Source: an uncultured Actinomycetes bacterium (GTDB taxonomy: Bacteria > Actinomycetota > Acidimicrobiia > Acidimicrobiales > RAAP-2). From it: a DNA stretch of 64,000 nucleotides. The DNA lies in NCBI GenBank assembly GCA_903830655.1, contig CAIKUQ010000017.1, positions 1 to 64,000 on the forward strand, read 5' to 3'. Made by a program: the position numbers and the translations under genes. This document shows positions 1-64,000 of this stretch, piece after piece. Numbering within the stretch: the stretch's first letter is position 1; the number at the start of each line of letters is the position of its first letter. The notes beneath the pieces are model-generated. The model ran no database searches. It was not told the origin of the DNA and saw nothing but the letters and a program-made list of their open reading frames with translations.

Positions 1-914
1 GCTTCCCATGCGCAGTTGCGGTCAACCCCTCAACCAACACCGTCTACGTCGCCAACGCTGACGACAACTCGGTATCGGTCATTAACGGCATGACCAACAC
101 TGTTTCTTCCACGGTCTCAGTTGGGAGCTACCCAATCGCAGTTGCGGTCAACCCCTCAACCAACACCGTCTACGTCGCTAACAATTTCGAGTACTCGGTA
201 TCGGTCATTAATGGATCGACCAACACTGTTACCGCTACGGTCTCAGTTGGGAGCATCCCAAGCGCAGTTGCGGTCAACCCCTCAACCAACACCGTCTACG
301 TCGCTAACTATGCCGACAAATCTGTGTCGGTCATTAACGGCTCGATCCTTCCCTCAGCTCCCCCGGTCAACGCGTCGTCAGCATCCCACGGCAGTGTGCA
401 GATCTCGTGGAGCCCACCGAGTATCGGGGCAAACATAAGTTTCTACTGCGTGAGCGTTGCTCCTCGCTCAGGCTCAGCCAAAGTCATCTACGTTCCCGCT
501 AGCCAACTGAACACCACAATCACCGGTCTCACCAACGGCATCACCTACTCGGTCACCGTCACTGCTGTGAGTAGCCTCGGGGCGGGATCTCCGTCGAGCC
601 CTGTTAGATTGACTCCTCGAACCGTGCCGACAGCTCCAGGGAGCCCGAAGGCTACGGCAGGCACCAAGAAGGTGACCCTCAGCTGGAGCGTACCGAGATC
701 CAACGGTGGCAGCCCCGTCACCGGTTACCGGGTCTACATTGGCACGAAGGCCGGACATGAATCGTCAACACCAATGAACGCCAACCTGGTCACTTCCCTC
801 AGCTACATCGCCAGCTCGCTCACCAAGGGGAAAAAGTACTATTTCGTCATCAAGGCCGTGAATGCAGCGGGAATGAGCCTCGGCTCGGTCGAGGTCTCAG
901 CAACGGCAAAGTAG
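1..914 (+). CDS. Surface/secreted protein, YVTN repeats plus two fibronectin type III domains (5' partial)
   Basis: The frame is open from the window edge, so the N-terminus and any signal peptide lie upstream. The visible 303 residues begin with YVTN-type beta-propeller repeats of 42 residues carrying VAVNPSTNTVYVAN. Two fibronectin type III domains follow (about residues 115-205 and 208-303, with SVQISWSPP and KVTLSWSVP strands). The protein probably acts outside the cell in adhesion or matrix binding, a role inferred from domain types only. There is no sortase motif or C-terminal membrane segment. Domain calls are firm; function is unknown. Confidence 0.85.
   Translation, partial: FPCAVAVNPSTNTVYVANADDNSVSVINGMTNTVSSTVSVGSYPIAVAVNPSTNTVYVANNFEYSVSVINGSTNTVTATVSVGSIPSAVAVNPSTNTVYVANYADKSVSVINGSILPSAPPVNASSASHGSVQISWSPPSIGANISFYCVSVAPRSGSAKVIYVPASQLNTTITGLTNGITYSVTVTAVSSLGAGSPSSPVRLTPRTVPTAPGSPKATAGTKKVTLSWSVPRSNGGSPVTGYRVYIGTKAGHESSTPMNANLVTSLSYIASSLTKGKKYYFVIKAVNAAGMSLGSVEVSATAK
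12..355 (+). repeat. 126-bp in-frame tandem repeats encoding YVTN units
   Basis: Units begin at 12, 138 and 264, exactly 126 bp apart (42 codons). The first 40 bases of each unit are identical and the remainder is partly diverged; the third unit is incomplete where the fibronectin domains begin. More copies may lie upstream of the window. Confidence 0.9.
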
Positions 915-1069
915 AAGTGACTTCCACAAGAGACCTCTTACCCCATCAAGAAATTTGGGGCCACAAAGTGGGGCTCCTCAGGTGCAGTGGCCTTGGGCCA
1001 ATCTAGAGGAGTGGTGCTGAAGTTATGCTGGGGGCGAAGTGTTTGCTGGATGAGAGAAACTCCAGTATT

Positions 1070-1141
1070 GCTCCCGTAGCTCAGGGGATAGAGCATCGGT
1101 TTCCTAAACCGTGAGCGCAGGTTCGAATCCTGCCGGGGGCA
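1070..1141 (+). tRNA. tRNA-Arg(CCT)
   Basis: A full cloverleaf can be drawn. The acceptor stem is GCTCCCG with CGGGGGC, the anticodon loop is TTCCTAA with anticodon CCT (reads AGG), and the T arm is GCAGG-TTCGAAT-CCTGC. The outermost anticodon-stem pair is a T-T mismatch. The discriminator is A and CCA is not encoded. It ends 16 bases before the next gene. Confidence 0.93.
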
Positions 1142-1157
1142 CGAGAGGTGGGCCGGT

Positions 1158-2039
1158 ATGACAGTCAATTTAGTGCTCGCCCTCCTGTTTGGAGTCCTCA
1201 CCGCCACGGTCAATGCCATTTCCGTTATCGCCCAGCACATTGCGAGCAGTCGATTACCAAGCACCGGAAGAGGATGGCGCTTTGTGCTCGACCTAGCGAG
1301 ACAACCCCTGTGGCTTCTTGGTGGGCTAGCACTATTTGGCTCTTTGGTCTTTCAAGCCCTGGCACTCCATTTTGGCCCCATTGGCCTGGTGCAGCCATTA
1401 TTGATTAGTGAGCTAGTTCTGGCCTTGCTCATTCGCTGGCTTTGGCTGCATCAGCCGGTACGGATGATCACAATCATTTCGTCGGTGATCACGACGGCAC
1501 TGCTCACCTTGTTTATTATCTTCGCCTCTCCCAGCAGCGGCCAGGAAAAGTCCTCGGCTTCCCTGTGGGTGATCACTCTGGCCGTATCCTCCCTTGTTAT
1601 AGCGGGGCTTATTTTTGGCGCGCGTAGTGGTTCAGTCCGTCGTCGTGCTGGATTGTTTGGCATCGCCACTGCAATTGCCTGGGCCTTAGAAGCGGTTTTT
1701 ATAAAAGTACTCACGGACAGCATCACGACCTTTGGCTATGTCGGAACAGTGTCCCATTGGCCCCTCTACGCATTCATTCTGTGTGGTGGAGTTGGGCTCT
1801 ACTGCGAGCAGGCTGCTCTGCACGTTGGGCCGTTGAGTGTCTCGCAACCCTTTATTGTGATTGTTGACCCCCTCGTGAGCGTTCTTCTGGGAGTCGTCCT
1901 CTTTGCCGAGCGCTGGCGCGGGGGACCCTCTCACCTCATTGCCGGAGTGGTAATTTTGATGGCCATTTCGGTGAGTGCTTGGGTCCTGATTGTTACCGGC
2001 CCCGAATCCATGACCGCCCACACTCCTGAGGTCCATTAA
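1158..2039 (+). CDS. DMT-superfamily (EamA-like) membrane permease
   Basis: The 293-residue protein is almost entirely hydrophobic, with about nine or ten membrane segments in two similar halves, the layout of drug/metabolite transporters. The start has a GAGGTGG Shine-Dalgarno just after tRNA-Arg. The second half contains the family-like segment ALHVGPLSVSQPFIVIVDPL. The substrate cannot be told; relatives include metabolite exporters and NIPA-like magnesium transporters. A short hairpin with a T run follows the stop codon. Confidence 0.7.
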   Translation: MTVNLVLALLFGVLTATVNAISVIAQHIASSRLPSTGRGWRFVLDLARQPLWLLGGLALFGSLVFQALALHFGPIGLVQPLLISELVLALLIRWLWLHQPVRMITIISSVITTALLTLFIIFASPSSGQEKSSASLWVITLAVSSLVIAGLIFGARSGSVRRRAGLFGIATAIAWALEAVFIKVLTDSITTFGYVGTVSHWPLYAFILCGGVGLYCEQAALHVGPLSVSQPFIVIVDPLVSVLLGVVLFAERWRGGPSHLIAGVVILMAISVSAWVLIVTGPESMTAHTPEVH

Positions 2040-2055
2040 AAGGGGCCACCTTTTT
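2038..2055 (+). terminator. Weak intrinsic terminator after the DMT permease
   Basis: AAAAGG, a five-base loop, then CCTTTT and one more T. The 6-bp stem starts inside the stop codon. A GC-rich stretch with two copies of GGGCGGCCCC (2061 and 2078) follows. Confidence 0.45.
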
Positions 2056-2164
2056 CAGGCGGGCGGCCCCGGGCACTGGGCGGCCCCAGGGACCGGACGG
2101 CCAAAATCCCAGAATTGGCGACCATTGTGAATTAAAGATTTTGGCCCAGAATCTATAAAACCCC

Positions 2165-2193
2165 TTGAAATCGCAATTCACCTTCGCTATGCT
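2165..2193 (+). promoter_or_regulatory. Promoter of the nrdAB operon
   Basis: TTGAAA at 2165-2170 and TATGCT at 2188-2193 are 17 bp apart, a good primary sigma factor promoter. Transcription would start near 2200, leaving a leader of about 58 bases. The first NrdR-type box overlaps the -10 element. Confidence 0.7.
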
Positions 2194-2204
2194 CTATCTA
2201 GTAG
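2189..2204 (+). promoter_or_regulatory. Putative NrdR box 1 (overlaps -10)
   Basis: This 16-bp site matches 10 of 16 positions of the NrdR consensus acaCwAtATaTwGtgt as I remember it. It lies exactly 31 bp upstream (start to start) of the stronger box 2, the usual spacing of paired NrdR sites. On its own it would be unconvincing. Confidence 0.45.
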
Positions 2205-2219
2205 TTCAGGGACTACAAA

Positions 2220-2235
2220 CCACAACATCTTGTGG
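2220..2235 (+). promoter_or_regulatory. Putative NrdR box 2
   Basis: CCACAACATCTTGTGG is the core of a perfect 8-bp inverted repeat (2218-2237) and matches 12 of 16 consensus positions, including the CACwA...TwGTG arms. It lies in the leader just before nrdA. NrdR would repress the operon when dNTP or ATP levels are high (known for the family). No nrdR gene is in this window. Confidence 0.65.
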
Positions 2236-2257
2236 TTGAGGCAGAAGCGAGACAAAA

Positions 2258-4669
2258 ATGACCTTAATTGACGACCCCAAAGAGACCTTGGTTCAAGCCG
2301 AGAACGTAATGCGCGTTATGAAGCGCAGCGGCAAGCTCGAACCAGTTGACGTAAACAAGATTGTTAAGGCGATTGCCCGCAGTGCCGCCGGCCTGCCCGG
2401 TGTTGACCCCATGCGCATTGCAACGCGCACCATCGCAGGTTTGCGTGACGGTTCAACCAGTCTCGAACTCGACGAGTTATCCATCCGCACCGCCGCGGGA
2501 CTGATCTCTGAAGAGCCCAACTACTCGCGCCTCGCTGCTCGCCTCCTTTCGACGGTGATTGATAAAGAGATTCGCAACCAGGACATTCACTCCTTCTCTC
2601 AGTCAGTTCGTCACGGATTTGATGTCGGCATCATCGCCGAAGAGACGTACAACTTTGTACAAGCTCACCGTCGCAAACTCGACGACGCCATCAACTTCGA
2701 CAACGACCTGTTGTTTGAGTTCTTCGGACTCCGCACCGTGTACGACCGGTACTTGCTCCGTCACCCGGACACTCGCGCAATTATTGAAACCCCGCAGTAC
2801 TTCATGCTGCGCGTCGCTACCGGTTTGGCCGAGACCCCGGAAGAAGCCATTGAGCTCTACCGCTTAATCTCAGCTCTGGACTACCTGCCGTCAAGCCCGA
2901 CGTTGTTTAACGCTGGTACTAACCACCCGCAGATGTCCTCTTGCTACTTGCTCGACTCACCGCAGGACAGCTTGGAGTCGATCTACGACCGCTACTCACA
3001 GATTGCCCAGCTATCCAAGTTCGCCGGCGGTATTGGCGTCGCCTACCACCGCGTTCGCGCTCAGGGATCATTGATCAAGGGAACCAACGGGCTCTCCAAT
3101 GGTGTTGTGCCATGGTTGAAGACTCTGGACACCTCGGTCGCTGCTGTGAACCAGGGTGGACGACGTAAGGGTGCCGCCTGTGTTTACCTCGAGTCCTGGC
3201 ACTCTGACATCGAAGATTTCCTCGACATGCGTGAGAACACCGGTGACGAAGCACGTCGTGCTCGCACGATCAACCTAGCTAACTGGATCCCCGACCTCTT
3301 CATGAAGCGCGTTGAGGCCGATGGTATGTGGTCGCTCTTTGACCCCAAGAAGGTTCCTGCCTTCACCGACCTCTATGGTCCAGAGTTCGAAGCCGCGTAC
3401 GAAAAGGCCGAAGCCGAAGGCTTGTATGAGCGTCAGATTCAAGCTCGCGCGCTCTACGGCCGCATGATGCGCACCTTGGCTCAGACCGGTAACGGCTGGA
3501 TGACCTTTAAGGACCGCTCGAACCTGCTTTGCAACCAGACCGGTAAAAACGGCGGCACGGTTCACCTCTCCAACCTTTGCACCGAAATCCTGGAAGTGAC
3601 CAATAATGACGAGACTGCAGTCTGCAACTTGGGCTCAATAAATCTCGGCCAGTTCGTGAAAGACGGCGTCGTTGACTTCGAGCGTTTGGGCTCAGTGGCT
3701 CGCTCCGCAGTGACCTTCCTGGACCGCGTTATTGACATCAACTACTACCCAATTCCTGGCGCGAAGATGTCCAACAACCGTTGGCGTCCGGTCGGTCTTG
3801 GCGTCATGGGTATTCAAGATGCGTTCTTCAAGCTCCGCCTTCCATTCGAGTCAGACGAAGCGATTGCGATGACCAAGCGCTTCGCCGAGGAGATTTACTT
3901 CAACGCACTGTGGCGCTCAACGGAGCTGGCTGAGGCTTCGGGTAAGTTCCCCGCCTTTGACGAGACCCGTACCGCCGATGGTCACCTGCAATTTGACCTC
4001 TGGGGAGTCACCCCTAGCGACCCCGCTCGCTGGGAAACTCTTCGTGAGCGCATCACCAAGTTTGGTCTGCGCAACTCATTGATGATTGCTATCGCCCCAA
4101 CTTCGACGATTGCTTCAATCGCTGGTTGTTACGAGACCATCGAGCCACAGGTTTCCAACCTGTTCAAGCGCGAAACCTTGTCGGGGGAGTTCATCCAGAT
4201 CAACGGCTACCTCGTACGCGACCTACAGGCTCGAGGCCTCTGGACCGAAGAGGTTCGTGGCGCCATCCGCCGTGCCGAGGGTTCAATCCAGGACATCGCG
4301 GTAATCCCACAGGAAATCAAAGACCTCTACAAGACCGCTTGGGAGATTGCTCAGAAGTCGTTGATTGACCACGCTGTGGCGCGTGGACCTTTCGTGGATC
4401 AGAGCCAGTCGCTCAACCTTTTTGTTGAGTCACCCAATATTGGAAAGCTTTCCTCGATGTACATGTACGCGTGGCAGCAGGGCGTTAAGACGACCTACTA
4501 CTTACGTTCACGTCCAGCGACACGCATTATGCAGACCAACAATGACGGTGCGGCTGCAGTTGCTCCAACGCCAGTATCTGCACCAGCTCCAGAGAAGAAA
4601 ATATTTACCGATGAAGAGGCACTCGCCTGTTCACTTGAAAACCCAGAAGTGTGTGAGGCATGCCAATGA
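2258..4669 (+). CDS. nrdA: Ribonucleoside-diphosphate reductase, large (alpha) subunit, class I
   Basis: The enzyme reduces ribonucleoside diphosphates to deoxyribonucleotides together with NrdB. An N-terminal ATP-cone domain (about residues 15-105) is present, so allosteric activity control by ATP/dATP is expected. Catalytic features are visible: a disulfide-forming Cys near residue 229 (SSCYLLD) and its partner near 456 (AVCNLG), the NLCTEI loop with the thiyl Cys near 441, and the Tyr pair of the radical path near 746 (KTTYYLRS). The C-terminus ends in CEAC, the mobile Cys pair that accepts electrons from thioredoxin or glutaredoxin. Its 803 residues are normal length. Confidence 0.97.
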   Translation: MTLIDDPKETLVQAENVMRVMKRSGKLEPVDVNKIVKAIARSAAGLPGVDPMRIATRTIAGLRDGSTSLELDELSIRTAAGLISEEPNYSRLAARLLSTVIDKEIRNQDIHSFSQSVRHGFDVGIIAEETYNFVQAHRRKLDDAINFDNDLLFEFFGLRTVYDRYLLRHPDTRAIIETPQYFMLRVATGLAETPEEAIELYRLISALDYLPSSPTLFNAGTNHPQMSSCYLLDSPQDSLESIYDRYSQIAQLSKFAGGIGVAYHRVRAQGSLIKGTNGLSNGVVPWLKTLDTSVAAVNQGGRRKGAACVYLESWHSDIEDFLDMRENTGDEARRARTINLANWIPDLFMKRVEADGMWSLFDPKKVPAFTDLYGPEFEAAYEKAEAEGLYERQIQARALYGRMMRTLAQTGNGWMTFKDRSNLLCNQTGKNGGTVHLSNLCTEILEVTNNDETAVCNLGSINLGQFVKDGVVDFERLGSVARSAVTFLDRVIDINYYPIPGAKMSNNRWRPVGLGVMGIQDAFFKLRLPFESDEAIAMTKRFAEEIYFNALWRSTELAEASGKFPAFDETRTADGHLQFDLWGVTPSDPARWETLRERITKFGLRNSLMIAIAPTSTIASIAGCYETIEPQVSNLFKRETLSGEFIQINGYLVRDLQARGLWTEEVRGAIRRAEGSIQDIAVIPQEIKDLYKTAWEIAQKSLIDHAVARGPFVDQSQSLNLFVESPNIGKLSSMYMYAWQQGVKTTYYLRSRPATRIMQTNNDGAAAVAPTPVSAPAPEKKIFTDEEALACSLENPEVCEACQ

Positions 4670-5700
4670 CATTTGTTGAAGACAAAATAACCACCACCCA
4701 CTCAATCTTGGACCCAGGCATGGACCTGACTTTGCGTCCAATGCGATACCCCGAGTTCTACGAACGGTACCGTGACGCGATCAAGAACACCTGGGTCGTT
4801 GAAGAGATTGACTGGTCAGATGACATCGTGGACCTTCGGACCAAGATGTCACCAGAAGAGCAGCACCTAATCAAGCGCTTGGTGGCGTTCTTCGCTACCG
4901 GAGACTCGATTGTGTCCAACAACCTCGTACTGAACCTCTACAAGCACATCAACTCGCCCGAGGCTCGTTTGTACCTCTCGCGTCAGTTGTTCGAAGAAGC
5001 TCAGCACGTTCAGTTCTACCTAACGTTGCTCGATACCTACGTACCCGACCTCGATGAGCGCGCAGAGGCCTTCTCGGCCATTGAGCACATTCCATCAATC
5101 AAAGCCAAGGCAGAATTCTGCTTTAAGTGGATGAGCGAAATTAGCAAGCTCGATGAACTCAATACTCAAGAAGAGCGTCGCATTTTCATGATGAACCTCA
5201 TCTGCTTTGCGGCCTGCATTGAAGGAATGTTCTTCTTCGCTGCTTTTGCTTACGTGTACTACCTTCGGTCACTCGGCAAGCTCAACGGACTTGCCGCAGG
5301 AACCAACTGGGTCTTCCGCGACGAGAGTGGTCACATGGACTTTGCCTTTGCGGTCGTTGACGTTATTCGCCAGGAAGAGCCTTGGCTTTTCACCGAAGAC
5401 TTCGAGCGTGATGTGACCTCAATGATCCTCGAAGCCATCGAGTGTGAGATGGCCTTCACCGATGACGTAATCAATGAGGGTGTTACCGGACTGCCTAAGG
5501 CCCACATCCGTCAGTACCTTGAGTTTGTGGCTGATCAGCGCCTCGTGCGTCTGGGCATCAAGCCTCACTTTGGCACTAAGAACCCATTGGACTTCATGAT
5601 GCTTCAGGATGTTGCTGAGCACACGAACTTCTTCGAGCGCACAGTTTCGGCCTACCAAGTAGCTGTCGCGGGTGACGTGAGTTTTGGAGAAACCTTCTAA
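4666..5700 (+). CDS. nrdB: Ribonucleoside-diphosphate reductase, small (beta) subunit
   Basis: NrdB houses the diiron-tyrosyl radical cofactor used by NrdA. Iron ligands are visible in FEEAQHVQFY, CIEGMFFFA and RDESGHMDFA, and the Tyr of EAQHVQFY is at the radical-Tyr position (E-x2-H-x3-Y). I chose the ATG at 4666, which overlaps the nrdA stop as ATGA with GAGG seven bases upstream. An ATG at 4660 is in frame but only one base from that GAGG. A strong terminator follows. Confidence 0.96.
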   Translation: MTFVEDKITTTHSILDPGMDLTLRPMRYPEFYERYRDAIKNTWVVEEIDWSDDIVDLRTKMSPEEQHLIKRLVAFFATGDSIVSNNLVLNLYKHINSPEARLYLSRQLFEEAQHVQFYLTLLDTYVPDLDERAEAFSAIEHIPSIKAKAEFCFKWMSEISKLDELNTQEERRIFMMNLICFAACIEGMFFFAAFAYVYYLRSLGKLNGLAAGTNWVFRDESGHMDFAFAVVDVIRQEEPWLFTEDFERDVTSMILEAIECEMAFTDDVINEGVTGLPKAHIRQYLEFVADQRLVRLGIKPHFGTKNPLDFMMLQDVAEHTNFFERTVSAYQVAVAGDVSFGETF

Positions 5701-5715
5701 GGGTTTACAACGAAG

Positions 5716-5752
5716 AGATGCCCGCGGCGTTTTACGCCGCGGGCATCTTTGT
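5716..5752 (+). terminator. Strong intrinsic terminator of nrdAB
   Basis: A perfect 13-bp stem (5717-5729 with 5735-5747, core CCCGCGGCG/CGCCGCGGG) with loop TTTTA is followed by TTTGTT. It faces the convergent gene ending at 5785. Confidence 0.93.
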
Positions 5753-5784
5753 TACTGCGCGCTTTACTATTGCCGACACGTGGC

Positions 5785-6075
5785 TTATAGGCCCTTTTCG
5801 TCCTTCACGCCTTCAAGAATCTCGCGGAGCTGACGACCTTGTTCGCGCGGGTTACCCGAAACCTCGCCGATCTCTTCTCCTTCGACGGTCACATCGTCTC
5901 CAGGGGCGTACAGCGAGACCTTCAAGCCCTTACCGCGTTTTACCGCCAGTACGACCCAGGGCATACCGATCTCGGGGGTTTCGAAGGTGGCCATGATCTG
6001 GCCGGCCTGGCCCTCACCAATACTCCAACCGGGAGAGCGTGAGGCATCGACTATTCGCTGGAGTTCTGAATTCAT
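5785..6075 (-). CDS. Small conserved-type protein of unknown function
   Basis: I do not recognise this 96-residue protein. It has no membrane segment, signal peptide or Cys motif. The middle is beta-rich (MPWVVLAVKRGKGLKVSLYA) and the C-terminus is charged and probably helical. Coding status is supported by a TAAGTT -10 hexamer six bases before the ATG and by its place 32 bases downstream of the ybjQ-like gene on the same strand. Confidence 0.6.
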   Translation of the reverse strand: MNSELQRIVDASRSPGWSIGEGQAGQIMATFETPEIGMPWVVLAVKRGKGLKVSLYAPGDDVTVEGEEIGEVSGNPREQGRQLREILEGVKDEKGL

Positions 6076-6081
6076 GGTTCT

Positions 6082-6087
6082 AACTTA
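6082..6087 (-). promoter_or_regulatory. -10 element, leaderless gene at 6075
   Basis: TAAGTT on the minus strand, six bases before the ATG, with no Shine-Dalgarno sequence. Confidence 0.5.
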
Positions 6088-6107
6088 GGCGCAGAGTGTG
6101 AGGTTGG

Positions 6108-6428
6108 TTAGAGTTCTTCGATGATGACGGCAGTTCCATAGGCGAGAATCTCTTGGTAGGTGCCGTAAAGCTCATTGGAGTCGTATCGCATGCCAATAAC
6201 CGCGTTAGCTCCCTTAGCCTGGGCGGCTTCAATTAAGCGATCGAGGGCCTCATCACGGGTCTCTTGGAGTTGTCGGGTCATGCCGGCCAACTCCCCGCCA
6301 ACCAGGGCCTTAAAGCTGGCACCAATCTGTGCACCTACATTGCGCGTCCTCACGGTGAGGCCATTGACTTCTCCGATCACCTTGGTGATGCGAAACCCAG
6401 CAACATCATTTGTCGTTACGATCAACAT
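6108..6428 (-). CDS. YbjQ/UPF0145 family protein
   Basis: The protein of about 106 residues matches the YbjQ family: N-terminal MLIVTTNDVAGFRI, then GANAVIGMRYDS and a C-terminal AYGTAVIIEEL strand. Members form compact oligomers of uncertain function and are sometimes called heavy-metal-binding. I chose the ATG at 6428 because GGAGG sits six bases upstream; the ATG at 6440 would contain the ribosome binding site within the reading frame. Confidence 0.88.
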   Translation of the reverse strand: MLIVTTNDVAGFRITKVIGEVNGLTVRTRNVGAQIGASFKALVGGELAGMTRQLQETRDEALDRLIEAAQAKGANAVIGMRYDSNELYGTYQEILAYGTAVIIEEL

Positions 6429-6582
6429 ATGTTCCTCCATTGTGACTTGGACATAGCGTACCGGTGTTAAAGGCTTTCAGAGCATTACCATCGCGTAACC
6501 TCCCTGAGAAACAAATACTGGATTTTTTCGCAAGTTGTAGTTGAATTGCTTTAATTAGTTTTACGGGGGAGTGCGAATAACT

Positions 6583-8247
6583 ATGGCCGCCACACTGATC
6601 TTGCGAAATGGACGTGTCGCCTCCCCGAGCCACCCCAGCGGCTTCGCGCAAGCTCTCGCTATTGACGGCAGCACAATTATGGCGGTGGGTTCCGATGTGG
6701 AAATTGACGAGTTGCGATCGGAAAAAACTCGAGTCATTGACTTAAAGGGTCGGCTGGCATCTCCGGCTTTTGGTGATGCTCACGTGCACGCCATCTCGGG
6801 AGGGCTTGAGAGCCTGCGCTGCAATCTTTTAGGTCTACGAGACCGTCATGAGTATTTAGCGAAGATTGCTGATTGGTCTAAACAGCTTGGCCCTGATGAG
6901 TGGGTTCTTGGTGGGGGATGGGCCATGGAAGGTTTTCCTGGCGGAGTTCCCACCGCAGAAGAGCTCGACAGCGTTACGGGCGGCCGACCAGCCTTCTTGC
7001 CAAACCGCGATCACCACTCCGCTTGGGTGAACACCCGCGCTATTGAATTGGCGGGGATTACGAATTTGACACCGGATCCTTTTGATGGTCGCATCGAACG
7101 TGATGCCGCCGGTGAGGCAGTTGGCGCACTGCACGATGGGGCGATGGGCCTCGTGGCAAAGATCATGCCGCCGACCTCGCGTGAAGAGTTGGCCGATGGT
7201 CTGCGAGCAGCGCTCCAACGACTTCACTCCGAGGGCATCACACACTGGCAGGACGCTTGTATTGGCTACGCGGGCGAGTTAGGTATCAACGACACTTATG
7301 AGGCGTACATCCAAGCCGAGTCCGAAGGCTGGCTCACCGCTCGAGTCCGAGGTGCACTCTGGTGGGACCGAAGCGCTGGTACCTCTCAACTATCAACCCT
7401 CCAGAGCCGCCGCGAACGGGCGGGCGAGGGGCTCTTTCGCGCCACCAGTATCAAGATGATGATGGACGGGGTCTGCGAGACCTTCACCGCCGCCATGAGC
7501 CGCGCCTACGTCGGGTCGCCGGGAGCCAATGGCACCCATAAGGGCTCATTGTTTATTGATGGTGAAGAACTAAAGAGCATCGTAAAGACTTTGGACGACC
7601 AAGGCTTCCAAGTTCACTTTCACACCCTGGGTGACTTCGCGATTAGCACCGCCTTGGACGCAATTGAGAGCCTTCCAGAGGCTCGACGCCAAGTAGGACG
7701 CCACCACATGGCTCACTTGCAGTTCGTCAATCCCAAGGACGTTAAGCGATTTGGGCAGTTGGGCGTGGTCGCTAACTTCCAGCCCCTGTGGGCCATGCAC
7801 GACCCCCAGATGGATGATTTAACCCTGCCCTTTGTCGATGACGATATGGCGAACTGGCAGTATTCAATAAATACGCTGCAAAGTAATGGAGCTCGGGTCG
7901 CTTTTGGAAGTGACTGGCCAGTATCAAGCCCAAACCCAATTTATGAGATGCACGCCGCGGTAAATAGGACGGCGGCCCCAAAATATGGTCGGCCGGGGGA
8001 GCGAGAATGCACAGTTCCCTTCCGACCCGATGAGGCACTCACCATCTCTGAGGCGCTGGCGGCATTCACGCAAGGGGTGGCCTATGTAAACCGTGATGAG
8101 AACATTCTTGGAACCCTTGAAGTCGGCAAGCAGGCCGATGTCGTGGTGCTTAACCAAGATTTATTTTCAATTCCATCGTCCAGTATCGGCGATACCAGTG
8201 TTGATCTCACCGTTTCCAGCGGTGCCGTGGTCTTTGGGGATGAGTAA
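6583..8247 (+). CDS. Amidohydrolase family 3 protein (YtcJ-like)
   Basis: This is a metal-dependent hydrolase of about 554 residues, the usual YtcJ length. The HxH metal motif is in GDAHVHAIS (about residue 64). Later ligand regions are visible in HFHTLGD and in FGSDWPVSSPNPIYEM, the last being characteristic of YtcJ/LAF3-type enzymes. The substrate is unknown; relatives hydrolyse amides or carbamates. Start options are ATG at 6583 (chosen) and GTG at 6571; a GGGGGA tract lies at 6565. An amino-acid permease follows after 43 bases, suggesting an uptake-and-catabolism pair. Confidence 0.85.
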   Translation: MAATLILRNGRVASPSHPSGFAQALAIDGSTIMAVGSDVEIDELRSEKTRVIDLKGRLASPAFGDAHVHAISGGLESLRCNLLGLRDRHEYLAKIADWSKQLGPDEWVLGGGWAMEGFPGGVPTAEELDSVTGGRPAFLPNRDHHSAWVNTRAIELAGITNLTPDPFDGRIERDAAGEAVGALHDGAMGLVAKIMPPTSREELADGLRAALQRLHSEGITHWQDACIGYAGELGINDTYEAYIQAESEGWLTARVRGALWWDRSAGTSQLSTLQSRRERAGEGLFRATSIKMMMDGVCETFTAAMSRAYVGSPGANGTHKGSLFIDGEELKSIVKTLDDQGFQVHFHTLGDFAISTALDAIESLPEARRQVGRHHMAHLQFVNPKDVKRFGQLGVVANFQPLWAMHDPQMDDLTLPFVDDDMANWQYSINTLQSNGARVAFGSDWPVSSPNPIYEMHAAVNRTAAPKYGRPGERECTVPFRPDEALTISEALAAFTQGVAYVNRDENILGTLEVGKQADVVVLNQDLFSIPSSSIGDTSVDLTVSSGAVVFGDE

Positions 8248-8290
8248 TCGCCCAGAGTAAGTGCAGTAACTAATTGCCGAAGGGGGCAAG

Positions 8291-9760
8291 ATGTCAAATA
8301 ATGAAATAAAAACCAAATCTGGTTTAACGGCCGATGAGTACGGGCAACTGCCTGGGAACTCGTTGGGCCTGTTTCAGACCAGCGCCAGCACCCTAGCGAA
8401 TATCGCACCAGCGCTGTCGGTTTTCCTGACCGTGCCATTCTTGGTGGCCAATATGGGAACCACCGCACCGTGGATTTTCGTCTTGTCGGCTGTCGCCATT
8501 CTCTGTACGGGAATGAGCGTGGTGGAATTCACCAAGCGAATTCCCAGTGCCGGAGGTTTCATCAGCTTCATCACCCGGGCTGGCGAAACTCGCAGTCGCT
8601 CGACGGGAACCTTCTTTGGTTCCTTCACCTTCTACTTGTTGTTGTTGGCCTACCCAGTGTCAATCTCATCACTCGCTACCTTCTTCGGGTCTTGGATGCA
8701 GAACCACTACGGCTGGACCCCATCATCATGGATTTGGGTTTCGATCGTGGCTTTGGCCTTTGCCATTCCATTCCTGCTTCGTGGGACTGGGGTATCGGTG
8801 AAAATTGCCTTTGTCCTCTTTGTTCTCGAAGCCGGAGTCCTGCTAATTCTCGGCATCATCGTGTTTATGCGTTCGGGATCGCAGATGTCAGCTCCCTTCC
8901 ACACCGTTAATGGTTTGGGCTTTAAGGGTATGTCTGGCTTGGCATTTAGTTTTGCCGTCTTTGGTTTTGTGGGCTGGGAAAACTCCGGTCCTTTAGGCGA
9001 AGAGGCTAAAGACCCCAAGCGGACGATTCCTCGCACCATTGTGCTTTCGGTGCTCATTTGCATGGTGGTGTTCTTCATTGCCACGTACGCATTAGTGGTT
9101 GGTTTCGCTCACATTTACGGGGCGAACCACGGTATTCATATTTTGTCAACCTACGCCGACCCCTCACCGTTTTTGACTCTGAGTCAACATTTTGCACCTT
9201 GGCTTAATTTCTTGATGTTCATCATTGGACTATCCAGTGCACTCGGCGGCATCATCGCCGCTTCACTACCTGGAACTCGGTACATCTACCACGGTGCTCG
9301 TGCTGGTCTGCTGCCAGGAATTGCCTCAAAAGTTTCTCCCAAGACCGGAGTGCCCTACGTGGCAATGCTGATTTATGTTGGGGGAACGCTTCTCGTGACC
9401 GTCGTGTTGGACCTGATCTTGCACAACCCAACTACCATTTCTGGTAACGAAGCGGGTATTTCAACTGTTCCATTGCTTATCGTTTACACCCTGTGTAGTT
9501 TGCTGTTGCCGGTGTTCATCCTCAAGAAAGATCGGGCAAACTTTAACGCCTTGCGTCACATCGTGATTCCGTACATCGGAGCGATTGTTATGGGTTACGG
9601 AGTCTGGCAGTCAATCAAGCCGGGTCAGTTATTCCCCGCTAGCACCTACTACATCTATGTCGGAATCTACGTAGCCATCGGAGCCATTGGCGCTTTGATT
9701 GCTCTTCCACGTAGCGAAAAGGTCGGCGCGAAGTTGGCCCTCGGTCTAGAGACCGCTTAA
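8291..9760 (+). CDS. APC-family amino acid permease
   Basis: The 489-residue protein has about twelve membrane segments. The N-terminal part has the APC-type pattern (PAGGFISFITRAGE-like first helix region), and GFVGWENSGPLGEEAKDPKRTIPR resembles the conserved loop after the sixth helix. It probably imports an amino acid or amine. AAGGGGG precedes the ATG. It ends at a strong bidirectional terminator. Confidence 0.85.
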   Translation: MSNNEIKTKSGLTADEYGQLPGNSLGLFQTSASTLANIAPALSVFLTVPFLVANMGTTAPWIFVLSAVAILCTGMSVVEFTKRIPSAGGFISFITRAGETRSRSTGTFFGSFTFYLLLLAYPVSISSLATFFGSWMQNHYGWTPSSWIWVSIVALAFAIPFLLRGTGVSVKIAFVLFVLEAGVLLILGIIVFMRSGSQMSAPFHTVNGLGFKGMSGLAFSFAVFGFVGWENSGPLGEEAKDPKRTIPRTIVLSVLICMVVFFIATYALVVGFAHIYGANHGIHILSTYADPSPFLTLSQHFAPWLNFLMFIIGLSSALGGIIAASLPGTRYIYHGARAGLLPGIASKVSPKTGVPYVAMLIYVGGTLLVTVVLDLILHNPTTISGNEAGISTVPLLIVYTLCSLLLPVFILKKDRANFNALRHIVIPYIGAIVMGYGVWQSIKPGQLFPASTYYIYVGIYVAIGAIGALIALPRSEKVGAKLALGLETA

Positions 9761-9771
9761 TAGGTAGTACT

Positions 9772-9809
9772 AAAAAAGACCGGCAGCCGCAGGGCTGCCG
9801 GTCTTTTTT
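9772..9809. terminator. Bidirectional intrinsic terminator
   Basis: A 17-bp perfect stem runs from six A residues through GACCGGCAGCC, a GCAG loop, and GGCTGCCGGTC to six T residues. It reads as a terminator on both strands and serves the permease and the convergent secreted protein gene. Confidence 0.95.
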
Positions 9810-9815
9810 GTTGTC

Positions 9816-10730
9816 CTACTTAATTAATAAATTCTTGGAGAATCGACTAATGGAGCGATATCCAAGTTTGCTCGCCCCGACTAACACGCGCAGGTGCTGG
9901 CCGGCGTCACTGGACACCGTCTCGTATGTGGAATGGATGGCCCCCGAAATCGCTGTTCCGTTGATGAACCACTGATAAGTAAGGGTTAGGCCGGAGGTCC
10001 AACCAGAAGTGGTGACCGTCAGTAGGTTGCCGTGAGTGGAGTTACCCGTTATGACCGGTTGAAAGGTAATAATTTTGAAGGCCATACGCACAAGCGAAAC
10101 TGAGCTGACACGAACAATTGAGGTGCTCGCCCCATTGATGAGGCAATTTCCCATTACTCGCAGGCGCAGTTGTTTGTTGAGCAGTGAGAGTGGAATGGTG
10201 TAGCTCGGAATTGTTCCATCACTATTCGGAGTAAGGCTGCCGGTGACATCGACGTGACTCGCAATCCAGCTGTAGGTAAATGAAGTGCACGCGGTATCCC
10301 AAGTTCCAATGGAACCAGAGATTGAGTTTCCAACGTTGGCCGCTCCGCTTATTGTTGGCCCACCGGTCATTACGGCTTGTATCTTTAGAACTTGGTGCGC
10401 GACTCCTTGGCGAGTAAGTGAGGTTGGAGAATCAACGTAGGTAATGAGGCACTGTCCGACCGCGGTAAAGGTGACGCTATAACTACCGTCAGTGGCCATC
10501 GTGCATACTGCAGCTGACCCGCTATTGATGGACGCAGTGATCCCGCTGCCTAACGTATGTCCCGAGGAACTAGTAGCGGTCGGGGTGAAGCTACCGAGGA
10601 CAACCAGGGCGGAGGAAGGTGGCGTGGAGAATGATATTTTCACCTTCACCGCAGCATCAGCGCTCACGGGAAAGGCGACTAGTCCCACCCCAATGGCGAG
10701 GGCGGTCAGCCCGGTGCGAAACACTCTCAT
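9816..10730 (-). CDS. Secreted protein with bacterial Ig-like repeats
   Basis: A signal peptide is clear (MRVFRTGLTALAIGVGLVAF, then VSADA-A). The 304 residues form about three beta-sandwich units. The second and third (from about 120 and 220) share ISGAANVGNS/ITGNSTHGNL openings and a TYSW/TYQWF core typical of Ig-like cell-surface repeats. GGAAGG precedes the ATG. No anchor is seen, so it is likely released or loosely held at the surface. Function is unknown. Confidence 0.8.
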   Translation of the reverse strand: MRVFRTGLTALAIGVGLVAFPVSADAAVKVKISFSTPPSSALVVLGSFTPTATSSSGHTLGSGITASINSGSAAVCTMATDGSYSVTFTAVGQCLITYVDSPTSLTRQGVAHQVLKIQAVMTGGPTISGAANVGNSISGSIGTWDTACTSFTYSWIASHVDVTGSLTPNSDGTIPSYTIPLSLLNKQLRLRVMGNCLINGASTSIVRVSSVSLVRMAFKIITFQPVITGNSTHGNLLTVTTSGWTSGLTLTYQWFINGTAISGAIHSTYETVSSDAGQHLRVLVGASKLGYRSISRFSKNLLIK

Positions 10731-10871
10731 GATGAATTCCTTCCAACCACTGACAATGTACGGGACGCAGGTTAAATGAGCGCATTTCGCAGGTTAATTA
10801 TTCGCACCATTTGGCCGGGTTTTGGGTATTTGGCTGTGCCAAACTCGTACGTAATTCATTCAGGAGGGGCT

Positions 10872-11789
10872 ATGGAGCCAACGTACAAGCTCTCGCGCGA
10901 CACCAGCATCTGGTCCTTTGACGAGAATAATGAACCAGCGGTGCGGGTCAATCCGGGCTCGGTCCTGGAAATCGAGACCTGGGACTGCTTCACTGGTCAG
11001 GTCACTAGCGAATCAGACACCCTGGACAAGCTCGATCTCAATCGAATTAACTCGGCCACCGGTCCAATTGCCGTTAACGGCGCGGAGCCGGGGGACATGT
11101 TGAGTGTTCGCCTTTTGGACATTCGCCCAAACGCTCAAGGTGCATCAATGACGATTCCGGGCTGGGGCCAATTGCACGAAAAGGTTCAGAGCCCCGTTAC
11201 TCGCATCTATCAAGTAGCTGATGGTGAAATCTCAATGAATGACCGAGTCAAGTTTCCCGTTCGACCAATGTTTGGGGTCATCGGCGTTTCACCGGCCGCT
11301 GGAAACATCTCTACCTTTGAATCCGGTAAGCATGGCGGAAACCTTGACGATCACATGAACGGCATCGGCGCCGTTGTACACTTGCCCGTTTTTCAATCTG
11401 GCGGACAGCTCGCTATTGGAGACATGCACGCCTCGATGGGTGACGGAGAAATATGCGGTACGGGAGTTGAAATTGGCGGAACGGGACTGATTTCGGTAGA
11501 CGTGATCAAAGGTCGACGAAGCGAATGGCCTATTACCGAAACCGCAGACTCCATTTACACCCACGGCACCTCGCCGGACAACATTGACGATGCACTGAAC
11601 GCGGCGTGCGACGAAGCAATGCGTCTGCTCGTTGATCAGTGGGAGTTCAGTCCAGAGGACGCCTTTATGTTCCTGTCAGTAGCCTGCGACCTCGGTATCG
11701 CGGCCTACTATCACCCAAGTCCTGGATGCGCGACAGCGCGGATGCGGATTCCTAAGATCTCCGCGGTGCCAACAGCCTTTAGGAGTTAG
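10872..11789 (+). CDS. Acetamidase/formamidase family protein
   Basis: The 305-residue protein has family features: LEIETWDCFTGQ, the GAEPGDML segment, and GDMHASMGDGE followed by the GTGVE region. The enzymes hydrolyse formamide or short amides to ammonia and the acid. The start is set by AGGAGGGG six bases before the ATG at 10872; an in-frame ATG at 10776 has no such site. It converges on malic enzyme with an 11-bp overlap of 3' ends. Confidence 0.9.
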   Translation: MEPTYKLSRDTSIWSFDENNEPAVRVNPGSVLEIETWDCFTGQVTSESDTLDKLDLNRINSATGPIAVNGAEPGDMLSVRLLDIRPNAQGASMTIPGWGQLHEKVQSPVTRIYQVADGEISMNDRVKFPVRPMFGVIGVSPAAGNISTFESGKHGGNLDDHMNGIGAVVHLPVFQSGGQLAIGDMHASMGDGEICGTGVEIGGTGLISVDVIKGRRSEWPITETADSIYTHGTSPDNIDDALNAACDEAMRLLVDQWEFSPEDAFMFLSVACDLGIAAYYHPSPGCATARMRIPKISAVPTAFRS

Positions 11790-13167
11790 CCTTTCGCGCA
11801 GCTTTTTCAACGGCCGCCGCAACCGCCTTGACCACATTGGGGTTGAACACGGTAGGCACGATGTAGTCGGCGGAAAGTTCATCGGGTCGCACCGCGTCAG
11901 CGATGGCTTGTCCAGCGGCGAGCTCAACCTCGGTAGTGATTTTGCTTGCGCCACAGTCGAGCATTCCTCGAAAGATTCCCGGGAAGGCCAAGACGTTATT
12001 GATCTGGTTTGGCTCGTCACTTCGCCCCGTGGCGACAATGGCGGCATGTTTACGCGCCAGCAGTGGCTCGATTTCGGGATCGGGGTTCGCCAGGGCAAAG
12101 ACGATTGAATCCTTAGCCATGGTCATCAGGTGCTCTTCGGTAATCAGATTGGAACTTGACACGCCAATGAAAATGTCCGCTCCCTTGATTGCTTCAGCGA
12201 TACCACCCTTACGGTGTTCCTTATTGGTGTTTTCGGCGAACCACTTGCGGTCGCGGTCAAGATCTTGGCTGGCGGGGTCCAGAATTCCGTCTAGGTCGCA
12301 ACCAACAATGTCGCCGACCCCTTCGGCCATGAGCAACTTGGAGATTGCCATGCCCGCCGCGCCAACTCCGAGAAGGGCAACGCGCACATCTTGCATCTGC
12401 TTACCGACAACTCTCAGCGCATTTACCAAAGCGGCGTAGACAACCACGGCGGTGCCGTGCTGGTCATCATGAAAAACGGGGATATCGAGCGCTTCACGAA
12501 GGCGTTCTTCGATTTCAAAACAGCGGGGCGCTGCGATGTCCTCAAGATTGATGCCACCGTATGAAGGCGAAATTGCTTTGACAATGGCGATTATTTCTTC
12601 AGTGTCTTGAGTGTCAAGGCATACTGGCCACGCGTCGATATTGGCAAAGCGTTTGAAGAGAAGAGCTTTACCCTCCATAACCGGTAGCGCCGCTTCTGGA
12701 CCAATGTTGCCGAGTCCGAGAACTGCTGAACCGTCGGTGACTACCGCCACGGTGTTGCGCTTAATGGTGAGTTTTCGAGCGAGCTTTTTATCTTTAGCGA
12801 TGGCCGCAGAGATACGCGCGACGCCAGGGGTGTAGGCCATCGAGAGGTCATCTCGAGATTCGAGGGCGACCTTTGGGGCGATACCAATGGTGCCTCCACG
12901 GTGCATCAAGAAGGTGCGGTCACTTACCGCAATCACATTGGCACCTTCGAGAGCATCTACTGCCGCTCCCAGCCTTTCGGCGTGATCTTCGTTAGTGGCA
13001 TTGCAGGTTACGTCGATCGTCATTCGTCCATCGATGGGCTCGGTTACGTCTAGTGCGGTAACTAGGCCGTCATTTTCCGCAATAGTTCTCGAAACATTGG
13101 GGATAATGGTGCCCGAATCGAGGCCAACTCGAATAGTGATCGAATACGAAGCGCTGGGGGAGCTCAT
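11779..13167 (-). CDS. NAD(P)-dependent malic enzyme with N-terminal ACT domain
   Basis: This enzyme oxidatively decarboxylates malate to pyruvate. An ACT-like regulatory domain occupies about residues 1-85 (SITIRVGLDSGTIIPNVSRT). The malic N-domain follows, with the catalytic Tyr region AYTPGVA and Lys/Asp residues in VPVFHDDQHGT-like sequence. The NAD-binding fold has LLGVGAAGMAIS near residue 265. AAGG precedes the ATG. The 462-residue length fits the short bacterial type plus ACT. Cofactor choice (NAD or NADP) cannot be read here. Confidence 0.93.
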   Translation of the reverse strand: MSSPSASYSITIRVGLDSGTIIPNVSRTIAENDGLVTALDVTEPIDGRMTIDVTCNATNEDHAERLGAAVDALEGANVIAVSDRTFLMHRGGTIGIAPKVALESRDDLSMAYTPGVARISAAIAKDKKLARKLTIKRNTVAVVTDGSAVLGLGNIGPEAALPVMEGKALLFKRFANIDAWPVCLDTQDTEEIIAIVKAISPSYGGINLEDIAAPRCFEIEERLREALDIPVFHDDQHGTAVVVYAALVNALRVVGKQMQDVRVALLGVGAAGMAISKLLMAEGVGDIVGCDLDGILDPASQDLDRDRKWFAENTNKEHRKGGIAEAIKGADIFIGVSSSNLITEEHLMTMAKDSIVFALANPDPEIEPLLARKHAAIVATGRSDEPNQINNVLAFPGIFRGMLDCGASKITTEVELAAGQAIADAVRPDELSADYIVPTVFNPNVVKAVAAAVEKAARKANS

Positions 13168-13309
13168 GATAAACCTTCCCGAAAAATCGGATGAATATCT
13201 ATCGTACTAGCGCCACAGCGGGCTTTTCTCAGACCCCTACGCACAAGTAAGTCGGGTGGGGCTGAATTTCCTAAACTAACGCTGTACCTACTTCTGCGAA
13301 AGGAAATCT

Positions 13310-13936
13310 ATGTCAGGGACACCTCGTCGTGCACGCGAATCTGAACCGGTGATTACTGGCGGCGTAGAAGGCAACGCCCGATTGACTACCGCCCTGGCGG
13401 GGATGCTGTTGCTTCTTTTCTACCTGGAGGGCGTGACGCTCTTGGGTGTGCAGGCGCACCTTAGCCTGCATGTTTTCTTGGGAATGATTCTCATTCCCAT
13501 TTCGTTCGTAAAGGCCGGATCAACAATCTGGCGCTTCGCTAAGTATTACTGGGGGACACCTCAATATTTGCGTAAGGGCCCACCTCACATTCTGCTGCGC
13601 TTGCTTGGACCCTTCGTAGTCGTACTCACCATGTTGGTTATTTTTTCCGGACTGTTCTTGGTCGTGATTGCACCAGTGAGCACGCACAGTCAGTGGCTCT
13701 TTATCCACAAAGTGTCATTTGTTCTCTGGTTCTGTGCCATGTCAGTGCACGTCCTCGGACACCTCGTTGAAACATCGCGAAAGGCAACTCTCGACTGGGT
13801 AGGCGCCAAACGCCGACAGATTGCGGGAGCGGGTATCAGGCAATTCGTCGAGATTGCAGCTTTGGCCGCAGGGATCGGGCTGGCGTTGTGGGTGACCCCC
13901 TACGCCACACAGGCGATTATCCCCGGCGGAAACTAG
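13310..13936 (+). CDS. Four- to five-helix membrane protein, cytochrome b561-like
   Basis: The 208 residues include about five membrane helices. Histidines sit inside or at the ends of helices (LSLHVFLGM, LFIHKVSF, MSVHVLGHL), as in heme-b membrane proteins of the b561/DUF4405 type. Heme binding is an inference from these positions. GAAAGGAAAT precedes the ATG. The next gene starts on the last base of its stop codon, so the two are translated together. Confidence 0.6.
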   Translation: MSGTPRRARESEPVITGGVEGNARLTTALAGMLLLLFYLEGVTLLGVQAHLSLHVFLGMILIPISFVKAGSTIWRFAKYYWGTPQYLRKGPPHILLRLLGPFVVVLTMLVIFSGLFLVVIAPVSTHSQWLFIHKVSFVLWFCAMSVHVLGHLVETSRKATLDWVGAKRRQIAGAGIRQFVEIAALAAGIGLALWVTPYATQAIIPGGN

Positions 13937-15096
13937 TGCGCACGCAATCCAGGGCGAGACAGGAATTCGTCACCCTGGTATGTGCGGGGTTAGGAAGCAT
14001 CGGTTTCGTTTTACTTCGTCTGGTCTCAGCCGCACAGGGCGAACTCTCTCGTTTCGTTGTAGCGGGCACACGCTGGACAGGTCCAGCCAATCACTATCTC
14101 CATCATTTCGCCAACTCTGGCTATGACGGTCAGTTTTACTGGCGACTAGCCGCTGACCCATTCAATATTGGATTGGCGCCCCTCTTGGGGATTCCGCTGG
14201 ACCATGCTCTGCGTGACAATCGAATTTTCTATCCCGTCGTGGGCTGGGCGCTTTCGATAGGCCAACCACGATGGGTGGCCTTCGGGTTAGTGATGGCCAA
14301 CATCCTTGCGCTCCTTGCCTTGGTCTACGTAGCGTTGCGCGTTTGTCGTGAAGTAAATCGGACCCCCTACTGGGCTCTGCTGGTGCTCTTGGTGCCGGGG
14401 CTAGTGGGTGCATTAAGCCGAGACCTAACCGAGATTTTCTCGGCCCTTCTGGTGGTCGCGGGTCTCGTCGCCTGGCGACGGGAACGGTACTGGCTCGTGG
14501 CGCTGATGTGGTCTCTCGCCGGCCTTACGAGAGAAACCAACATTCTGGCGGCGTTCTGTCTCGCTCTAATCAGCCTCGTGGCGATCGCTCGCGGGCAACG
14601 CAAAATCTCGATCCAGGAGGTGGCCTGGGTTGTTCCAGGCTTGGTCTTTGTGCTGTGGCAACTAATTGCCCACCAAGTCCTCGGCACCTTCCCTCTCGCG
14701 AGTTCTTCGGGCACTGGTGATTTGGGTTGGCCCTTCTGGGGTTTTATTCATGGGGCTAGTAAGTGGTTACCCGCAACGCATCTGCACGACTTAGCTAAAG
14801 CGGGACTCTACAGCGTTGAAACACTGGTGACCGCAACACTGTTGTTTGTGGCCTACCGACGCCGAACGTTTTTTAACTTTCTGGAACGAATGATTATCGT
14901 CGCCTTCTCGCTGCTCTTTATCTGTGAAACCCAACGTGGTTGGCAGGTGCCATTCGATAATCGCTACGCCACAGTTCCTCTCGTAGTTATCTGGTTTGGT
15001 ATCTTGCGCGGATCCGATACGAAGCAAGTTCGACAGATGTTGTTGCTAGCTCCACTAGTACTGGTTACCGTGGCGTGGCGACTAGTGGTGATTTAG
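13936..15096 (+). CDS. Polytopic membrane protein, GT-C glycosyltransferase-like
   Basis: About 386 residues with roughly nine membrane helices and a first outer loop containing GYDGQFYWRLAADP, with a conserved-looking Asp, followed later by LTRETNILAAFC. This pattern occurs in uncharacterised actinobacterial membrane proteins that resemble lipid-linked-sugar transferases. The GTG at 13936 (TAGTG junction with the preceding gene) is the likely start. It shares TTAG with pfkA at its 3' end. Confidence 0.6.
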   Translation: MRTQSRARQEFVTLVCAGLGSIGFVLLRLVSAAQGELSRFVVAGTRWTGPANHYLHHFANSGYDGQFYWRLAADPFNIGLAPLLGIPLDHALRDNRIFYPVVGWALSIGQPRWVAFGLVMANILALLALVYVALRVCREVNRTPYWALLVLLVPGLVGALSRDLTEIFSALLVVAGLVAWRRERYWLVALMWSLAGLTRETNILAAFCLALISLVAIARGQRKISIQEVAWVVPGLVFVLWQLIAHQVLGTFPLASSSGTGDLGWPFWGFIHGASKWLPATHLHDLAKAGLYSVETLVTATLLFVAYRRRTFFNFLERMIIVAFSLLFICETQRGWQVPFDNRYATVPLVVIWFGILRGSDTKQVRQMLLLAPLVLVTVAWRLVVI

Positions 15097-16124
15097 AAAA
15101 AGATTGAGCAGAGGTCGTAGATTTCGCGAGGCAACTTACGCTGCCCTCCCGCTACCTCTGAAAGTGGTACCAAGGTGACTTGGTTGTTCCGGACTACAGG
15201 AATTGTGCCGAACTTCTTTTCGATAACTGCTTCGTACGCGCCGGCTCCAACTCGAGTGGCCCAGATACGGTCATGCGCGGTTGGAGTGCCACCGCGCTGT
15301 AAGTGTCCCAGCACCGTGGTCCGTACATCAAAACCGGCTAACTGTTCGAGCTGATTGGCAACGAAGTTTCCGACTCCACGGGTCGCTAGACGCACTCCAC
15401 CAATTCCTTCCGTGCTCAACTGAGAAGATTCAACGCCACCCAAGGTATCTAAGTGCACACCTTCAGCTACGGCGATTATCGAGAAAATCAGGCCCTTGCG
15501 CCGACGTTGGTTGACGTGCTCGATAATCTCTTCCATCGTCATAGGGAATTCCGGAACAACGACGAGGTCGGCGCCACCAGCCAAACCACCTAGAGCGGCA
15601 ACCCAGCCAGTCGATCGACCCATGGTCTCGACGACCATGACACGGTGATGCGAAGCGGCGGTGGTGTAAAGACGGTCGAGAGATTCTGCGACAATTGAAA
15701 TTGCGGTATCAAAGCCAATGCAGTAATCGGTAGCGAGCAGGTCATTGTCAAGCGTCTTGGGCACTCCGACCACGGGAGCCCCATGGTCGGCTAGCCAACT
15801 CGAAATTCTTTGTGTACCGTCGCCCCCAATCGCAATGAGTGCGTCGAGATTCTCGCCAATGGCTTCTAGAACGCGCTCTCGACCTCCCGCGGGGTTGTCG
15901 AGGTCATATCGCTCGGTACCGAGGAGTGTGCCACCCTGGCCGATGATTCCTCTGAGGTCATGGTCGTGAAGAGCGGAGGAGGTGAATTCTTTAGCGAGTC
16001 CGGCCCAGCCATTAGCGACGCCGATTACTTCGTGGCCATCGCGTAGGGCTAATTCTCCCGCTGCCCGAATGGCGGCATTCAGGCCGGGGGCGTCTCCGCC
16101 GGCGGTGAGAATACCAATTCGCAT
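15093..16124 (-). CDS. pfkA: 6-phosphofructokinase
   Basis: It phosphorylates fructose 6-phosphate in glycolysis. The N-terminus MRIGILTAGGDAPGLNAAIR is diagnostic. The phosphoryl-donor signature is GGDGT (Gly as in ATP enzymes), while the next motif is PKTLDND, with the Lys also found in pyrophosphate-dependent and actinobacterial enzymes. ATP is therefore the more likely donor, not proven. The 343 residues are typical. AGGAG lies upstream of the ATG. A PfkB-type kinase is divergent, 98 bases away. Confidence 0.93.
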   Translation of the reverse strand: MRIGILTAGGDAPGLNAAIRAAGELALRDGHEVIGVANGWAGLAKEFTSSALHDHDLRGIIGQGGTLLGTERYDLDNPAGGRERVLEAIGENLDALIAIGGDGTQRISSWLADHGAPVVGVPKTLDNDLLATDYCIGFDTAISIVAESLDRLYTTAASHHRVMVVETMGRSTGWVAALGGLAGGADLVVVPEFPMTMEEIIEHVNQRRRKGLIFSIIAVAEGVHLDTLGGVESSQLSTEGIGGVRLATRGVGNFVANQLEQLAGFDVRTTVLGHLQRGGTPTAHDRIWATRVGAGAYEAVIEKKFGTIPVVRNNQVTLVPLSEVAGGQRKLPREIYDLCSIFF

Positions 16125-16222
16125 GCCACTCCTCTTTTGGGTTGTTACTCCATTCTATTAGGCGCTTGGCCAATTTGCGAGGGACATTTGAGTGCCACGT
16201 AGGTTAACTAAGGTGGCTGTTC

Positions 16223-17140
16223 ATGGAGCACCCACTCTTGTTCTGCCTCGACACCGTGATGGTGGACATCATTATGAAGGTGGCCCACATCCCTCAAAAA
16301 GGAGGGGACGTCCTCGCCGATGATCGTCTCTTTACAACCGGTGGGGGCTACAACGCAATGAGTGCGGCGAGCAGATGTGGTCTCGATGCGGTGTATGTCG
16401 GGATTTTAGGAACTGGTCCATTTAGCGATCTAGCGACCGAGTCACTCGACCGGGATGGCATTTCTGCTCCGCTCGCTCGCGCACTGACCCTAGATGCGGG
16501 ATATTGCGTCACGCTGGTCGAGCCCAATGGCGAGAGGACTTTTATTACCGCCACCGGCTCTGAGGTCGAGCTCGGCGCGGGCGAGCTTGAAACCATTACG
16601 CCCGCCAACGGAGATTATGTTTTGGTTTCTGGGTACAACATCATGTACGAGCCACAGGCATCCGCTATTTTGAGTTGGCTCGAGGCACTTTCGTCGGACG
16701 TAACCGTGGCCTTTGACCCGGCGATACGAATTGAGGATATCCCCGAGAGCAATCTGGCGCGGATGTTAAAGCGAACCGATTGGTTGCTCTGCAATGAAAG
16801 TGAAGCTCAGCACCTCACTGGTAGGGGAGACATGGCCGAAGTGGTTAACCACCTGGCCACTATGAGTCCGCACACCGTGCTGAGAGTAGGTTCCGAGGGA
16901 TGTTGGGTGATTGAGGGAGAGTCGATAGTTCGCGTGCCGGGCTTTGCAGTCCACGTTGTGGACACCACTGGTGCGGGTGACACGCACAATGGAATTTTCC
17001 TCGCCGAGCTCGCCAGTGGTCACACAGCGAATCACGCCGCTCGAGTCGCCAATGCCGGAGCAGCCCTAGCGACCGAACACTTTGGACCTGCCACTTCGCC
17101 GTCGATTGAGACAATTCTCACTTGGCTAGCAACCCAGTAG
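16223..17140 (+). CDS. PfkB-family carbohydrate kinase
   Basis: The 305-residue ribokinase-fold protein has the N-terminal GGGYNAMSAASRCG glycine motif and the C-terminal DTTGAGDTHNG motif with the catalytic Asp. The substrate is not clear from sequence; sugars and nucleosides are both handled by this family. AAGGTGG precedes the ATG. Thymidine kinase follows 14 bases later, so a nucleoside or deoxysugar role is conceivable but unproven. Confidence 0.85.
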   Translation: MEHPLLFCLDTVMVDIIMKVAHIPQKGGDVLADDRLFTTGGGYNAMSAASRCGLDAVYVGILGTGPFSDLATESLDRDGISAPLARALTLDAGYCVTLVEPNGERTFITATGSEVELGAGELETITPANGDYVLVSGYNIMYEPQASAILSWLEALSSDVTVAFDPAIRIEDIPESNLARMLKRTDWLLCNESEAQHLTGRGDMAEVVNHLATMSPHTVLRVGSEGCWVIEGESIVRVPGFAVHVVDTTGAGDTHNGIFLAELASGHTANHAARVANAGAALATEHFGPATSPSIETILTWLATQ

Positions 17141-17154
17141 GGTAAAGACTCGAT

Positions 17155-17745
17155 ATGGCAGAACTTTCCTTTACTTACGGCACGATGGCTGCGGGCAAGT
17201 CCACGCTCGCCTTGCAACTGTGCTGGCAACTTCGTGAGAGTCGCGATGACGTTGTCCTCTGGACCTTCGGCGATCGCTCGCGAACCGGTGTGGTAACGAG
17301 TCGCATTGGCATTGAGGCATCGGCTACTGCGATTGAGCCGGGCGAGGACTTGGCACCGTTTGTTTCAGCCCTGCTCGCCCAAAAGGTCCGGATTCTTGTA
17401 ATTGATGAAGCTCAATTTTGCTCAATGGATCAGGTCGATGAGATTGCGAGGCTCGTCGATGACGAAGGCATAGATGTTCACGCCTTTGGCCTTTCGGCGG
17501 ACTTCATGCTCAACGTGTTCCCCGGTTCGCAAAGGTTGTTTGCAATTTCAGATCGTTCTCAAGAGCTTCCACTCACCACCTCGTGCTGGTGTGGGGGTCG
17601 CGGTCGATGCAACGCCCGCGTTGTCAACGGCCAGATTGCTCGGGGTGGAGATCAAATTGTTATCGGAGACGCCGGTGGATCAGACGAAGTTCACTATCAG
17701 GTGCTGTGTCGCCGGCACTATCGTTCGGGCGAACTGGGCCGTTAG
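17155..17745 (+). CDS. tdk: Thymidine kinase
   Basis: It salvages thymidine to dTMP. The Walker A motif is GTMAAGKST (about residue 8), the Walker B-like DEAQF is near residue 83 and provides the catalytic Glu. A structural zinc site is seen in CWCGGRGRC and the later CRRHY. At 196 residues it is a type II enzyme of usual size. It shares a TTAG stop overlap with the convergent carbonic anhydrase gene. Confidence 0.93.
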   Translation: MAELSFTYGTMAAGKSTLALQLCWQLRESRDDVVLWTFGDRSRTGVVTSRIGIEASATAIEPGEDLAPFVSALLAQKVRILVIDEAQFCSMDQVDEIARLVDDEGIDVHAFGLSADFMLNVFPGSQRLFAISDRSQELPLTTSCWCGGRGRCNARVVNGQIARGGDQIVIGDAGGSDEVHYQVLCRRHYRSGELGR

Positions 17746-18236
17746 AGACCGGAGATCTCCCGGAGGTCACCGTCATCGACATTGAAGACAAATCCGCGAA
17801 TCTCGGTCTGTTCGATAAAGGGACTGGCTTTTAGGGTGGCTACAGTCTCGCGAACACTTTGGTCGACGTCGTCGTAAGCGCCGAGCGTAAAGAGCGGACG
17901 AGAGCCCTTTACTCGTTGCAATTCGTTTTGGAGTTTTTCCTCTTCGAAGGTCTCCAGACCGCAGCGAGTGTGGTGAATGACCATGACGGATTCGGTCTTC
18001 AACAAAAACTGGCTAAGCAAGAGTGACCGAATGGCGTCTTCGGTCGCCAGACCCCCCGCATTACGAATGAGGTGGGCCTCACCGAGATCGAGACCCAGAG
18101 CGCCGAAGAGATCGAGACGCGAGTCCATACAGGTGAGAACGGCCAAGTGCAGCCGCGGCATGGTGGGCAACTCACGGTGGCCGTGTTCTGCCACATAGTT
18201 TCGGTTGTGGCTGAGTAGCTCGTCAATCACGCTCAT
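17742..18236 (-). CDS. Beta-class carbonic anhydrase
   Basis: It interconverts CO2 and bicarbonate. Zinc ligands are recognisable: Cys and the Asp-Arg pair in TCMDSRLD, and HHTRCGLE with His and Cys. At 164 residues it belongs to the short actinobacterial beta-CA group. The ATG has no ribosome binding site but has TAGACT six bases upstream, so it is probably leaderless. Confidence 0.92.
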   Translation of the reverse strand: MSVIDELLSHNRNYVAEHGHRELPTMPRLHLAVLTCMDSRLDLFGALGLDLGEAHLIRNAGGLATEDAIRSLLLSQFLLKTESVMVIHHTRCGLETFEEEKLQNELQRVKGSRPLFTLGAYDDVDQSVRETVATLKASPFIEQTEIRGFVFNVDDGDLREISGL

Positions 18237-18242
18237 TGCACC

Positions 18243-18248
18243 AGTCTA
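18243..18248 (-). promoter_or_regulatory. -10 element, leaderless carbonic anhydrase
   Basis: TAGACT on the minus strand ends six bases before the ATG at 18236. Confidence 0.5.
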
Positions 18249-18300
18249 GGAGTCAGGTTGCAAAACCCCAAGGAGGGGTAGGGTCAAGAGGGAGGTAATT

Positions 18301-18651
18301 ATGGAACACATTGACCATATTCGTGATGAATTACGAGAGCCCGCCAAGGAACTTCGAGCCTTAATTCCGGATGTTTTAAAAGGTTACGGCGAGCTGCACA
18401 AGGCGGTCATGGTTGAGGGCTCCTTAAGCGTGGCCCAAAAAGAGCTGATTGCATTAGCCATTGCGATGACTCGTGAGTGTGACGGATGCGTGGGCGCCCA
18501 CGCTCGCGCTGCGGTCCGGGGCGGGGTCACTCGCGAGCAAGTCGCCGAGACGGCGGGTGTGGTCATCATGATGAACGGGGGCCCGGGAACCGTGTGGGGA
18601 CCGCGTGCTCTCAAGGCTTTTGACGAAGCCAAGAGCCCCGCTGGGGAATAG
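18301..18651 (+). CDS. AhpD-like / carboxymuconolactone decarboxylase family protein
   Basis: The 116-residue all-helical protein carries the CDGCVGAH motif near residue 57 (CxxC plus His), the redox centre of AhpD-type alkylhydroperoxidases. It could reduce peroxides or act in an uncharacterised thiol role. AGGGAGG lies just upstream of the ATG. A NifU-like gene follows on the same strand after 35 bases. Confidence 0.88.
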   Translation: MEHIDHIRDELREPAKELRALIPDVLKGYGELHKAVMVEGSLSVAQKELIALAIAMTRECDGCVGAHARAAVRGGVTREQVAETAGVVIMMNGGPGTVWGPRALKAFDEAKSPAGE

Positions 18652-18686
18652 GTCACGCGCTGTCAAATTTCGGGCAAGATAGTGGG

Positions 18687-19019
18687 GTGGAAACCCTGAC
18701 TGACCAAGTTCGCGCTGAGCGCCTCAAAGCACTCAATTCGCTGATGGAGATGCTGCGGCCAATGGTTCAAGCCGACGGTGGCGACATTGTGCTCGTGCGC
18801 TGTGACGTCGAGGCGGGTGTCGTGGAGGTTCAACTGCAAGGTGCTTGTTCGAGTTGTGCCATTGCCGAAGACACCTTGTCGGGTGGCGTTGAGCGAATCT
18901 TGAAAGATCGATTGACCTGGATAACTGAGGTCATTGGTGGGGTCGAAGAAACCGACGACATCGAAGCCTCGCAGCTTCTCGGTGTGGGCGGTTACGTGCC
19001 CAAATACCGCCCCAGCTGA
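18687..19019 (+). CDS. NifU C-terminal domain Fe-S scaffold-like protein
   Basis: The 110 residues contain the NifU C-domain with CSSCAIAEDTL (CxxC near residue 52), which holds a transferable Fe-S cluster in Nfu-type proteins. The start is GTG at 18687; the ribosome binding site is weak. No other Fe-S assembly gene is nearby. It likely delivers clusters to apoproteins. Confidence 0.87.
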   Translation: METLTDQVRAERLKALNSLMEMLRPMVQADGGDIVLVRCDVEAGVVEVQLQGACSSCAIAEDTLSGGVERILKDRLTWITEVIGGVEETDDIEASQLLGVGGYVPKYRPS

Positions 19020-19063
19020 ACCAACGAGAATTTCGTTCGGCATATCGCAGGAGTCGCTATTAT

Positions 19064-19080
19064 TTAGTTAGGCTAACTAA
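19064..19080 (+). promoter_or_regulatory. Palindromic operator over the marR start, IdeR/DtxR-box-like
   Basis: TTAGTTAG-G-CTAACTAA is a perfect 8-bp inverted repeat around one base. It contains TAGGCT (19069-19074), a -10 hexamer five bases before the marR ATG, so a bound repressor would block the promoter. It may be the MarR protein's own operator. Its centre, GTTAGGCTAAC, is identical to the core of the DtxR/IdeR iron box, so iron control is an alternative. Confidence 0.65.
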
Positions 19081-19505
19081 TGAAACCGACCCCTTCCGCT
19101 GATCTCGCCGCACGACTGCGCCAAGCAGTTACTCGCGTGAACCGTCGACTTCGCGTGACCTCGTTGGGTGAGATTTCCCCAGCCCAAGCATCGATGCTGG
19201 CCTCAGTTGAATTACTGGATGCGCCGACCCTGGGTGACCTCGCGGCGGCCGAACAAATTCAACCCCCATCGGTGACCCGACTGGTTAAGGGATTAGCCGA
19301 GGCGGGGTACCTGGTCCAAAAAACTGATGCGAACGACCGTCGCTCTACCCGAGTGGGTATAACTCCTCGAGGTAAGAAGGCCCTCACGGAGATTCGCGAT
19401 CGCAAGACCCAATTCTTGAATTCCAAGCTCAGCGCACTCTCGGCCAAAGAACTGCAAAAAGCCCAGGAGTTAGTGACGTTGCTAGAGGGACTCTTGGAAG
19501 AATGA
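19080..19505 (+). CDS. MarR-family transcriptional regulator
   Basis: The 141-residue protein has a winged helix-turn-helix (PTLGDLAAAEQIQPPSVTRL, then wing DRRSTRVGITPRG). MarR proteins are dimeric repressors released by small ligands. It precedes and overlaps (ATGA) an MFS exporter gene, the classical pairing of a regulator with the pump it controls. There is no Shine-Dalgarno sequence; the ATG is leaderless inside the palindrome. Confidence 0.93.
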   Translation: MKPTPSADLAARLRQAVTRVNRRLRVTSLGEISPAQASMLASVELLDAPTLGDLAAAEQIQPPSVTRLVKGLAEAGYLVQKTDANDRRSTRVGITPRGKKALTEIRDRKTQFLNSKLSALSAKELQKAQELVTLLEGLLEE

Positions 19506-20749
19506 GCGCCGCGCGTAACTTTTCCGCTCGGACGTTCGCGGCCCTAAAGGTTCGCAATTTCCGCCTGTACTTTATCGGACAGTTGATTTCCTTTTCCGGC
19601 TCTTGGATGCAGTCGGTTGCCCAAGGTTGGCTCGTTCTCAAAATTACTGGCTCCCCCGTTGACTTGGGCTTCGCGATTGCCTTGCAGTATTTACCCATGC
19701 TGGTCATTGGGTCTTATGGAGGGGTGGTGGCTGATCGACATCTGAAGCGACCAATTCTCTACTTCACTCAAACAGCGGCTGGCCTTTTGGCGCTCACCTT
19801 GGGAATTCTGGTTTCACTTCAGCACGTCAATGTCTATGCGGTGTACCTCATTGCCTTTGGGTTGGGCATCGTCAACCTGTTTGATGTCCCCGCTCGACAG
19901 GCCTTTGTCCAAGAGATGGTTGGTCGAGACCTCATTGCGAATGCGGTGAGCCTCAATGGTGTTTTAATGAACTCTGGCCGAGTCATTGGCCCGGCAATTG
20001 CGGCGGGCACAATTGCCCTATTTGGTATCGCCACCTGCTTTTACGCCAATGCAGCCTCCTACATCGCAGTGTTGATTGCCCTATGGATGATGAGAGCTAA
20101 GGATTTCAGTCCATTGCGTACCGTAACCCGAGAAAAGGGCCAAATGCTTAAGGGCATCAAGTACGTCGCCTCGACGATGCTGCTGCGCAACACAATCGTG
20201 GCAGTCGCCCTCATTGGCCTTTTCGCGTTTAATTTCACCGTCACCTTGCCCCTGCTCTCGACCAAGACCTTCCACGACCATTCCGCTACCGGGTACGGGC
20301 TCCTCATGGGTGCAATGGGACTCGGGGCGGTCATCGGGGGGCTGTTTGTGGCACACCGTCAGCGACCCACTCCGAAGCTGCTCGCTATTTTGGCGACCTC
20401 CTTTGGGGCGGTGATGGCCATTGTTGCCATTTCCCCCTCATTGCTATTCGCGGAAATTGCGATGGTGCCGATGGGCGCATTTTCAATTGCCTTTGTGTCA
20501 ACCGCCAACGCGACATTGCAGTTGAACTCCAGCGAGGAGATGCGTGGACGCGTAATGAGTCTCCACGGCACGGCATTTTTGGGAACAACCCCAATCGGAG
20601 CGCCATTGGTAGGGCTCATTGTGGGACTAACGAATCCGAGAGTTGGCATGGCGTGTGGGGCTGGCGTGACATTGCTCGCGGGACTCTGGCTGTTTATTCA
20701 GTTGCCAGCCAGCCGCAAGAGCCAAAGGGAATTGCGAGAGGCGCGTTAG
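19502..20749 (+). CDS. MFS transporter, EntS/MFS_3 type
   Basis: The 415 residues include about eleven or twelve membrane helices with the opening ALKVRNFRLYFIGQLISFSG and the loop GVVADRHLKRPIL of the MFS_3 (EntS-like) group. These proteins export drugs or siderophores. It is coupled to the MarR gene by an ATGA overlap. With the IdeR-like palindrome upstream, siderophore export is possible but speculative. It shares TTAG with a convergent methyltransferase gene. Confidence 0.88.
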   Translation: MSAARNFSARTFAALKVRNFRLYFIGQLISFSGSWMQSVAQGWLVLKITGSPVDLGFAIALQYLPMLVIGSYGGVVADRHLKRPILYFTQTAAGLLALTLGILVSLQHVNVYAVYLIAFGLGIVNLFDVPARQAFVQEMVGRDLIANAVSLNGVLMNSGRVIGPAIAAGTIALFGIATCFYANAASYIAVLIALWMMRAKDFSPLRTVTREKGQMLKGIKYVASTMLLRNTIVAVALIGLFAFNFTVTLPLLSTKTFHDHSATGYGLLMGAMGLGAVIGGLFVAHRQRPTPKLLAILATSFGAVMAIVAISPSLLFAEIAMVPMGAFSIAFVSTANATLQLNSSEEMRGRVMSLHGTAFLGTTPIGAPLVGLIVGLTNPRVGMACGAGVTLLAGLWLFIQLPASRKSQRELREAR

Positions 20750-21465
20750 AGGGGTTTTTGCGCGAGCCAGACGCGGCTCCACGGTCCCCAGACCACACCG
20801 TGCAAGCGGTCATTGGGAATGATTTCCAAAATTTTAAAGCCGGCCTCTTCGAGGTAGCCGCGGAAGCTGTCTTCGGAATACATCCGGAATTCAAGCGTCG
20901 AACCAAGGCCACCATGGAAAATGAGATCGCCGAAGGAGTGAAATTCGCCATCAGGGGTGTAGCCGCTCCAAGTGGGCGTTGGCTCCATCTCCAATTTGGT
21001 GCGAGTCATTACCGGAAAGTGCTCTACGTGGGCATCGCCGGCACGAGTATGGGGCACCGACAGGACGGCGATTCCACCAGGTTTTAAAATGTTGAACAGT
21101 CCAACGAAAGCGCGATTGGTCGGCGGTTCGATGTGCTCGAGCACTTCACAGCAGCTAACAATATCGGCAGAATCAAAAAGTGCGGGATCGGGATTGACAA
21201 TATCTAAGTGCGGCTCTCGGTGATAGTGATAATTGACGTATCGATTTGCAAATAGTTTGGTGGCGAATTTCGCCATCCATTTTCCATCCGATACTCCAAC
21301 AATTCGCTCGGCCCCTGGTCGAAGGAGGATGGCCTTACGCATTGCTTGAGCGACGGCACGTTCACGGGCGGTGGACTTGCAGATTCGACATACTGACCGT
21401 TCACGCTCGTATACGCCGATTGCGAGCGTCGGTAGTTGACAGGCGGGGCAAATGAAGGCTCTCAT
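20746..21465 (-). CDS. SAM-dependent methyltransferase with N-terminal zinc-ribbon Cys pairs
   Basis: The 239-residue protein begins with two Cys pairs (CPAC, CRIC) and then a class I methyltransferase core: ADIVSCCEVLEHIEPP is the acidic strand 4 region and ILKPGGIAVLSVP follows. The usual glycine motif I is poorly conserved. It is divergent from the MMP-like GT4 gene, 96 bases away from its start, and might modify the same product. The acceptor is unknown. Confidence 0.78.
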   Translation of the reverse strand: MRAFICPACQLPTLAIGVYERERSVCRICKSTARERAVAQAMRKAILLRPGAERIVGVSDGKWMAKFATKLFANRYVNYHYHREPHLDIVNPDPALFDSADIVSCCEVLEHIEPPTNRAFVGLFNILKPGGIAVLSVPHTRAGDAHVEHFPVMTRTKLEMEPTPTWSGYTPDGEFHSFGDLIFHGGLGSTLEFRMYSEDSFRGYLEEAGFKILEIIPNDRLHGVVWGPWSRVWLAQKPL

Positions 21466-21548
21466 TTGCTGTCCTCAAAGTTATTCACCTCTTGACGCTA
21501 TCGCCAAATCCAGCGGTTCTGGGGTCGGGTGCGTTTCGGCAAAACCCC

Positions 21549-21554
21549 TAAAGT
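21549..21554 (+). promoter_or_regulatory. -10 element, leaderless GT4 gene
   Basis: TAAAGT ends seven bases before the ATG at 21562; no Shine-Dalgarno is present. Confidence 0.5.
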
Positions 21555-21561
21555 TGTTGTA

Positions 21562-22929
21562 ATGACTGCTGTCGACGCACGTAAATTCTCTCGACAAGAG
21601 TCCGGTGAAATAACCAAGTCGTTGATTCCCCCCATGCCGAGAGTGGCTGACCCCGCTCAGCCCGGCAAACTTCGCATCGCCCTATTGGTGTATCGCGGGA
21701 ACCCCACCTGCGGCGGCCAGGGGGTGTACACCCGACATCTGTCTCGAGAGCTCGCGAAGATTGGGCACAGCGTGACGGTGTTTTCGGGCCCGCCCTGGCC
21801 CGAAATCGACGACGGAGTCGGATTCGTCCCCGTACCGAGCTTGGATCTGTACCGGTCGCCTGACCCATTTCGCTGGCCCCAGCGAGGAGAGATTCGAAAC
21901 TGGGCCGATGTGGTCGAACTCATTTCAACTCGACTAGGACATTTCGCCGAGCCACGTACGTTCGCCATGCGAGTAGAGAAACTTCTTGCGGATCGACGAA
22001 ATGAATTTGACTTGATTCACGATAATCAGACCATGGGGTATGGGATTGCGCGACTGAAGAAAAATGGTTGGACGGTGTTAGAAACATTGCACCACCCAAT
22101 TACCGTCGATCGAGAAATTGCGATGAGCCATGCGCCAACTAGATGGGCGCGGATTGGCGCTAAGCGTTGGTATTCCTTCTTGACCATGCAAATTCGAGTT
22201 TTGCGATCGCTACCGGCCGTAGTCACGGTTTCGCATAATTCGAAGATTGACATCAACGCTCAAATGGGAGTTCCGCTGGAGAATTTGACCGTGGTTCCGG
22301 TTGGAGTTGATCACGACGTCTTCAGACCAAACACTCAGATACCAAAAATACCTGGGCGTATCATTGTGACCACCAGCAGCGACGCACCGATGAAGGGGCT
22401 TGTCCCGCTGCTCGAGGCGGTAGCTAAAGTTCGTCGGACCCACGAAGTTTCCCTAACGGTTATAGGTAGACCTAGCGCGGATGGCCCCATCGCCGAGGCC
22501 CTGAATCGACTGGCTCTTAACGATTGCGTTCACACCGTCTCGGGAGTGAGCGATGCAGAGATGGCGGGGAAGTACGCCGAGGCCCAACTGGCGGTTGTAC
22601 CGAGTCTCTACGAGGGCTTTAGCTTGCCAGCGATTGAAGCAATGAGTTGTGGAGTCGCCCTGGTCGCCACCACCGGAGGGGCTCTGCCCGAGGTCGTTGG
22701 AGAAAACGGCGTTACCGGACTCCTGGTTGAACCCAATAACCCTGACGCCCTCGCAGAAGCCATTCTCAGGCTCTTAAATGACGACGAACTCCGTGAACGA
22801 ATCGGAGTGGCCGGAAGGGCTCGAGTGCTCAATCGATTCACTTGGGAGGTGACGGCACACGGAACGGAGGCCTGTTACGTGGCCCTTATCAATCATGCAC
22901 CGTTGCCCCTAGCAATGACCTTTACCTGA
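21562..22929 (+). CDS. GT4-family glycosyltransferase, ManT-like candidate
   Basis: A GT-B fold enzyme of about 455 residues. The N-domain loop GGQGVYTRHLSREL and the C-domain EX7E motif in YEGFSLPAIEA define family 4. It transfers a sugar from a nucleotide donor. The following genes (methyltransferase, alpha/alpha-toroid protein, second methyltransferase) recall the mycobacterial MMP cluster, where the GT4 is the alpha-1,4-mannosyltransferase ManT. I chose ATG 21562 (leaderless); GTG 21529 is in frame. The ManT assignment is from context. Confidence 0.8.
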   Translation: MTAVDARKFSRQESGEITKSLIPPMPRVADPAQPGKLRIALLVYRGNPTCGGQGVYTRHLSRELAKIGHSVTVFSGPPWPEIDDGVGFVPVPSLDLYRSPDPFRWPQRGEIRNWADVVELISTRLGHFAEPRTFAMRVEKLLADRRNEFDLIHDNQTMGYGIARLKKNGWTVLETLHHPITVDREIAMSHAPTRWARIGAKRWYSFLTMQIRVLRSLPAVVTVSHNSKIDINAQMGVPLENLTVVPVGVDHDVFRPNTQIPKIPGRIIVTTSSDAPMKGLVPLLEAVAKVRRTHEVSLTVIGRPSADGPIAEALNRLALNDCVHTVSGVSDAEMAGKYAEAQLAVVPSLYEGFSLPAIEAMSCGVALVATTGGALPEVVGENGVTGLLVEPNNPDALAEAILRLLNDDELRERIGVAGRARVLNRFTWEVTAHGTEACYVALINHAPLPLAMTFT

Positions 22930-23645
22930 TGCTCACGGCGAACCTTGACCGTCTGGGTCTGACCTCCAGCGACCGAGTCCTAGACCTCGGAGCAGGGTTT
23001 GGACGTCACGCATTTGCCGCACTGCGGCGCGGATCCACGGTTGTCGCCCTCGACGCAGGTGAGGCGGAGATGGAGGCGGTCCAGGGGATGATTACTGCGA
23101 TGCGCGAGGCCAATGAGATTTCTTGGGATGCATCAGCCGTGGCCATTCGCGGTGATGTCTTGGCGCTTCCATTCCTTGATAACTCCTTTGATGTTGTCAT
23201 TTGCTCTGAGGTCTTAGAACACATTCCCGCCGAGGCGCTAGCTATTGCTGAATTAGCCAGAGTCATAAAGATTGGTGGACGAATTGCCATCACCGTTCCG
23301 CGCACTTTGCCCGAACGAATCAATTGGGCGCTATCCGATGACTATCACAATGTTCCAGGCGGACATATTCGCATCTACTCACGAAGTTATCTCGAACAAC
23401 TACTCACTAACGCTCAATTTCGAATTGAGGGACACGAATACGCGCACGGACTTCACAGCCCGTACTGGTGGCTGAAGTGCTTAGTGGGCATAGAGCGAAA
23501 TGAACAGTGGCTCGTCAAGCGGTATCACCAACTTTTGGTCTGGGACATCATGAAGTCTCCTCGAATAACTCGAACCCTCGAACAGGTGCTATCAAAGTAC
23601 ATCGGAAAATCCTTGATCATTTACGCAACGAAAATGGATAAGTAA
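22929..23645 (+). CDS. Class I SAM methyltransferase, MeT3-like candidate
   Basis: The 238-residue protein has motif I VLDLGAGFGRHAF (near residue 20), VVALDAG and FDVVICSEVLEHIP. It starts on the last base of the GT4 stop (TGATG), so translation is coupled to the glycosyltransferase. In the MMP cluster the corresponding enzyme is the 3-O-methyltransferase MeT3, which methylates mannose units. That role is inferred; the methyltransferase fold is certain. Confidence 0.82.
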   Translation: MLTANLDRLGLTSSDRVLDLGAGFGRHAFAALRRGSTVVALDAGEAEMEAVQGMITAMREANEISWDASAVAIRGDVLALPFLDNSFDVVICSEVLEHIPAEALAIAELARVIKIGGRIAITVPRTLPERINWALSDDYHNVPGGHIRIYSRSYLEQLLTNAQFRIEGHEYAHGLHSPYWWLKCLVGIERNEQWLVKRYHQLLVWDIMKSPRITRTLEQVLSKYIGKSLIIYATKMDK

Positions 23646-23647
23646 CG

Positions 23648-24658
23648 GTGGCGATAGACCTCACCGAGATTGCTTCGGGTCTAGGTAAGTATCAATTGCC
23701 CAATGGCCTGATACTCCAAACCATTGGAGGCGTAGGTGACCCGTGGAATCACGTCGAGGTCTTGATGGCTTTGACGATAGCGGGTGACTTCGAAAGGGCT
23801 GAACGTGGATATCGGTGGCTGGCGAACAATCAATTAGGTGAAGGATCGTGGTTTCAGTATTACCGCCGTGACTCTGTCCATTCGTCGCGCATTGATTTCA
23901 ACGTCACGGGGTATGTGGCGACTGGGTTATTGCACTATTGGCGTTCCACCAAGGATGAAGATTTAGTTGGCTCACTCTGGCCGACCCTTGTGCGAGCTGT
24001 GAGCTTCATTGATGCTCACATGGATAATCAGGGACTGGCTCCGTGGTCAGTAAATTCTCGTGGCGTGGCAGAATCCTTTTCGCTGTTGACCGGCTCGTCT
24101 TCGTTGATGCATTCGCTCTACTGCGCTAATCAGCTCGCAGTGGAAATCGGTGAAGAGCCTGTGATCGGCGTAGAGCGCTTAAGCGCCCTTAGGCACCGAA
24201 TCACGAGTCATCCCGAAAAATTTGTTGATAAGAGCAACTTCGCCATGGATTGGTACTACCCAGCATTAACTGGCGCCAAGCCCTTTACGAATGGTGACCG
24301 TTTGAAATTTGAGCAGAAATTTCTCATTCCCGGAGTGGGAGTTCGGTGCGTTGCTACGTCGGACTGGGTGACCGCCGCAGAGACTGCGGAATATGCGTTA
24401 ACGCTCACTCGAAATCAAGATTTTGCGGGTGCGAGGCAATTACTCAGCGACATTGAACAGTTACGTTCCCCCAGTGGGCTTTATTTCACTGGGATTGGGC
24501 ATCCTTCCGGGGAAACCTTTCCGCGCGACGAGGTGAGTAGTTATAGTGCCGCGGCCGTGGTTTTAGCTTGGGACGCTCTCGAACAACTAAGCCCAGGCCA
24601 TGAACTCTTTGCGACAGACCTTCCAGCGCAAGTCCAAGTCGACTGTGCGGATTGTTAG
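23648..24658 (+). CDS. Alpha/alpha-toroid protein (often annotated prenyltransferase), MmpH-like candidate
   Basis: The 336-residue protein is built of helical-hairpin repeats like those of six-hairpin glycosidases and terpene cyclases. Asp and Glu candidates for catalysis lie in GGVGDPWNH (near residue 33) and HPSGETFPRDE (near 287). Database pipelines usually label such proteins prenyltransferase. From my memory of the MMP literature, the MMP cluster's endomannanase MmpH has this fold and neighbourhood, so an endo-mannosidase is the better guess. The start is GTG at 23648, two bases after the previous stop. Confidence 0.65.
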   Translation: MAIDLTEIASGLGKYQLPNGLILQTIGGVGDPWNHVEVLMALTIAGDFERAERGYRWLANNQLGEGSWFQYYRRDSVHSSRIDFNVTGYVATGLLHYWRSTKDEDLVGSLWPTLVRAVSFIDAHMDNQGLAPWSVNSRGVAESFSLLTGSSSLMHSLYCANQLAVEIGEEPVIGVERLSALRHRITSHPEKFVDKSNFAMDWYYPALTGAKPFTNGDRLKFEQKFLIPGVGVRCVATSDWVTAAETAEYALTLTRNQDFAGARQLLSDIEQLRSPSGLYFTGIGHPSGETFPRDEVSSYSAAAVVLAWDALEQLSPGHELFATDLPAQVQVDCADC

Positions 24659-25290
24659 CGGATACGAACGGTAACTCGCAGAGACCCGACCTCGGCTACA
24701 TCTACGAACACGCCACTCTCGATAGCCGCCTTATATATTTCGTAAGGTACTTGGCCCCCTTCGGTGGGGCTTGCGAATACGTCATGGATCAGCAAGAAGC
24801 CACCCACGGTCACCTTGCGCGCCCACAGCTGAAAGTCCCGCCAGGCCACATCGTGCCCATGCCCGCCATCGATGAAAAGTAGATCGAGTGGTTGGGCGAA
24901 ATGCTTTGCCACTCGTGACGATTCACCAATAAGCCCAATCACGGTATCTTCGAGGCGCGCGCGAGCAATCGAGCGCTGCCAGTGCGGAAGGGTATTGAGC
25001 CGTCCATCTTCTAGGTCAATCAAGGTTGAATCGTGATGCGGCCAACCGACCTGATTTTCCTCCGAGCCATGATGGTGATCGAGACTGTACAGGACACAGC
25101 TACTTTGTTCGGCGGCAGCGCCGAGATAGATGCTTGATCGGCCGCAATACGAGCCAATCTCGAGCCAAGTGCCATTTGGTTTACGGGCGCCGTGCAAGAG
25201 GGCGTTGTCAAAGAGCGCGCGTCCTTCATCGCTGGGCATAAAGCCAGTGACCGTGTCGGCCAGAGCTAAGAGTTCAGCTACGCGACTCAC
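24655..25290 (-). CDS. Methyltransf_24-type SAM methyltransferase, MeT1-like candidate
   Basis: The 211-residue protein resembles metal-dependent sugar O-methyltransferases of the CmcI/MycE type. It has WLEIGSYCGRSS (SAM site), LDHHHGSEEN, then LLFIDGGHGHDVAWRDF and GGFLLIHDVF, whose Asp/His residues would hold magnesium. The mycobacterial 1-O-methyltransferase MeT1 has this general make-up. It is the last gene of a minus-strand operon pepN-gdt1-this gene (ATGA overlap) and shares a TTAG stop with the toroid gene. Confidence 0.75.
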   Translation of the reverse strand: MSRVAELLALADTVTGFMPSDEGRALFDNALLHGARKPNGTWLEIGSYCGRSSIYLGAAAEQSSCVLYSLDHHHGSEENQVGWPHHDSTLIDLEDGRLNTLPHWQRSIARARLEDTVIGLIGESSRVAKHFAQPLDLLFIDGGHGHDVAWRDFQLWARKVTVGGFLLIHDVFASPTEGGQVPYEIYKAAIESGVFVDVAEVGSLRVTVRIR

Positions 25291-25880
25291 GCCACTACGA
25301 GGTGCACAAGGGTGTACAGGCCAAGGCCCGCAAACACCACACCGCCAAATTTACGAACCAGTGATAAGGGAACTTTGCGCAGAATAAAACTTCCACCGTA
25401 GCTCGCTAAAAAAGTAACGGCAACGAGACCGATAGACGAAGCGGCAAAGACCATAACTGGTTGATGCGTTTTTGCCACTAAGTTGGCGGCTTGGATTTGG
25501 GTGAGATCGCCAAACTCGCCGATGAAGATAACGCCAAATGCGGTGAGCGCCTCACGAGTAAATGAAGCTCGATGCTCCGGCTTGGCTTCTCGCTCACCTT
25601 CGGCCTCAACATCTTTTTCTTTCACCAAGAGGAGGTAGGCCGCTCCCGCTAGGAAAAGAACCCCGATTATGAGTTCTTTGATGTGACTTGGCAGCAAGGT
25701 CAGCAGCCCACCAGCAGCGCAGGCGAGGGCCATTTGCACAATAAATGCGCTAGCCGCCCCGATGGAAACCGCCAACGGGCGTGCCTTGGTAGCCATCACC
25801 ACGGTGGCGATCATCGTCTTATCGGGAAGCTCAAGTAGGAACATAATTCCTACAATCCCGAGAAACCCCCCAATAGGCAT
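25287..25880 (-). CDS. TMEM165/GDT1 (UPF0016) family cation transporter
   Basis: About 197 residues and six membrane helices in two halves, each with the family signature: FLLELPDKT near residue 14 and FIGEFGDLTQ in the second half. Members move manganese or calcium, usually as proton antiporters. The first ATG giving a membrane-compatible N-terminus (MPIGGFLGIVGIM) is at 25880. It sits seven bases after pepN and overlaps the methyltransferase gene by ATGA. Confidence 0.9.
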   Translation of the reverse strand: MPIGGFLGIVGIMFLLELPDKTMIATVVMATKARPLAVSIGAASAFIVQMALACAAGGLLTLLPSHIKELIIGVLFLAGAAYLLLVKEKDVEAEGEREAKPEHRASFTREALTAFGVIFIGEFGDLTQIQAANLVAKTHQPVMVFAASSIGLVAVTFLASYGGSFILRKVPLSLVRKFGGVVFAGLGLYTLVHLVVA

Positions 25881-25887
25881 CTGATGA

Positions 25888-28392
25888 TTAGAACTGGCTG
25901 CGGATAGATGAGGCGAAGGCCAAACCAACGCGCATGCGCTCAATCTGCTGCTGAATCGTTCGCTGTTCGCCACCGAGTGGGTGATCGTTGTGGAACTTCT
26001 CAACGGTGTCAGCGAACGCCTCATCGTGGAAGAAGGTTGGGACACCCATTGCCAAACGAGAGTGGGTGTTCAATGGGAACTTCTCCATAGCTTCGTCCCA
26101 GCGCTTAGCGATAAGTTCCCAAATCTTTCGTCCGGTCACCTTATTGGTCGACAAGAAGCCGAGCAAGATAGCGGAGTCCTGATTGCGGAACTTGGTGAAC
26201 GCTTTCTCGGCGGCGTCAAAGGCCGTCTTTTCGGCATTGAAAGCACCCAGGCTAATGAGGTAACGCTGCTCTTCTTGTGGATCAGTAGCGTTGTCGTAGC
26301 GCTTAAGGAACTCTTCGTAGTCACCTTCGCGGTCCTGGCTTGCGACAATGGTGAGAATGGTGCGCGCTAGATTGCCGTCCATGTCATTGGTTTCGTAGCG
26401 TCGGATAGCCTCGGCGATCACGTCGGCATCTTTCACAATGTTGCCCATGATCCCCAATACGGTGGCGCGCAGCTGAGGAGTCAGTTCGCCCTCACCGGAT
26501 TTGGCGTCCCATCCGAGTTGAGCCCACTCCGGAGCGAAAACCTCGCGAGCCTGCTCGGCCAAGACTGATTCCTTGGCCTGTCCGTAGATGACACGATTTA
26601 CGTAGTTAAACGCGCTCGCCACAGTCGCCCACGGGGTTGGGTCACTAAGACCTTGCAGGCCCTTGGCGATGGCCAAAAAGTCGCTCCAGGTGATGCGGCT
26701 GGCAAAGAGTGCCGCCCAGGAGTCAGCCAACAAAGTGGCGCGCTCGAGCTCGTCAAGATCCTTGATGCGAGGTGAGAGTGCTGCGAGTTCGGCTTGACCG
26801 TAGCGCGAACGGAAAACACCCGAACCGCCAGCGTTCACCACGAGTGGTAACTCACCGGCAACCGCGATGGGCTCTTCGCCCAAAAGGTGACGACTGATCT
26901 CGCCACCGTTGAGCGAGCGGGTGAGAACGGGCACAAGCCAGTTCTTGCCGATCGAACTCTCGCCACGCTTGGCACCGTAGGCGAAGGGCTCTTGAGTGAG
27001 TTTTCCATCGGCGAGGGTGATGAGCGGGTGGCCACCTTGAAGGATGAAGGTGTTCATGACGTTGCGCACAGGCTGGCCCGAGTGCTCTTCGAGAGCGTCC
27101 CAGAGGTCTGTGGTTACCGTATTGGCGTAACTGTGCTTTTTCAAGTACAGACGAATACCGTCGCGGAAGGTTTCTTCGCCCAAGTATTGCTCGAGCATCC
27201 GTAGGACCGACCCACCCTTTTCGTAGGTGAGGAGGTCGAACATGCCGCGAGTGTCGTCAGGGGAGATGACCTCGTACTCGATAGGTCGAGTGGTGTGAAG
27301 TCCGTCAATCTGCATAGCGGCGTCACGGTCGACACCAAAGCCAACCCACATCTTCCATTCGGGCTTGTAGGCGTGAGTGCAAAGAATCTGCATGAACGTA
27401 GCGAACGCTTCGTTTAACCAAATGCCTTCCCACCATTCCATGGTGACCAAGTCACCAAACCACATGTGAGCGATTTCGTGAGCTACGACCTCAGCCACAC
27501 GCTTCTTCTCGGCAATTGAGCCCTTCTTGGGGTCTACGAGGAGCGCTGTCTCACGGTAGGTGATGCAACCCAAGTTCTCCATTGCGCCAAAGGCGAAGTC
27601 AGGAATGGCGAGCATGTCGAGCTTCTCGCCGGGGTAGGGGATGTCGAAATACTTCGCGAAGAAACGAAGGGCGTGAGCACCAGAATCCATCGCGAGGTCG
27701 CTCAGGCCCGCCTTACCCTTGGGGTAAACGATCTTGAGCGGAATACCGTCAACATCAACGGCGGGAGTCTCTTCGAACGGGCCAACGATGAAGGCCACGA
27801 GGTAGGTAGACATTTTCATTGTTGGCTTGTAGGCAATGGACTTGAGTCCATTGCCTAGATCGGTCTCAGTGGCCACGGGCGAGTTCGAATAGGCCGCTAG
27901 GTGAGAGGGAACGGTGAGGTGTACCTCGTAGGTTGCCTTGAAGGATGGCTCGTCCCAGCAGGGAAAGGCGCGACGCGCGTCGGAGTGCTCGAACTGGGTG
28001 GTAGCGATGGTGTGGCTGGTGCCGCTGTCATCTTTGTAGGTCGAACGGTAAAAACCGTGCAACTGGTCATTCAAAATACCGTCGAAGGCAATTTCGAGTA
28101 CTCCGTTACCAACTGAGAGTTCGGAATCGAAGTGCAGGGTGGCAGTTTCGTACTTTTCGTCATAAGTAATTGAGCTCGCCGTCTGACTAGCGCCCGACTG
28201 GGTAACGGTTGTCGTGCCCAGGGCCAATTCAATGGCGTGCAGGGTGATGACCTTGGTTGGGGTTGCGACATCAACCTCTATCTCGACTCGACCGGCGAAA
28301 CTGAAGGCTTCGAGGTCTGGGGTCAGGTAAATACGGTAGGCCGAAGGGACAACCTGGCGGCCGAGGCGGTATGGATTATTAGTTGAACTCAT
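25888..28392 (-). CDS. pepN: Aminopeptidase N, M1 family
   Basis: A zinc metallopeptidase of about 834 residues that removes N-terminal amino acids from peptides. The exopeptidase motif GAMEN (near residue 267) and the zinc motif HEIAHMWFGD with downstream Glu in WLNEAFATFM (from about residue 300) are intact. A long C-terminal ERAP1-like helical domain follows. I chose ATG 28392: TAGAGT lies eight bases upstream, with no Shine-Dalgarno; a TTG seven codons earlier is less likely. Confidence 0.95.
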   Translation of the reverse strand: MSSTNNPYRLGRQVVPSAYRIYLTPDLEAFSFAGRVEIEVDVATPTKVITLHAIELALGTTTVTQSGASQTASSITYDEKYETATLHFDSELSVGNGVLEIAFDGILNDQLHGFYRSTYKDDSGTSHTIATTQFEHSDARRAFPCWDEPSFKATYEVHLTVPSHLAAYSNSPVATETDLGNGLKSIAYKPTMKMSTYLVAFIVGPFEETPAVDVDGIPLKIVYPKGKAGLSDLAMDSGAHALRFFAKYFDIPYPGEKLDMLAIPDFAFGAMENLGCITYRETALLVDPKKGSIAEKKRVAEVVAHEIAHMWFGDLVTMEWWEGIWLNEAFATFMQILCTHAYKPEWKMWVGFGVDRDAAMQIDGLHTTRPIEYEVISPDDTRGMFDLLTYEKGGSVLRMLEQYLGEETFRDGIRLYLKKHSYANTVTTDLWDALEEHSGQPVRNVMNTFILQGGHPLITLADGKLTQEPFAYGAKRGESSIGKNWLVPVLTRSLNGGEISRHLLGEEPIAVAGELPLVVNAGGSGVFRSRYGQAELAALSPRIKDLDELERATLLADSWAALFASRITWSDFLAIAKGLQGLSDPTPWATVASAFNYVNRVIYGQAKESVLAEQAREVFAPEWAQLGWDAKSGEGELTPQLRATVLGIMGNIVKDADVIAEAIRRYETNDMDGNLARTILTIVASQDREGDYEEFLKRYDNATDPQEEQRYLISLGAFNAEKTAFDAAEKAFTKFRNQDSAILLGFLSTNKVTGRKIWELIAKRWDEAMEKFPLNTHSRLAMGVPTFFHDEAFADTVEKFHNDHPLGGEQRTIQQQIERMRVGLAFASSIRSQF

Positions 28393-28400
28393 AACCGGCA

Positions 28401-28406
28401 ACTCTA
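28401..28406 (-). promoter_or_regulatory. -10 element, leaderless pepN
   Basis: TAGAGT on the minus strand, eight bases before ATG 28392. It faces the divergent -10 at 28420. Confidence 0.5.
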
Positions 28407-28419
28407 GGGGCAAATCTTC

Positions 28420-28425
28420 TATCCT
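28420..28425 (+). promoter_or_regulatory. -10 element, leaderless kinase gene
   Basis: TATCCT ends six bases before the GTG at 28432. Confidence 0.5.
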
Positions 28426-28431
28426 CGCTAG

Positions 28432-29469
28432 GTGACTTCTTCGCCAACCCCCGTGTCCCTCCGCTCCAAACCAGGGCCCGGTCGACTGGCCGTTACTGGC
28501 ATAGGAAATGCCCTTTTGGACATCATGGCTAAGGACCCCGAGGAGAGTTTCGCCAAGGTGGGTCTAACCAAGGCCGCGATGAATCTCATAACTCACGACC
28601 AGCTCGATGAGGTCTACCGAGCGATGGGTCCCACCATCGAAATGGGTGGCGGATCGGTCGCCAACACAATTGCGGGGGTTGCCGCTTTGGGTGGCACCAG
28701 CGGATTCATTGGCAAGGTGGCGGAAGATGAATTTGGCGAGCGGTTTATCCGCGATATGAAGTCACTGGGTATTGAGCTCGACATGGCAATTGCACGTGAA
28801 GGTGATGGGGTGACCGGACGTTGTCACGTATTTGTCACAGACGACGCGCAACGCACTATGGCGACATATCTTGGGGCGGCCAATCAGTTGCGCATTGACG
28901 ACATAAAAAAGGATTTGATTGCGCGCTCGGAAATCACCTACGTCGAAGGCTACCTCTACGACCTACCACCTTCGAAAGAGGCGATTCACAAAGTAACCAA
29001 CTTTGCTCACGAGCACGACTCGATGGTGGCGCTGTCACTCTCCGACAGTTTCTGCGTTGATCGACACCGCAGAGATTTCTTGGAGCTTGTCACCAATGAC
29101 ATAGATGTCTTGTTAGCCAACGAGGCAGAAATCCTTGCTCTCTTCCAGGTCACTGACCTAGAGCGGGCCTTTGATGCATTAGACGAACTGGGACTTCTCG
29201 CTGTCATCACTCGCGGACCGAGTGGAGCGGACGTGGTGACCTATTCCGGTGTCGTAACAGTTCCGGCCATGGAAGTCCCCGTGGTCGTAGATCAAAACGG
29301 TGCGGGCGATCTTTTCGCCTCGGGATTTTTATTCGGCTTAGCCCTCGGTGCCGACCCCGTTGAAGCAGCGAATCTCGGCTCGCTCTGTGCGGGTGAGATC
29401 ATTTCGCACCTGGGTGCTCGACCAGAGTCCGATCTCGAAGAACTAGCGACTAACGCCGGGTTCTTATAA
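28432..29469 (+). CDS. PfkB-family kinase, adenosine kinase-like
   Basis: The 345 residues follow the adenosine kinase pattern of PfkB proteins: VTGIGNALLDIMA, MGGGSVANTIAGVAALGG and the C-terminal DQNGAGDLFASG with the catalytic Asp. Similar bacterial proteins are annotated adenosine kinase; ribokinase-type substrates cannot be excluded. The gene is divergent from pepN, starts with a leaderless GTG, and overlaps ctaG by six bases at its 3' end. Confidence 0.85.
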   Translation: MTSSPTPVSLRSKPGPGRLAVTGIGNALLDIMAKDPEESFAKVGLTKAAMNLITHDQLDEVYRAMGPTIEMGGGSVANTIAGVAALGGTSGFIGKVAEDEFGERFIRDMKSLGIELDMAIAREGDGVTGRCHVFVTDDAQRTMATYLGAANQLRIDDIKKDLIARSEITYVEGYLYDLPPSKEAIHKVTNFAHEHDSMVALSLSDSFCVDRHRRDFLELVTNDIDVLLANEAEILALFQVTDLERAFDALDELGLLAVITRGPSGADVVTYSGVVTVPAMEVPVVVDQNGAGDLFASGFLFGLALGADPVEAANLGSLCAGEIISHLGARPESDLEELATNAGFL

Positions 29470-30300
29470 ACCCATCGCGTCGAGCTCGGCATCAATGACG
29501 CGCGTACGCTTCGTTTCCCACCGAACCCAGTGAACGGTGATGGGAATGCAAGCCAGCAGCATCAGCGCATCTCCACCAATCCACATGATCGCTCCGCCTA
29601 AGTGGAAATTCCCTAGTACCCATTGCGTACTCGCGCCCATGGGCGCCATGGTGAGTAACCCTGGGTAGGGAACGTGAGTATTCATCATGAGCGCTAAGCC
29701 CGTGACGGTATCTACGGGAACGGCCGCCATGACAAACACCAACCGCAGTCCCGGATGGATTTGCTTCCCTCGCTCAATACCAAAGGCGATGCGAAAGAAC
29801 AGATAGCCCACTACTAAGAACCCAACCTGTTCGAGGTGGTGGAACCATTCGTGGTTGAGCATCAAATTGAATACACCGGTCAGGTGAGAGAGGGGAATAA
29901 AAACAAAGTAGGCCCCAAAGGCCACGAGGGGGTGACAAAGCGAGGTGACGACTCGCCCATCGAGCATCTTTCGAATTCGAGGTGATCCAGCTTCGTAGAG
30001 GAGATCGAGTGGTCCCGAGAGAGCAAAGAGGGGAGCGGCCACCATTATCAATAAAAGGTGCTGGATCATGTGAACCGAAAAGTAGGTCATGTCGTAGACA
30101 CCAAGAACTGATTGCGTGGCCAGAAAAGTAATCACTATCGCCGAAAAGAAACTCGCGGTGCGCCAATGAGAAAATAAGGGCACCTTCATAATGCCCCAGA
30201 GATAAATAAAAGTCGCACCCAGTAGAAGTGCGATGCCACCAAGACCAAGGTGCCACTGATCCAGGTGATGCCATGAGAACGGCGCGTGCAGAGAAATCAC
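29464..30300 (-). CDS. ctaG: Cytochrome c oxidase assembly factor CtaG (caa3 type)
   Basis: The 278-residue protein has about seven membrane helices with histidines at expected places: YFSVHMIQHLLLIM, LNHEWFHHLEQV and GNFHLGGAIMW. CtaG-type proteins support copper insertion or assembly of heme-copper oxidases. The start is a leaderless GTG. It is divergent from two small membrane-protein genes that are common companions in actinobacteria. No oxidase subunit is in the window. Confidence 0.9.
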   Translation of the reverse strand: MISLHAPFSWHHLDQWHLGLGGIALLLGATFIYLWGIMKVPLFSHWRTASFFSAIVITFLATQSVLGVYDMTYFSVHMIQHLLLIMVAAPLFALSGPLDLLYEAGSPRIRKMLDGRVVTSLCHPLVAFGAYFVFIPLSHLTGVFNLMLNHEWFHHLEQVGFLVVGYLFFRIAFGIERGKQIHPGLRLVFVMAAVPVDTVTGLALMMNTHVPYPGLLTMAPMGASTQWVLGNFHLGGAIMWIGGDALMLLACIPITVHWVRWETKRTRVIDAELDAMGL

Positions 30301-30306
30301 GTGGCC

Positions 30307-30312
30307 ACGTTA
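30307..30312 (-). promoter_or_regulatory. -10 element, leaderless ctaG
   Basis: TAACGT on the minus strand, six bases before GTG 30300. Confidence 0.5.
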
Positions 30313-30341
30313 CCCCTGCCGGCGTACGAGTCGCTCGGCAC

Positions 30342-30347
30342 TAGCAT
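30342..30347 (+). promoter_or_regulatory. -10 element, leaderless gene at 30354
   Basis: TAGCAT ends six bases before GTG 30354. Confidence 0.5.
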
Positions 30348-30353
30348 TGAACC

Positions 30354-30722
30354 GTGAAATCGAAGTACCTCTCTCGTCGGGCGCTCATGCTCAGCTTCGC
30401 GCTGCTGGCCTGGTTATCGATGTGTGCGAGTGCCGCCTACTGGCAGGTGGGTCGCGCCGCTCAGGGCAACTCCCTGAGCTTTTTGTACGCCATTGAATGG
30501 CCCCTCTTTGGTATTTTGGGGGTGTTGGGTTGGATTGCACTCGTAAATGTCGATACCGTCTCCGAACACCAGGCCAAGGCTCGTCGTGAATACGAAGAGA
30601 AGATGCGGGCACAAGCCCAGGCCGCGCGGGTGAGCGAGGCAGAAGATCCCGAGATGGCTGCTTACAACGACCATCTCGCCGAATTAGCGCAACAACCGAA
30701 GAAGAAATTATGGGGCCACTAA
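30354..30722 (+). CDS. Small two-helix membrane protein of unknown function
   Basis: The 122 residues hold two membrane helices (about 11-32 and 45-63), then a charged, probably coiled tail rich in Glu, Ala and Arg that ends in QQPKKKLWGH. Similar proteins occur before DUF3817 genes in actinobacteria. The next gene starts within the stop codon (TAATG). The likely topology places the tail in the cytoplasm. No enzymatic motif is seen. Confidence 0.75.
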   Translation: MKSKYLSRRALMLSFALLAWLSMCASAAYWQVGRAAQGNSLSFLYAIEWPLFGILGVLGWIALVNVDTVSEHQAKARREYEEKMRAQAQAARVSEAEDPEMAAYNDHLAELAQQPKKKLWGH

Positions 30723-31039
30723 TGGATGCCAGTTACCGTCGATACCGAGTGATGTCCTACGTGACCGGAACCACACTCTTGATGCTGTGCGGAACCCTTG
30801 TTCTGCACAAGATAAGTGCTTCGGCCTGGGAGTCAATTTCATGGTTTGTCAAAACCATTGGTATTGGACACGGCGTTGTCCTCTATCCGCTCTATATGAT
30901 TGCCAGCTTCCAGATGGTGCTCAAACACAAATTGAGCATGCTGCTGCTCGTGGGGATGCTGCTGGCTGGGTTCGTGCCCGGTTTAGCCTTTTATCTAGAG
31001 CACCGAATGCGGATTCGCCTCTATAACCAACGAGGTTAA
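30722..31039 (+). CDS. DUF3817 family membrane protein
   Basis: About 105 residues with three membrane helices. The motif GIGHGVVLYPLYMIASF in the middle identifies DUF3817. Function is unknown; the family is almost restricted to actinobacteria. I chose ATG 30722 because it overlaps the previous stop as TAATG; an ATG four codons upstream is in frame. Confidence 0.85.
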   Translation: MDASYRRYRVMSYVTGTTLLMLCGTLVLHKISASAWESISWFVKTIGIGHGVVLYPLYMIASFQMVLKHKLSMLLLVGMLLAGFVPGLAFYLEHRMRIRLYNQRG

Positions 31040-31051
31040 AAAAGCGTTGAG

Positions 31052-31135
31052 TTAGCCGCGACCGCAGTTCGGCTTCTTGCCGTGGTTCGCCTTTTTCTTG
31101 GCGCGAAGTTTACGCTTAACAGTTCGCTTTGACAT
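31052..31135 (-). CDS. 50S ribosomal protein bL37
   Basis: A 27-residue, very basic peptide: MSKRTVKRKLRAKKK, then ANHGKKPNCGRG. It matches the tiny bL37 protein seen in mycobacterial ribosome structures, especially the KANHGK(K/R)PN core. It stands alone between DUF3817 and rsmI, on the opposite strand. TAACAT lies eight bases before the ATG and no Shine-Dalgarno is present. It is below usual gene-calling length, so easily missed. Confidence 0.88.
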   Translation of the reverse strand: MSKRTVKRKLRAKKKANHGKKPNCGRG

Positions 31136-31143
31136 AGGTGTCA

Positions 31144-31149
31144 ATGTTA
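31144..31149 (-). promoter_or_regulatory. -10 element, leaderless bL37 gene
   Basis: TAACAT on the minus strand, eight bases before ATG 31135. Confidence 0.45.
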
Positions 31150-31186
31150 GTAGGTCGCCGGTAGGGCTCGCCAAACGAGGTGGAAG

Positions 31187-32038
31187 ATGACAGATTTAAC
31201 AGCTGGGCAACTCGTCATAGTGGCTACCCCCTTGGGAAACCTAGGGGATTTGTCCCCGCGGGCCCTCGACTTTCTCGCTACCGCCGATGCGGTCTTCTGT
31301 GAGGACACTCGCCATTCACGCACGCTCTTCAGCGCTAACAACATCTCTCCAGTATCGCGACTCTTCTCCCTCCACGAGCACAACGAGGTCGAACAAAGTG
31401 ATGAAGTAATTGCTCGAATCTCACGGGGCGAGACGGTCGTCCTTATTAGTGACGCCGGCACTCCGGGCATCTCAGATCCGGGTACACGCGTGGTCGCCGC
31501 AGTGGCTCAAGCTGGGCTAACCGTGACCACCGCGCCGGGACCCTCAGCAGTTATCGCTGCTCTTTCGGTAGCGGGAATAAATACCGAGCGGTTCATCATG
31601 GAGGGATTCTTGCCTCGCAAGGCTGGAGAGCGCGCGAGCTGGTTTGCGTCGTGGGCGAACGAGCGCCGGACCATCGTCTTTTACGAATCGCCCCAACGAC
31701 TGCAGAACTCGATGTCCGAACTAGCCGAGCATTTCCCGCACCGGCAAGTGTGCGTCGCGAGAGAACTCACCAAGTTGCACGAGGAGATCATCCGTGGATC
31801 GGTCCTCGAGGTGGCCACACAGTTAGCCCAACGAGAAATTCTAGGAGAGATTGTGGTCGTAATAGCCGGAAGCGATGAAGCCCCACCGGTCGACGAAGAG
31901 ACGGTTCGGGTGTGTTTGCGCGAGCGACTCGCCGCGGGAGATTCCACCAAAGACGCGGCCACCTACGCCTCGGAACTTTATGGCGTCTCGAACCGCGTCG
32001 CCTACGAATGGGCGTTAGTAATCCGCAAGACGCTCTAG
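31187..32038 (+). CDS. rsmI: 16S rRNA (cytidine-1402-2'-O)-methyltransferase
   Basis: RsmI methylates the ribose of C1402 in the decoding centre. The tetrapyrrole-methylase fold is evident: VIVATPLGNLGDLSPRAL at the N-terminus, FCEDTRHS, then LISDAGTPGISDPG and TAPGPSAVIAALSVAG. The 283-residue length is normal. GAGGTGGA precedes the ATG. metG follows nine bases later. Confidence 0.95.
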   Translation: MTDLTAGQLVIVATPLGNLGDLSPRALDFLATADAVFCEDTRHSRTLFSANNISPVSRLFSLHEHNEVEQSDEVIARISRGETVVLISDAGTPGISDPGTRVVAAVAQAGLTVTTAPGPSAVIAALSVAGINTERFIMEGFLPRKAGERASWFASWANERRTIVFYESPQRLQNSMSELAEHFPHRQVCVARELTKLHEEIIRGSVLEVATQLAQREILGEIVVVIAGSDEAPPVDEETVRVCLRERLAAGDSTKDAATYASELYGVSNRVAYEWALVIRKTL

Positions 32039-32041
32039 CCT
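32036..32041 (+). promoter_or_regulatory. Possible -10 element before metG
   Basis: TAGCCT overlaps the rsmI stop and ends six bases before the metG ATG, which lacks a Shine-Dalgarno sequence. metG may thus have its own leaderless promoter. Confidence 0.4.
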
Positions 32042-32047
32042 TAGTAG

Positions 32048-33574
32048 ATGGCTCGCTTTTATATAACGACCCCAATTTTTTATGTGAATGATGCACCGCA
32101 CGTCGGGCACGCCTATTGCGCGGTCAATGCGGACGCCATGGCTCGCTGGCACCGACTTAATGGCGATGAAACAAAATTTCTAACTGGCACTGACGAGCAT
32201 GGACAAAAAGTTGCCGAGGCGGCTGAAAAGAATAGCCTCGAGCCCCTCGCGTGGGCCGATCAAACCTCCAAGCGTTTCCGCGACGCTTGGGATACGCTCA
32301 ATATTTCATACGACGATTTCATTCGCACCACCGAACCCCGGCACTACGAAACGGTTCAGAAGTTTCTCACTAAGGTGTACGAGAATGGGTACATCTACAA
32401 GGATGTTTACCGTGGCCTGTACTGCGTGAGTTGTGAGGACTACTACACCGAAGAGAGCGCCGACGCAGGCAAATGCCCCATTCACGCCAAGGTCCTCACC
32501 GAAATGGAAGAGGAAAACTGGTTCTTCAAACTCAGTGCCTTTGAGGACAAGTTGCTTGAGTATTACGACGCCCACCCCGACTTTGTTACCCCGCACACCA
32601 AACGCAATGAGGCCTACTCATTTATTAAAGGTGGCCTAAAGGACATTTCGATCACGCGAACCTCCATCAAGTGGGGGATTCCCGTTCCTTGGGACGACAA
32701 GCACGTCTTTTATGTTTGGTACGACGCGCTCATTAACTACCTCACGGCGATTGGATATGGCCGAGCTGATGATGAGGTTGAAAAGTGGTGGCCACATTCA
32801 CACCACCTAATCGGAAAAGAGATCATTCGCTTCCACGGAGTCTGGTGGCCGGCGATGTGCATGGCCGCAGGACTCGAACCGGTAAGTCACGTCCAGGTGC
32901 ACGGATGGCTGCTCGTGGGTGGGCAAAAACTCTCCAAGACCATGGCCGCCGAAGGCAGCGTGCGTTTATCGGACATCGCTCCGGTGCAGCTCACGACTGA
33001 ATTTGGCGTTGACCCAATTCGCTATTACCTGTTGCGCGAGACCTCCTTGGGAAATGATGGGGATTTCTCCCTCGAGGGGATCACGGCGCGCTACAACACC
33101 GACCTCGCAAACAACTTGGGTAACCTCGTCGCGCGCGTGGCTGCGGTGGTGGGTTCGAAATGCGAAGGGGTAGCCCCGAACCCCTATCTGAACTCCACGC
33201 TGCGTCAGAGCGCCGAAACAGCTATTCGTGAGGCGAGTGAAGGGTGGAATCGCTTCTCACCGCAAGCGGGTCTAGAAGCCACGTGGGGCTTGATTGGCGA
33301 CACCAACGCCTACCTAGAGACTCACGCCCCATGGAAGATGGAACCGGGCGAAGAAGTCGAGGTAGTCCTCGGTGACGCCCTTGAAGCCATCCGGATTGTC
33401 GCAGTTCTCATCTCGCCCGCGATGCCGTCGGTTGCCCAGGAGATTTGGCAGCGTATTGGGCTCGAGGGCCAGGTCGCTGGAGAACTCTTTGCGGCGCGTG
33501 CGAGCTGGGGTCAATTCCAAGGTGGTCACCAGATTGAAAAGGGCACACCACTCTTTCCACGAATCGCGGAGTAA
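32048..33574 (+). CDS. metG: Methionyl-tRNA synthetase
   Basis: A class I synthetase charging tRNA-Met. The HIGH-type motif is HVGHAY in NDAPHVGHAYCAV, the KMSKS loop is GGQKLSKTMA. Cys residues in CVSCEDYYTEE and KCPIH lie in the connective domain. At 508 residues it is the short form without a C-terminal tRNA-binding extension. The order metG-tatD-X-rsmA-ispE is the standard actinobacterial one. Confidence 0.96.
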   Translation: MARFYITTPIFYVNDAPHVGHAYCAVNADAMARWHRLNGDETKFLTGTDEHGQKVAEAAEKNSLEPLAWADQTSKRFRDAWDTLNISYDDFIRTTEPRHYETVQKFLTKVYENGYIYKDVYRGLYCVSCEDYYTEESADAGKCPIHAKVLTEMEEENWFFKLSAFEDKLLEYYDAHPDFVTPHTKRNEAYSFIKGGLKDISITRTSIKWGIPVPWDDKHVFYVWYDALINYLTAIGYGRADDEVEKWWPHSHHLIGKEIIRFHGVWWPAMCMAAGLEPVSHVQVHGWLLVGGQKLSKTMAAEGSVRLSDIAPVQLTTEFGVDPIRYYLLRETSLGNDGDFSLEGITARYNTDLANNLGNLVARVAAVVGSKCEGVAPNPYLNSTLRQSAETAIREASEGWNRFSPQAGLEATWGLIGDTNAYLETHAPWKMEPGEEVEVVLGDALEAIRIVAVLISPAMPSVAQEIWQRIGLEGQVAGELFAARASWGQFQGGHQIEKGTPLFPRIAE

Positions 33575-33576
33575 CG

Positions 33577-34374
33577 ATGAGCGCCTGGACCGACGCCCAC
33601 GCCCATTTACAAGACAATTTTCTCGAGAACCCCGAACGCGGCACTCGAGATTTGCAGTCGAACCTTGACGCCGCGCTGGCCGCCAACGTACGGCGTGTGG
33701 TCGTGATTGGAACCGAACTCGCCTCGAGCGTGGGTGCACTACAGGTCGCGGAGTTTGAACACGAGGTTGAGCTGTACGCAACTGTTGGCCTTCACCCGCA
33801 CGATTCACTGAGCGATGTGAATGAACTCGTTACATTGGCACGCCGGGGGCACCCCAAGTTGGTCGGCATTGGCGAATGTGGACTGGACTATTACTACGAA
33901 CATTCTCCACGGGAGGCGCAGATGAAGTCTTTCGCCACCCAGATTGCATTGGCCAAAGAGCTTGACTTGGCGCTGGTGATTCACGCCCGTGACGCCTTCG
34001 CTGACCTCTTTGACATCTTGAATAGCGAAGGCGTCCCCGAAAGAACGGTGATCCATTGTTTTACCGGTACGGCTGAAGACGCCAAGGGTTGTCTAGATCT
34101 TGGATGTGATATTTCACTTTCGGGAATCGTCACTTTTAAGAACGCTGAAGAATTACGCGCCGCGGCCAAAATGGTCCCACTCGACCGTCTGCACGTTGAA
34201 ACTGATTCGCCCTTCCTCGCCCCACTGCCACATCGGGGAAAACCCAATGAACCGGCCTACGTCTCGCTGGTGGGCGAATTTGTTGCTGATTTACGCGGTG
34301 AAGACCGTGAAACCCTACAAAATGTGACCTCCGCCAATACCGCAAGGCTTTTCAACATTCCCATTTTGGATTAA
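33577..34374 (+). CDS. tatD: TatD-family metal-dependent hydrolase (DNase)
   Basis: The 265-residue TIM-barrel protein has the first metal motif DAHAHL near residue 6, GECGLDYYYEHS with the bridging Glu near 103, VIHARDA, IHCFTG and the late ETDSPFLAP. TatD proteins are magnesium-dependent 3'-5' exonucleases with proposed roles in DNA repair. It lies two bases after metG. Confidence 0.94.
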   Translation: MSAWTDAHAHLQDNFLENPERGTRDLQSNLDAALAANVRRVVVIGTELASSVGALQVAEFEHEVELYATVGLHPHDSLSDVNELVTLARRGHPKLVGIGECGLDYYYEHSPREAQMKSFATQIALAKELDLALVIHARDAFADLFDILNSEGVPERTVIHCFTGTAEDAKGCLDLGCDISLSGIVTFKNAEELRAAAKMVPLDRLHVETDSPFLAPLPHRGKPNEPAYVSLVGEFVADLRGEDRETLQNVTSANTARLFNIPILD

Positions 34375-34393
34375 TGCCCTTAGAATGGTTAGG

Positions 34394-34406
34394 TCGCAAA
34401 GCGACT
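34394..34406 (+). other. Small hairpin in the leader of the PASTA gene
   Basis: GTCGC-AAA-GCGAC is a perfect 5-bp hairpin just after TAGAAT (34382-34387), a possible -10 element. Together they suggest a separate transcript start before the ATG at 34436. Confidence 0.3.
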
Positions 34407-34435
34407 CGCCGCACGCGTTGGGCACAATCGGAGGA

Positions 34436-35659
34436 ATGAAGCTGAGAAACACTTCTGCAGGTGGGCGTAAGCGCATCTGGTTTCATGGGTCAGTTGCCGC
34501 AACCATGCTGGTGCTGCTGGGCACTTTGGGGCCCGTAACTCTGCGCGCCTCGGGCTCTCCAGTGCCTCGAATGCCCAATGTGGTGGGCCTCTCTCGGGCC
34601 CAGACCTACAGCGTCATGCGCGCCCACAATCTCTTCTTCGTTACCAGTGGTATTGGATCTTCCGACGGAAGCTGGCAGTTCGTGCAACACCAGAGTCCGG
34701 CTGCGGGGGCCCCCGCCCCCGTGAAGTCCAATACCTATTTAGTCGTCAACAAAATCGTGCCGGGCGGACCTCGCCCGATGCCCCGACTCGTTGGCTTAAG
34801 CCATTCGGCCGCCCTGGCGGTCTTGCGGACCAACGGCCTCTCCTTTCAGGTTTCTGGACCAGGATCGGTCAGCAACACCTGGGGACGCGTACTGGGGCAA
34901 AGTCCACCCGTGCGCACCATTGTTCAGTGGCATGCTCACGTGAAGTTAGCTGTAACGCTTGTTCGCAAGCCGGTGACCCCAACCACCACTCATCCAACTA
35001 CGACGATGCCAGCGACCACCACGACAGAATCCTCATCGACGACCTCGACGACCGCTCCCGACTCGAGCACCACCACAACCGATGCATCGAGCACGACGCT
35101 GCCCACTACCGCTGCGGTCATCACCCCCTACGGTGGATTGCCCAAGTACAAACGAGTGTTCGAGACTTTTAGGCCACTCGCACGTTCGACCTCGGGCAAT
35201 CAGGTTCTCGTACGTACTCTTTCGCCAAAGATTTGCGCAACGCACAAAAATGTTCTGACCTTCATGTGGCCCGGTACCTGCGTGTTTCAATTCCGCGATC
35301 CAGGTAGTGCGAACTTCCTTCCCGCTCAGCCCATTACAAGAAGAATTCCCGTTGAGCATCAAGCCGTGGGGCAAGCAACCTTTTACAGCTACAAACCGGG
35401 TTATTGCGCTTCGCACTACGTGCAGCTCTACCCGGGAGACCCACCGCGCAAGTTCTGGTTTCCGCACAACACCCTCTTAAAGGTAACCAACCAGGCCAAT
35501 CACATCTCTATCTACTGTCACGTTACGGACCACGAGCAGGGGGGTCAACCGCACGTGGTTGATCTCTCGATGACACAGTTCGCGCAACTAATGGGTCGGC
35601 CCGGCGACTTCGCCGCTATTTACGTCGTTGGCGTTTTGAACGTGATCATTACCTGGTGA
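34436..35659 (+). CDS. Secreted PASTA-domain protein with C-terminal RlpA-like double-psi barrel
   Basis: About 407 residues: a basic N-terminus and signal segment (SVAATMLVLLGTLGPVTLRA), two PASTA domains (about 42-105 and 112-175; MPNVVGLSRAQ and MPRLVGLSHSA), a Thr/Ser-rich linker of about 55 residues, then a C-terminal domain. Its last 95 residues read GQATFYSY, FPHNTLLKVTN, PHVVDLSMTQFAQL and AIYVVGVL, close to the RlpA/DPBB pattern. It occupies the slot of rpfB between tatD and rsmA, so a peptidoglycan-binding and possibly cleaving role is inferred. Starts: ATG 34436 (chosen, GGAGG very close) or ATG 34385. Confidence 0.75.
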   Translation: MKLRNTSAGGRKRIWFHGSVAATMLVLLGTLGPVTLRASGSPVPRMPNVVGLSRAQTYSVMRAHNLFFVTSGIGSSDGSWQFVQHQSPAAGAPAPVKSNTYLVVNKIVPGGPRPMPRLVGLSHSAALAVLRTNGLSFQVSGPGSVSNTWGRVLGQSPPVRTIVQWHAHVKLAVTLVRKPVTPTTTHPTTTMPATTTTESSSTTSTTAPDSSTTTTDASSTTLPTTAAVITPYGGLPKYKRVFETFRPLARSTSGNQVLVRTLSPKICATHKNVLTFMWPGTCVFQFRDPGSANFLPAQPITRRIPVEHQAVGQATFYSYKPGYCASHYVQLYPGDPPRKFWFPHNTLLKVTNQANHISIYCHVTDHEQGGQPHVVDLSMTQFAQLMGRPGDFAAIYVVGVLNVIITW

Positions 35660-36471
35660 CCCATTCACGCACCGACTTGGTGGCGCTCTTAAACGACCAC
35701 GGACTTTCTCCCTCTCGAGCTCTCGGGCAAAACTTTGTCGTTGATGCCAATACCGTGCGCAGAATTGCCCGACTGGCCGAAGTTGGCCCGGGAGATCTTG
35801 TTCTCGAAATTGGGGCGGGATTGGGCTCACTCACCCTCGCACTGGTGGAAACTGGAGCGGAGATTATTGCTATCGAGGTTGACCGCTTCATCGAACCGGT
35901 GCTGCGAACAGTCGTGGAGCCCCACGGGGTTCGCGTTCATCTCGGTGACGCTCTCAAGCTCAACTACGAAGAGCTACTCGGCGGCAGGCCCGCCATTGTC
36001 GTGGCTAACTTGCCCTATAACGTCGCTACACCTTTAGTACTCTCACTCTTAGAAACGCAGCCCCTGATCACGCGAATGCTAGTCATGGTACAAAAAGAGG
36101 TGGGCGAGCGGTTAGCGGCTCACGCCGGAGATGAGGCGTATGGCGCGGCCTCCTTGCGTTTGCAATATTTCGCCGATGCGAAAGTGGTCGGCAAGGTTGG
36201 ACCATCGGTGTTTGTGCCCAAACCCAAGGTTGACTCAGCGCTGGTCTCCATTGTTCGTCGACCAACTTTGCGGATAGACCCTCATTTGGTCAGCGAAGAA
36301 AAACTATTTGAGGTCATTCGCACCGCCTTTGGCCAACGCCGAAAGATGCTTCGCCGTAGCCTCGCAGAAATGGTGGGACCAGAAGCATTCGTCACCTCTG
36401 GGGTGGATGAGACGCGTCGTCCAGAAGAACTCACAATTGAGGAGTTCGCACAACTGGCGGCCCAACTATGA
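35656..36471 (+). CDS. rsmA: 16S rRNA dimethyladenosine transferase
   Basis: RsmA (KsgA) dimethylates A1518 and A1519 of 16S rRNA. Motifs are clear: ALGQNFVVDANTVRRIARL, VLEIGAGLGSLT (SAM motif I), IAIEVDR and the catalytic NLPYNVATP. The 271 residues are typical. The GTG start overlaps the preceding stop as GTGA, and ispE follows with an ATGA overlap. Confidence 0.96.
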   Translation: MTHSRTDLVALLNDHGLSPSRALGQNFVVDANTVRRIARLAEVGPGDLVLEIGAGLGSLTLALVETGAEIIAIEVDRFIEPVLRTVVEPHGVRVHLGDALKLNYEELLGGRPAIVVANLPYNVATPLVLSLLETQPLITRMLVMVQKEVGERLAAHAGDEAYGAASLRLQYFADAKVVGKVGPSVFVPKPKVDSALVSIVRRPTLRIDPHLVSEEKLFEVIRTAFGQRRKMLRRSLAEMVGPEAFVTSGVDETRRPEELTIEEFAQLAAQL

Positions 36472-37223
36472 GTGCGATTCTGGCCCCCGCAAAGTTGACC
36501 TGGTTTCTCGAAGTGACTAAAACCCGAGAGGATGGCTGGCACGAATTACGTAGCGAAATGGTCACTCTTTCACTAGCGGACGAGCTCGAGATTGACGAGA
36601 GTGCGGAGTATGTGTTGATGTCGGGTGAGACCTCTGGGGTTAGGCCCGGGCCCGAAAATCTAGTGAGCCGTGCTCTGCAGCTCACCGGAAGAACGGCCGG
36701 TGTGTCTCTCACTAAGCACATTCCAACTGGCGGTGGTCTCGGTGGCGGTAGTGCGGACGCAGCTGCGATCTTGAGATGGGCGGGTGGCGTGAGTGCCGAG
36801 AGGGCCCTAACACTCGGCTCGGATGTTCCCTTCTGTCAGGTGGGCGGACGCGCCCTGGTCGAAGGTATCGGCGAGCACATCACCCCACTGGAGTTCATCG
36901 AACGATCCGTTACGCTCGCGCTCTTTGACTTTGGCCTCTCAACTCCCGCGGTGTATCGGGCCTTTGATGAGATGGACCGCGCGGGTGAACCACGAGATCC
37001 TCGCAATCACCTCACGGGGGCGGCCCACTTAGTTGAACCTCGAGTACGAGAGGCGACCGCATGGTTGCGGGGAGAATTTGGCGAAGAGGTTGTTTTGGCG
37101 GGATCTGGCTCCACGCTCTTTATTGAAGGTCACCTGCGCCACGATGTTGATCGGTGGGAGGTCGATAGTCCCGTTGGACGGGTACGGTTACGCCAGGTAC
37201 AAACCACGCCCGCGGGCGTGTAG
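36468..37223 (+). CDS. ispE: 4-diphosphocytidyl-2-C-methyl-D-erythritol kinase
   Basis: IspE phosphorylates CDP-ME in the MEP isoprenoid pathway. The N-terminal APAKLTWFLEVTKTREDGWHEL and the GHMP ATP loop PTGGGLGGGSADAAAIL are recognisable, with a C-terminal VVLAGSGSTLF. At 251 residues it is shorter than the usual 280-310, with loss mainly between the ATP loop and the C-terminal motif. Its position after rsmA supports the assignment. Confidence 0.92.
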   Translation: MSAILAPAKLTWFLEVTKTREDGWHELRSEMVTLSLADELEIDESAEYVLMSGETSGVRPGPENLVSRALQLTGRTAGVSLTKHIPTGGGLGGGSADAAAILRWAGGVSAERALTLGSDVPFCQVGGRALVEGIGEHITPLEFIERSVTLALFDFGLSTPAVYRAFDEMDRAGEPRDPRNHLTGAAHLVEPRVREATAWLRGEFGEEVVLAGSGSTLFIEGHLRHDVDRWEVDSPVGRVRLRQVQTTPAGV

Positions 37224-37227
37224 CGAA

Positions 37228-37329
37228 TTATTTACCAGCAGCGCGACGTTGGAAGCGAGTGCGCTTCAACATCTTCTTGTGCTTTTTCTTACGCATGCGC
37301 TTACGGCGCTTCTTAATCAGTGATCCCAT
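37228..37329 (-). CDS. 30S ribosomal protein bS22 (AURKAIP1/COX24-like)
   Basis: A 33-residue, extremely basic peptide, MGSLIKKRRKRMRKKKHKKM then LKRTRFQRRAAGK. It matches the mycobacterial bS22 pattern (MGSVIKKRRKRM...KKHRKLLRRTR.QRR). It lies alone on the minus strand after ispE, ending four bases from the ispE stop. TAAGGT occurs nine bases before the ATG. Confidence 0.93.
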   Translation of the reverse strand: MGSLIKKRRKRMRKKKHKKMLKRTRFQRRAAGK

Positions 37330-37338
37330 GGCTTTACA

Positions 37339-37344
37339 ACCTTA
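37339..37344 (-). promoter_or_regulatory. Possible -10 element of the bS22 gene
   Basis: TAAGGT on the minus strand, nine bases before ATG 37329; the AAGG could instead act as a ribosome binding site. Confidence 0.35.
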
Positions 37345-37368
37345 GTCGGTCTCGAGAGGTCGGAAAAT

Positions 37369-37611
37369 TCAAGGCTGGTCGGCGATGCGCTCAATTCGCA
37401 GCGCCTGTCGTGGACAGCCCCGTACGGCGTAGCGAGCCGATTGGAGCGCCTGGACGTTACCGGTGGGGGTGGGCTCTTTTTTGATAATGGGGTAACCCCA
37501 TTCATCAATATCCACCAAATCGGGGGCGAGTTCATGGCAGTGGCCAAAGCCGTCACAAAGGATTGGGTTTACCTTCAAGACAAAGCTGCCGCCGCGTCGT
37601 ATTACTCCCAT
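37369..37611 (-). CDS. Small ferredoxin, probably [3Fe-4S]
   Basis: The 80-residue protein has LCDGFGHCHELAPD and a later RGCPRQAL: Cys-x5-Cys and Cys-Pro, with a His where a 4Fe ferredoxin would have another Cys. This is the pattern of 3Fe-4S ferredoxins that often serve cytochromes P450. It is the last gene of the redox operon and overlaps the NuoF-like gene by ten bases. It is probably the electron carrier paired with the NuoF-like protein. Confidence 0.85.
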   Translation of the reverse strand: MGVIRRGGSFVLKVNPILCDGFGHCHELAPDLVDIDEWGYPIIKKEPTPTGNVQALQSARYAVRGCPRQALRIERIADQP

Positions 37612-38879
37612 ACCAGGTCCTCTTCTCTTTCAAACTTGGGCACGGTGGCGTAGAACTTGGTGCCGCGCGACCCCACGCAAGGTGAGCCATTGATGTGGTT
37701 CTGCAGATCCTTACTGAAGACCTGCAGAGCGGTACGGACCATGCGCACGACGCCGTCGGGGTGCTTGCAGGCCCCGCGACCATCAATCTCGGCGGCCCGT
37801 TGCACCAAGCGGTCGAGTGACTGCTTGCGGTCCTTTCCGCCCTGGACCAGTTGGTGCAGATCGTCGGCGAGTGCGGGAAGTCCAAAGGCGCAGGGACCAC
37901 ATTGGCGAGCCGATTCGTTGGCCATCCATTTTGTGATTCGGTAAGTTTCCATAAGGCCACACGCTTGCTTGGGCAACACCATGATGACTCCGGCGCCGAC
38001 GCTGGCGCCAACCTCGGCGAGAAATTCGGTCGCAAAGGGCAAGCGAATGTTTTCGCCACTAAACCAAGTTCCGCCGTACCCACCGAGCAGAATCGCGAGT
38101 GGGTCGGTGTCGGCCCCGGCAACTTCGAGAATGGCCTTGACCGGCGTTCCTAGGGCAACTTCAATGACGTGAGGACGATCAACGGCGCCGGTGACCGAGA
38201 CCAACGTAGAACCGGGTGAGCTGGCGGTACCGAGTTGGCGATACCACTGGGCCCCGTAGCGACCGATGAGCCCAACGTTCGCACAGGTCTCGGCATTGTC
38301 GACGAGGACGGCGCTGCGGCCAATACGCAAAATTGTGGGGCGATGAGGTCGGTATTGGGGGAGGGACTCATTGTCATCGAGCCAGTGAACGAGAGCCGAT
38401 TCTTCACCCGCCACGTATCGCCAAGGCGGAGTGTGCAACTCAATCTCTGGTCCGCGCAAACTACGACGGGTGCGCTCGTGCAAAGCGCGCTTGACATGAT
38501 TAATAACAATTGGGTTATCTCTCGAGACACATATCGCAATGCGTTTGGCGCCAATCATGTGAGCCAACATTTCCGCGCCATCGATGACGAGGTGGGGATT
38601 GGCGTTGAGCAGGGCTAAATCCTTATGGGAGGAGGGCTCACCCTCCATGGCGTTAACAACAACAAACTTGCCGTGTCCACGCTGTTCACCCAGTAGCTCA
38701 ACCTTCTTAGAGGTAGGGAATCCCGCTCCACCACGACCGGTGAGGCCGGAGTCGCGTAATTCGGTGAGGAGATCTGCTTTGGGGTTGATTGGCCCGAACT
38801 CGTGGTCGTGTTCATCGAGTGAGAGTGGGCGACCCGATGCATGGTGCAAGAGGCGTGGGAGAGCGTTAGCGCTAATCAT
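37602..38879 (-). CDS. NuoF-like NADH-binding flavoprotein (stand-alone)
   Basis: The 425-residue protein has the FMN loop GLTGRGGAGFPTSKK, the NADH site NAMEGEPSSHKDLALL, and the Fe-S region ESARQCGPCAFG followed by GACKHPDG. Compared with complex I NuoF (ESCGxCxPCxxG), the first Cys is Ala, leaving three Cys. No other complex I gene is present. It probably oxidises NADH and passes electrons to the ferredoxin or to the membrane heme protein encoded beside it. It is coupled to its upstream neighbour by ATGA. Confidence 0.85.
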   Translation of the reverse strand: MISANALPRLLHHASGRPLSLDEHDHEFGPINPKADLLTELRDSGLTGRGGAGFPTSKKVELLGEQRGHGKFVVVNAMEGEPSSHKDLALLNANPHLVIDGAEMLAHMIGAKRIAICVSRDNPIVINHVKRALHERTRRSLRGPEIELHTPPWRYVAGEESALVHWLDDNESLPQYRPHRPTILRIGRSAVLVDNAETCANVGLIGRYGAQWYRQLGTASSPGSTLVSVTGAVDRPHVIEVALGTPVKAILEVAGADTDPLAILLGGYGGTWFSGENIRLPFATEFLAEVGASVGAGVIMVLPKQACGLMETYRITKWMANESARQCGPCAFGLPALADDLHQLVQGGKDRKQSLDRLVQRAAEIDGRGACKHPDGVVRMVRTALQVFSKDLQNHINGSPCVGSRGTKFYATVPKFEREEDLVWE

Positions 38880-39532
38880 CGACGAGCCCTACCCTTCGAG
38901 GTCGGGCGCTGGTCACGAGGAAATGGCGCGGTTGCGGACTTGGTCCGAGGCGGCGCTACACGCTCGAGTGGCGAGAGTGCAGTGCGCCCTCCCGCTCGAG
39001 TAGGTCGACCAAAGAAACGCCAGAGTCCCGCAACGACAATCGCTCCTGCGCAAAAAGCCACAAAAATGAGCCCCGAGGCCCCCTTGGTGTCAGTGCCGAT
39101 GAGCGCTGCGTGGACGAGGGCGGTGATGTAGGCAATCCAGGAGAACCAGTGGATGAAGCGCCAGGTGGCGTTTTTGATTCGAACTTTCAGCAAGCTGGAA
39201 ATCCAAACGGCCAAAATTAAGTCGAAGGCGATGGTCCCAATCGCCACTTGGGTGGTCTTATAGGGAGAAACAAAGGGCACCACCGTAGAGAACCAGCCGG
39301 TGGCGACGTAACCGTCGATCACCGTGGTCACAATGTGCAGGGCTAAAAAGATGACCGCCACAATCGATAAGGAGCGGTGAAGTTCGTTAATTTCAAAACG
39401 GCCAACAATGGTGCCGCCAATACGGTTAGCCACAAAGGTCCCGAGAAAAGCCACGAGGGTGAGCAACAGCAGCGCCACAATTCCCGTAGCTCGAGTTGAG
39501 TACCAAAGATACGGGGAGGTTAAGCCAATCAT
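38876..39532 (-). CDS. Ferric reductase-like heme-b membrane protein
   Basis: About 218 residues with roughly six membrane helices. Two pairs of helix histidines (ELHRSLSIVAV with FLALHIVTT; RFIHWFSW with ALVHAALIG) could hold two b hemes, as in ferric reductase or MsrQ-type domains. There is no FAD/NAD domain; a basic, Pro/Arg-rich tail of about 45 residues extends into the cytoplasm. ATG 39532 overlaps the apbE stop as ATGA. It likely carries electrons across the membrane. Confidence 0.82.
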   Translation of the reverse strand: MIGLTSPYLWYSTRATGIVALLLLTLVAFLGTFVANRIGGTIVGRFEINELHRSLSIVAVIFLALHIVTTVIDGYVATGWFSTVVPFVSPYKTTQVAIGTIAFDLILAVWISSLLKVRIKNATWRFIHWFSWIAYITALVHAALIGTDTKGASGLIFVAFCAGAIVVAGLWRFFGRPTRAGGRTALSPLERVAPPRTKSATAPFPRDQRPTSKGRARR

Positions 39533-40437
39533 GCGAGTTCTTCCTCTCTGGGCCAAGCGCCCACTAAATCAATGTCGCCATCAGTGCGCACCAGCCGTGC
39601 GGACAATCCCGCTTGCGCGAGGTAGTACGTGGCCTCTTCACCCCACACTAGGGCGGCGGTGGAGAACGCATTGGCCTCAACACAACTTGCCGCGACCACT
39701 GAAGCAGACCCGTAGAGTCCATCGGCCGAATCGCCAGTAAAGGGATTAATAATGTGATTCAACTGCTGTCCCGCGCCTTGCCAGGTGCGAATCACGCGCG
39801 AGGAAGTTGCGACACCAGAATTGCTGAGCCCGAGGCGTGGATCGTGGTCGGTAGCTTGCAACGTGTCGCTGATCGCGATGGCCCACAGTCCGTCAGGACC
39901 CTCACCGCGCACAGCCACGTCACCACCAATTTCCACCACTACACCGCATGAGTCAGCCACGTCGTTGGCTACGAGATCGCAGGTCAGCGCTTTAGCGGTA
40001 GCCCCGAAATCCAATTGGCAGCCGTTACGTAAGCGCACAGTGCTCGACTGGTGGTCTATTTCTATTGCGTCAAGACCAAGCGAGGGCTCGGTCGCACCAA
40101 CTTCGATTGATTCGTCGTTGGCGATGACCGCATAGTCGCGGTCATAACCAAGCGCAAGTAAAGAGGGAAGGATTGTTGGGGAACAGGCGCCACCGGTTTG
40201 TTCGTAGGCCGATATGGCGGTGTTAAGGCACAGCTCAAATGTCGAAGAATAGGTCATTGCTTCACCCTGACTCTGATTGAGTCTCGTTATTTCAGAGTCA
40301 GCAATGAACCGATTAGCGGCAGAGTCAATTGCCCTGAGCCAGTAGTCGAGCCGTTCAACCCCGATTCCTAAGGCCTCATCCGAGGCGACCGTTAATGAAC
40401 CGCTTACGCCCCACACAGTAAATCGGTGGGTTTTCAC
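39529..40437 (-). CDS. FAD:protein FMN transferase (ApbE family)
   Basis: ApbE enzymes attach FMN covalently to Thr/Ser of extracytosolic redox proteins. In these 302 residues I see CSPTILPSLLALGYD, DFGATAKALTCDLVAND, VEIGGDVAVRG and a C-terminal VEANAFSTAALVWG. The Asp that usually coordinates magnesium in the last motif is Asn; I recall other actinobacterial members with the same change. GTG 40437 overlaps the preceding stop as GTGA. No typical FMN-acceptor protein is encoded in the operon. Confidence 0.88.
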   Translation of the reverse strand: MKTHRFTVWGVSGSLTVASDEALGIGVERLDYWLRAIDSAANRFIADSEITRLNQSQGEAMTYSSTFELCLNTAISAYEQTGGACSPTILPSLLALGYDRDYAVIANDESIEVGATEPSLGLDAIEIDHQSSTVRLRNGCQLDFGATAKALTCDLVANDVADSCGVVVEIGGDVAVRGEGPDGLWAIAISDTLQATDHDPRLGLSNSGVATSSRVIRTWQGAGQQLNHIINPFTGDSADGLYGSASVVAASCVEANAFSTAALVWGEEATYYLAQAGLSARLVRTDGDIDLVGAWPREEELA

Positions 40438-40733
40438 CAACAACCCAGGAAGGTTCCCGAAGCTGAAGTGTGGCAAACCGTAGGGGTGGTCACCGGTACG
40501 GTCCTAACGGTGGTTGGGGTGGAGGGACGAGTAGTGGGGGTTGTACCGCCACCGGTGGTGGTTGTGGTTGTGGGGACGGTGTTGGTCGTGGTTGACGCGG
40601 TCGAGGTACTGGCGAAGTAGGCCACCATGCCCGCGGAAAGTGCGCTCGCTACGAGAAAGATTGAGTTAGACAAGAGGCGAACGCGAGCGAATCGACGGTC
40701 TCTCAGTTGTGGAGTTCTAGGTGTTGGAGTCAT
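40434..40733 (-). CDS. Small single-pass membrane protein with Thr-rich outer tail
   Basis: The 99 residues comprise a basic N-terminus, one membrane helix (about 23-43) and a Thr/Pro-rich linker of about 40 residues, ending VCHTSASGTFLGCW with a Cys pair. In related operons known to me, an FMN-binding-domain protein with a similar N-terminus stands here; that domain is absent. AAGG precedes the ATG and the stop is fused to apbE (GTGA), so it is a genuine operon member. Function unknown. Confidence 0.7.
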   Translation of the reverse strand: MTPTPRTPQLRDRRFARVRLLSNSIFLVASALSAGMVAYFASTSTASTTTNTVPTTTTTTGGGTTPTTRPSTPTTVRTVPVTTPTVCHTSASGTFLGCW

Positions 40734-40823
40734 GGTTTGCCTTCTTTGGAGGTGTCTCTAGTGTGTCAGCCCTAAATAAAGTTCATCAACGTGGAGGGTA
40801 AGAAACCCCTAAAAGAGTTGGCT

Positions 40824-42167
40824 TTATCTTAACTCTGAAGGGGTGGTTGTGGGCAGGGTCAGGACCATGCGAGCACCACCGAGATCTGGGTCAGACTCGA
40901 CTGAAATATGTCCATTGAACTCCTCGACGACCTGCTGGACGATCGAGAGCCCCAATCCCGACCCCGGCAGCGATCTGGCCGACGGGGAGCGCCAAAAGCG
41001 GTCAAAGACAAAGGCCCGATCGGCTTCGGCGATACCCGGCCCAGAATCCGAGACGCTCACCACACCCGCTTTGCTCGCGACCTTGATTCGTCCGTTTTCC
41101 GGGGTGAATTTAATGGCGTTGGTAAGCAAGTTAGAAATTGCCCGCACTAAGCGGTCGTGGCGTCCGTCAACGCTTGACGCAACGACATCAGATTCGATCG
41201 TGATGTTCTTGATCCGGGCGTAGGTGCGGGCAGTATCGAGACATTCATCGATAACTTCGTCGAGCGATATTTTTACAATCGGACCCTCCGAACGATTGCC
41301 GCGAGCAAGTTCAGCGAGGTCACCAACGAGCGCTGTTAATTCATCGACTTGGGTCTCGACGTCGGTGGTCAGCTGTTCGAGGTCGGCGGGGGAGAGATTC
41401 TTGGCTTTGCTCAGAACCTGAGCGTTGGTGCGCAAACTTGTTAGGGGAGTTCGGAGTTCGTGACTCGCGTCGAGTACTAACTGCCGCTGCAACTGTTGGC
41501 TGTTTTCGACATTGCCGAGCAGCAGATTAAAGGTTCGACGCAAACGACCCAGTTCGTCGTTGCCCTCTTCACTGAGGCGTGCGTGCAAATTATGGGAATT
41601 AGCAATTTTTTCGATTTCGTCGGTGACCGCTTCGAGGGGCAGTACTGCCCGGCGTGCTAACCACAGGCCGAACCCGAGGGCAAAGATAAGCCCAGCGAGC
41701 AATATCAGCAAATTAGTTGGAAGAACGTGGTTATTCGTTGCTAATTGGGCATCGATGGGCTCTTGGTACACATTGGCGGTTGCGGTGTCAAACACGCACA
41801 CGTCGTCGGGACAGGACACCTCAGAGTTAGCGGGACGATAGACGATGTACTGGCGGAAGTGCTGCCCGTTGCGAAGGATCGTGCGAAATTGGGTGGGTTC
41901 TTTGCCATTGGCAATCGCGATGAGAAGTTTGTCGGCGGGCAATCTAACTGAGGGTGAAATCGCCCCCGAGGTCGAGACAATTTCGAAGGGTGGGTTCGCC
42001 CGTTGGTCCTCATTGCCAGCAACGCTCGTGGCGCTGCTACGCAAACTCGCGTCCACTGAGGTGAGGGCTGAGTTGTGGGTCGTGTAAAAAGCCGCCACCG
42101 AGGCGAGTACCGCCACCAGCGAGGCGGACAGCACGGCCGCTACAACGACGCGAGTGCGAAACTTCAT
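40824..42167 (-). CDS. Sensor histidine kinase, HAMP-HisKA-HATPase
   Basis: The 447-residue protein has a membrane helix at about 5-27, an outer sensor region with a CX4C pair (VSCPDDVCVF), a second helix at about 150-172 (LLILLAGLIFALGFGLWLA), a HAMP domain, the phospho-acceptor His in DASHELRTPLTSLR, and an ATPase domain with NAIKFTP, DSGPGI and GSGLGLSIV. It phosphorylates the response regulator encoded just upstream (ATGA overlap). The redox operon begins 90 bases downstream on the same strand, which suggests it as a target. Confidence 0.95.
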   Translation of the reverse strand: MKFRTRVVVAAVLSASLVAVLASVAAFYTTHNSALTSVDASLRSSATSVAGNEDQRANPPFEIVSTSGAISPSVRLPADKLLIAIANGKEPTQFRTILRNGQHFRQYIVYRPANSEVSCPDDVCVFDTATANVYQEPIDAQLATNNHVLPTNLLILLAGLIFALGFGLWLARRAVLPLEAVTDEIEKIANSHNLHARLSEEGNDELGRLRRTFNLLLGNVENSQQLQRQLVLDASHELRTPLTSLRTNAQVLSKAKNLSPADLEQLTTDVETQVDELTALVGDLAELARGNRSEGPIVKISLDEVIDECLDTARTYARIKNITIESDVVASSVDGRHDRLVRAISNLLTNAIKFTPENGRIKVASKAGVVSVSDSGPGIAEADRAFVFDRFWRSPSARSLPGSGLGLSIVQQVVEEFNGHISVESDPDLGGARMVLTLPTTTPSELR

Positions 42168-42862
42168 GATGCGCGCAACGAGTACCCAACACCACGAGCG
42201 GTGTGCAGCAAGCGGATCTCACCATCTTCTTCGAGCTTGCGACGGAGATAGCCGATGTAGACCGCCAGTGAGTTTGTCCCCGAATCAAAGTTGTACCCCC
42301 AGACAAGATCCAAAATCTGGTCACGGGTGAGAACTTGGCGGGGGTGTTGCATGAAGAGCTCGAGCAATTCAAACTCAATTTTTGTTAACTCAATCTTGCG
42401 AACTCCGCGGAACACCTCTCGAGTATTGGGGTTCAGGGTTAGGTCTTCAAAGCGCAGATTGGCGGCCTCGCCCCCGTTGGCTTGCCTGCGTCGCAGCAAC
42501 GCTCGAAGGCGCGCGAGCAACTCAGCGAGGTCAAAGGGCTTGACCAGGTAGTCATCGGCTCCGACGTCGAGGCCCTCAACGCGGTCGTTCACCGCGTCTC
42601 GTGCGGTCAGCATCAAGATGGGGGTGGCGTCTCCCGATTGACGAATTCGGCGGCAAATTTCTAGACCGTCAATATCGGGGAGTTGGAGGTCCAAAATAAT
42701 TGCGTCGGGAGCACGGAGTTGGAATGATTTTAAGGCCGAGGCCCCGTCTTCAAAGAGCTCCACCTCGTAATTTTCCATGCGCAGGGCGCGACCCAAGGAG
42801 GTGCGGATGGCGCCATCGTCATCAACGATTGCCACATAGAGGCTGGCGTTTTCAGCGGACAC
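42164..42862 (-). CDS. OmpR-family response regulator
   Basis: About 232 residues: a receiver domain with VDDD, the phospho-Asp in AIILDLQLPDIDG and VKPFDL, then a winged-helix DNA-binding domain (IELTKIEFELLELFMQHP, DQILDLVWGY). It resembles the MprA/TrcR group. The start is GTG 42862, set by AAGGAGA about seven bases upstream. The pair with the kinase gene is first in a possible seven-gene minus-strand transcription unit. Confidence 0.94.
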   Translation of the reverse strand: MSAENASLYVAIVDDDGAIRTSLGRALRMENYEVELFEDGASALKSFQLRAPDAIILDLQLPDIDGLEICRRIRQSGDATPILMLTARDAVNDRVEGLDVGADDYLVKPFDLAELLARLRALLRRRQANGGEAANLRFEDLTLNPNTREVFRGVRKIELTKIEFELLELFMQHPRQVLTRDQILDLVWGYNFDSGTNSLAVYIGYLRRKLEEDGEIRLLHTARGVGYSLRAS

Positions 42863-42963
42863 GACGGTCTCCTTCAGGTTTGTTCTAGGCTCTAGTGTGG
42901 CTAAGTGCCATAAAGGCAAACCACAGTTTTAATAAGAATACGTTCAAAATTGTGGACCACCGG

Positions 42964-43039
42964 TGGCGGGTAGTTCAATTGGCAGAACAACGGACTTTGA
43001 ATCCGTCGGTTGGAGGTTCGAACCCTCCCCCGCCAGCCA
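42964..43039 (+). tRNA. tRNA-Gln(TTG)
   Basis: Acceptor TGGCGGG with CCCGCCA, anticodon arm ACGGA-CTTTGAA-TCCGT with anticodon TTG (reads CAA), T arm GGAGG-TTCGAAC-CCTCC. The 3' end GCCA is encoded, unlike the other two tRNA genes here. Confidence 0.95.
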
Positions 43040-43076
43040 ACACGGTAGGCCTGGCCCCATGCGAGAGACTTGACAG

Positions 43077-43841
43077 GTGACACATCCAGTAACGGCCATC
43101 GTGCTCGCCGCGGGAGCGGGAAAGCGCATGCAGTCGGACTTACCCAAGCCACTGCATCAGCTGCAAGGTCGACCAATGATCGACTGGGTGATCGACGCCC
43201 TCGGTGACAGTCGAATCTCGGCCGGCGCCGTTGTGGTGGGGCACGGGGGAGAGCAACTGCAAAGCCACGTCGAGCGCTTGACGAATAATTCGCTGGACTG
43301 GAACTTTGTCGAGCAACATGAACAACTCGGCACCGGTCACGCTGCCAGTTTGGCGCTGGCCTCGTTGCCGCTCGGTGACGATGACCTCGTGCTCATCCTC
43401 CCTGGCGATACGCCCCTGTTGCGTGCTTCGAGCATCACCACACTCTTGGATCACCACCTCGCGACCCCAGCGGTACTGAGTGTCTTGAGTGCGGTGGTTG
43501 CTAGCCCCACTGGTTATGGCCGCATGGTGCACGATAGCCACGGCAACCTCGCCGGCATTGTTGAAGAACGTGACGCCACCCCCGAGCAACGAGAAATTCA
43601 CGAAATAAACACGGGCATCATGGTCGGCACCGCTTCGGCCCTCCGTTCGGCCCTCGAGCGTGTAGGTCGAAGAAATGCGCAAGGCGAGTTCTATCTAACC
43701 GACGTCATCGGGATTCTGGTGGCCCAGGGCATGGTCGTTCGGGCCGAGAGTTTGGGAGACCCCCGTGAGGCTCAAGGCGTGAATGACCCCGAGCAGTTGG
43801 CCTCCTGCGAAGCGGCGCTGGCTGAGCGTGGGCTGGAATAA
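43077..43841 (+). CDS. GlmU-like uridylyltransferase, N-terminal domain only
   Basis: The 254 residues match the pyrophosphorylase half of GlmU: AIVLAAGAGKRMQSDLPKPL, EQLGTGHA, LPGDTPLL, GYGRMV, IVEERDAT and EINTGIM, with GEFYLTDVI. This half makes UDP-GlcNAc from GlcNAc-1-P and UTP. The C-terminal left-handed helix acetyltransferase, normally another 200 residues, is absent; the frame ends in a stop before prs. The position before prs is the standard glmU position in actinobacteria. Start GTG at 43077. Confidence 0.88.
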   Translation: MTHPVTAIVLAAGAGKRMQSDLPKPLHQLQGRPMIDWVIDALGDSRISAGAVVVGHGGEQLQSHVERLTNNSLDWNFVEQHEQLGTGHAASLALASLPLGDDDLVLILPGDTPLLRASSITTLLDHHLATPAVLSVLSAVVASPTGYGRMVHDSHGNLAGIVEERDATPEQREIHEINTGIMVGTASALRSALERVGRRNAQGEFYLTDVIGILVAQGMVVRAESLGDPREAQGVNDPEQLASCEAALAERGLE

Positions 43842-43860
43842 ATCTCTCGCCCTCTTCAAC

Positions 43861-43866
43861 TACGAT
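43861..43866 (+). promoter_or_regulatory. -10 element, leaderless prs
   Basis: TACGAT ends six bases before the GTG at 43873. Confidence 0.5.
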
Positions 43867-43872
43867 TTAGTC

Positions 43873-44847
43873 GTGGAGTCACTGTCTAAGCGTCGTCTGG
43901 TCATCGTTTCGGGTCGCTGTCACCCGGCCCTCGCTCAGGATGTCGCCGACAACCTGGGGGTTGAATTAACCAACGCCAATGTGCGTGAATTCGCTAACGG
44001 CGAAATCCATTGTCGCTTTGATGAGTCAGTACGTGGCGCTCACGTGTTCATCATTCAAACTCACGCCACACCCGTTAATGATGCGCTGATGGAGCAGCTC
44101 ATCATGATCGACGCCGCCAAGCGCGCGAGTGCGAAATCCATCACCGCCGTGATTCCCAACTATGGCTACGCGCGTCAAGACCGCAAGTCCGCCGGACGCG
44201 AACCAATCACCGCCAAGCTGGTCGCGGACATGCTCCAAACTGCCGGAGCTACTCGCGTGTTGAGCGTGGACTTCCACTCCGGTCAGATCCAAGGCTTCTT
44301 TGATATTCCCGTGGACCACTTGGTCGCCGCTCCCGTGCTCGAGGCGTACCTTCGTGCCAACACTGACCCCAAGCGTATGGTGGTGGTGGCTCCCGACGCT
44401 GGTCGCGTGAAGGTCGCCGAACGCTACGCCCAACACCTCGGCTGTGATCTCGCCCTGGTACACAAAACTCGCCCGAAGGGAACGGCCAACGTGGTTGAAG
44501 CGCGCCACGTGGTCGGTGACGTTCTTGGTCGTCACTGCGTTTTGATTGACGACATGATTGATACCGCCGGTACCATCGTGGCCGCCTGTGACTTGTTAAA
44601 GGAGCACGGCGCTGAAGAAATCTGGGTGATGGCGACCCACGCCGTCTTCTCACCACCGGCCGCTGAACGCCTATTCAACGCCCCAGTTAGCCGCGTCGTG
44701 GTGACCGACACTTTGCCCCTCAGCCCAGAAAAGCGCTTCGAAAAGTTGGAAATCCTTTCTGTCGCCCCCCTCATCGCTAACGCAATTTCCGCAATTTTTG
44801 AAGATTCCTCGGTCTCGGAAATCTTCGGTGGCGAGAACCTGCTCTAG
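43873..44847 (+). CDS. prs: Ribose-phosphate pyrophosphokinase
   Basis: It makes PRPP for nucleotide, His and Trp synthesis. The 324 residues show VSGRCHPALAQDV, the ATP-binding PNYGYARQDRKSAGREP, VSVDFHSGQIQGFF and the PRPP loop VLIDDMIDTAGTI. The GTG at 43873 gives the usual N-terminus; TACGAT upstream suggests a leaderless transcript. A two-stage hairpin overlaps the stop codon. Confidence 0.95.
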   Translation: MESLSKRRLVIVSGRCHPALAQDVADNLGVELTNANVREFANGEIHCRFDESVRGAHVFIIQTHATPVNDALMEQLIMIDAAKRASAKSITAVIPNYGYARQDRKSAGREPITAKLVADMLQTAGATRVLSVDFHSGQIQGFFDIPVDHLVAAPVLEAYLRANTDPKRMVVVAPDAGRVKVAERYAQHLGCDLALVHKTRPKGTANVVEARHVVGDVLGRHCVLIDDMIDTAGTIVAACDLLKEHGAEEIWVMATHAVFSPPAAERLFNAPVSRVVVTDTLPLSPEKRFEKLEILSVAPLIANAISAIFEDSSVSEIFGGENLL

Positions 44848-44877
44848 CCAAAAGTGAGGCCCTGGGCCTCGGGCTAG
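44844..44877 (+). other. Two-stage hairpin between prs and rplY
   Basis: Outer stem CTAGCC/GGCTAG and inner stem GAGGCC/GGCCTC (loop CTG) span the prs stop. There is no T run after it, so it is not a standard terminator. It could protect the prs 3' end or fold in the rplY leader. Confidence 0.4.
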
Positions 44878-44927
44878 ACTGAGAAGCCCTGTTGCCCATA
44901 GGCACAGCCATTCGCCAAGGAGTCACC

Positions 44928-45527
44928 ATGTCTCAGATCACTTTGAGTGCCGCAACTGACCGCGTGCACGGTTCAGCCTCTTCACGCCGCTTGCGCATTG
45001 CCGGTTCTATTCCCGGTGTTATGTACGGTGAAGGCGTCACCCCAGTTCCCCTGTCGGTGAACGCCAAAGAGTTCCGTACCGCAGTTTCGGGCGAGCAAGG
45101 TCTCAACTCCTTGATCAACCTCGAAGTGGCCGGCAAGTCCTACACCGTTTTGGCTCGTGAACTCCAGCGTCACAAGGTGCGCGGTACCGTGGCGCACATT
45201 GACTTCCAAGTAGTTGACCCCAACAAGCCAGTAGTGGCCGAAGTGCCATTGCACGTTATTGGTGATGCCGTCGAAGTACGTCACGCCGACTGGGAAGTCG
45301 ACCAGCAGCTCTTCAACATCGAAGTTAAGGCTCGTCCCAGCGACATCCCGACCTTCGTCAACGTTGACATCAACGAACTCAAGCCTGGTGGCGCAATTCG
45401 CATCAGTGACCTCACCCTGCCTGCAGGCGTTGAGGCTACGGCTGACCCACACCTGGCCGTCGTTGCCACCTTCCCCGGTCGCGCTGCGAAGCAGACTGAA
45501 GCTGCCGCCGCACCTGAACCCAGTTAA
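44928..45527 (+). CDS. rplY: 50S ribosomal protein bL25 (CTC/TL5 type)
   Basis: A 5S rRNA-binding ribosomal protein of about 199 residues. The N-terminal L25 domain (RRLRIAGSIPGVMYGEG, VLARELQRHKVRGTVAHIDF) is followed by the second beta domain found in the long CTC form, and by an Ala-rich tail. AAGGAG lies eight bases before the ATG. pth follows five bases later. Confidence 0.95.
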   Translation: MSQITLSAATDRVHGSASSRRLRIAGSIPGVMYGEGVTPVPLSVNAKEFRTAVSGEQGLNSLINLEVAGKSYTVLARELQRHKVRGTVAHIDFQVVDPNKPVVAEVPLHVIGDAVEVRHADWEVDQQLFNIEVKARPSDIPTFVNVDINELKPGGAIRISDLTLPAGVEATADPHLAVVATFPGRAAKQTEAAAAPEPS

Positions 45528-45532
45528 TTCAG

Positions 45533-46147
45533 ATGGCGCTTAGGCGCAACGCCGAAGAACGTCGGGGCACACCGAGCGTTCTGCTGATTGTTGGATTGGC
45601 TAATCCCGGAAGCGAATACGAAGGATCACGCCACAACATTGGCGGTGATGCGGTTCGTGAATTGGCCAATCGTCGCCACGCTACTTTTTCGATCGAGCGA
45701 CGTCAGCGGGCCAGTACGGCGACACTAACGACCCCTCACGGGTTGGTCACTCTCGCGATTCCAACGACCTATATGAACGAGTCGGGCTCGGCTATTGGTC
45801 CGCTGCTCAAGCGAACCTCAATTGATGATCTTGCTCAGTTAGTGGTCGCGCACGACGAGTTGGATTTAGAGCCCCACCGCCTCCAACTTAAATTTGGCGG
45901 CGGACTGGCGGGACACAATGGTTTGCGGTCCATTGCCAAGACCATCGGGACCCAAGATTTCTCGCGAATGCGAATTGGGATCGGCAAGCCCGAGCGCAAG
46001 GAGATGGTTACCGACTGGGTGCTCAAACGCCCGACGGGGCAGCGCAAAGTGGAATTGGCCGCGGACATTCAGCGGGCCGCCGACGCACTGGAGTTGTTGA
46101 TTGATCAAGGACTCGAGAGCGCTCAGCGCACTGTGAATGGCTCGTGA
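45533..46147 (+). CDS. pth: Peptidyl-tRNA hydrolase
   Basis: Pth frees tRNA from peptidyl-tRNA drop-off products. Conserved features: VGLANPGSEYEGSRHNIGGD with the catalytic His, TYMNESG, VAHDELDLEP and the GGGLAGHNGLRSI loop. The 204 residues include an extra 15-residue N-terminus. GTG of mfd overlaps its stop as GTGA. Confidence 0.95.
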   Translation: MALRRNAEERRGTPSVLLIVGLANPGSEYEGSRHNIGGDAVRELANRRHATFSIERRQRASTATLTTPHGLVTLAIPTTYMNESGSAIGPLLKRTSIDDLAQLVVAHDELDLEPHRLQLKFGGGLAGHNGLRSIAKTIGTQDFSRMRIGIGKPERKEMVTDWVLKRPTGQRKVELAADIQRAADALELLIDQGLESAQRTVNGS

Positions 46148-49100
46148 GCCGAGGTTTAGCTCGGGTCCTTAAGCGAATCGCTCCCGCCTTGCGCGAAAAG
46201 GTGGCCCGGGGGCATTTCATCCCCTCAAGTTTTGCGACACCAGTAACGGTCGCCGCATTGGTTCTCGATGAACCAGCCAGCGTGGTCCTCACCGAAACGT
46301 CCGCCGAAGCGGAGTCGCTCTTCGCTGATTTGCGCGAATGGTTGCCGGATGGCGACATTGCGCTCTGGCCCGCTTGGGACATTCATCCGCTAGAACGAGT
46401 CTCGCCCGACGCCAAGGTAATGGCTCAACGCGCGCACCTGCGCTGGCGAATTGAACAGGGTGACCTTCCAATGGTCATAGTGGCCTCAGCCCGGGCCATT
46501 GCACAAATCCTGCCGCCAACGAGTGCCCCCGAGCCATGGCATTTTGTTGTCGGGAATGACTACGACCGTGACAAGGTCATCGCGGGGCTCGTCGCAAGTG
46601 GTTACCGCCGCGAGTACAGCGTTGAGCACCGCGGTGAGATTGCGGTTCGAGGTGGAATTCTCGACCTATGGCCCGCCGAGACCGAAGAGCCCATTCGGTT
46701 GGATTTCTTCGGTGATGAACTCGAAAGAATCGCGATTTTTGACATTGGTAGTCAGCGCTCAATTCAAGACTTGAAAGAAACGGTTGTGGCGCCCGCCCGC
46801 GAATGGGTGCCCGACGAAAAACAGGTGGCGTTGGCTGAGAAGATGGCGCGCTCGCATCCGTGGGGGAGAGCAATCTTTGACCGCATCGCCAACGGCGAGT
46901 CCTTCGATGGGCTTGAGGGATGGATGAGCCTCTTTGTGGAATCGCGTCGGTCCTTGCTCGACGAATTAGGAGAAATAAAAACGTTTGTCATTTCCCCAGA
47001 GCAAATAAAGAGTCGGCTCGATGACGTGTTCGAAGAAGAGCGTGAGCTCACCGACGTCGTTGCGGCAACCTGGCAGGCCACAGTTGAGGTGCCCCTCTTG
47101 CACCAGTCTTACGAAGAACTCTTGGGAGCCCGCACCTTCACCCCTTTGAGCGCCCAGTCCGGCGCCGAGTCGTACCTCACTTCAGCCCCCGTCACCCAGG
47201 GGGACCACGCACGAATTGCCGCCCACGTTCGTGGTTGGAGTAGTGCGCGACGCGCCGTGGTGTTATCGGCGAATCCAGCGGCCATCGAACGCATGGCCGA
47301 TCAGCTCCGGGGAGAGGGGCTCGACGTTTCTACGAACCCCGAGGCGGTCTTTGACGTTCGCGTCACGGTCCTGGAGTCAACGCTGAGCCACGGCTTTTGG
47401 TTGGATGACCCAGAGGTTGTCGTTTGGAGTGAGAGTGACCTCACCGGTCGGCGAAGTGTGCATCGGGCCCAACGCGCGAAGGCGCGAACTGTCGACGCCT
47501 TCTTTGAAGATATGGCGGTGGGGTCATACGTGGTTCATCGCCAACACGGCGTGGCCAAGTTCTCGGGAACGACAACCCGAGCTATCAACGGCGTAATACG
47601 CGACTATCTGATCTTGGAATTTAAGGATGGGCGAAGTTATTGGCCGACGGACCAAATTGATGCCCTGACCGCATACAACGGTGGTGACGCGCCAGCGTTG
47701 TCGCGCATGGGCGGTGCCGAATGGCAAAAGAAGCGAGCCCAAGCGGCGGCCGAGGCGTATCTGGTCGCCCAAGAGCTCGTGGAGCTCTATCGCGAGCGCA
47801 GCGTCGCCCCCGGACACGCCTTCGCCCCCGACAGCGCGTGGCAACACGAGATGGAAGAACTCTTTCCCTTCCAGCTAACCCACGACCAAACCAAGGCGGT
47901 CGCTGAAATCAAGGCCGACATGGAAAGTGAACGCCCAATGGACCGTCTGGTTTGTGCGGATGTGGGTTTTGGCAAAACCGAAATTGCCGTACGCGCAACC
48001 TTTAAGGCAGTCCAAGATAACAAGCAAGTAGCCATCCTGGCGCCCACCACCCTCTTGGCTTCACAACACTTCGCCACCTTCGGCGAACGATTTGCCGGAT
48101 TTCCGGTTCGGGTGGCGATGCTCAGCCGCTTCGTTGATGAATCGCAAAGCAAGAAGGTCATTAGCGGACTCGCCGATGGTTCCATAGATGTGGTGATCGG
48201 AACTCACCGATTATTGAACGAGGCCGTGAAGTTCAAAGACCTAGGTCTGTTAGTGGTTGACGAGGAACAACGATTTGGCGTTAATCACAAGGAGGCCATC
48301 AAAGCTCGCTCGGTGGGTGTCGATGTACTTACGCTCAGCGCCAGCCCCATCCCTCGAACGCTGGAGATGGCCCTCACGGGCATCAGAGACATTTCTATGG
48401 TGACGACACCGCCTTCGGATAGACGGCCAATCCTTACGCACGTCGGCGAGTACGACGAACCAGCCGTTGTTGAGGCTATTCGCCGCGAACTCTTGCGCGA
48501 AGGTCAAGTCTTTTTTGTGCACAATCGGGTGGCTGACATCGACCAGGCAGCTCGGAGAATAACTGAACTCGTGCCCGATGCTCGCGTGGCGGTGGCCCAC
48601 GGACAAATGGATGAGGGGACGCTGGAGCGAGTAATGGTTGACTTTTGGGAGCGCAAGTTTGATGTGTTGGTGTGCACCACAATTGTTGAATCAGGAATTG
48701 ACGTGCCCACAGTAAACACCTTGATTGTGGACCGCGCTGATCGATTGGGTTTAGGGCAAATGCACCAGCTCCGTGGGCGAGTGGGTCGTAGTGACCAGCG
48801 GGCCTATGCCTATCTCTTCCATCCCCGTGACAAAGTCCTTAACGAAACTGCCTACGAGCGGTTGCGCACGATTGGAGACAACACCGCACTCGGCTCTGGC
48901 TTCAAAATTGCCATGCGCGATCTGGAGATTCGTGGGGCGGGGAGTTTGCTCGGCCACCGTCAGTCGGGGCCAGTAGCGGCGGTTGGCTATGACCTCTACG
49001 TACAGCTCGTGGCCGAGGCGGTCGCTGAAGCGAAGGGCGAGAGACCAATTGAAGTTCAACCTATAACCCTCGATGTTCCCGGTGAAGCCCACCTGCCGAG

Positions 49101-49515
49101 TGAATACGTCAGTACTGATGATGCGCGGCTCGAGGCGTATCGACGATTGGCGGTCGTTTCGACTCAAGATGAATTGAAAGATCTCGCTGCCGAATGGACA
49201 GACCGTTATGGGACGCTACCTAAGCCCGCTCATGGCCTCCTCGAACTCGCAGAGTTACGCCTGGAGTGCATAGCCAATGGTGTGACCTCACTGGTGGTGC
49301 AGCCAGCCAAAGTTGGCGTGCGCAGCTACCCAGTTGTGAAGATTCAACCATTGAGTCTGAGTTTCTCGCAACAAATGAAGGTTCGGCGTCTCTACGGCTC
49401 GCAGTCCTATAACGAGGCCCTCCGCGAGATTCGCATTGAAATTGAAAGAGGTACCGTCGAACCGCTGGAATTAGTGGAGATTCTCACAAGCATTGTCGGT
49501 ACCGAATCAACGTAG
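46144..49515 (+). CDS. mfd: Transcription-repair coupling factor
   Basis: Mfd removes stalled RNA polymerase and recruits the UvrA repair complex. The 1123 residues have the UvrB-like N-terminal modules, the RNA polymerase-interacting domain (SYVVHRQHGVAKFSG), and the RecG-like translocase: Walker A CADVGFGKTE, the DEEQ box in VVDEEQRFGV, SASPIPRTLEMAL and VESGIDVPTVNT. Full length and intact. Confidence 0.97.
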   Translation: MSRGLARVLKRIAPALREKVARGHFIPSSFATPVTVAALVLDEPASVVLTETSAEAESLFADLREWLPDGDIALWPAWDIHPLERVSPDAKVMAQRAHLRWRIEQGDLPMVIVASARAIAQILPPTSAPEPWHFVVGNDYDRDKVIAGLVASGYRREYSVEHRGEIAVRGGILDLWPAETEEPIRLDFFGDELERIAIFDIGSQRSIQDLKETVVAPAREWVPDEKQVALAEKMARSHPWGRAIFDRIANGESFDGLEGWMSLFVESRRSLLDELGEIKTFVISPEQIKSRLDDVFEEERELTDVVAATWQATVEVPLLHQSYEELLGARTFTPLSAQSGAESYLTSAPVTQGDHARIAAHVRGWSSARRAVVLSANPAAIERMADQLRGEGLDVSTNPEAVFDVRVTVLESTLSHGFWLDDPEVVVWSESDLTGRRSVHRAQRAKARTVDAFFEDMAVGSYVVHRQHGVAKFSGTTTRAINGVIRDYLILEFKDGRSYWPTDQIDALTAYNGGDAPALSRMGGAEWQKKRAQAAAEAYLVAQELVELYRERSVAPGHAFAPDSAWQHEMEELFPFQLTHDQTKAVAEIKADMESERPMDRLVCADVGFGKTEIAVRATFKAVQDNKQVAILAPTTLLASQHFATFGERFAGFPVRVAMLSRFVDESQSKKVISGLADGSIDVVIGTHRLLNEAVKFKDLGLLVVDEEQRFGVNHKEAIKARSVGVDVLTLSASPIPRTLEMALTGIRDISMVTTPPSDRRPILTHVGEYDEPAVVEAIRRELLREGQVFFVHNRVADIDQAARRITELVPDARVAVAHGQMDEGTLERVMVDFWERKFDVLVCTTIVESGIDVPTVNTLIVDRADRLGLGQMHQLRGRVGRSDQRAYAYLFHPRDKVLNETAYERLRTIGDNTALGSGFKIAMRDLEIRGAGSLLGHRQSGPVAAVGYDLYVQLVAEAVAEAKGERPIEVQPITLDVPGEAHLPSEYVSTDDARLEAYRRLAVVSTQDELKDLAAEWTDRYGTLPKPAHGLLELAELRLECIANGVTSLVVQPAKVGVRSYPVVKIQPLSLSFSQQMKVRRLYGSQSYNEALREIRIEIERGTVEPLELVEILTSIVGTEST

Positions 49516-49523
49516 GCACTTAC

Positions 49524-49529
49524 TAGCAT
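49524..49529 (+). promoter_or_regulatory. -10 element, leaderless gene at 49536
   Basis: TAGCAT ends six bases before the ATG. Confidence 0.45.
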
Positions 49530-49535
49530 GAGTGA

Positions 49536-50627
49536 ATGCGTCGAATCGTAATCCTCCTAGTTGTCCTCGCCGGAATTGCCGCCGCAGCGGGAGTTCAGTC
49601 TCAACGAGCGGCAGTCTCAATAAATTCGAATCGCATGTCTGATTCGACTTTTCGAGAATCGTTGCAAGTACTCGCCAACAACAAGAATGCGCGCTGTTAT
49701 TTCTCGACCATCTATTCAATTGCACCTCACAATGCAGCGGGACGCGATTCGGTAACGTCGACTACAGCTTCCCAATGGGCCAACACGGTGATAGACGGAT
49801 TTGCCATTAGTGCATACGCTGACAAACACCACTTGGCGCAATCAGCGGGAGTACTCGCGAAAACTAAGCGCACTTTGATCGCGCAATTATCGACCCAGGC
49901 TCAAGCGCTGAAGCTTCATTGCCCTGGTACCGCACGGGCAGCCTTCGCTGCGCTGCCGACCTCCGTGCAAACGCTACTGTTGCGCTCAACTGCCGCCTCA
50001 GAGGAGTTAGTGCGCCGGTTGGGCACAGCTATTGCAATCACCGTTCCCAATTTGACCACCTACTACCAGGCCCATCAAAGCTCCTACGACACGCTGTGTA
50101 TTGCGGTGGCGGTGGTGCCCCAGGCCCAACTGTCGAACTTCCACGCAGATCAAAGGGCCGGAATGAGCGTGAAGGGACTAGTGGCTAAGTATTCGGTGGA
50201 CACTCAATCAAAGGCGAAGGGTGGCTCGCTAGGGTGCTTTGCACCATCGAGTACTTCGTATTCGACCGTCCGCACCGATGTAGCCGGACAAGCGCCAAAT
50301 ACCTTTGGAGCGACACCTCGCGCCATTAGCTATAGCGGCGTTACTGTCGGCCTGTACGTTGCGGTGACCTCGCGCACCACTAATTCATTCTCGAACGTTG
50401 AACAACTCGTTGCTTCTGATGTCCAATCTCAGAACTCGACGACCGCCTCGGCCCTGCAGAACAGCTTGTTGTATAAAGCGGCGGTCGCCATTGACCCGGC
50501 ACTAGGTCGGTGGGGGCTAGCGAGTTCTGGCCCTCAGGTCTTCGTGCCCGGCGTGCCAGCGATTACTAAGTTTGATCGCGCGACCTTGCGATTGGTTATT
50601 TCGCAATACGCCCCGACCTACCAGTGA
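49536..50627 (+). CDS. Secreted SurA/parvulin-like protein
   Basis: The 363 residues begin with a membrane/signal segment (IVILLVVLAGIAAAAG). A helical SurA-type N-domain follows, then a parvulin-like part around residues 180-245: DTLCIAVAVVPQAQL, AKYSVDTQSKAKGGSLGCF, resembling the LA..YS.D..SK..GG.LG pattern. Catalytic residues are not obvious, so it may be a chaperone only. Four Cys (RCYF, LHCPG, TLCIA, LGCFA) could form disulfides. Actinobacteria often have a secreted protein between mfd and mazG/eno. Confidence 0.65.
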   Translation: MRRIVILLVVLAGIAAAAGVQSQRAAVSINSNRMSDSTFRESLQVLANNKNARCYFSTIYSIAPHNAAGRDSVTSTTASQWANTVIDGFAISAYADKHHLAQSAGVLAKTKRTLIAQLSTQAQALKLHCPGTARAAFAALPTSVQTLLLRSTAASEELVRRLGTAIAITVPNLTTYYQAHQSSYDTLCIAVAVVPQAQLSNFHADQRAGMSVKGLVAKYSVDTQSKAKGGSLGCFAPSSTSYSTVRTDVAGQAPNTFGATPRAISYSGVTVGLYVAVTSRTTNSFSNVEQLVASDVQSQNSTTASALQNSLLYKAAVAIDPALGRWGLASSGPQVFVPGVPAITKFDRATLRLVISQYAPTYQ

Positions 50628-51961
50628 CGCAACCCGTCGTTCGCGTTGTCGGTCTTGGGCCGGGACCAAGCGACTTACTGACGCAGCGTACAGTTCAACT
50701 CTTGTCTCAGGCTCCAGTAGCGAGAATGCGGACTCGAGAGCACCCCGCGGCCCAAGAGTTTTCAGAGATCGAAAGTTATGACTCGCTGTATGAGTCGGCG
50801 GAATCATTTGACTCGCTCTACCTCGCGATTGTTGACGATCTGTGCGCGCTCGCTAAAGCGTCATCAAATGGTGAGGTTGTTTACGCCGTACCGGGCTCAC
50901 CGGTCGTGGCCGAGCACACCACCGAGTTGTTGCTCGCCCGCACTGACGTACGGGTCATTCTGGAGCCCGCAGTATCAGTTATTGACGTTGCCTGCACGGC
51001 GCTCGGCCAGGACCCCATGACTGCAAACCTGCGAGTGTGCGACGCCCTCGGAACGATCGAACCCTTTCGAGGTCCGGGGCCACTGTTGATTCTCCAAACC
51101 TATTCACCGGAAATCTTGGTGACGGTGGCAGATCGGCTGCCCCCTGGAACGGAGGTCATCATTTTGCACCACCTCGGGCTTGCCGATCAAAAAATCCTCA
51201 CGGTAAGTAGTGAGATGCTTGCGCACTTTGCCGACGCCGACCACCTCACCTCATTGTGGGTTTCGGGCCTGCGTACCGCAGGTGAAACGATGGATGATCT
51301 GGTGAGCTTTGCGCGCCAACTACGCGCGCAATGCCCGTGGGACCAAGAGCAAGACCACGCCTCACTTATTAAGTATCTCCTCGAAGAATCGTACGAAACC
51401 ATAGAGGCCCTCGAGAATTTTGTTCGTCAAGCACCCGAAGGTTCAGATGACCCGGCCCTCATTGCTCACGTGGAAGAAGAACTTGGCGACTTGCTCTTTC
51501 AGGTCGTCTTCCACGCCGAGCTGGGAGACGAGGAAGGTCGATTCAACTTGGCCACCATTGCCGACTCGGTTCGAGACAAATTAACCGGGCGACACCCTCA
51601 CGTCTTTGGCGAGGTGAAGCTCGAGACTTCCGGTGACGTCGTGGAGCAATGGGAAGAAATTAAAAAAGAGGAAAAGGGCCGCACGGGAGCCATGGACGGA
51701 ATCGTTTGGCAACTCCCAGCGTTGACACTGGCCGCCAAGGTTCTTTCTCGTGCACGGAAGACTTCTATAGCCTTGGAATCACCGACAAACGCCCGCATTC
51801 GCGCGATGGAGAAAATTCAACTCGATGCCACCACCGAGTCGCTCGGCGCCGCTTTGTGGTCGATTGTCGTACTCGCTGACGAATTTGGGATTGACCTCGA
51901 AGGGGCGCTCCGAGAGCAGATCAATGCCCTACGAACAGACATTGAAGGAAAGAATTTGTAG
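50624..51961 (+). CDS. mazG: MazG nucleotide pyrophosphohydrolase fused to a tetrapyrrole-methylase-like domain
   Basis: The 445-residue protein has an N-terminal methylase-like domain (about 1-215; VVRVVGLGPGPSDLLT, VVYAVPGSPVVAEHT), as in YabN, and a C-terminal MazG domain (from about 225): CPWDQEQDHASLIKYLLEESYE, EEELGDLLFQVVFHA with metal-binding Glu/Asp. MazG hydrolyses (d)NTPs and so cleans the nucleotide pool. GTG start overlaps the previous stop as GTGA. Only one complete MazG domain is evident. Confidence 0.9.
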   Translation: MTQPVVRVVGLGPGPSDLLTQRTVQLLSQAPVARMRTREHPAAQEFSEIESYDSLYESAESFDSLYLAIVDDLCALAKASSNGEVVYAVPGSPVVAEHTTELLLARTDVRVILEPAVSVIDVACTALGQDPMTANLRVCDALGTIEPFRGPGPLLILQTYSPEILVTVADRLPPGTEVIILHHLGLADQKILTVSSEMLAHFADADHLTSLWVSGLRTAGETMDDLVSFARQLRAQCPWDQEQDHASLIKYLLEESYETIEALENFVRQAPEGSDDPALIAHVEEELGDLLFQVVFHAELGDEEGRFNLATIADSVRDKLTGRHPHVFGEVKLETSGDVVEQWEEIKKEEKGRTGAMDGIVWQLPALTLAAKVLSRARKTSIALESPTNARIRAMEKIQLDATTESLGAALWSIVVLADEFGIDLEGALREQINALRTDIEGKNL

Positions 51962-51986
51962 TGATTGCCACTTGAGCGTTGACTAA

Positions 51987-53735
<1,749 letters not shown>

Positions 53736-53739
<4 letters not shown>

Positions 53740-54218
53740 CATTTATTGATGCGAGCGAGGCCGACGTTCTGGTCCTCGAAGAATTACTCGGGAGAGAGCC
53801 CGCTGGGCGCTTCGCCGTTGTCGTGCGCCGAAAAACTGGTGAACCGATGGTGATTGAAAATGAACCTCATCTCCGCGATGGCACGCCAATGCCAACTCTC
53901 TATTGGCTGGTGGACAAACAACTACACGAAGCGGTCAGCCGAATTGAGGGCGATGCCGGCGTGCATCGCTATGAGGAACTCACTGACCCCGCAGCATTGC
54001 GTGAGGCTCATGAGTCCTACGCCAAGCGTCGAATAGCGGCGACTGTGCGCCATGATCTGGTCCAACCCAGCGGAGGCGTTGGGGGAACTCGAATTGGGGT
54101 TAAGTGCCTCCATGCTCACCTGGCAAATTTTCTGGTGGGCAATATCGATCCGGTTGGTGAGATTGTCGCCACAGAATTGTCGCTGCCAGAATTTGTGATT
54201 GTCAATGTCCGCGCCTAG
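53736..54218 (+). CDS. DUF501 family protein
   Basis: The 160-residue protein has the DUF501 features LLGREPAGRFAVVVR, GTPMPTLYWLVDK, GGVGGTRIGVKCLHAHLANFL with conserved Cys and His residues. The function is unknown. It starts at TTG, overlapping the divIC stop as TTGA, and overlaps ppx at its end. Confidence 0.9.
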
Positions 54219-55143
54219 GGCCGTTGCGGCTCTGGACTGCGGCAGTAACTCGACGCGCCTCCTCATCAGTGATTTCGCAGGACAAACAATCATTCGCGAG
54301 ATGCACGTCACTCGATTGAGTGAAGGCGTTGATGAGAGTGGAGCGCTCCAACCTGAAGCAATCGAGCGCACAATTGCACAGCTGCAAAAATGTCGTGCAC
54401 TGATGGATCAGCACAATGTCGCTACCGGACTTCTCGTCGCAACCTCTGCCGTTCGTGACGCGAGGAATGGATCATCATTTCTCGCCCAAGCGGCTGGAGT
54501 CACCGGTGTCGAGACACGGCTGCTGAGTGGAGCAGAGGAGGCTCGCTTTTCATTTAATGGGGCAACCGCAGACCTGCCGAAGTCCGACTCTCCCTACTTA
54601 ATTGTTGATGTGGGTGGCGGATCGACGGAACTTGCGGTCACCGTGGCGGGCCAGCTACGAAGTTTCTCGATGCAGTTGGGCTGCGTGCGAGTATCCGAAC
54701 GAGCGCTGGGATTAGGCCAGCCTTCAGCCCACCAGATTGAAGAAACCTGGCGCATGGTACGTGCCGAGTGCGACCGGGCCTTCGAAGCCGAGCCACACTT
54801 TCGCGAAGTGGTAGGCAGTGTCAAATTGATTGGCCTAGCCGGTACGGTAGCGACTCTTATTCAACTAGCGAACAACGTTGATGAGTACAGTCGCGAAGCT
54901 TTGCATCACCAACGTGCTTCACTTTCTCAGGTCCAAGATTGGCGCGAGCGACTCTGTCGGGAAAGCCCGTCGCAGAGGTTGAAGCATCCGGGTATGAGTT
55001 CTGGTCGCGAAGATGTCTTGCACGCGGGCCTCTTCGTGCTCGAAGAGGTGATGCTTCGCTTTGGGGTCGATGAATTATTGAGCAGTGAAAATGACATTCT
55101 GGATGGGATTATTCAGTCACTGCTTTCCCCAGAGCCCAACTAA
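54205..55143 (+). CDS. Ppx/GppA family phosphatase (exopolyphosphatase-like)
   Basis: About 312 residues with the actin-like ATPase fold: ALDCGSNSTRLLI (phosphate loop), VATSAVRDARNG, LSGAEEARFSFNG and VDVGGGSTEL. It would hydrolyse polyphosphate or pppGpp. It lacks the C-terminal HD domain of longer enzymes, as in the short actinobacterial Ppx forms. I prefer ATG 54205 to TTG 54199. Confidence 0.92.
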   Translation: MSAPRAVAALDCGSNSTRLLISDFAGQTIIREMHVTRLSEGVDESGALQPEAIERTIAQLQKCRALMDQHNVATGLLVATSAVRDARNGSSFLAQAAGVTGVETRLLSGAEEARFSFNGATADLPKSDSPYLIVDVGGGSTELAVTVAGQLRSFSMQLGCVRVSERALGLGQPSAHQIEETWRMVRAECDRAFEAEPHFREVVGSVKLIGLAGTVATLIQLANNVDEYSREALHHQRASLSQVQDWRERLCRESPSQRLKHPGMSSGREDVLHAGLFVLEEVMLRFGVDELLSSENDILDGIIQSLLSPEPN

Positions 55144-55172
55144 GTATTAGTCTCTTGAACGAAGGGAGCCAC

Positions 55173-55793
55173 ATGGTCATAACTCGTAATCCGAGCTACA
55201 CGCCAATAGTCCTGCGTGGTCGCCGTCTCACCCTTCGTACCATGACCGAACACGACTACAACTCGTGGCTAGCAGTTCGCACTCACAATCATGAATGGCT
55301 TTTGAAGTGGGAGCCACGTTCAGCCTCGGCGAGCCACCTCCCTGAGGACTTTCGCAGTTTCAATAATCGCTGCGCGATACGCGAGCGTGAGCGTCACCTC
55401 GGAACAGGATTTGGATTCGGAATTTTTGTCGACGATAAGTTTGTTGGAGAAATTACGATTTCTGGAGTAATGCGGGGGCCCTTACAGTCGGCGTACGTCG
55501 GCTATTGGATCGATGAACGTGTCGCCGGTCGTGGCCTCATGCCTGAATCATTGGTTGTGGTACTCGAATATTGCTTTGAAACGTTGCGTCTGCACCGCGT
55601 AGAGGTGAACATAATTCCAAGAAATACTGCATCTCGGCGAGTGGTTGAAAAAGTTGGTATTCGTTTCGAGGGAGTCGCCGAACGGTATCTGGAAATTGAT
55701 GGGGCTTGGGAAGACCACGCGCGATACGCCATAACTGTCGAAGAATGGAATGACATGGTCCTCGACCTCCGCTCTCGATTCTTAGAGGGCTAG
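55173..55793 (+). CDS. GNAT acetyltransferase, RimJ/RimL-like
   Basis: The 206 residues show the N-terminal LRGRRLTLRTMTEHDYNSW, acetyl-CoA-binding region VGYWIDERVAGRGLMPES and the RVEVNIIPRNTASRRVVEKVG segment typical of RimJ/RimL. It may acetylate a protein N-terminus or a small molecule. ATG 55173 is supported by AAGGGAG six bases upstream. Its 3' end overlaps the GT2 gene by 12 bp. Confidence 0.9.
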   Translation: MVITRNPSYTPIVLRGRRLTLRTMTEHDYNSWLAVRTHNHEWLLKWEPRSASASHLPEDFRSFNNRCAIRERERHLGTGFGFGIFVDDKFVGEITISGVMRGPLQSAYVGYWIDERVAGRGLMPESLVVVLEYCFETLRLHRVEVNIIPRNTASRRVVEKVGIRFEGVAERYLEIDGAWEDHARYAITVEEWNDMVLDLRSRFLEG

Positions 55794-56720
55794 TAAGGAC
55801 CGTCCACGTATCTCAGTCAGGTTGGCGGTTCGTAGCTGGCCACCTAATTCTTGGGCCAGTGCGTGTCCCGAAACCGCCCCATCTCTCGGAAGTATGACCA
55901 GTACGTCGGTTATTCCTCGCGCGAGCACTACGCCACCCACCCGTAGGCCCCGCAAGGAGTTGCGAATCGCTTCTACCTCAACGTCAAGGTTGAACGCCAC
56001 AGCTGGATTGACGTAGGTAGTTCGCCGAAGGTTGCGTATGTCGCGGAGCATGTCGAGTGAATCGCGACCCACTCGTACCGAAGAACCTGGTACGTCGGAC
56101 CAGGTAACGGCGACCGGCTTAATCGAGAAGTCGAGCAGCTCAGCCAAGTAGAGGATTTCTGCGTCAAAGGCAAAGCGATCAACTCGACCAAACAGGGCCA
56201 GCAGTCGACCTGGTGCTAGTTGGAATCCCTTGCAGCCACACTGAGTATCACGCAGGTCGGACTTTGTGTAATAACGGACAATGCGATTAAATACCGAACC
56301 GGCCAGGGTACGCACCGAAGAGTCATAGGTAATGTGACCGCCTTGAGCGCGAGATCCAGGAGCGAGCTCTGATTTCAATAGTGCCTTCATGATGGCTGGA
56401 AAGTGCTTTGGATCTATTGCTTGATCGGCATCGGCAGTGATTACGTAGTCTCCAGTTGCTACGGCCATCCCGAGGCGGAGGGCAGCGCCTTTGCCCCTAT
56501 TGGTGGGCTGTTGAACAAAAAGGGCGTGAGGTAGGTCGCCGTAGACCGAGTGTGCAGTTTTCAGTGTTCCGTCGGTTGACCCATCGTCTACAACAATCAC
56601 CTCCACGAATTCAACCCCAATCTTGTCCAAAACGGGTTGCAAGCGGGCGCGGCCAGAGGCCAGCCGCTGCGATTCGTTAAAGGCGGGAATGACGATCGAA
56701 AGCTGGGGAGTGGAACTCAT
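55782..56720 (-). CDS. GT2-family glycosyltransferase (dolichyl/polyprenyl-phosphate glucosyltransferase-like)
   Basis: The 312-residue GT-A enzyme has SIVIPAFNESQRL, VDDGSTDGT, NRGKGAALRLGM, DADQAIDP (DxD) and RDTQCGCKGFQL, closest to ALG5/DPM1-type enzymes. It would load a sugar from a nucleotide donor onto polyprenyl phosphate. There are no clear membrane helices. It overlaps the NlpC/P60 gene by ATGA, linking lipid-linked sugars to the cell envelope. Confidence 0.85.
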   Translation of the reverse strand: MSSTPQLSIVIPAFNESQRLASGRARLQPVLDKIGVEFVEVIVVDDGSTDGTLKTAHSVYGDLPHALFVQQPTNRGKGAALRLGMAVATGDYVITADADQAIDPKHFPAIMKALLKSELAPGSRAQGGHITYDSSVRTLAGSVFNRIVRYYTKSDLRDTQCGCKGFQLAPGRLLALFGRVDRFAFDAEILYLAELLDFSIKPVAVTWSDVPGSSVRVGRDSLDMLRDIRNLRRTTYVNPAVAFNLDVEVEAIRNSLRGLRVGGVVLARGITDVLVILPRDGAVSGHALAQELGGQLRTANLTEIRGRSLLAL

Positions 56721-57886
56721 GGACGAGCGGCCCCGATGAGCCCTGCGGTGAAGATAGGGGCCAGAGAAATTTGAGTTCCCGTGCGGGCGGCCGAGATGAT
56801 GGTGTTGACACCATATGGACCCGAGCCGACGTACATCACCACGTGGTCAACCGTGTGATCGCCGTCAAGGTTGTAATAGAAAAGCAAGTCACCGGGCTGG
56901 AGTTTATTGAGAGGAACGTGAGTCATCGCTGGCCACTGAGTTGAAGTGGTGCGAGGAATTTCCACCCCAGCGCGTCGCCATGCCCATTGCACAAGGCCCG
57001 AACAGTCGAAACCTACATTTGGCGTCTCGCCACCCCATCGGTACCACACTCCGATTTGAGACTTCGCAAAGGCAACCGCCCTTAATCCTTGGGCTGTACC
57101 TTGCACTTCGGCAATCGTGACGGAATGGAGAGCCCTTTGGATTGCGATTGTCACTAAGTTGGCTGCCGCTTGGCCGCCCACAGCTGAGGCGGCGGCAATA
57201 GCGCGAGTTTCACCAGCTAAGTCGTGGTGCTTCGCGGCCCAGATGCCTTGAGAAATTTCGTAATTGATGATTTGATGCCGGTACTTCGCAGTGATGGCCT
57301 TCAAAGTTGCACGAGTGCGGGTCTCTAGTGCCAAGTTGTTTAAAAGCAGCCTGTGAATGCTCGCTGTCTTGGTGGCAACCTGGGCCCGCAAAGCGGCTTC
57401 GTGAAGCAACAGAGCGTCGAGACTTCGCTTTTGTTTTCCATAACTGGCGCGTAAAGCCCCTAAGTTTCCGATCACAAGATCTTCGTATAAACGGCGCGCA
57501 TCACTTTTTGTAAGTGGTTTGTTAAAGAGTGATTCAATTTGTGCAGCAGATGCACCGAGCATGTAGGCGAGTATTTCGGAGTGAGATAAGCGGCCAGTTG
57601 TTGTAGCGATTTGACTTCTCTTATTAGCAACTTGAGTTGTCAGGTGCGCCACGGTAGCGCTGAGATTAGCCAGCGCCACGCGCTCGGTGTCATATTGATT
57701 AGCTGTAATTTCACTTTGGCTGGCCTGTTCAGCCAGAGCTTTGGAGAGGCTGGCGATTTGCGCGCGAGTGGCAGAAAAGGGGGTAGCGCTGGCAGTCGTC
57801 GTCTGGACCAGGCAGGCTGCTGACGCCACTACCGCTGTAAGTATGACAACGAGGGGCGCAAGGCCGTGACGGCTCTCACGAAACAT
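56717..57886 (-). CDS. NlpC/P60 cell-wall endopeptidase with coiled-coil N-region
   Basis: The 389 residues contain a signal peptide (about 1-36), a long helical coiled-coil region (about 40-250) and a C-terminal NlpC/P60 domain. The catalytic Cys is in FDCSGLVQWAWRR and the His in DHVVMYVG; YRWGGE precedes them. Such RipA-like proteins cleave peptide cross-links during division. The N-terminal coiled coil would act as an inhibitor or FtsEX-binding module (inferred). Leaderless start with TAGGCT six bases upstream. Confidence 0.92.
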   Translation of the reverse strand: MFRESRHGLAPLVVILTAVVASAACLVQTTTASATPFSATRAQIASLSKALAEQASQSEITANQYDTERVALANLSATVAHLTTQVANKRSQIATTTGRLSHSEILAYMLGASAAQIESLFNKPLTKSDARRLYEDLVIGNLGALRASYGKQKRSLDALLLHEAALRAQVATKTASIHRLLLNNLALETRTRATLKAITAKYRHQIINYEISQGIWAAKHHDLAGETRAIAAASAVGGQAAANLVTIAIQRALHSVTIAEVQGTAQGLRAVAFAKSQIGVWYRWGGETPNVGFDCSGLVQWAWRRAGVEIPRTTSTQWPAMTHVPLNKLQPGDLLFYYNLDGDHTVDHVVMYVGSGPYGVNTIISAARTGTQISLAPIFTAGLIGAARP

Positions 57887-57892
57887 AGGCCT

Positions 57893-57898
57893 AGCCTA
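57893..57898 (-). promoter_or_regulatory. -10 element, leaderless NlpC/P60 gene
   Basis: TAGGCT on the minus strand, six bases before ATG 57886. Confidence 0.5.
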
Positions 57899-57975
57899 GT
57901 TTTCACCAACCCTTTATTGACGTGCCAAGGCCAAGCGGATTTAGATTAGCGTTATAAATCAACGATTTACTGCTC

Positions 57976-58048
57976 GGGGGCGTAGCCCAATGGCAGAGGC
58001 AAGGCGCTTAAACCGCCTCCAGTGTGGGTTCGAGTCCCACCGCCCCTA
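57976..58048 (+). tRNA. tRNA-Leu(TAA)-like tRNA with short variable arm
   Basis: A full cloverleaf is present: acceptor GGGGGCG/CGCCCCT (first pair G-T wobble), 3-bp D stem GCC/GGC with loop ...GGCAGA, anticodon arm AGGCG-CTTAAAC-CGCCT (anticodon TAA, reads UUA), variable region of only five bases (CCAGT), T arm GTGGG-TTCGAGT-CCCAC, discriminator A, no encoded CCA. Anticodon, discriminator and D arm fit Leu, but normal tRNA-Leu has a long variable arm. Charging identity is uncertain. Confidence 0.8.
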
Positions 58049-58089
58049 CGCAGTAATTCGTGGTGTTTTTCGCCCCCCTCGATATTTAG

Positions 58090-58095
58090 TAGCGT
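58090..58095 (+). promoter_or_regulatory. -10 element, leaderless gene at 58102
   Basis: TAGCGT ends six bases before GTG 58102. Confidence 0.45.
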
Positions 58096-58101
58096 TGACC
58101 C

Positions 58102-58839
58102 GTGGCAAAAAGTGCAACTGGAAAACTCGTAAGTCAAATTGGCGCCTCTGGCGGTGGCAAGGCCTATAAGAAGGCGCGCCCCGGCAACTACTACGGCGTC
58201 TTGTTCGTGATTGTCATCTTGGGGCTGACTTCGGTGGTCTTCTCTCGTTATGAATACCAGAACCCCACCACTGCTCCAGCTGGTCCTGCGCCGCAACCTG
58301 GCACAACTTGGTTTGCCGCACTCAGTATTGATAACTGCGGTACTCAGATCACTCTGCCTTCGGACCCTAATTACAAGGGCGGATTCGTCGTTCTCGCTAA
58401 CAATGTCATCAAGGTTGCTCCAGTTGGCGCAGCTGACTCGGGCAACAATGCAACCGTTGGACAATTTGCCAATGAATATGTTGGCATGACCGCATCTTCT
58501 TCAACCTTGGCCATCCCAAGCGCCACCGGTCTCGCGCAAGCCAGCACGACATTCCACAACAACACCAACTGCGCAACGGGAACTAAGTACGCCGGACAGT
58601 CGGCAACAATTCGGTATGCCTATTGGAGCACGCTGGCGCAAACGTCGCCGAAGATCACCACCGATCCGTCGTCAATCAAGTTCACCCCCGATATGCGAAT
58701 CACGATGGCCTTCTTGCCTGCTTCCGTCAAGATTTCAGCGCCGGCTGAAGCAACCGTGTCGGCAATGTTGACTGATGCAGCGTCGGCCGCAGCGTCGACG
58801 ACTACGACTAACCCAACGACAACGACGACCGCGGGCTGA
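58102..58839 (+). CDS. Single-pass membrane protein of unknown function, actinobacterial type
   Basis: The 245 residues have a basic cytoplasmic N-terminus (GGGKAYKKARPGNYYG), one membrane helix (about 34-52) and an outer domain of about 150 residues with two Cys (DNCGTQI, NNCATGT), ending in a Thr-rich tail. I do not recognise a named family. It sits two bases before the sugar nucleotidyltransferase gene, so they are likely co-transcribed. Confidence 0.72.
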   Translation: MAKSATGKLVSQIGASGGGKAYKKARPGNYYGVLFVIVILGLTSVVFSRYEYQNPTTAPAGPAPQPGTTWFAALSIDNCGTQITLPSDPNYKGGFVVLANNVIKVAPVGAADSGNNATVGQFANEYVGMTASSSTLAIPSATGLAQASTTFHNNTNCATGTKYAGQSATIRYAYWSTLAQTSPKITTDPSSIKFTPDMRITMAFLPASVKISAPAEATVSAMLTDAASAAASTTTTNPTTTTTAG

Positions 58840-58841
58840 TT

Positions 58842-59867
58842 TTGAAGTCGATCATCTTGGTCGGCGGCAAGGGAACGCGACTCCGGCCGCTCACCTTTGA
58901 GACGCCCAAGCAGATGCTCCCGTTAGTGGGAACACCGATGATCGAAACCGTGCTTGAATCACTAGCCAGTCATGGTGTGACTGAGGCAGTTCTCTCACTC
59001 GGGTATTTGCCAGAGAGCTTCATACAGGCTTACCCGAGCAACATCATCGCTGGCGTAAAGGTCACTTACGCCGTTGAACCCGAGCCCCTCGACACCGCCG
59101 GAGCAATTCGATTCGCCGCCGAATTTGCTGGTATCGACGAAACTTTTCTAGTCGTTAATGGAGATGTGCTCACTGAACTCAACGTCACCCGCCTCCTCGA
59201 GTTTCATCGAGCGCGTGGTGCCGAAGCGACTATTGCACTGCACCCCGTCGAAGATCCTTCGCGATTTGGTGTCGTGCCAACAACTCCCGAGGGTAAGGTC
59301 ATTGACTTTGTGGAAAAGCCCCCGCGCGAAGAGGCGCCAACAAATTTGATCAATGCCGGCACCTACGTCTTTGAGCCCAGCGTGCTTTCACGCATCGCAC
59401 CGTTGGGTCGGGTGAGCGTAGAGCGTGAAACGTTTCCCGTCTTGGCCGGGGAGGGGGTTCTGTACGCGCTCGCGGATGAGAATTACTGGCTTGATACGGG
59501 TACCCCGCAGGCCTTTATTCAGGCCAACGTGGATCTCTTAAAGGGTCGCGAGCACGTCCATGAGTTCGTGGGAATTACTGATGGATCGTGGGTGCACCCC
59601 AGCGCCACGGTTGACCCGACCGCCACGATTATTAACTCGGTAATTGATCGCGACTGCATTGTGAGCCATAACGTCATCCTCACCGAAGCTATCTTGATGC
59701 CCGGAGCCATCGTTCAGCCCGATACGCAAATTAGTTCGAGTATCATTGGACCCGGCGCGGTTGTTGGTAGCTCGTCGGTACTCGGTGCGATTTGTGTCGT
59801 CGGCGCGAATGAGCACGTGGCGCCAAACTCAGAGCTATCGGGCGATGTCCGACTCGGCGGGGTCTAA
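58842..59867 (+). CDS. Sugar-1-phosphate nucleotidyltransferase (GDP-mannose pyrophosphorylase-like)
   Basis: The 341 residues have the nucleotidyltransferase motif VGGKGTRLRPLTFETPKQML, VVNGDVLTEL and VEKP, then a left-handed beta-helix (about 245-335; HPSATVDPTATI, IIGPGAVVG). This resembles actinobacterial ManB/mannose-1-phosphate guanylyltransferases found near F420 genes, for example beside fbiAB in mycobacteria. Its product would feed the glycosyltransferases at 62320-64000. Start TTG at 58842. Confidence 0.88.
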   Translation: MKSIILVGGKGTRLRPLTFETPKQMLPLVGTPMIETVLESLASHGVTEAVLSLGYLPESFIQAYPSNIIAGVKVTYAVEPEPLDTAGAIRFAAEFAGIDETFLVVNGDVLTELNVTRLLEFHRARGAEATIALHPVEDPSRFGVVPTTPEGKVIDFVEKPPREEAPTNLINAGTYVFEPSVLSRIAPLGRVSVERETFPVLAGEGVLYALADENYWLDTGTPQAFIQANVDLLKGREHVHEFVGITDGSWVHPSATVDPTATIINSVIDRDCIVSHNVILTEAILMPGAIVQPDTQISSSIIGPGAVVGSSSVLGAICVVGANEHVAPNSELSGDVRLGGV

Positions 59868-60578
59868 CTAACGGAAGAGATCTTCAATCGCAGGGCGGAT
59901 GATGTGCTCGGCAACTGATGAGACTCCGAAGTGCTTCTGGGCTAGTCCACGGATGTGGACAAATGGCGTCAGGCCATCTTTGGCAACGACGAGATTCGCA
60001 GCTGAGGCAATTTCGTCGGCGATTGCCACCTGCGTTACCTCAAGCATGCGACCCGAGTCGTCAACTTGGCCACGGAGGTCATCGATGACTTGTATACCGG
60101 CGGCGCCAATTGCGACATCGGCAACGCCGTTACGCCAGGTTCTGCCAAAGGTGTCGGTGATGACTAGGCCAATGGACTTGCCGGTGCCGTGCTCAATTTG
60201 AGCCCGCAAGGCCCGAGCCGACTTGTCTGGGTCCGTGGGCAAGAGTACGGCGGTGTTGGGCTCGGTATTTGAAAAATCGATACCCGCGTTTGCGCTAACA
60301 AACCCGTGATGCGTTTCGGTAATAAGTAAGGTTCCCCGTCTGCGTAAAACACGACGCGATTCACCTTCGATGAGCTGTTCGCGGGCCTGCTCGGTTCCAT
60401 CGAAGGCGACGACTCGTCCCTCACATTTGGAGATTATTTTTGAGGTGACTACGAGGAGGTCACGATCTTCGAGGTTGACTCCAGCGTCTGCGAGTGAGTC
60501 GAGCAGGTATGGGAGTATCTCGTCACCGGCGGTGAATCGATGGGGCGAGCTAAGTGGCGTAACGACTAATTGAGCCAC
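59868..60578 (-). CDS. cofE: Coenzyme F420-0:L-glutamate ligase
   Basis: CofE adds glutamates to F420-0. In these 236 residues I see VVTSKIISKCEGRVV, the LLITETHHGFVSANAGIDFSN region with metal/GTP-binding residues, and ITDTFGRTWRNGVADVAIG. Mycobacterial FbiB has an extra C-terminal FMN-dependent reductase domain; this protein is the single-domain form. It overlaps cofD by 13 bp, its stop abuts the nucleotidyltransferase stop. Confidence 0.95.
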   Translation of the reverse strand: MAQLVVTPLSSPHRFTAGDEILPYLLDSLADAGVNLEDRDLLVVTSKIISKCEGRVVAFDGTEQAREQLIEGESRRVLRRRGTLLITETHHGFVSANAGIDFSNTEPNTAVLLPTDPDKSARALRAQIEHGTGKSIGLVITDTFGRTWRNGVADVAIGAAGIQVIDDLRGQVDDSGRMLEVTQVAIADEIASAANLVVAKDGLTPFVHIRGLAQKHFGVSSVAEHIIRPAIEDLFR

Positions 60579-61489
60579 GCGGCAATCCCCTTGGCGAGCG
60601 CTGCGCCTGATAGCGGCTCGGTCATGATTGTGGGCAAAACAGTGACCGTCGCACCGAGTTCTTCAATTCGGGCGGCCTGGGCGTAATCGACTTCGTCTAT
60701 AAACCAGTGACCAACCAAATTGCCGTAATAGGCGGCCACGCCGAATGCCGATGACTCGAAGCCGAGTTCAGTCATCAGGTGGTCGGCGGGGCCCTTTAGA
60801 GCACGCCCCCCAATGAGAGGAGAGATGGCGGCAATGGAATCACGACGTTGCTCGAGCACTTCGGTAATCCCAGCAATGGCGAGCACTGGAGCGATAGAAA
60901 GCAGAGGGTTGGAGGGGGCAATGAGGATTTTCTCGGATTTCTTAAGTGCGCTTAAAACTTCGGTGGTTGCCGTGGCAACTTCAACACCTCTAAAGGAGAT
61001 CTTTGACACTGGCACGGCGTGACGGTGCTTAACGAAGTACTCCTGGAAACTGAGCTCTCCGATATCGGTTTCTAAATAAGTAGAAACCGGTTCGTTGGAT
61101 GCGGGGAGTATGGGTATGGTCACCCCGAGCCGAGCGGCTAATTCCGCCGCCACTTCCGTTTTGGTGGCCCCTTCACTAAGGCGCTGAGTTCTAAAGAGGT
61201 GCGTGGCCATATCGCGATCACCGAGTTGGAACCACGCCTCACCACCCAGTTTGGCCAATTCTTGATTCACTCGCCACGTCTCATCAACGAGCCCCCAGCC
61301 CGTTACTTCATTATTGAGTCCAGCCAAGGTGTAAGTGACGGTATCTAAGTCGGGGCAAATGGTCACTCCGTGCAGGACTAGGTCATCGGCGACATTTACT
61401 ATCGCGGTGTATTCAAAACTCGACACCTCACGTTGCAAGAGACCCAAGAGCCGGGCCGCTCCAACACCACCGCAGAGAACTGTTATCAC
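60566..61489 (-). CDS. cofD: 2-phospho-L-lactate / phosphoenolpyruvate transferase (F420 synthesis)
   Basis: CofD (FbiA) joins the lactyl or PEP-derived side chain to Fo. The 307 residues show LCGGVGAARLL at the N-terminus, NVADDLVLHGVTICPDLDTV, FQLGDRDMATHL and APSNPLLSIAPVLAI. GTG 61489 has TAAGGT seven bases upstream and no Shine-Dalgarno; a TTG two codons earlier is less likely. It is the first gene of the cofDE pair. Confidence 0.94.
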   Translation of the reverse strand: MITVLCGGVGAARLLGLLQREVSSFEYTAIVNVADDLVLHGVTICPDLDTVTYTLAGLNNEVTGWGLVDETWRVNQELAKLGGEAWFQLGDRDMATHLFRTQRLSEGATKTEVAAELAARLGVTIPILPASNEPVSTYLETDIGELSFQEYFVKHRHAVPVSKISFRGVEVATATTEVLSALKKSEKILIAPSNPLLSIAPVLAIAGITEVLEQRRDSIAAISPLIGGRALKGPADHLMTELGFESSAFGVAAYYGNLVGHWFIDEVDYAQAARIEELGATVTVLPTIMTEPLSGAALAKGIAAWLN

Positions 61490-61496
61490 GACCAAA

Positions 61497-61502
61497 ACCT
61501 TA
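61497..61502 (-). promoter_or_regulatory. -10 element, leaderless cofD
   Basis: TAAGGT on the minus strand, seven bases before GTG 61489. Confidence 0.5.
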
Positions 61503-61514
61503 GGTGCTACTCAC

Positions 61515-61520
61515 TACACT
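61515..61520 (+). promoter_or_regulatory. -10 element, leaderless gene at 61529
   Basis: TACACT ends eight bases before GTG 61529, back to back with the cofD promoter. Confidence 0.45.
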
Positions 61521-61528
61521 TAGGAAGC

Positions 61529-62323
61529 GTGCGTGACTCACTGTTAACCCCTTGGCCAGGCGAGCCGGCACTTATTGGGCTCCGTCTGGATGGTTCGGTC
61601 GTTTCCGAGGTATTTCGACACGGCCCTACCGGCGAACGTCGATCGTGGGCCTCGGTTTCAAAGACGGTGGCCAGCATTCAATTCGCTCTGGCTCTCGAAG
61701 GTGACGCCGAGTTGAACTCCACGCCGGCTGGGCCAGAGGGTTCCACGCTGGCGCATCTTCTGTCTCACGCCAGTGGACTTGGCTTCGAGGAGGGGGCGCC
61801 GATGTCCCCAGTAGGGACCAAGCGGGTGTATTCAAATATTGGTATTGATTGTGCAGTACTCGCGATGAACCCACAGACTGACTGGGAGCGTGAGATTTTT
61901 CAGCCACTGGAGATCTCGGCGACGCTTGAAGGTCGGCCGAGCGCCGGAGTCGTAGGTAGCTGTGAGGACTTAGCGAAACTAGCGTGCGAATGGTTACTCC
62001 CCGAGCTAATGACTTCGGTGAATCGAGATCGGGTGCGTCAAGTCTTTTTGCCGGAACTCAATGGTGTGGTTCCGGGGTACGGCCGCTTTTCACCATGTTG
62101 GTGGGGACTCGGGGTAGAGGTCAAAGGTGAGAAGCAGCACTGGATGGGGGATTGGCCCGCGACCAGCTTCGGTCATTTCGGTCAGAGTGGATCATTCTTA
62201 CTGGTCAATGTTGAAGAGGGCATTGCGCTCGTTGCCACGAGCAACGTCGATTTTGGACCCTGGGCCACGGAATTTTTTGGCACTGTAACGAGTGCTCTGC
62301 GAGAAGAAATGCTGCACGGATGA
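61529..62323 (+). CDS. Beta-lactamase-fold serine hydrolase (class C/esterase-like)
   Basis: About 264 residues with the SxxK nucleophile in WASVSKTVAS (near residue 43), the Tyr motif VYSN, and a third-motif-like HFGQSGS. There is no signal peptide, so it acts in the cytoplasm, unlike true beta-lactamases. It is short for the family (usually 350 or more). It is divergent from cofD and overlaps the following glycosyltransferase gene as ATGA. The substrate is unknown. Confidence 0.8.
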   Translation: MRDSLLTPWPGEPALIGLRLDGSVVSEVFRHGPTGERRSWASVSKTVASIQFALALEGDAELNSTPAGPEGSTLAHLLSHASGLGFEEGAPMSPVGTKRVYSNIGIDCAVLAMNPQTDWEREIFQPLEISATLEGRPSAGVVGSCEDLAKLACEWLLPELMTSVNRDRVRQVFLPELNGVVPGYGRFSPCWWGLGVEVKGEKQHWMGDWPATSFGHFGQSGSFLLVNVEEGIALVATSNVDFGPWATEFFGTVTSALREEMLHG

Positions 62324-63321
62324 AAACCTGCGTTGCACTCGACCTCGACGGCTCGTTGGAGTCCATGAGTAACACCATGCTTGACCTCGCGACCGCGCTG
62401 GAAAAGAGCCCCTCTCTGGAACTGCGACGCTTCCACTCAAGTTCGAAACGCAAAAGCCCCAAGGAGTTACGAATTCGCCGGCGTCGGTGGCGACAGAGAA
62501 GATGGTTGGTGGGACGAGGCAAAGCCTTCGACAAACTTTTTCCGGCAGTAAACCTCGTACACGTAGCGGGAGATGCGCTGCCACCGACCAACTACATCCC
62601 ACTCGTTATTAGCGTGGACGATTTACGTCCACTGCGTTCAAAGGCCAAAGCACACCCGCGTATCAAAGAGCTACAGCGTGCACTTGATAAAGGAGCAACG
62701 CTGGTTGTTTCGACCCGTACCGGCAGCCACGAAGTGCAAGAGGTTATGAATTGTCGACGAAACCAGATTGTGGTTGCTCCACCAGTCATCCCCACTCAGC
62801 CTCCGGTTGAGATGGGAGATTGTGTGGTTGTGAACGTAGCGGGTGGGCAGGAGCGGCTACTCGCGCGCCTGCCGGAGATTACCGCCTTCGCGAAGTCAGT
62901 CAATTCCGAAGTACTAGTTCTAGGAAGTAGGGCGGTCAATAGGGAGATCCGCGGCAAAGTAGGTACGGTACGACTCGTTTCACGCTTGAAGGCCGCCGAA
63001 ACCTTGCAGCGCGCGCGAGTGCTCATCGACATGTCAGATGGTGCTCGGTTCCCTTCGCTCTGCGTGGCAGCCCTCTCGGCAGGGGTGCCCACCATGGCGC
63101 GATTCAGTGACATCAACTTTGAGGTTCTCGGTGGCTGCGCAGCCTTGGTTGAACCCGATCAAGAGTTCATAGAATCCCTGAGGGAGTTGTGGCATAACGA
63201 ATCTCGACGAAAGCTGTTGCGCGCTGCGGGCATTGAACGAGCTAGGGATTTTGAGCCAAATGCAGTGGCGTTGCGGTACCTCTCGATTTATCGTGACATT
63301 CTGCGAGACTATTCAGCGTGA
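62320..63321 (+). CDS. GT4-like glycosyltransferase
   Basis: The 333 residues resemble a reduced GT-B fold. An Arg-rich patch (KELRIRRRRWRQRRW) near residue 50 is followed by NLVHVAGDALPP, VISVDDLRPL and C-domain elements ARVLIDMSDGARFPSLCVAALSAGVPT and GCAALVEPD. The classical EX7E is not intact. It is coupled to both neighbours (ATGA before, GTGA after), so the three genes form a unit. Confidence 0.72.
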   Translation: MKTCVALDLDGSLESMSNTMLDLATALEKSPSLELRRFHSSSKRKSPKELRIRRRRWRQRRWLVGRGKAFDKLFPAVNLVHVAGDALPPTNYIPLVISVDDLRPLRSKAKAHPRIKELQRALDKGATLVVSTRTGSHEVQEVMNCRRNQIVVAPPVIPTQPPVEMGDCVVVNVAGGQERLLARLPEITAFAKSVNSEVLVLGSRAVNREIRGKVGTVRLVSRLKAAETLQRARVLIDMSDGARFPSLCVAALSAGVPTMARFSDINFEVLGGCAALVEPDQEFIESLRELWHNESRRKLLRAAGIERARDFEPNAVALRYLSIYRDILRDYSA

Positions 63322-64000
63322 CCAAGCGCATACTCATTTCGCTCGATCAGTTATACCGACCCCAACCTGGCGGCATCGGTACCTACGTGCGCGGATTAAT
63401 TCAGGGTTTACAAGAAATCGCAACGTCGGACGAGGAGCTCTTCGGGCTCGTTCCCCGTGGTCAGACCAGAGTGCCTGGTTTAGCGGTGGAGGTGGTCGAG
63501 GCCCCATTAAAGGTCCGGGCTCTAACTTCGCTTTGGCGCTTCACCGCAGTAGGAGTGCCTAAGGACATGGATGTGGTGCACGCCCCATCCTTCGCGGGTC
63601 CGTTCACTGGGGGCAGGGCCAATGCGCTCCATAGCGCAACTATTCACGATCTTCTTTGGCGGGATGATCCGTCGGCCACTAGTGGTCGAGGCGCTCGATT
63701 TCATGAAGCGCGCCTTCGCCTCCTTTTGGCAAATGAAACGATGCACCTCTTCGTGCCTTCGCCCCCACTCGTGGACCGTCTGCTCAACCAGGGTGTAGCG
63801 GAGTCGCGGATTACACCTATTCGGTTAGGCGTTGACGACGACCGATCCGAGCCAATCTCCAAGTCGGCGGTGCGAGCGTTTTTGGCTGAACATGGTGTGG
63901 ATGGTCCATTCACGCTCTACGTCGGTACTCGAGAGCCCCGCAAGAATCTCGAGAGACTCATTCGAGCCCACCAAGTTGCGCACCGGCGTGAACCGAGTTT
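63318..64000 (+). CDS. GT4-family glycosyltransferase (3' partial)
   Basis: The GTG at 63318 overlaps the previous stop as GTGA. The frame runs open to the window end (227 codons visible). The start KRILISLDQLYRPQPGGIGTYVRGL shows the glycine-rich donor loop of GT4 enzymes. HDLLWRDDPSA and RLGVDDDRS follow, then TLYVGTREPRKNLERLI, the conserved hinge of the C-domain. The catalytic C-terminal half lies outside the window. Confidence 0.85.
   Translation, partial: MTKRILISLDQLYRPQPGGIGTYVRGLIQGLQEIATSDEELFGLVPRGQTRVPGLAVEVVEAPLKVRALTSLWRFTAVGVPKDMDVVHAPSFAGPFTGGRANALHSATIHDLLWRDDPSATSGRGARFHEARLRLLLANETMHLFVPSPPLVDRLLNQGVAESRITPIRLGVDDDRSEPISKSAVRAFLAEHGVDGPFTLYVGTREPRKNLERLIRAHQVAHRREPS

Follow-up and report, generated by a model that had tools for sequence, protein, structure and literature searches.

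A conserved actinobacterial redox operon with a short, tail-bearing protein as candidate flavin carrier

We describe a five-gene operon of an uncultured actinobacterium that probably acts as an NADH-driven electron exporter built around an MsrQ-like membrane protein, with the tail of a small Thr-rich protein serving as a natural tethered carrier of FMN. We also lean towards the broader reading that ApbE has fold-less natural substrates, namely single-helix low-complexity tethers with a flavin-tag-like end that are widespread in the order, and that the genus studied here has a variant combining a Cys-bounded loop with a divergent, Asn-type cytosolic ApbE. No description of a fold-less, membrane-tethered flavin-carrier peptide was found in the literature searched.

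Results

Reading of the open reading frames in the window (the whole stretch of DNA analyzed, 64,000 nucleotides) confirmed five coupled genes on the minus strand at 37369-40733 (Table 1). The four junctions given by the earlier note were exact: GTGA between the genes for the small protein and ApbE, ATGA between those for ApbE and the MsrQ-like protein, ATGA again between those for the MsrQ-like and NuoF-like proteins, and a 10-bp overlap between those for the NuoF-like protein and the ferredoxin. In the genus, a response regulator and histidine kinase pair at 40824-42919, which that note had not included, is found upstream of the operon, and in several other families it is a flanking neighbor. 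A scan for promoters and terminators returned matches at or below chance level, and a search for inverted repeats gave nothing informative.

Table 1. Features of the operon and its upstream regulatory genes in the window.
Feature	Position	Strand	Basis
Thr-rich small protein, 99 aa	40434..40733	-	ORF and translation; no Pfam family
C-terminal loop of the small protein, CHTSASGTFLGCW	40437..40475	-	Conservation in genus loci
ApbE-family protein, 302 aa, GTG start	39529..40437	-	Pfam 2.7e-41
MsrQ/NOX-like membrane protein (Ferric_reduct), 218 aa, ATG start	38876..39532	-	Pfam 1.9e-8
NuoF-like protein, 425 aa	37602..38879	-	Complex1_51K 3.1e-35; NADH_4Fe-4S 3.4e-15
Three-Cys ferredoxin, 80 aa	37369..37611	-	Fer4_15 1.9e-6; PDB matches
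Histidine kinase, directly upstream of the operon	40824..42167	-	Pfam HisKA, HATPase_c, HAMP
OmpR-type response regulator, kinase partner; start not refined	42164..42919	-	Pfam Response_reg, Trans_reg_C

The gene set keeps its synteny in almost every sampled genus member whose contig permits checking, and the core of ApbE, MsrQ-like, NuoF-like and ferredoxin genes is repeated in many families of the order. This is far beyond chance association, and random association of the genes, named in advance by the earlier note as the finding that would speak against an operon of this kind, thus does not hold. By home-made profiles, most phylum-wide NuoF-like matches lack ApbE nearby, and a crude motif scan saw no FMN_bind-like neighbor of them; these matches were left out of the argument.

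The MsrQ-like protein has five predicted helices and four His that are invariant in 37 diverse relatives, and its model matched SpNOX and STEAP2 with a Foldseek probability of 1.00, at modest E-values of 0.01 and above. Neither observation favors the other finding by which the earlier note would have been refuted, a membrane protein lacking heme. In the NuoF-like protein, Pfam and PDB alignments identified an NADH/FMN domain and a divergent Fe-S domain. The replacement of a cluster Cys by Ala, which had been taken to set this protein apart from ordinary complex I subunits, is present and does so, but it is clade-wide and not peculiar to one protein, the first of the four cluster Cys being Ala or Ser in 12/12 aligned relatives. 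Three N3 Cys are left in the window protein together with an extra C-terminal Cys that is invariant in the alignment, and the protein scores 212.8 bits against TIGR01959, below the cut-off of 558.65. The absence of complex I genes proved true for the window but not for the genome, which has NuoD (PF00346, E 1.9e-113); a second, weaker NuoF-type match was also counted. By its PDB matches, the three-Cys ferredoxin is kin to P450-partner ferredoxins.

The small protein consists of a basic N-terminus, one hydrophobic helix, a low-complexity linker and a conserved C-terminal tail, and neither a credible Pfam family nor an FMN_bind domain was found for it. Orthologs are present in 46/46 checkable genus loci, all with the tail C-x-[S/T]-x-[P/A]-S-G-x(3-4)-C-x, in which both Cys, the Ser and the Gly are invariant. 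Compared with two near relatives, 8/13 codons of the loop differ, all synonymously, and the tail codons of the genus are, as judged from these sequences, under purifying selection. A spurious small ORF was rejected because the tail codons vary synonymously only and both ends of the protein are conserved across the genus.

In most related operons, ApbE likewise has beside it a short protein of low complexity, with one helix and a conserved C-terminus, and in other families the tails end in SGGS, SGGT, TGAS or HATTGAS, resembling the ApbE flavinylation motif [S/T]GA[S/T]. Scored as [ST]G[AG][ST], where Gly for Ala at the third position is a relaxation of [ST]GA[ST], the motif lies within the last ten residues of 35/47 other-family small proteins (1.19 expected from shuffling) and is exactly terminal in 22/47 (0.17 expected). 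Background rates were 19/3458 for ORFs and 10/423 for S/T/P/G/A-rich ORFs, and together with the shuffles these led us to reject a composition artifact. The relaxed motif is absent from all five operon proteins of the window, whose small protein also lacks [ST]GA[ST]. The genus tail retains Ser-Gly only, and the second position after this Gly is commonly taken by Val, Arg, Gln, Leu or Phe, which means that the canonical FMN-accepting position has been lost. The MsrQ-like and NuoF-like proteins were rejected as ApbE targets, since their KGAS and VGAS have no leading Ser/Thr and the one in the MsrQ-like protein is unconserved. On the sequence evidence, the Thr-rich protein is probably both the FMN carrier and the ApbE substrate.

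The model of the operon ApbE (pLDDT 95.3) is closest to FmnB and other ApbEs (Foldseek 1.8e-22 to FmnB). The Mg-binding Asp of the AD..AT motif is Asn in 51/51 genus ApbEs, including that of the window, and this Asn aligns with the Asp of solved ApbEs. The His general base (Vibrio His257) is invariant in the genus and in the SGGS and TTGAS types of ApbE, and the other active-site residues are invariant across the genus. Two observations count against our main reading: the window tail has no canonical acceptor residue, and in the ApbE the Mg-binding Asp is replaced by Asn. Hydrophobicity indicated no signal peptide on this ApbE, so that flavinylation would precede export; that a cytosolic ApbE would need export of an already flavinylated tail also weighs against it. 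The ApbE residue type follows the tail, Asn occurring with SGGS and Cys-loop tails, Glu with TTGAS and Asp with FMN_bind. The ApbE tree agrees with this grouping. That shared descent, too, contributes to the covariation counts against our main reading.

Discussion

In the mechanism that we propose, cytosolic NADH would reduce the FMN of the NuoF-like protein, and electrons would pass through its Fe-S cluster and the three-Cys ferredoxin to two b hemes of the MsrQ/NOX-like protein. From the hemes they would reach FMN on the outward tail of the Thr-rich protein and then an extracytosolic acceptor, at a guess ferric iron. ApbE would have the small protein as its substrate, a short peptide at the C-terminus, held by a flexible linker of S/T/P/G, standing in for the folded FMN_bind domain, and the tail would be a natural equivalent of the flavin tag known from protein engineering. 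In the genus of the window, what is SGGS/SGGT/TGAS/HATTGAS in related families may have turned into a loop bounded by Cys, possibly closed by a disulfide, in which the Ser-Gly persists. Of the electron flow proposed by the earlier note, conservation and anatomy support an NADH-fed, probably heme-mediated transmembrane path tied to ApbE, whereas the carrier of the outer flavin had been left unnamed.

The Cys loop could instead be a redox-active disulfide/dithiol that is fed by the hemes directly and has replaced the SGGS flavin tail, with ApbE serving another target or persisting as a relic. We consider this unlikely. The invariance of both Cys in 46/46 loci with no Ser/Thr at the canonical acceptor position, the lack of the motif in any operon protein and the loss of the Mg-binding Asp from ApbE would all fit such a loop, but the Ser-Gly of the ancestral tail is equally invariant, and every sampled genome of the genus retains an ApbE whose remaining active-site residues are invariant, as would not be expected of a relic. 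Moreover, the SGGS-type ApbEs, whose tails are near-canonical, carry the same Asn. That Asn is also compatible with an ApbE which flavinylates nothing and splits FAD to provide the NuoF-like protein with FMN, the small protein then partnering the membrane subunit in a structural or wall-spanning role. Structures of Treponema pallidum Ftp are titled bifunctional FMN transferase/FAD pyrophosphatase, and the lack of a signal peptide would place ApbE in the same compartment as the NuoF-like protein; such a role nevertheless seems quite improbable, as it explains neither the above-chance ApbE-like tail motifs in other families nor the match between ApbE subtype and tail type.

In the genome, which measures 1.40 Mb and is about 95% complete, a single ApbE but no FMN_bind, DUF2271, DUF3570 or NqrB/RnfD was found, and an FMN_bind protein encoded elsewhere in it was rejected as the carrier since none was found; a narrow home-made profile likewise found no FMN_bind gene in the order-wide loci. 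The incompleteness of the genome and the remark in PMC8238504 that less common ApbE substrates are still to be identified would fit a substrate encoded outside the operon, either an FMN_bind protein from the 5% not recovered or a member of an unrecognized family, with the position of apbE reflecting shared regulation only. This is very unlikely, since in 80 sampled genus genomes FMN_bind absence coincides with a single ApbE match, with two exceptions, and several FMN_bind genes adjoin an additional ApbE, the readable ones being of the Asp subtype.

If our preferred reading of the small protein as a tethered FMN carrier is right, such proteins, which domain searches miss and which are widely distributed within a single bacterial order, form a class of candidates for the substrates implied by orphan ApbEs (PMC8238504). 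The system makes it possible to ask directly whether FMN can carry electrons while attached to a disordered tether as opposed to inside a flavin-binding fold. For poorly known actinobacteria living in peat, lakes and acid sites it would also offer a candidate path for electrons to leave the cell, and its natural peptides that resemble flavin tags, each with an ApbE variant to match, could be of use in protein labeling. A paper on Ferrimicrobium and electrodes contained nothing on such a system.

Compared with NuoF, the 51-kDa subunit of complex I, the NuoF-like protein shares the NADH/FMN domain, an SLBB-like segment and the Fe-S domain, but lies outside any complex I operon. A stray complex I fragment was rejected, since the clade of this protein is marked by a distinct Cys pattern and a distinct operon, and the complex I genes are located elsewhere in the genome. 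With MsrQ, NADPH oxidase and STEAP, the membrane protein has in common a helical bundle with two invariant His pairs on two helices, whereas it has no fused NAD(P)H domain and only five helices are modeled. FmnB of Listeria and the ApbEs of Vibrio, E. coli and Pseudomonas share with the operon ApbE the fold, the His base and GGD; the operon enzyme differs in having Asn for the Mg-binding Asp and Lys-Ala for Lys-Gly, and in lacking a signal peptide.

Related gene sets had been said to occur in studies of flavinylation, and this was borne out by PMC8238504, which lists 31 clusters of MsrQ-like flavinylation-associated systems with a NuoF-like donor. Like this actinobacterial variant, the window has a PF01794 protein with candidate heme-ligand His, apbE in the cluster and, as the NAD(P)H module, a NuoF-like NAD-binding protein (PF01512 and PF10589). 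The MsrQ-like clusters typically, although not universally, include an FMN_bind gene, whereas the window has none, the neighbor of ApbE being a short protein of low complexity; the survey kept only ApbE genes with a signal peptide, which the window ApbE lacks. In the engineered flavin tag D-x-x-[ST]-G-A-[ST], a 7-residue motif is enough for ApbE to act on and performs best when terminal (PMC12052999). The operon tails resemble it in being short terminal peptides, with no folded domain, as the proposed ApbE target, but they are natural, membrane-tethered and part of a redox operon, and they consist of SGGS, TGAS or HATTGAS or, in the genus of the window, of a Cys-bounded loop.

Operon and host genome

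The five genes predicted in the earlier note at 37369-40733 are present, all on the minus strand, and are joined by the four overlaps exactly as described there. A two-component pair lies upstream in the same direction.

Features of the operon and its upstream region, with results of the family-profile search
Feature	Coordinates	Probable start	Family match
Thr-rich small protein (99 aa, one helix)	40434..40733 (-)		none
ApbE		GTG 40437	ApbE
MsrQ-like membrane protein	38876..39532 (-)	ATG 39532	Ferric_reduct
NuoF-like protein	37602..38879 (-)		Complex1_51K, NADH_4Fe-4S
Ferredoxin			Fer4_15
Response regulator/histidine kinase pair	40824-42919		
Histidine kinase	40824-42167		

The presumed sensor region of the histidine kinase carries a Cys pair (CPDDVC), kept in 37/45 genus orthologues and possibly redox-sensing. 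Absence of complex I, also claimed earlier, holds for the window only, as the genome contains it (PF00346, E 1.9e-113). The assembly (1.40 Mb, 95% complete, window on contig 17) encodes a single ApbE and no FMN_bind, DUF2271, NqrB/RnfD or DUF3570 protein, and its ApbE is thus an orphan as the term is used in PMC8238504.

Relatives with a name comprise metagenome-assembled Acidimicrobiales/Acidimicrobiaceae together with actinobacteria under less precise labels, and the isolate names of several point to palsa, bog or fen; the closest two are 'uncultured actinobacterium' MAGs (NuoF-like identity 87-89%). Among genus loci whose contigs permit checking, the order RR-HK-[small protein]-ApbE-MsrQ-like-NuoF-like-ferredoxin is almost universal, and the operon adjoins IspE/KsgA/PASTA/TatD/MetG. 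Across the order, a close NuoF-like homologue occurs in 69/347 genomes sampled, and ApbE, the MsrQ-like protein and the ferredoxin accompany it at most loci fetched. A paralogous second operon occurs in some genus genomes, its HK/RR pair lying on the opposite side; at L072, L074, L075, L077, L080, L082 and L086 it is of the TTGAS tail type, with HK/RR downstream, not upstream. Loci L083 and L084 hold another NuoF-like and ferredoxin pair (35-37% identity) with no ApbE or MsrQ-like match close by.

Probable electron path

The NADH/FMN domain of the NuoF-like protein is intact. The Ala that had been taken to set it apart is present; it is a clade trait rather than a peculiarity, since 12/12 relatives show A/S-x2-C-x2-C...C plus an invariant C-terminal Cys. 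The ferredoxin has three Cys and is of the P450-partner type. Four His, invariant in 37 relatives, lie in two helices of the five-helix MsrQ-like model, which resembles SpNOX and STEAP with probability 1.00, though E-values are 0.01 and above. By analogy with what is established for these families, electrons here likely pass from NADH to FMN, Fe-S, ferredoxin, b hemes and the outside. MsrQ-like proteins from several other families continue for roughly another 150-180 residues at the C-terminal end, beyond the helices (L067:9897-11063, L073:5504-6655, L078:3353-4543, L088), a region absent from the window's protein; in L067, Pfam gave no match besides Ferric_reduct.

A candidate substrate for the orphan ApbE

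The small-protein gene lies immediately 5' of ApbE, except at L123, where it falls between ApbE and the MsrQ-like gene. A basic N-terminus is followed by a single hydrophobic helix and then by a low-complexity S/T/P/G/A region; the conserved end of the protein is of three types. In the window's genus (type a) it reads C-x-[ST]-[TSA]-[PA]-S-G-x(3-4)-C-x at 46/46 checkable loci (first gap longer at one), with both Cys, Ser and Gly invariant; against the two nearest relatives, 8/13 tail codons differ, every change synonymous. Many other families end in SGGS, SGGT, TGGS, SGAS or TGAS (type b), and genus paralogues and further families have HATTGAS, or a sequence differing little from it, close to the C-terminus (type c). 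An [FL]PG[RHK] segment recurs right after the helix in other-family proteins (L067, L073, L076, L079, L127, L133, L139).

The ApbE target motif is D-x-x-[ST]-G-A-[ST], and seven residues are enough for labelling; loss of the Asp has a minor effect, Ala to Val leaves about half the labelling, and terminal placement is best (PMC12052999). Among 47 other-family small proteins, [ST]G[AG][ST] is the exact C-terminus in 22 (0.17 expected when the part after the helix is shuffled) and lies within the last ten residues in 35 (1.19 expected); L123, L149, L156 and L164 qualify as further cases by eye, outside this count. Background rates were 19/3458 for ORFs from the same loci and 10/423 for S/T/P/G/A-rich ORFs.

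The ApbE model shows a complete fold (pLDDT 95.3; nearest structure FmnB) with residues 2-8 already in a strand, and 0/46 genus ApbEs have a strongly hydrophobic N-terminus. The His base and GGD are retained. The Mg-binding Asp is Asn in 51/51 genus and 31/31 SGGS-type ApbEs, Glu (along with Thr to Lys) in 20/20 TTGAS-type ApbEs, and kept in all 6 readable FMN_bind-linked ApbEs. Cys-loop ApbEs form a single clade (100/100) grouping with SGGS-type ApbEs from the same family, and the tree is compatible with a single origin of TTGAS ApbEs; common descent accounts for part of the covariation between ApbE and tail. FMN_bind is present in 54/80 genus genomes sampled. Those lacking it have a single ApbE match (exceptions G048 and G014), and therefore the operon ApbE persists beside the small protein without an FMN_bind partner. 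Genus FMN_bind proteins (L112-L118 and genus profile matches) likewise have a single helix and an S/T-rich linker, and several of their genes adjoin an Asp-subtype ApbE that seems to lack a signal peptide.

We propose that ApbE would attach FMN to the small protein's C-terminus ahead of export, and that the outer heme would then pass electrons to the tethered flavin. Tails (b) and (c) support this more strongly than the window's own, because the canonical acceptor position of the genus tail is not consistently Ser/Thr and no protein of the window's operon matches [ST]G[AG][ST]. Here the loop with its two invariant Cys may instead act as a disulfide relay; if the tail is flavinylated, the FMN could be carried by the invariant Ser or by a Ser/Thr close to it.

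Within the open-licence literature, the ApbE papers found do not describe a fold-less tethered substrate. MsrQ-like systems with a NuoF-like protein are a type already known (PMC8238504); what would be new, judged against those papers, is the fold-less, tethered candidate substrate of ApbE.
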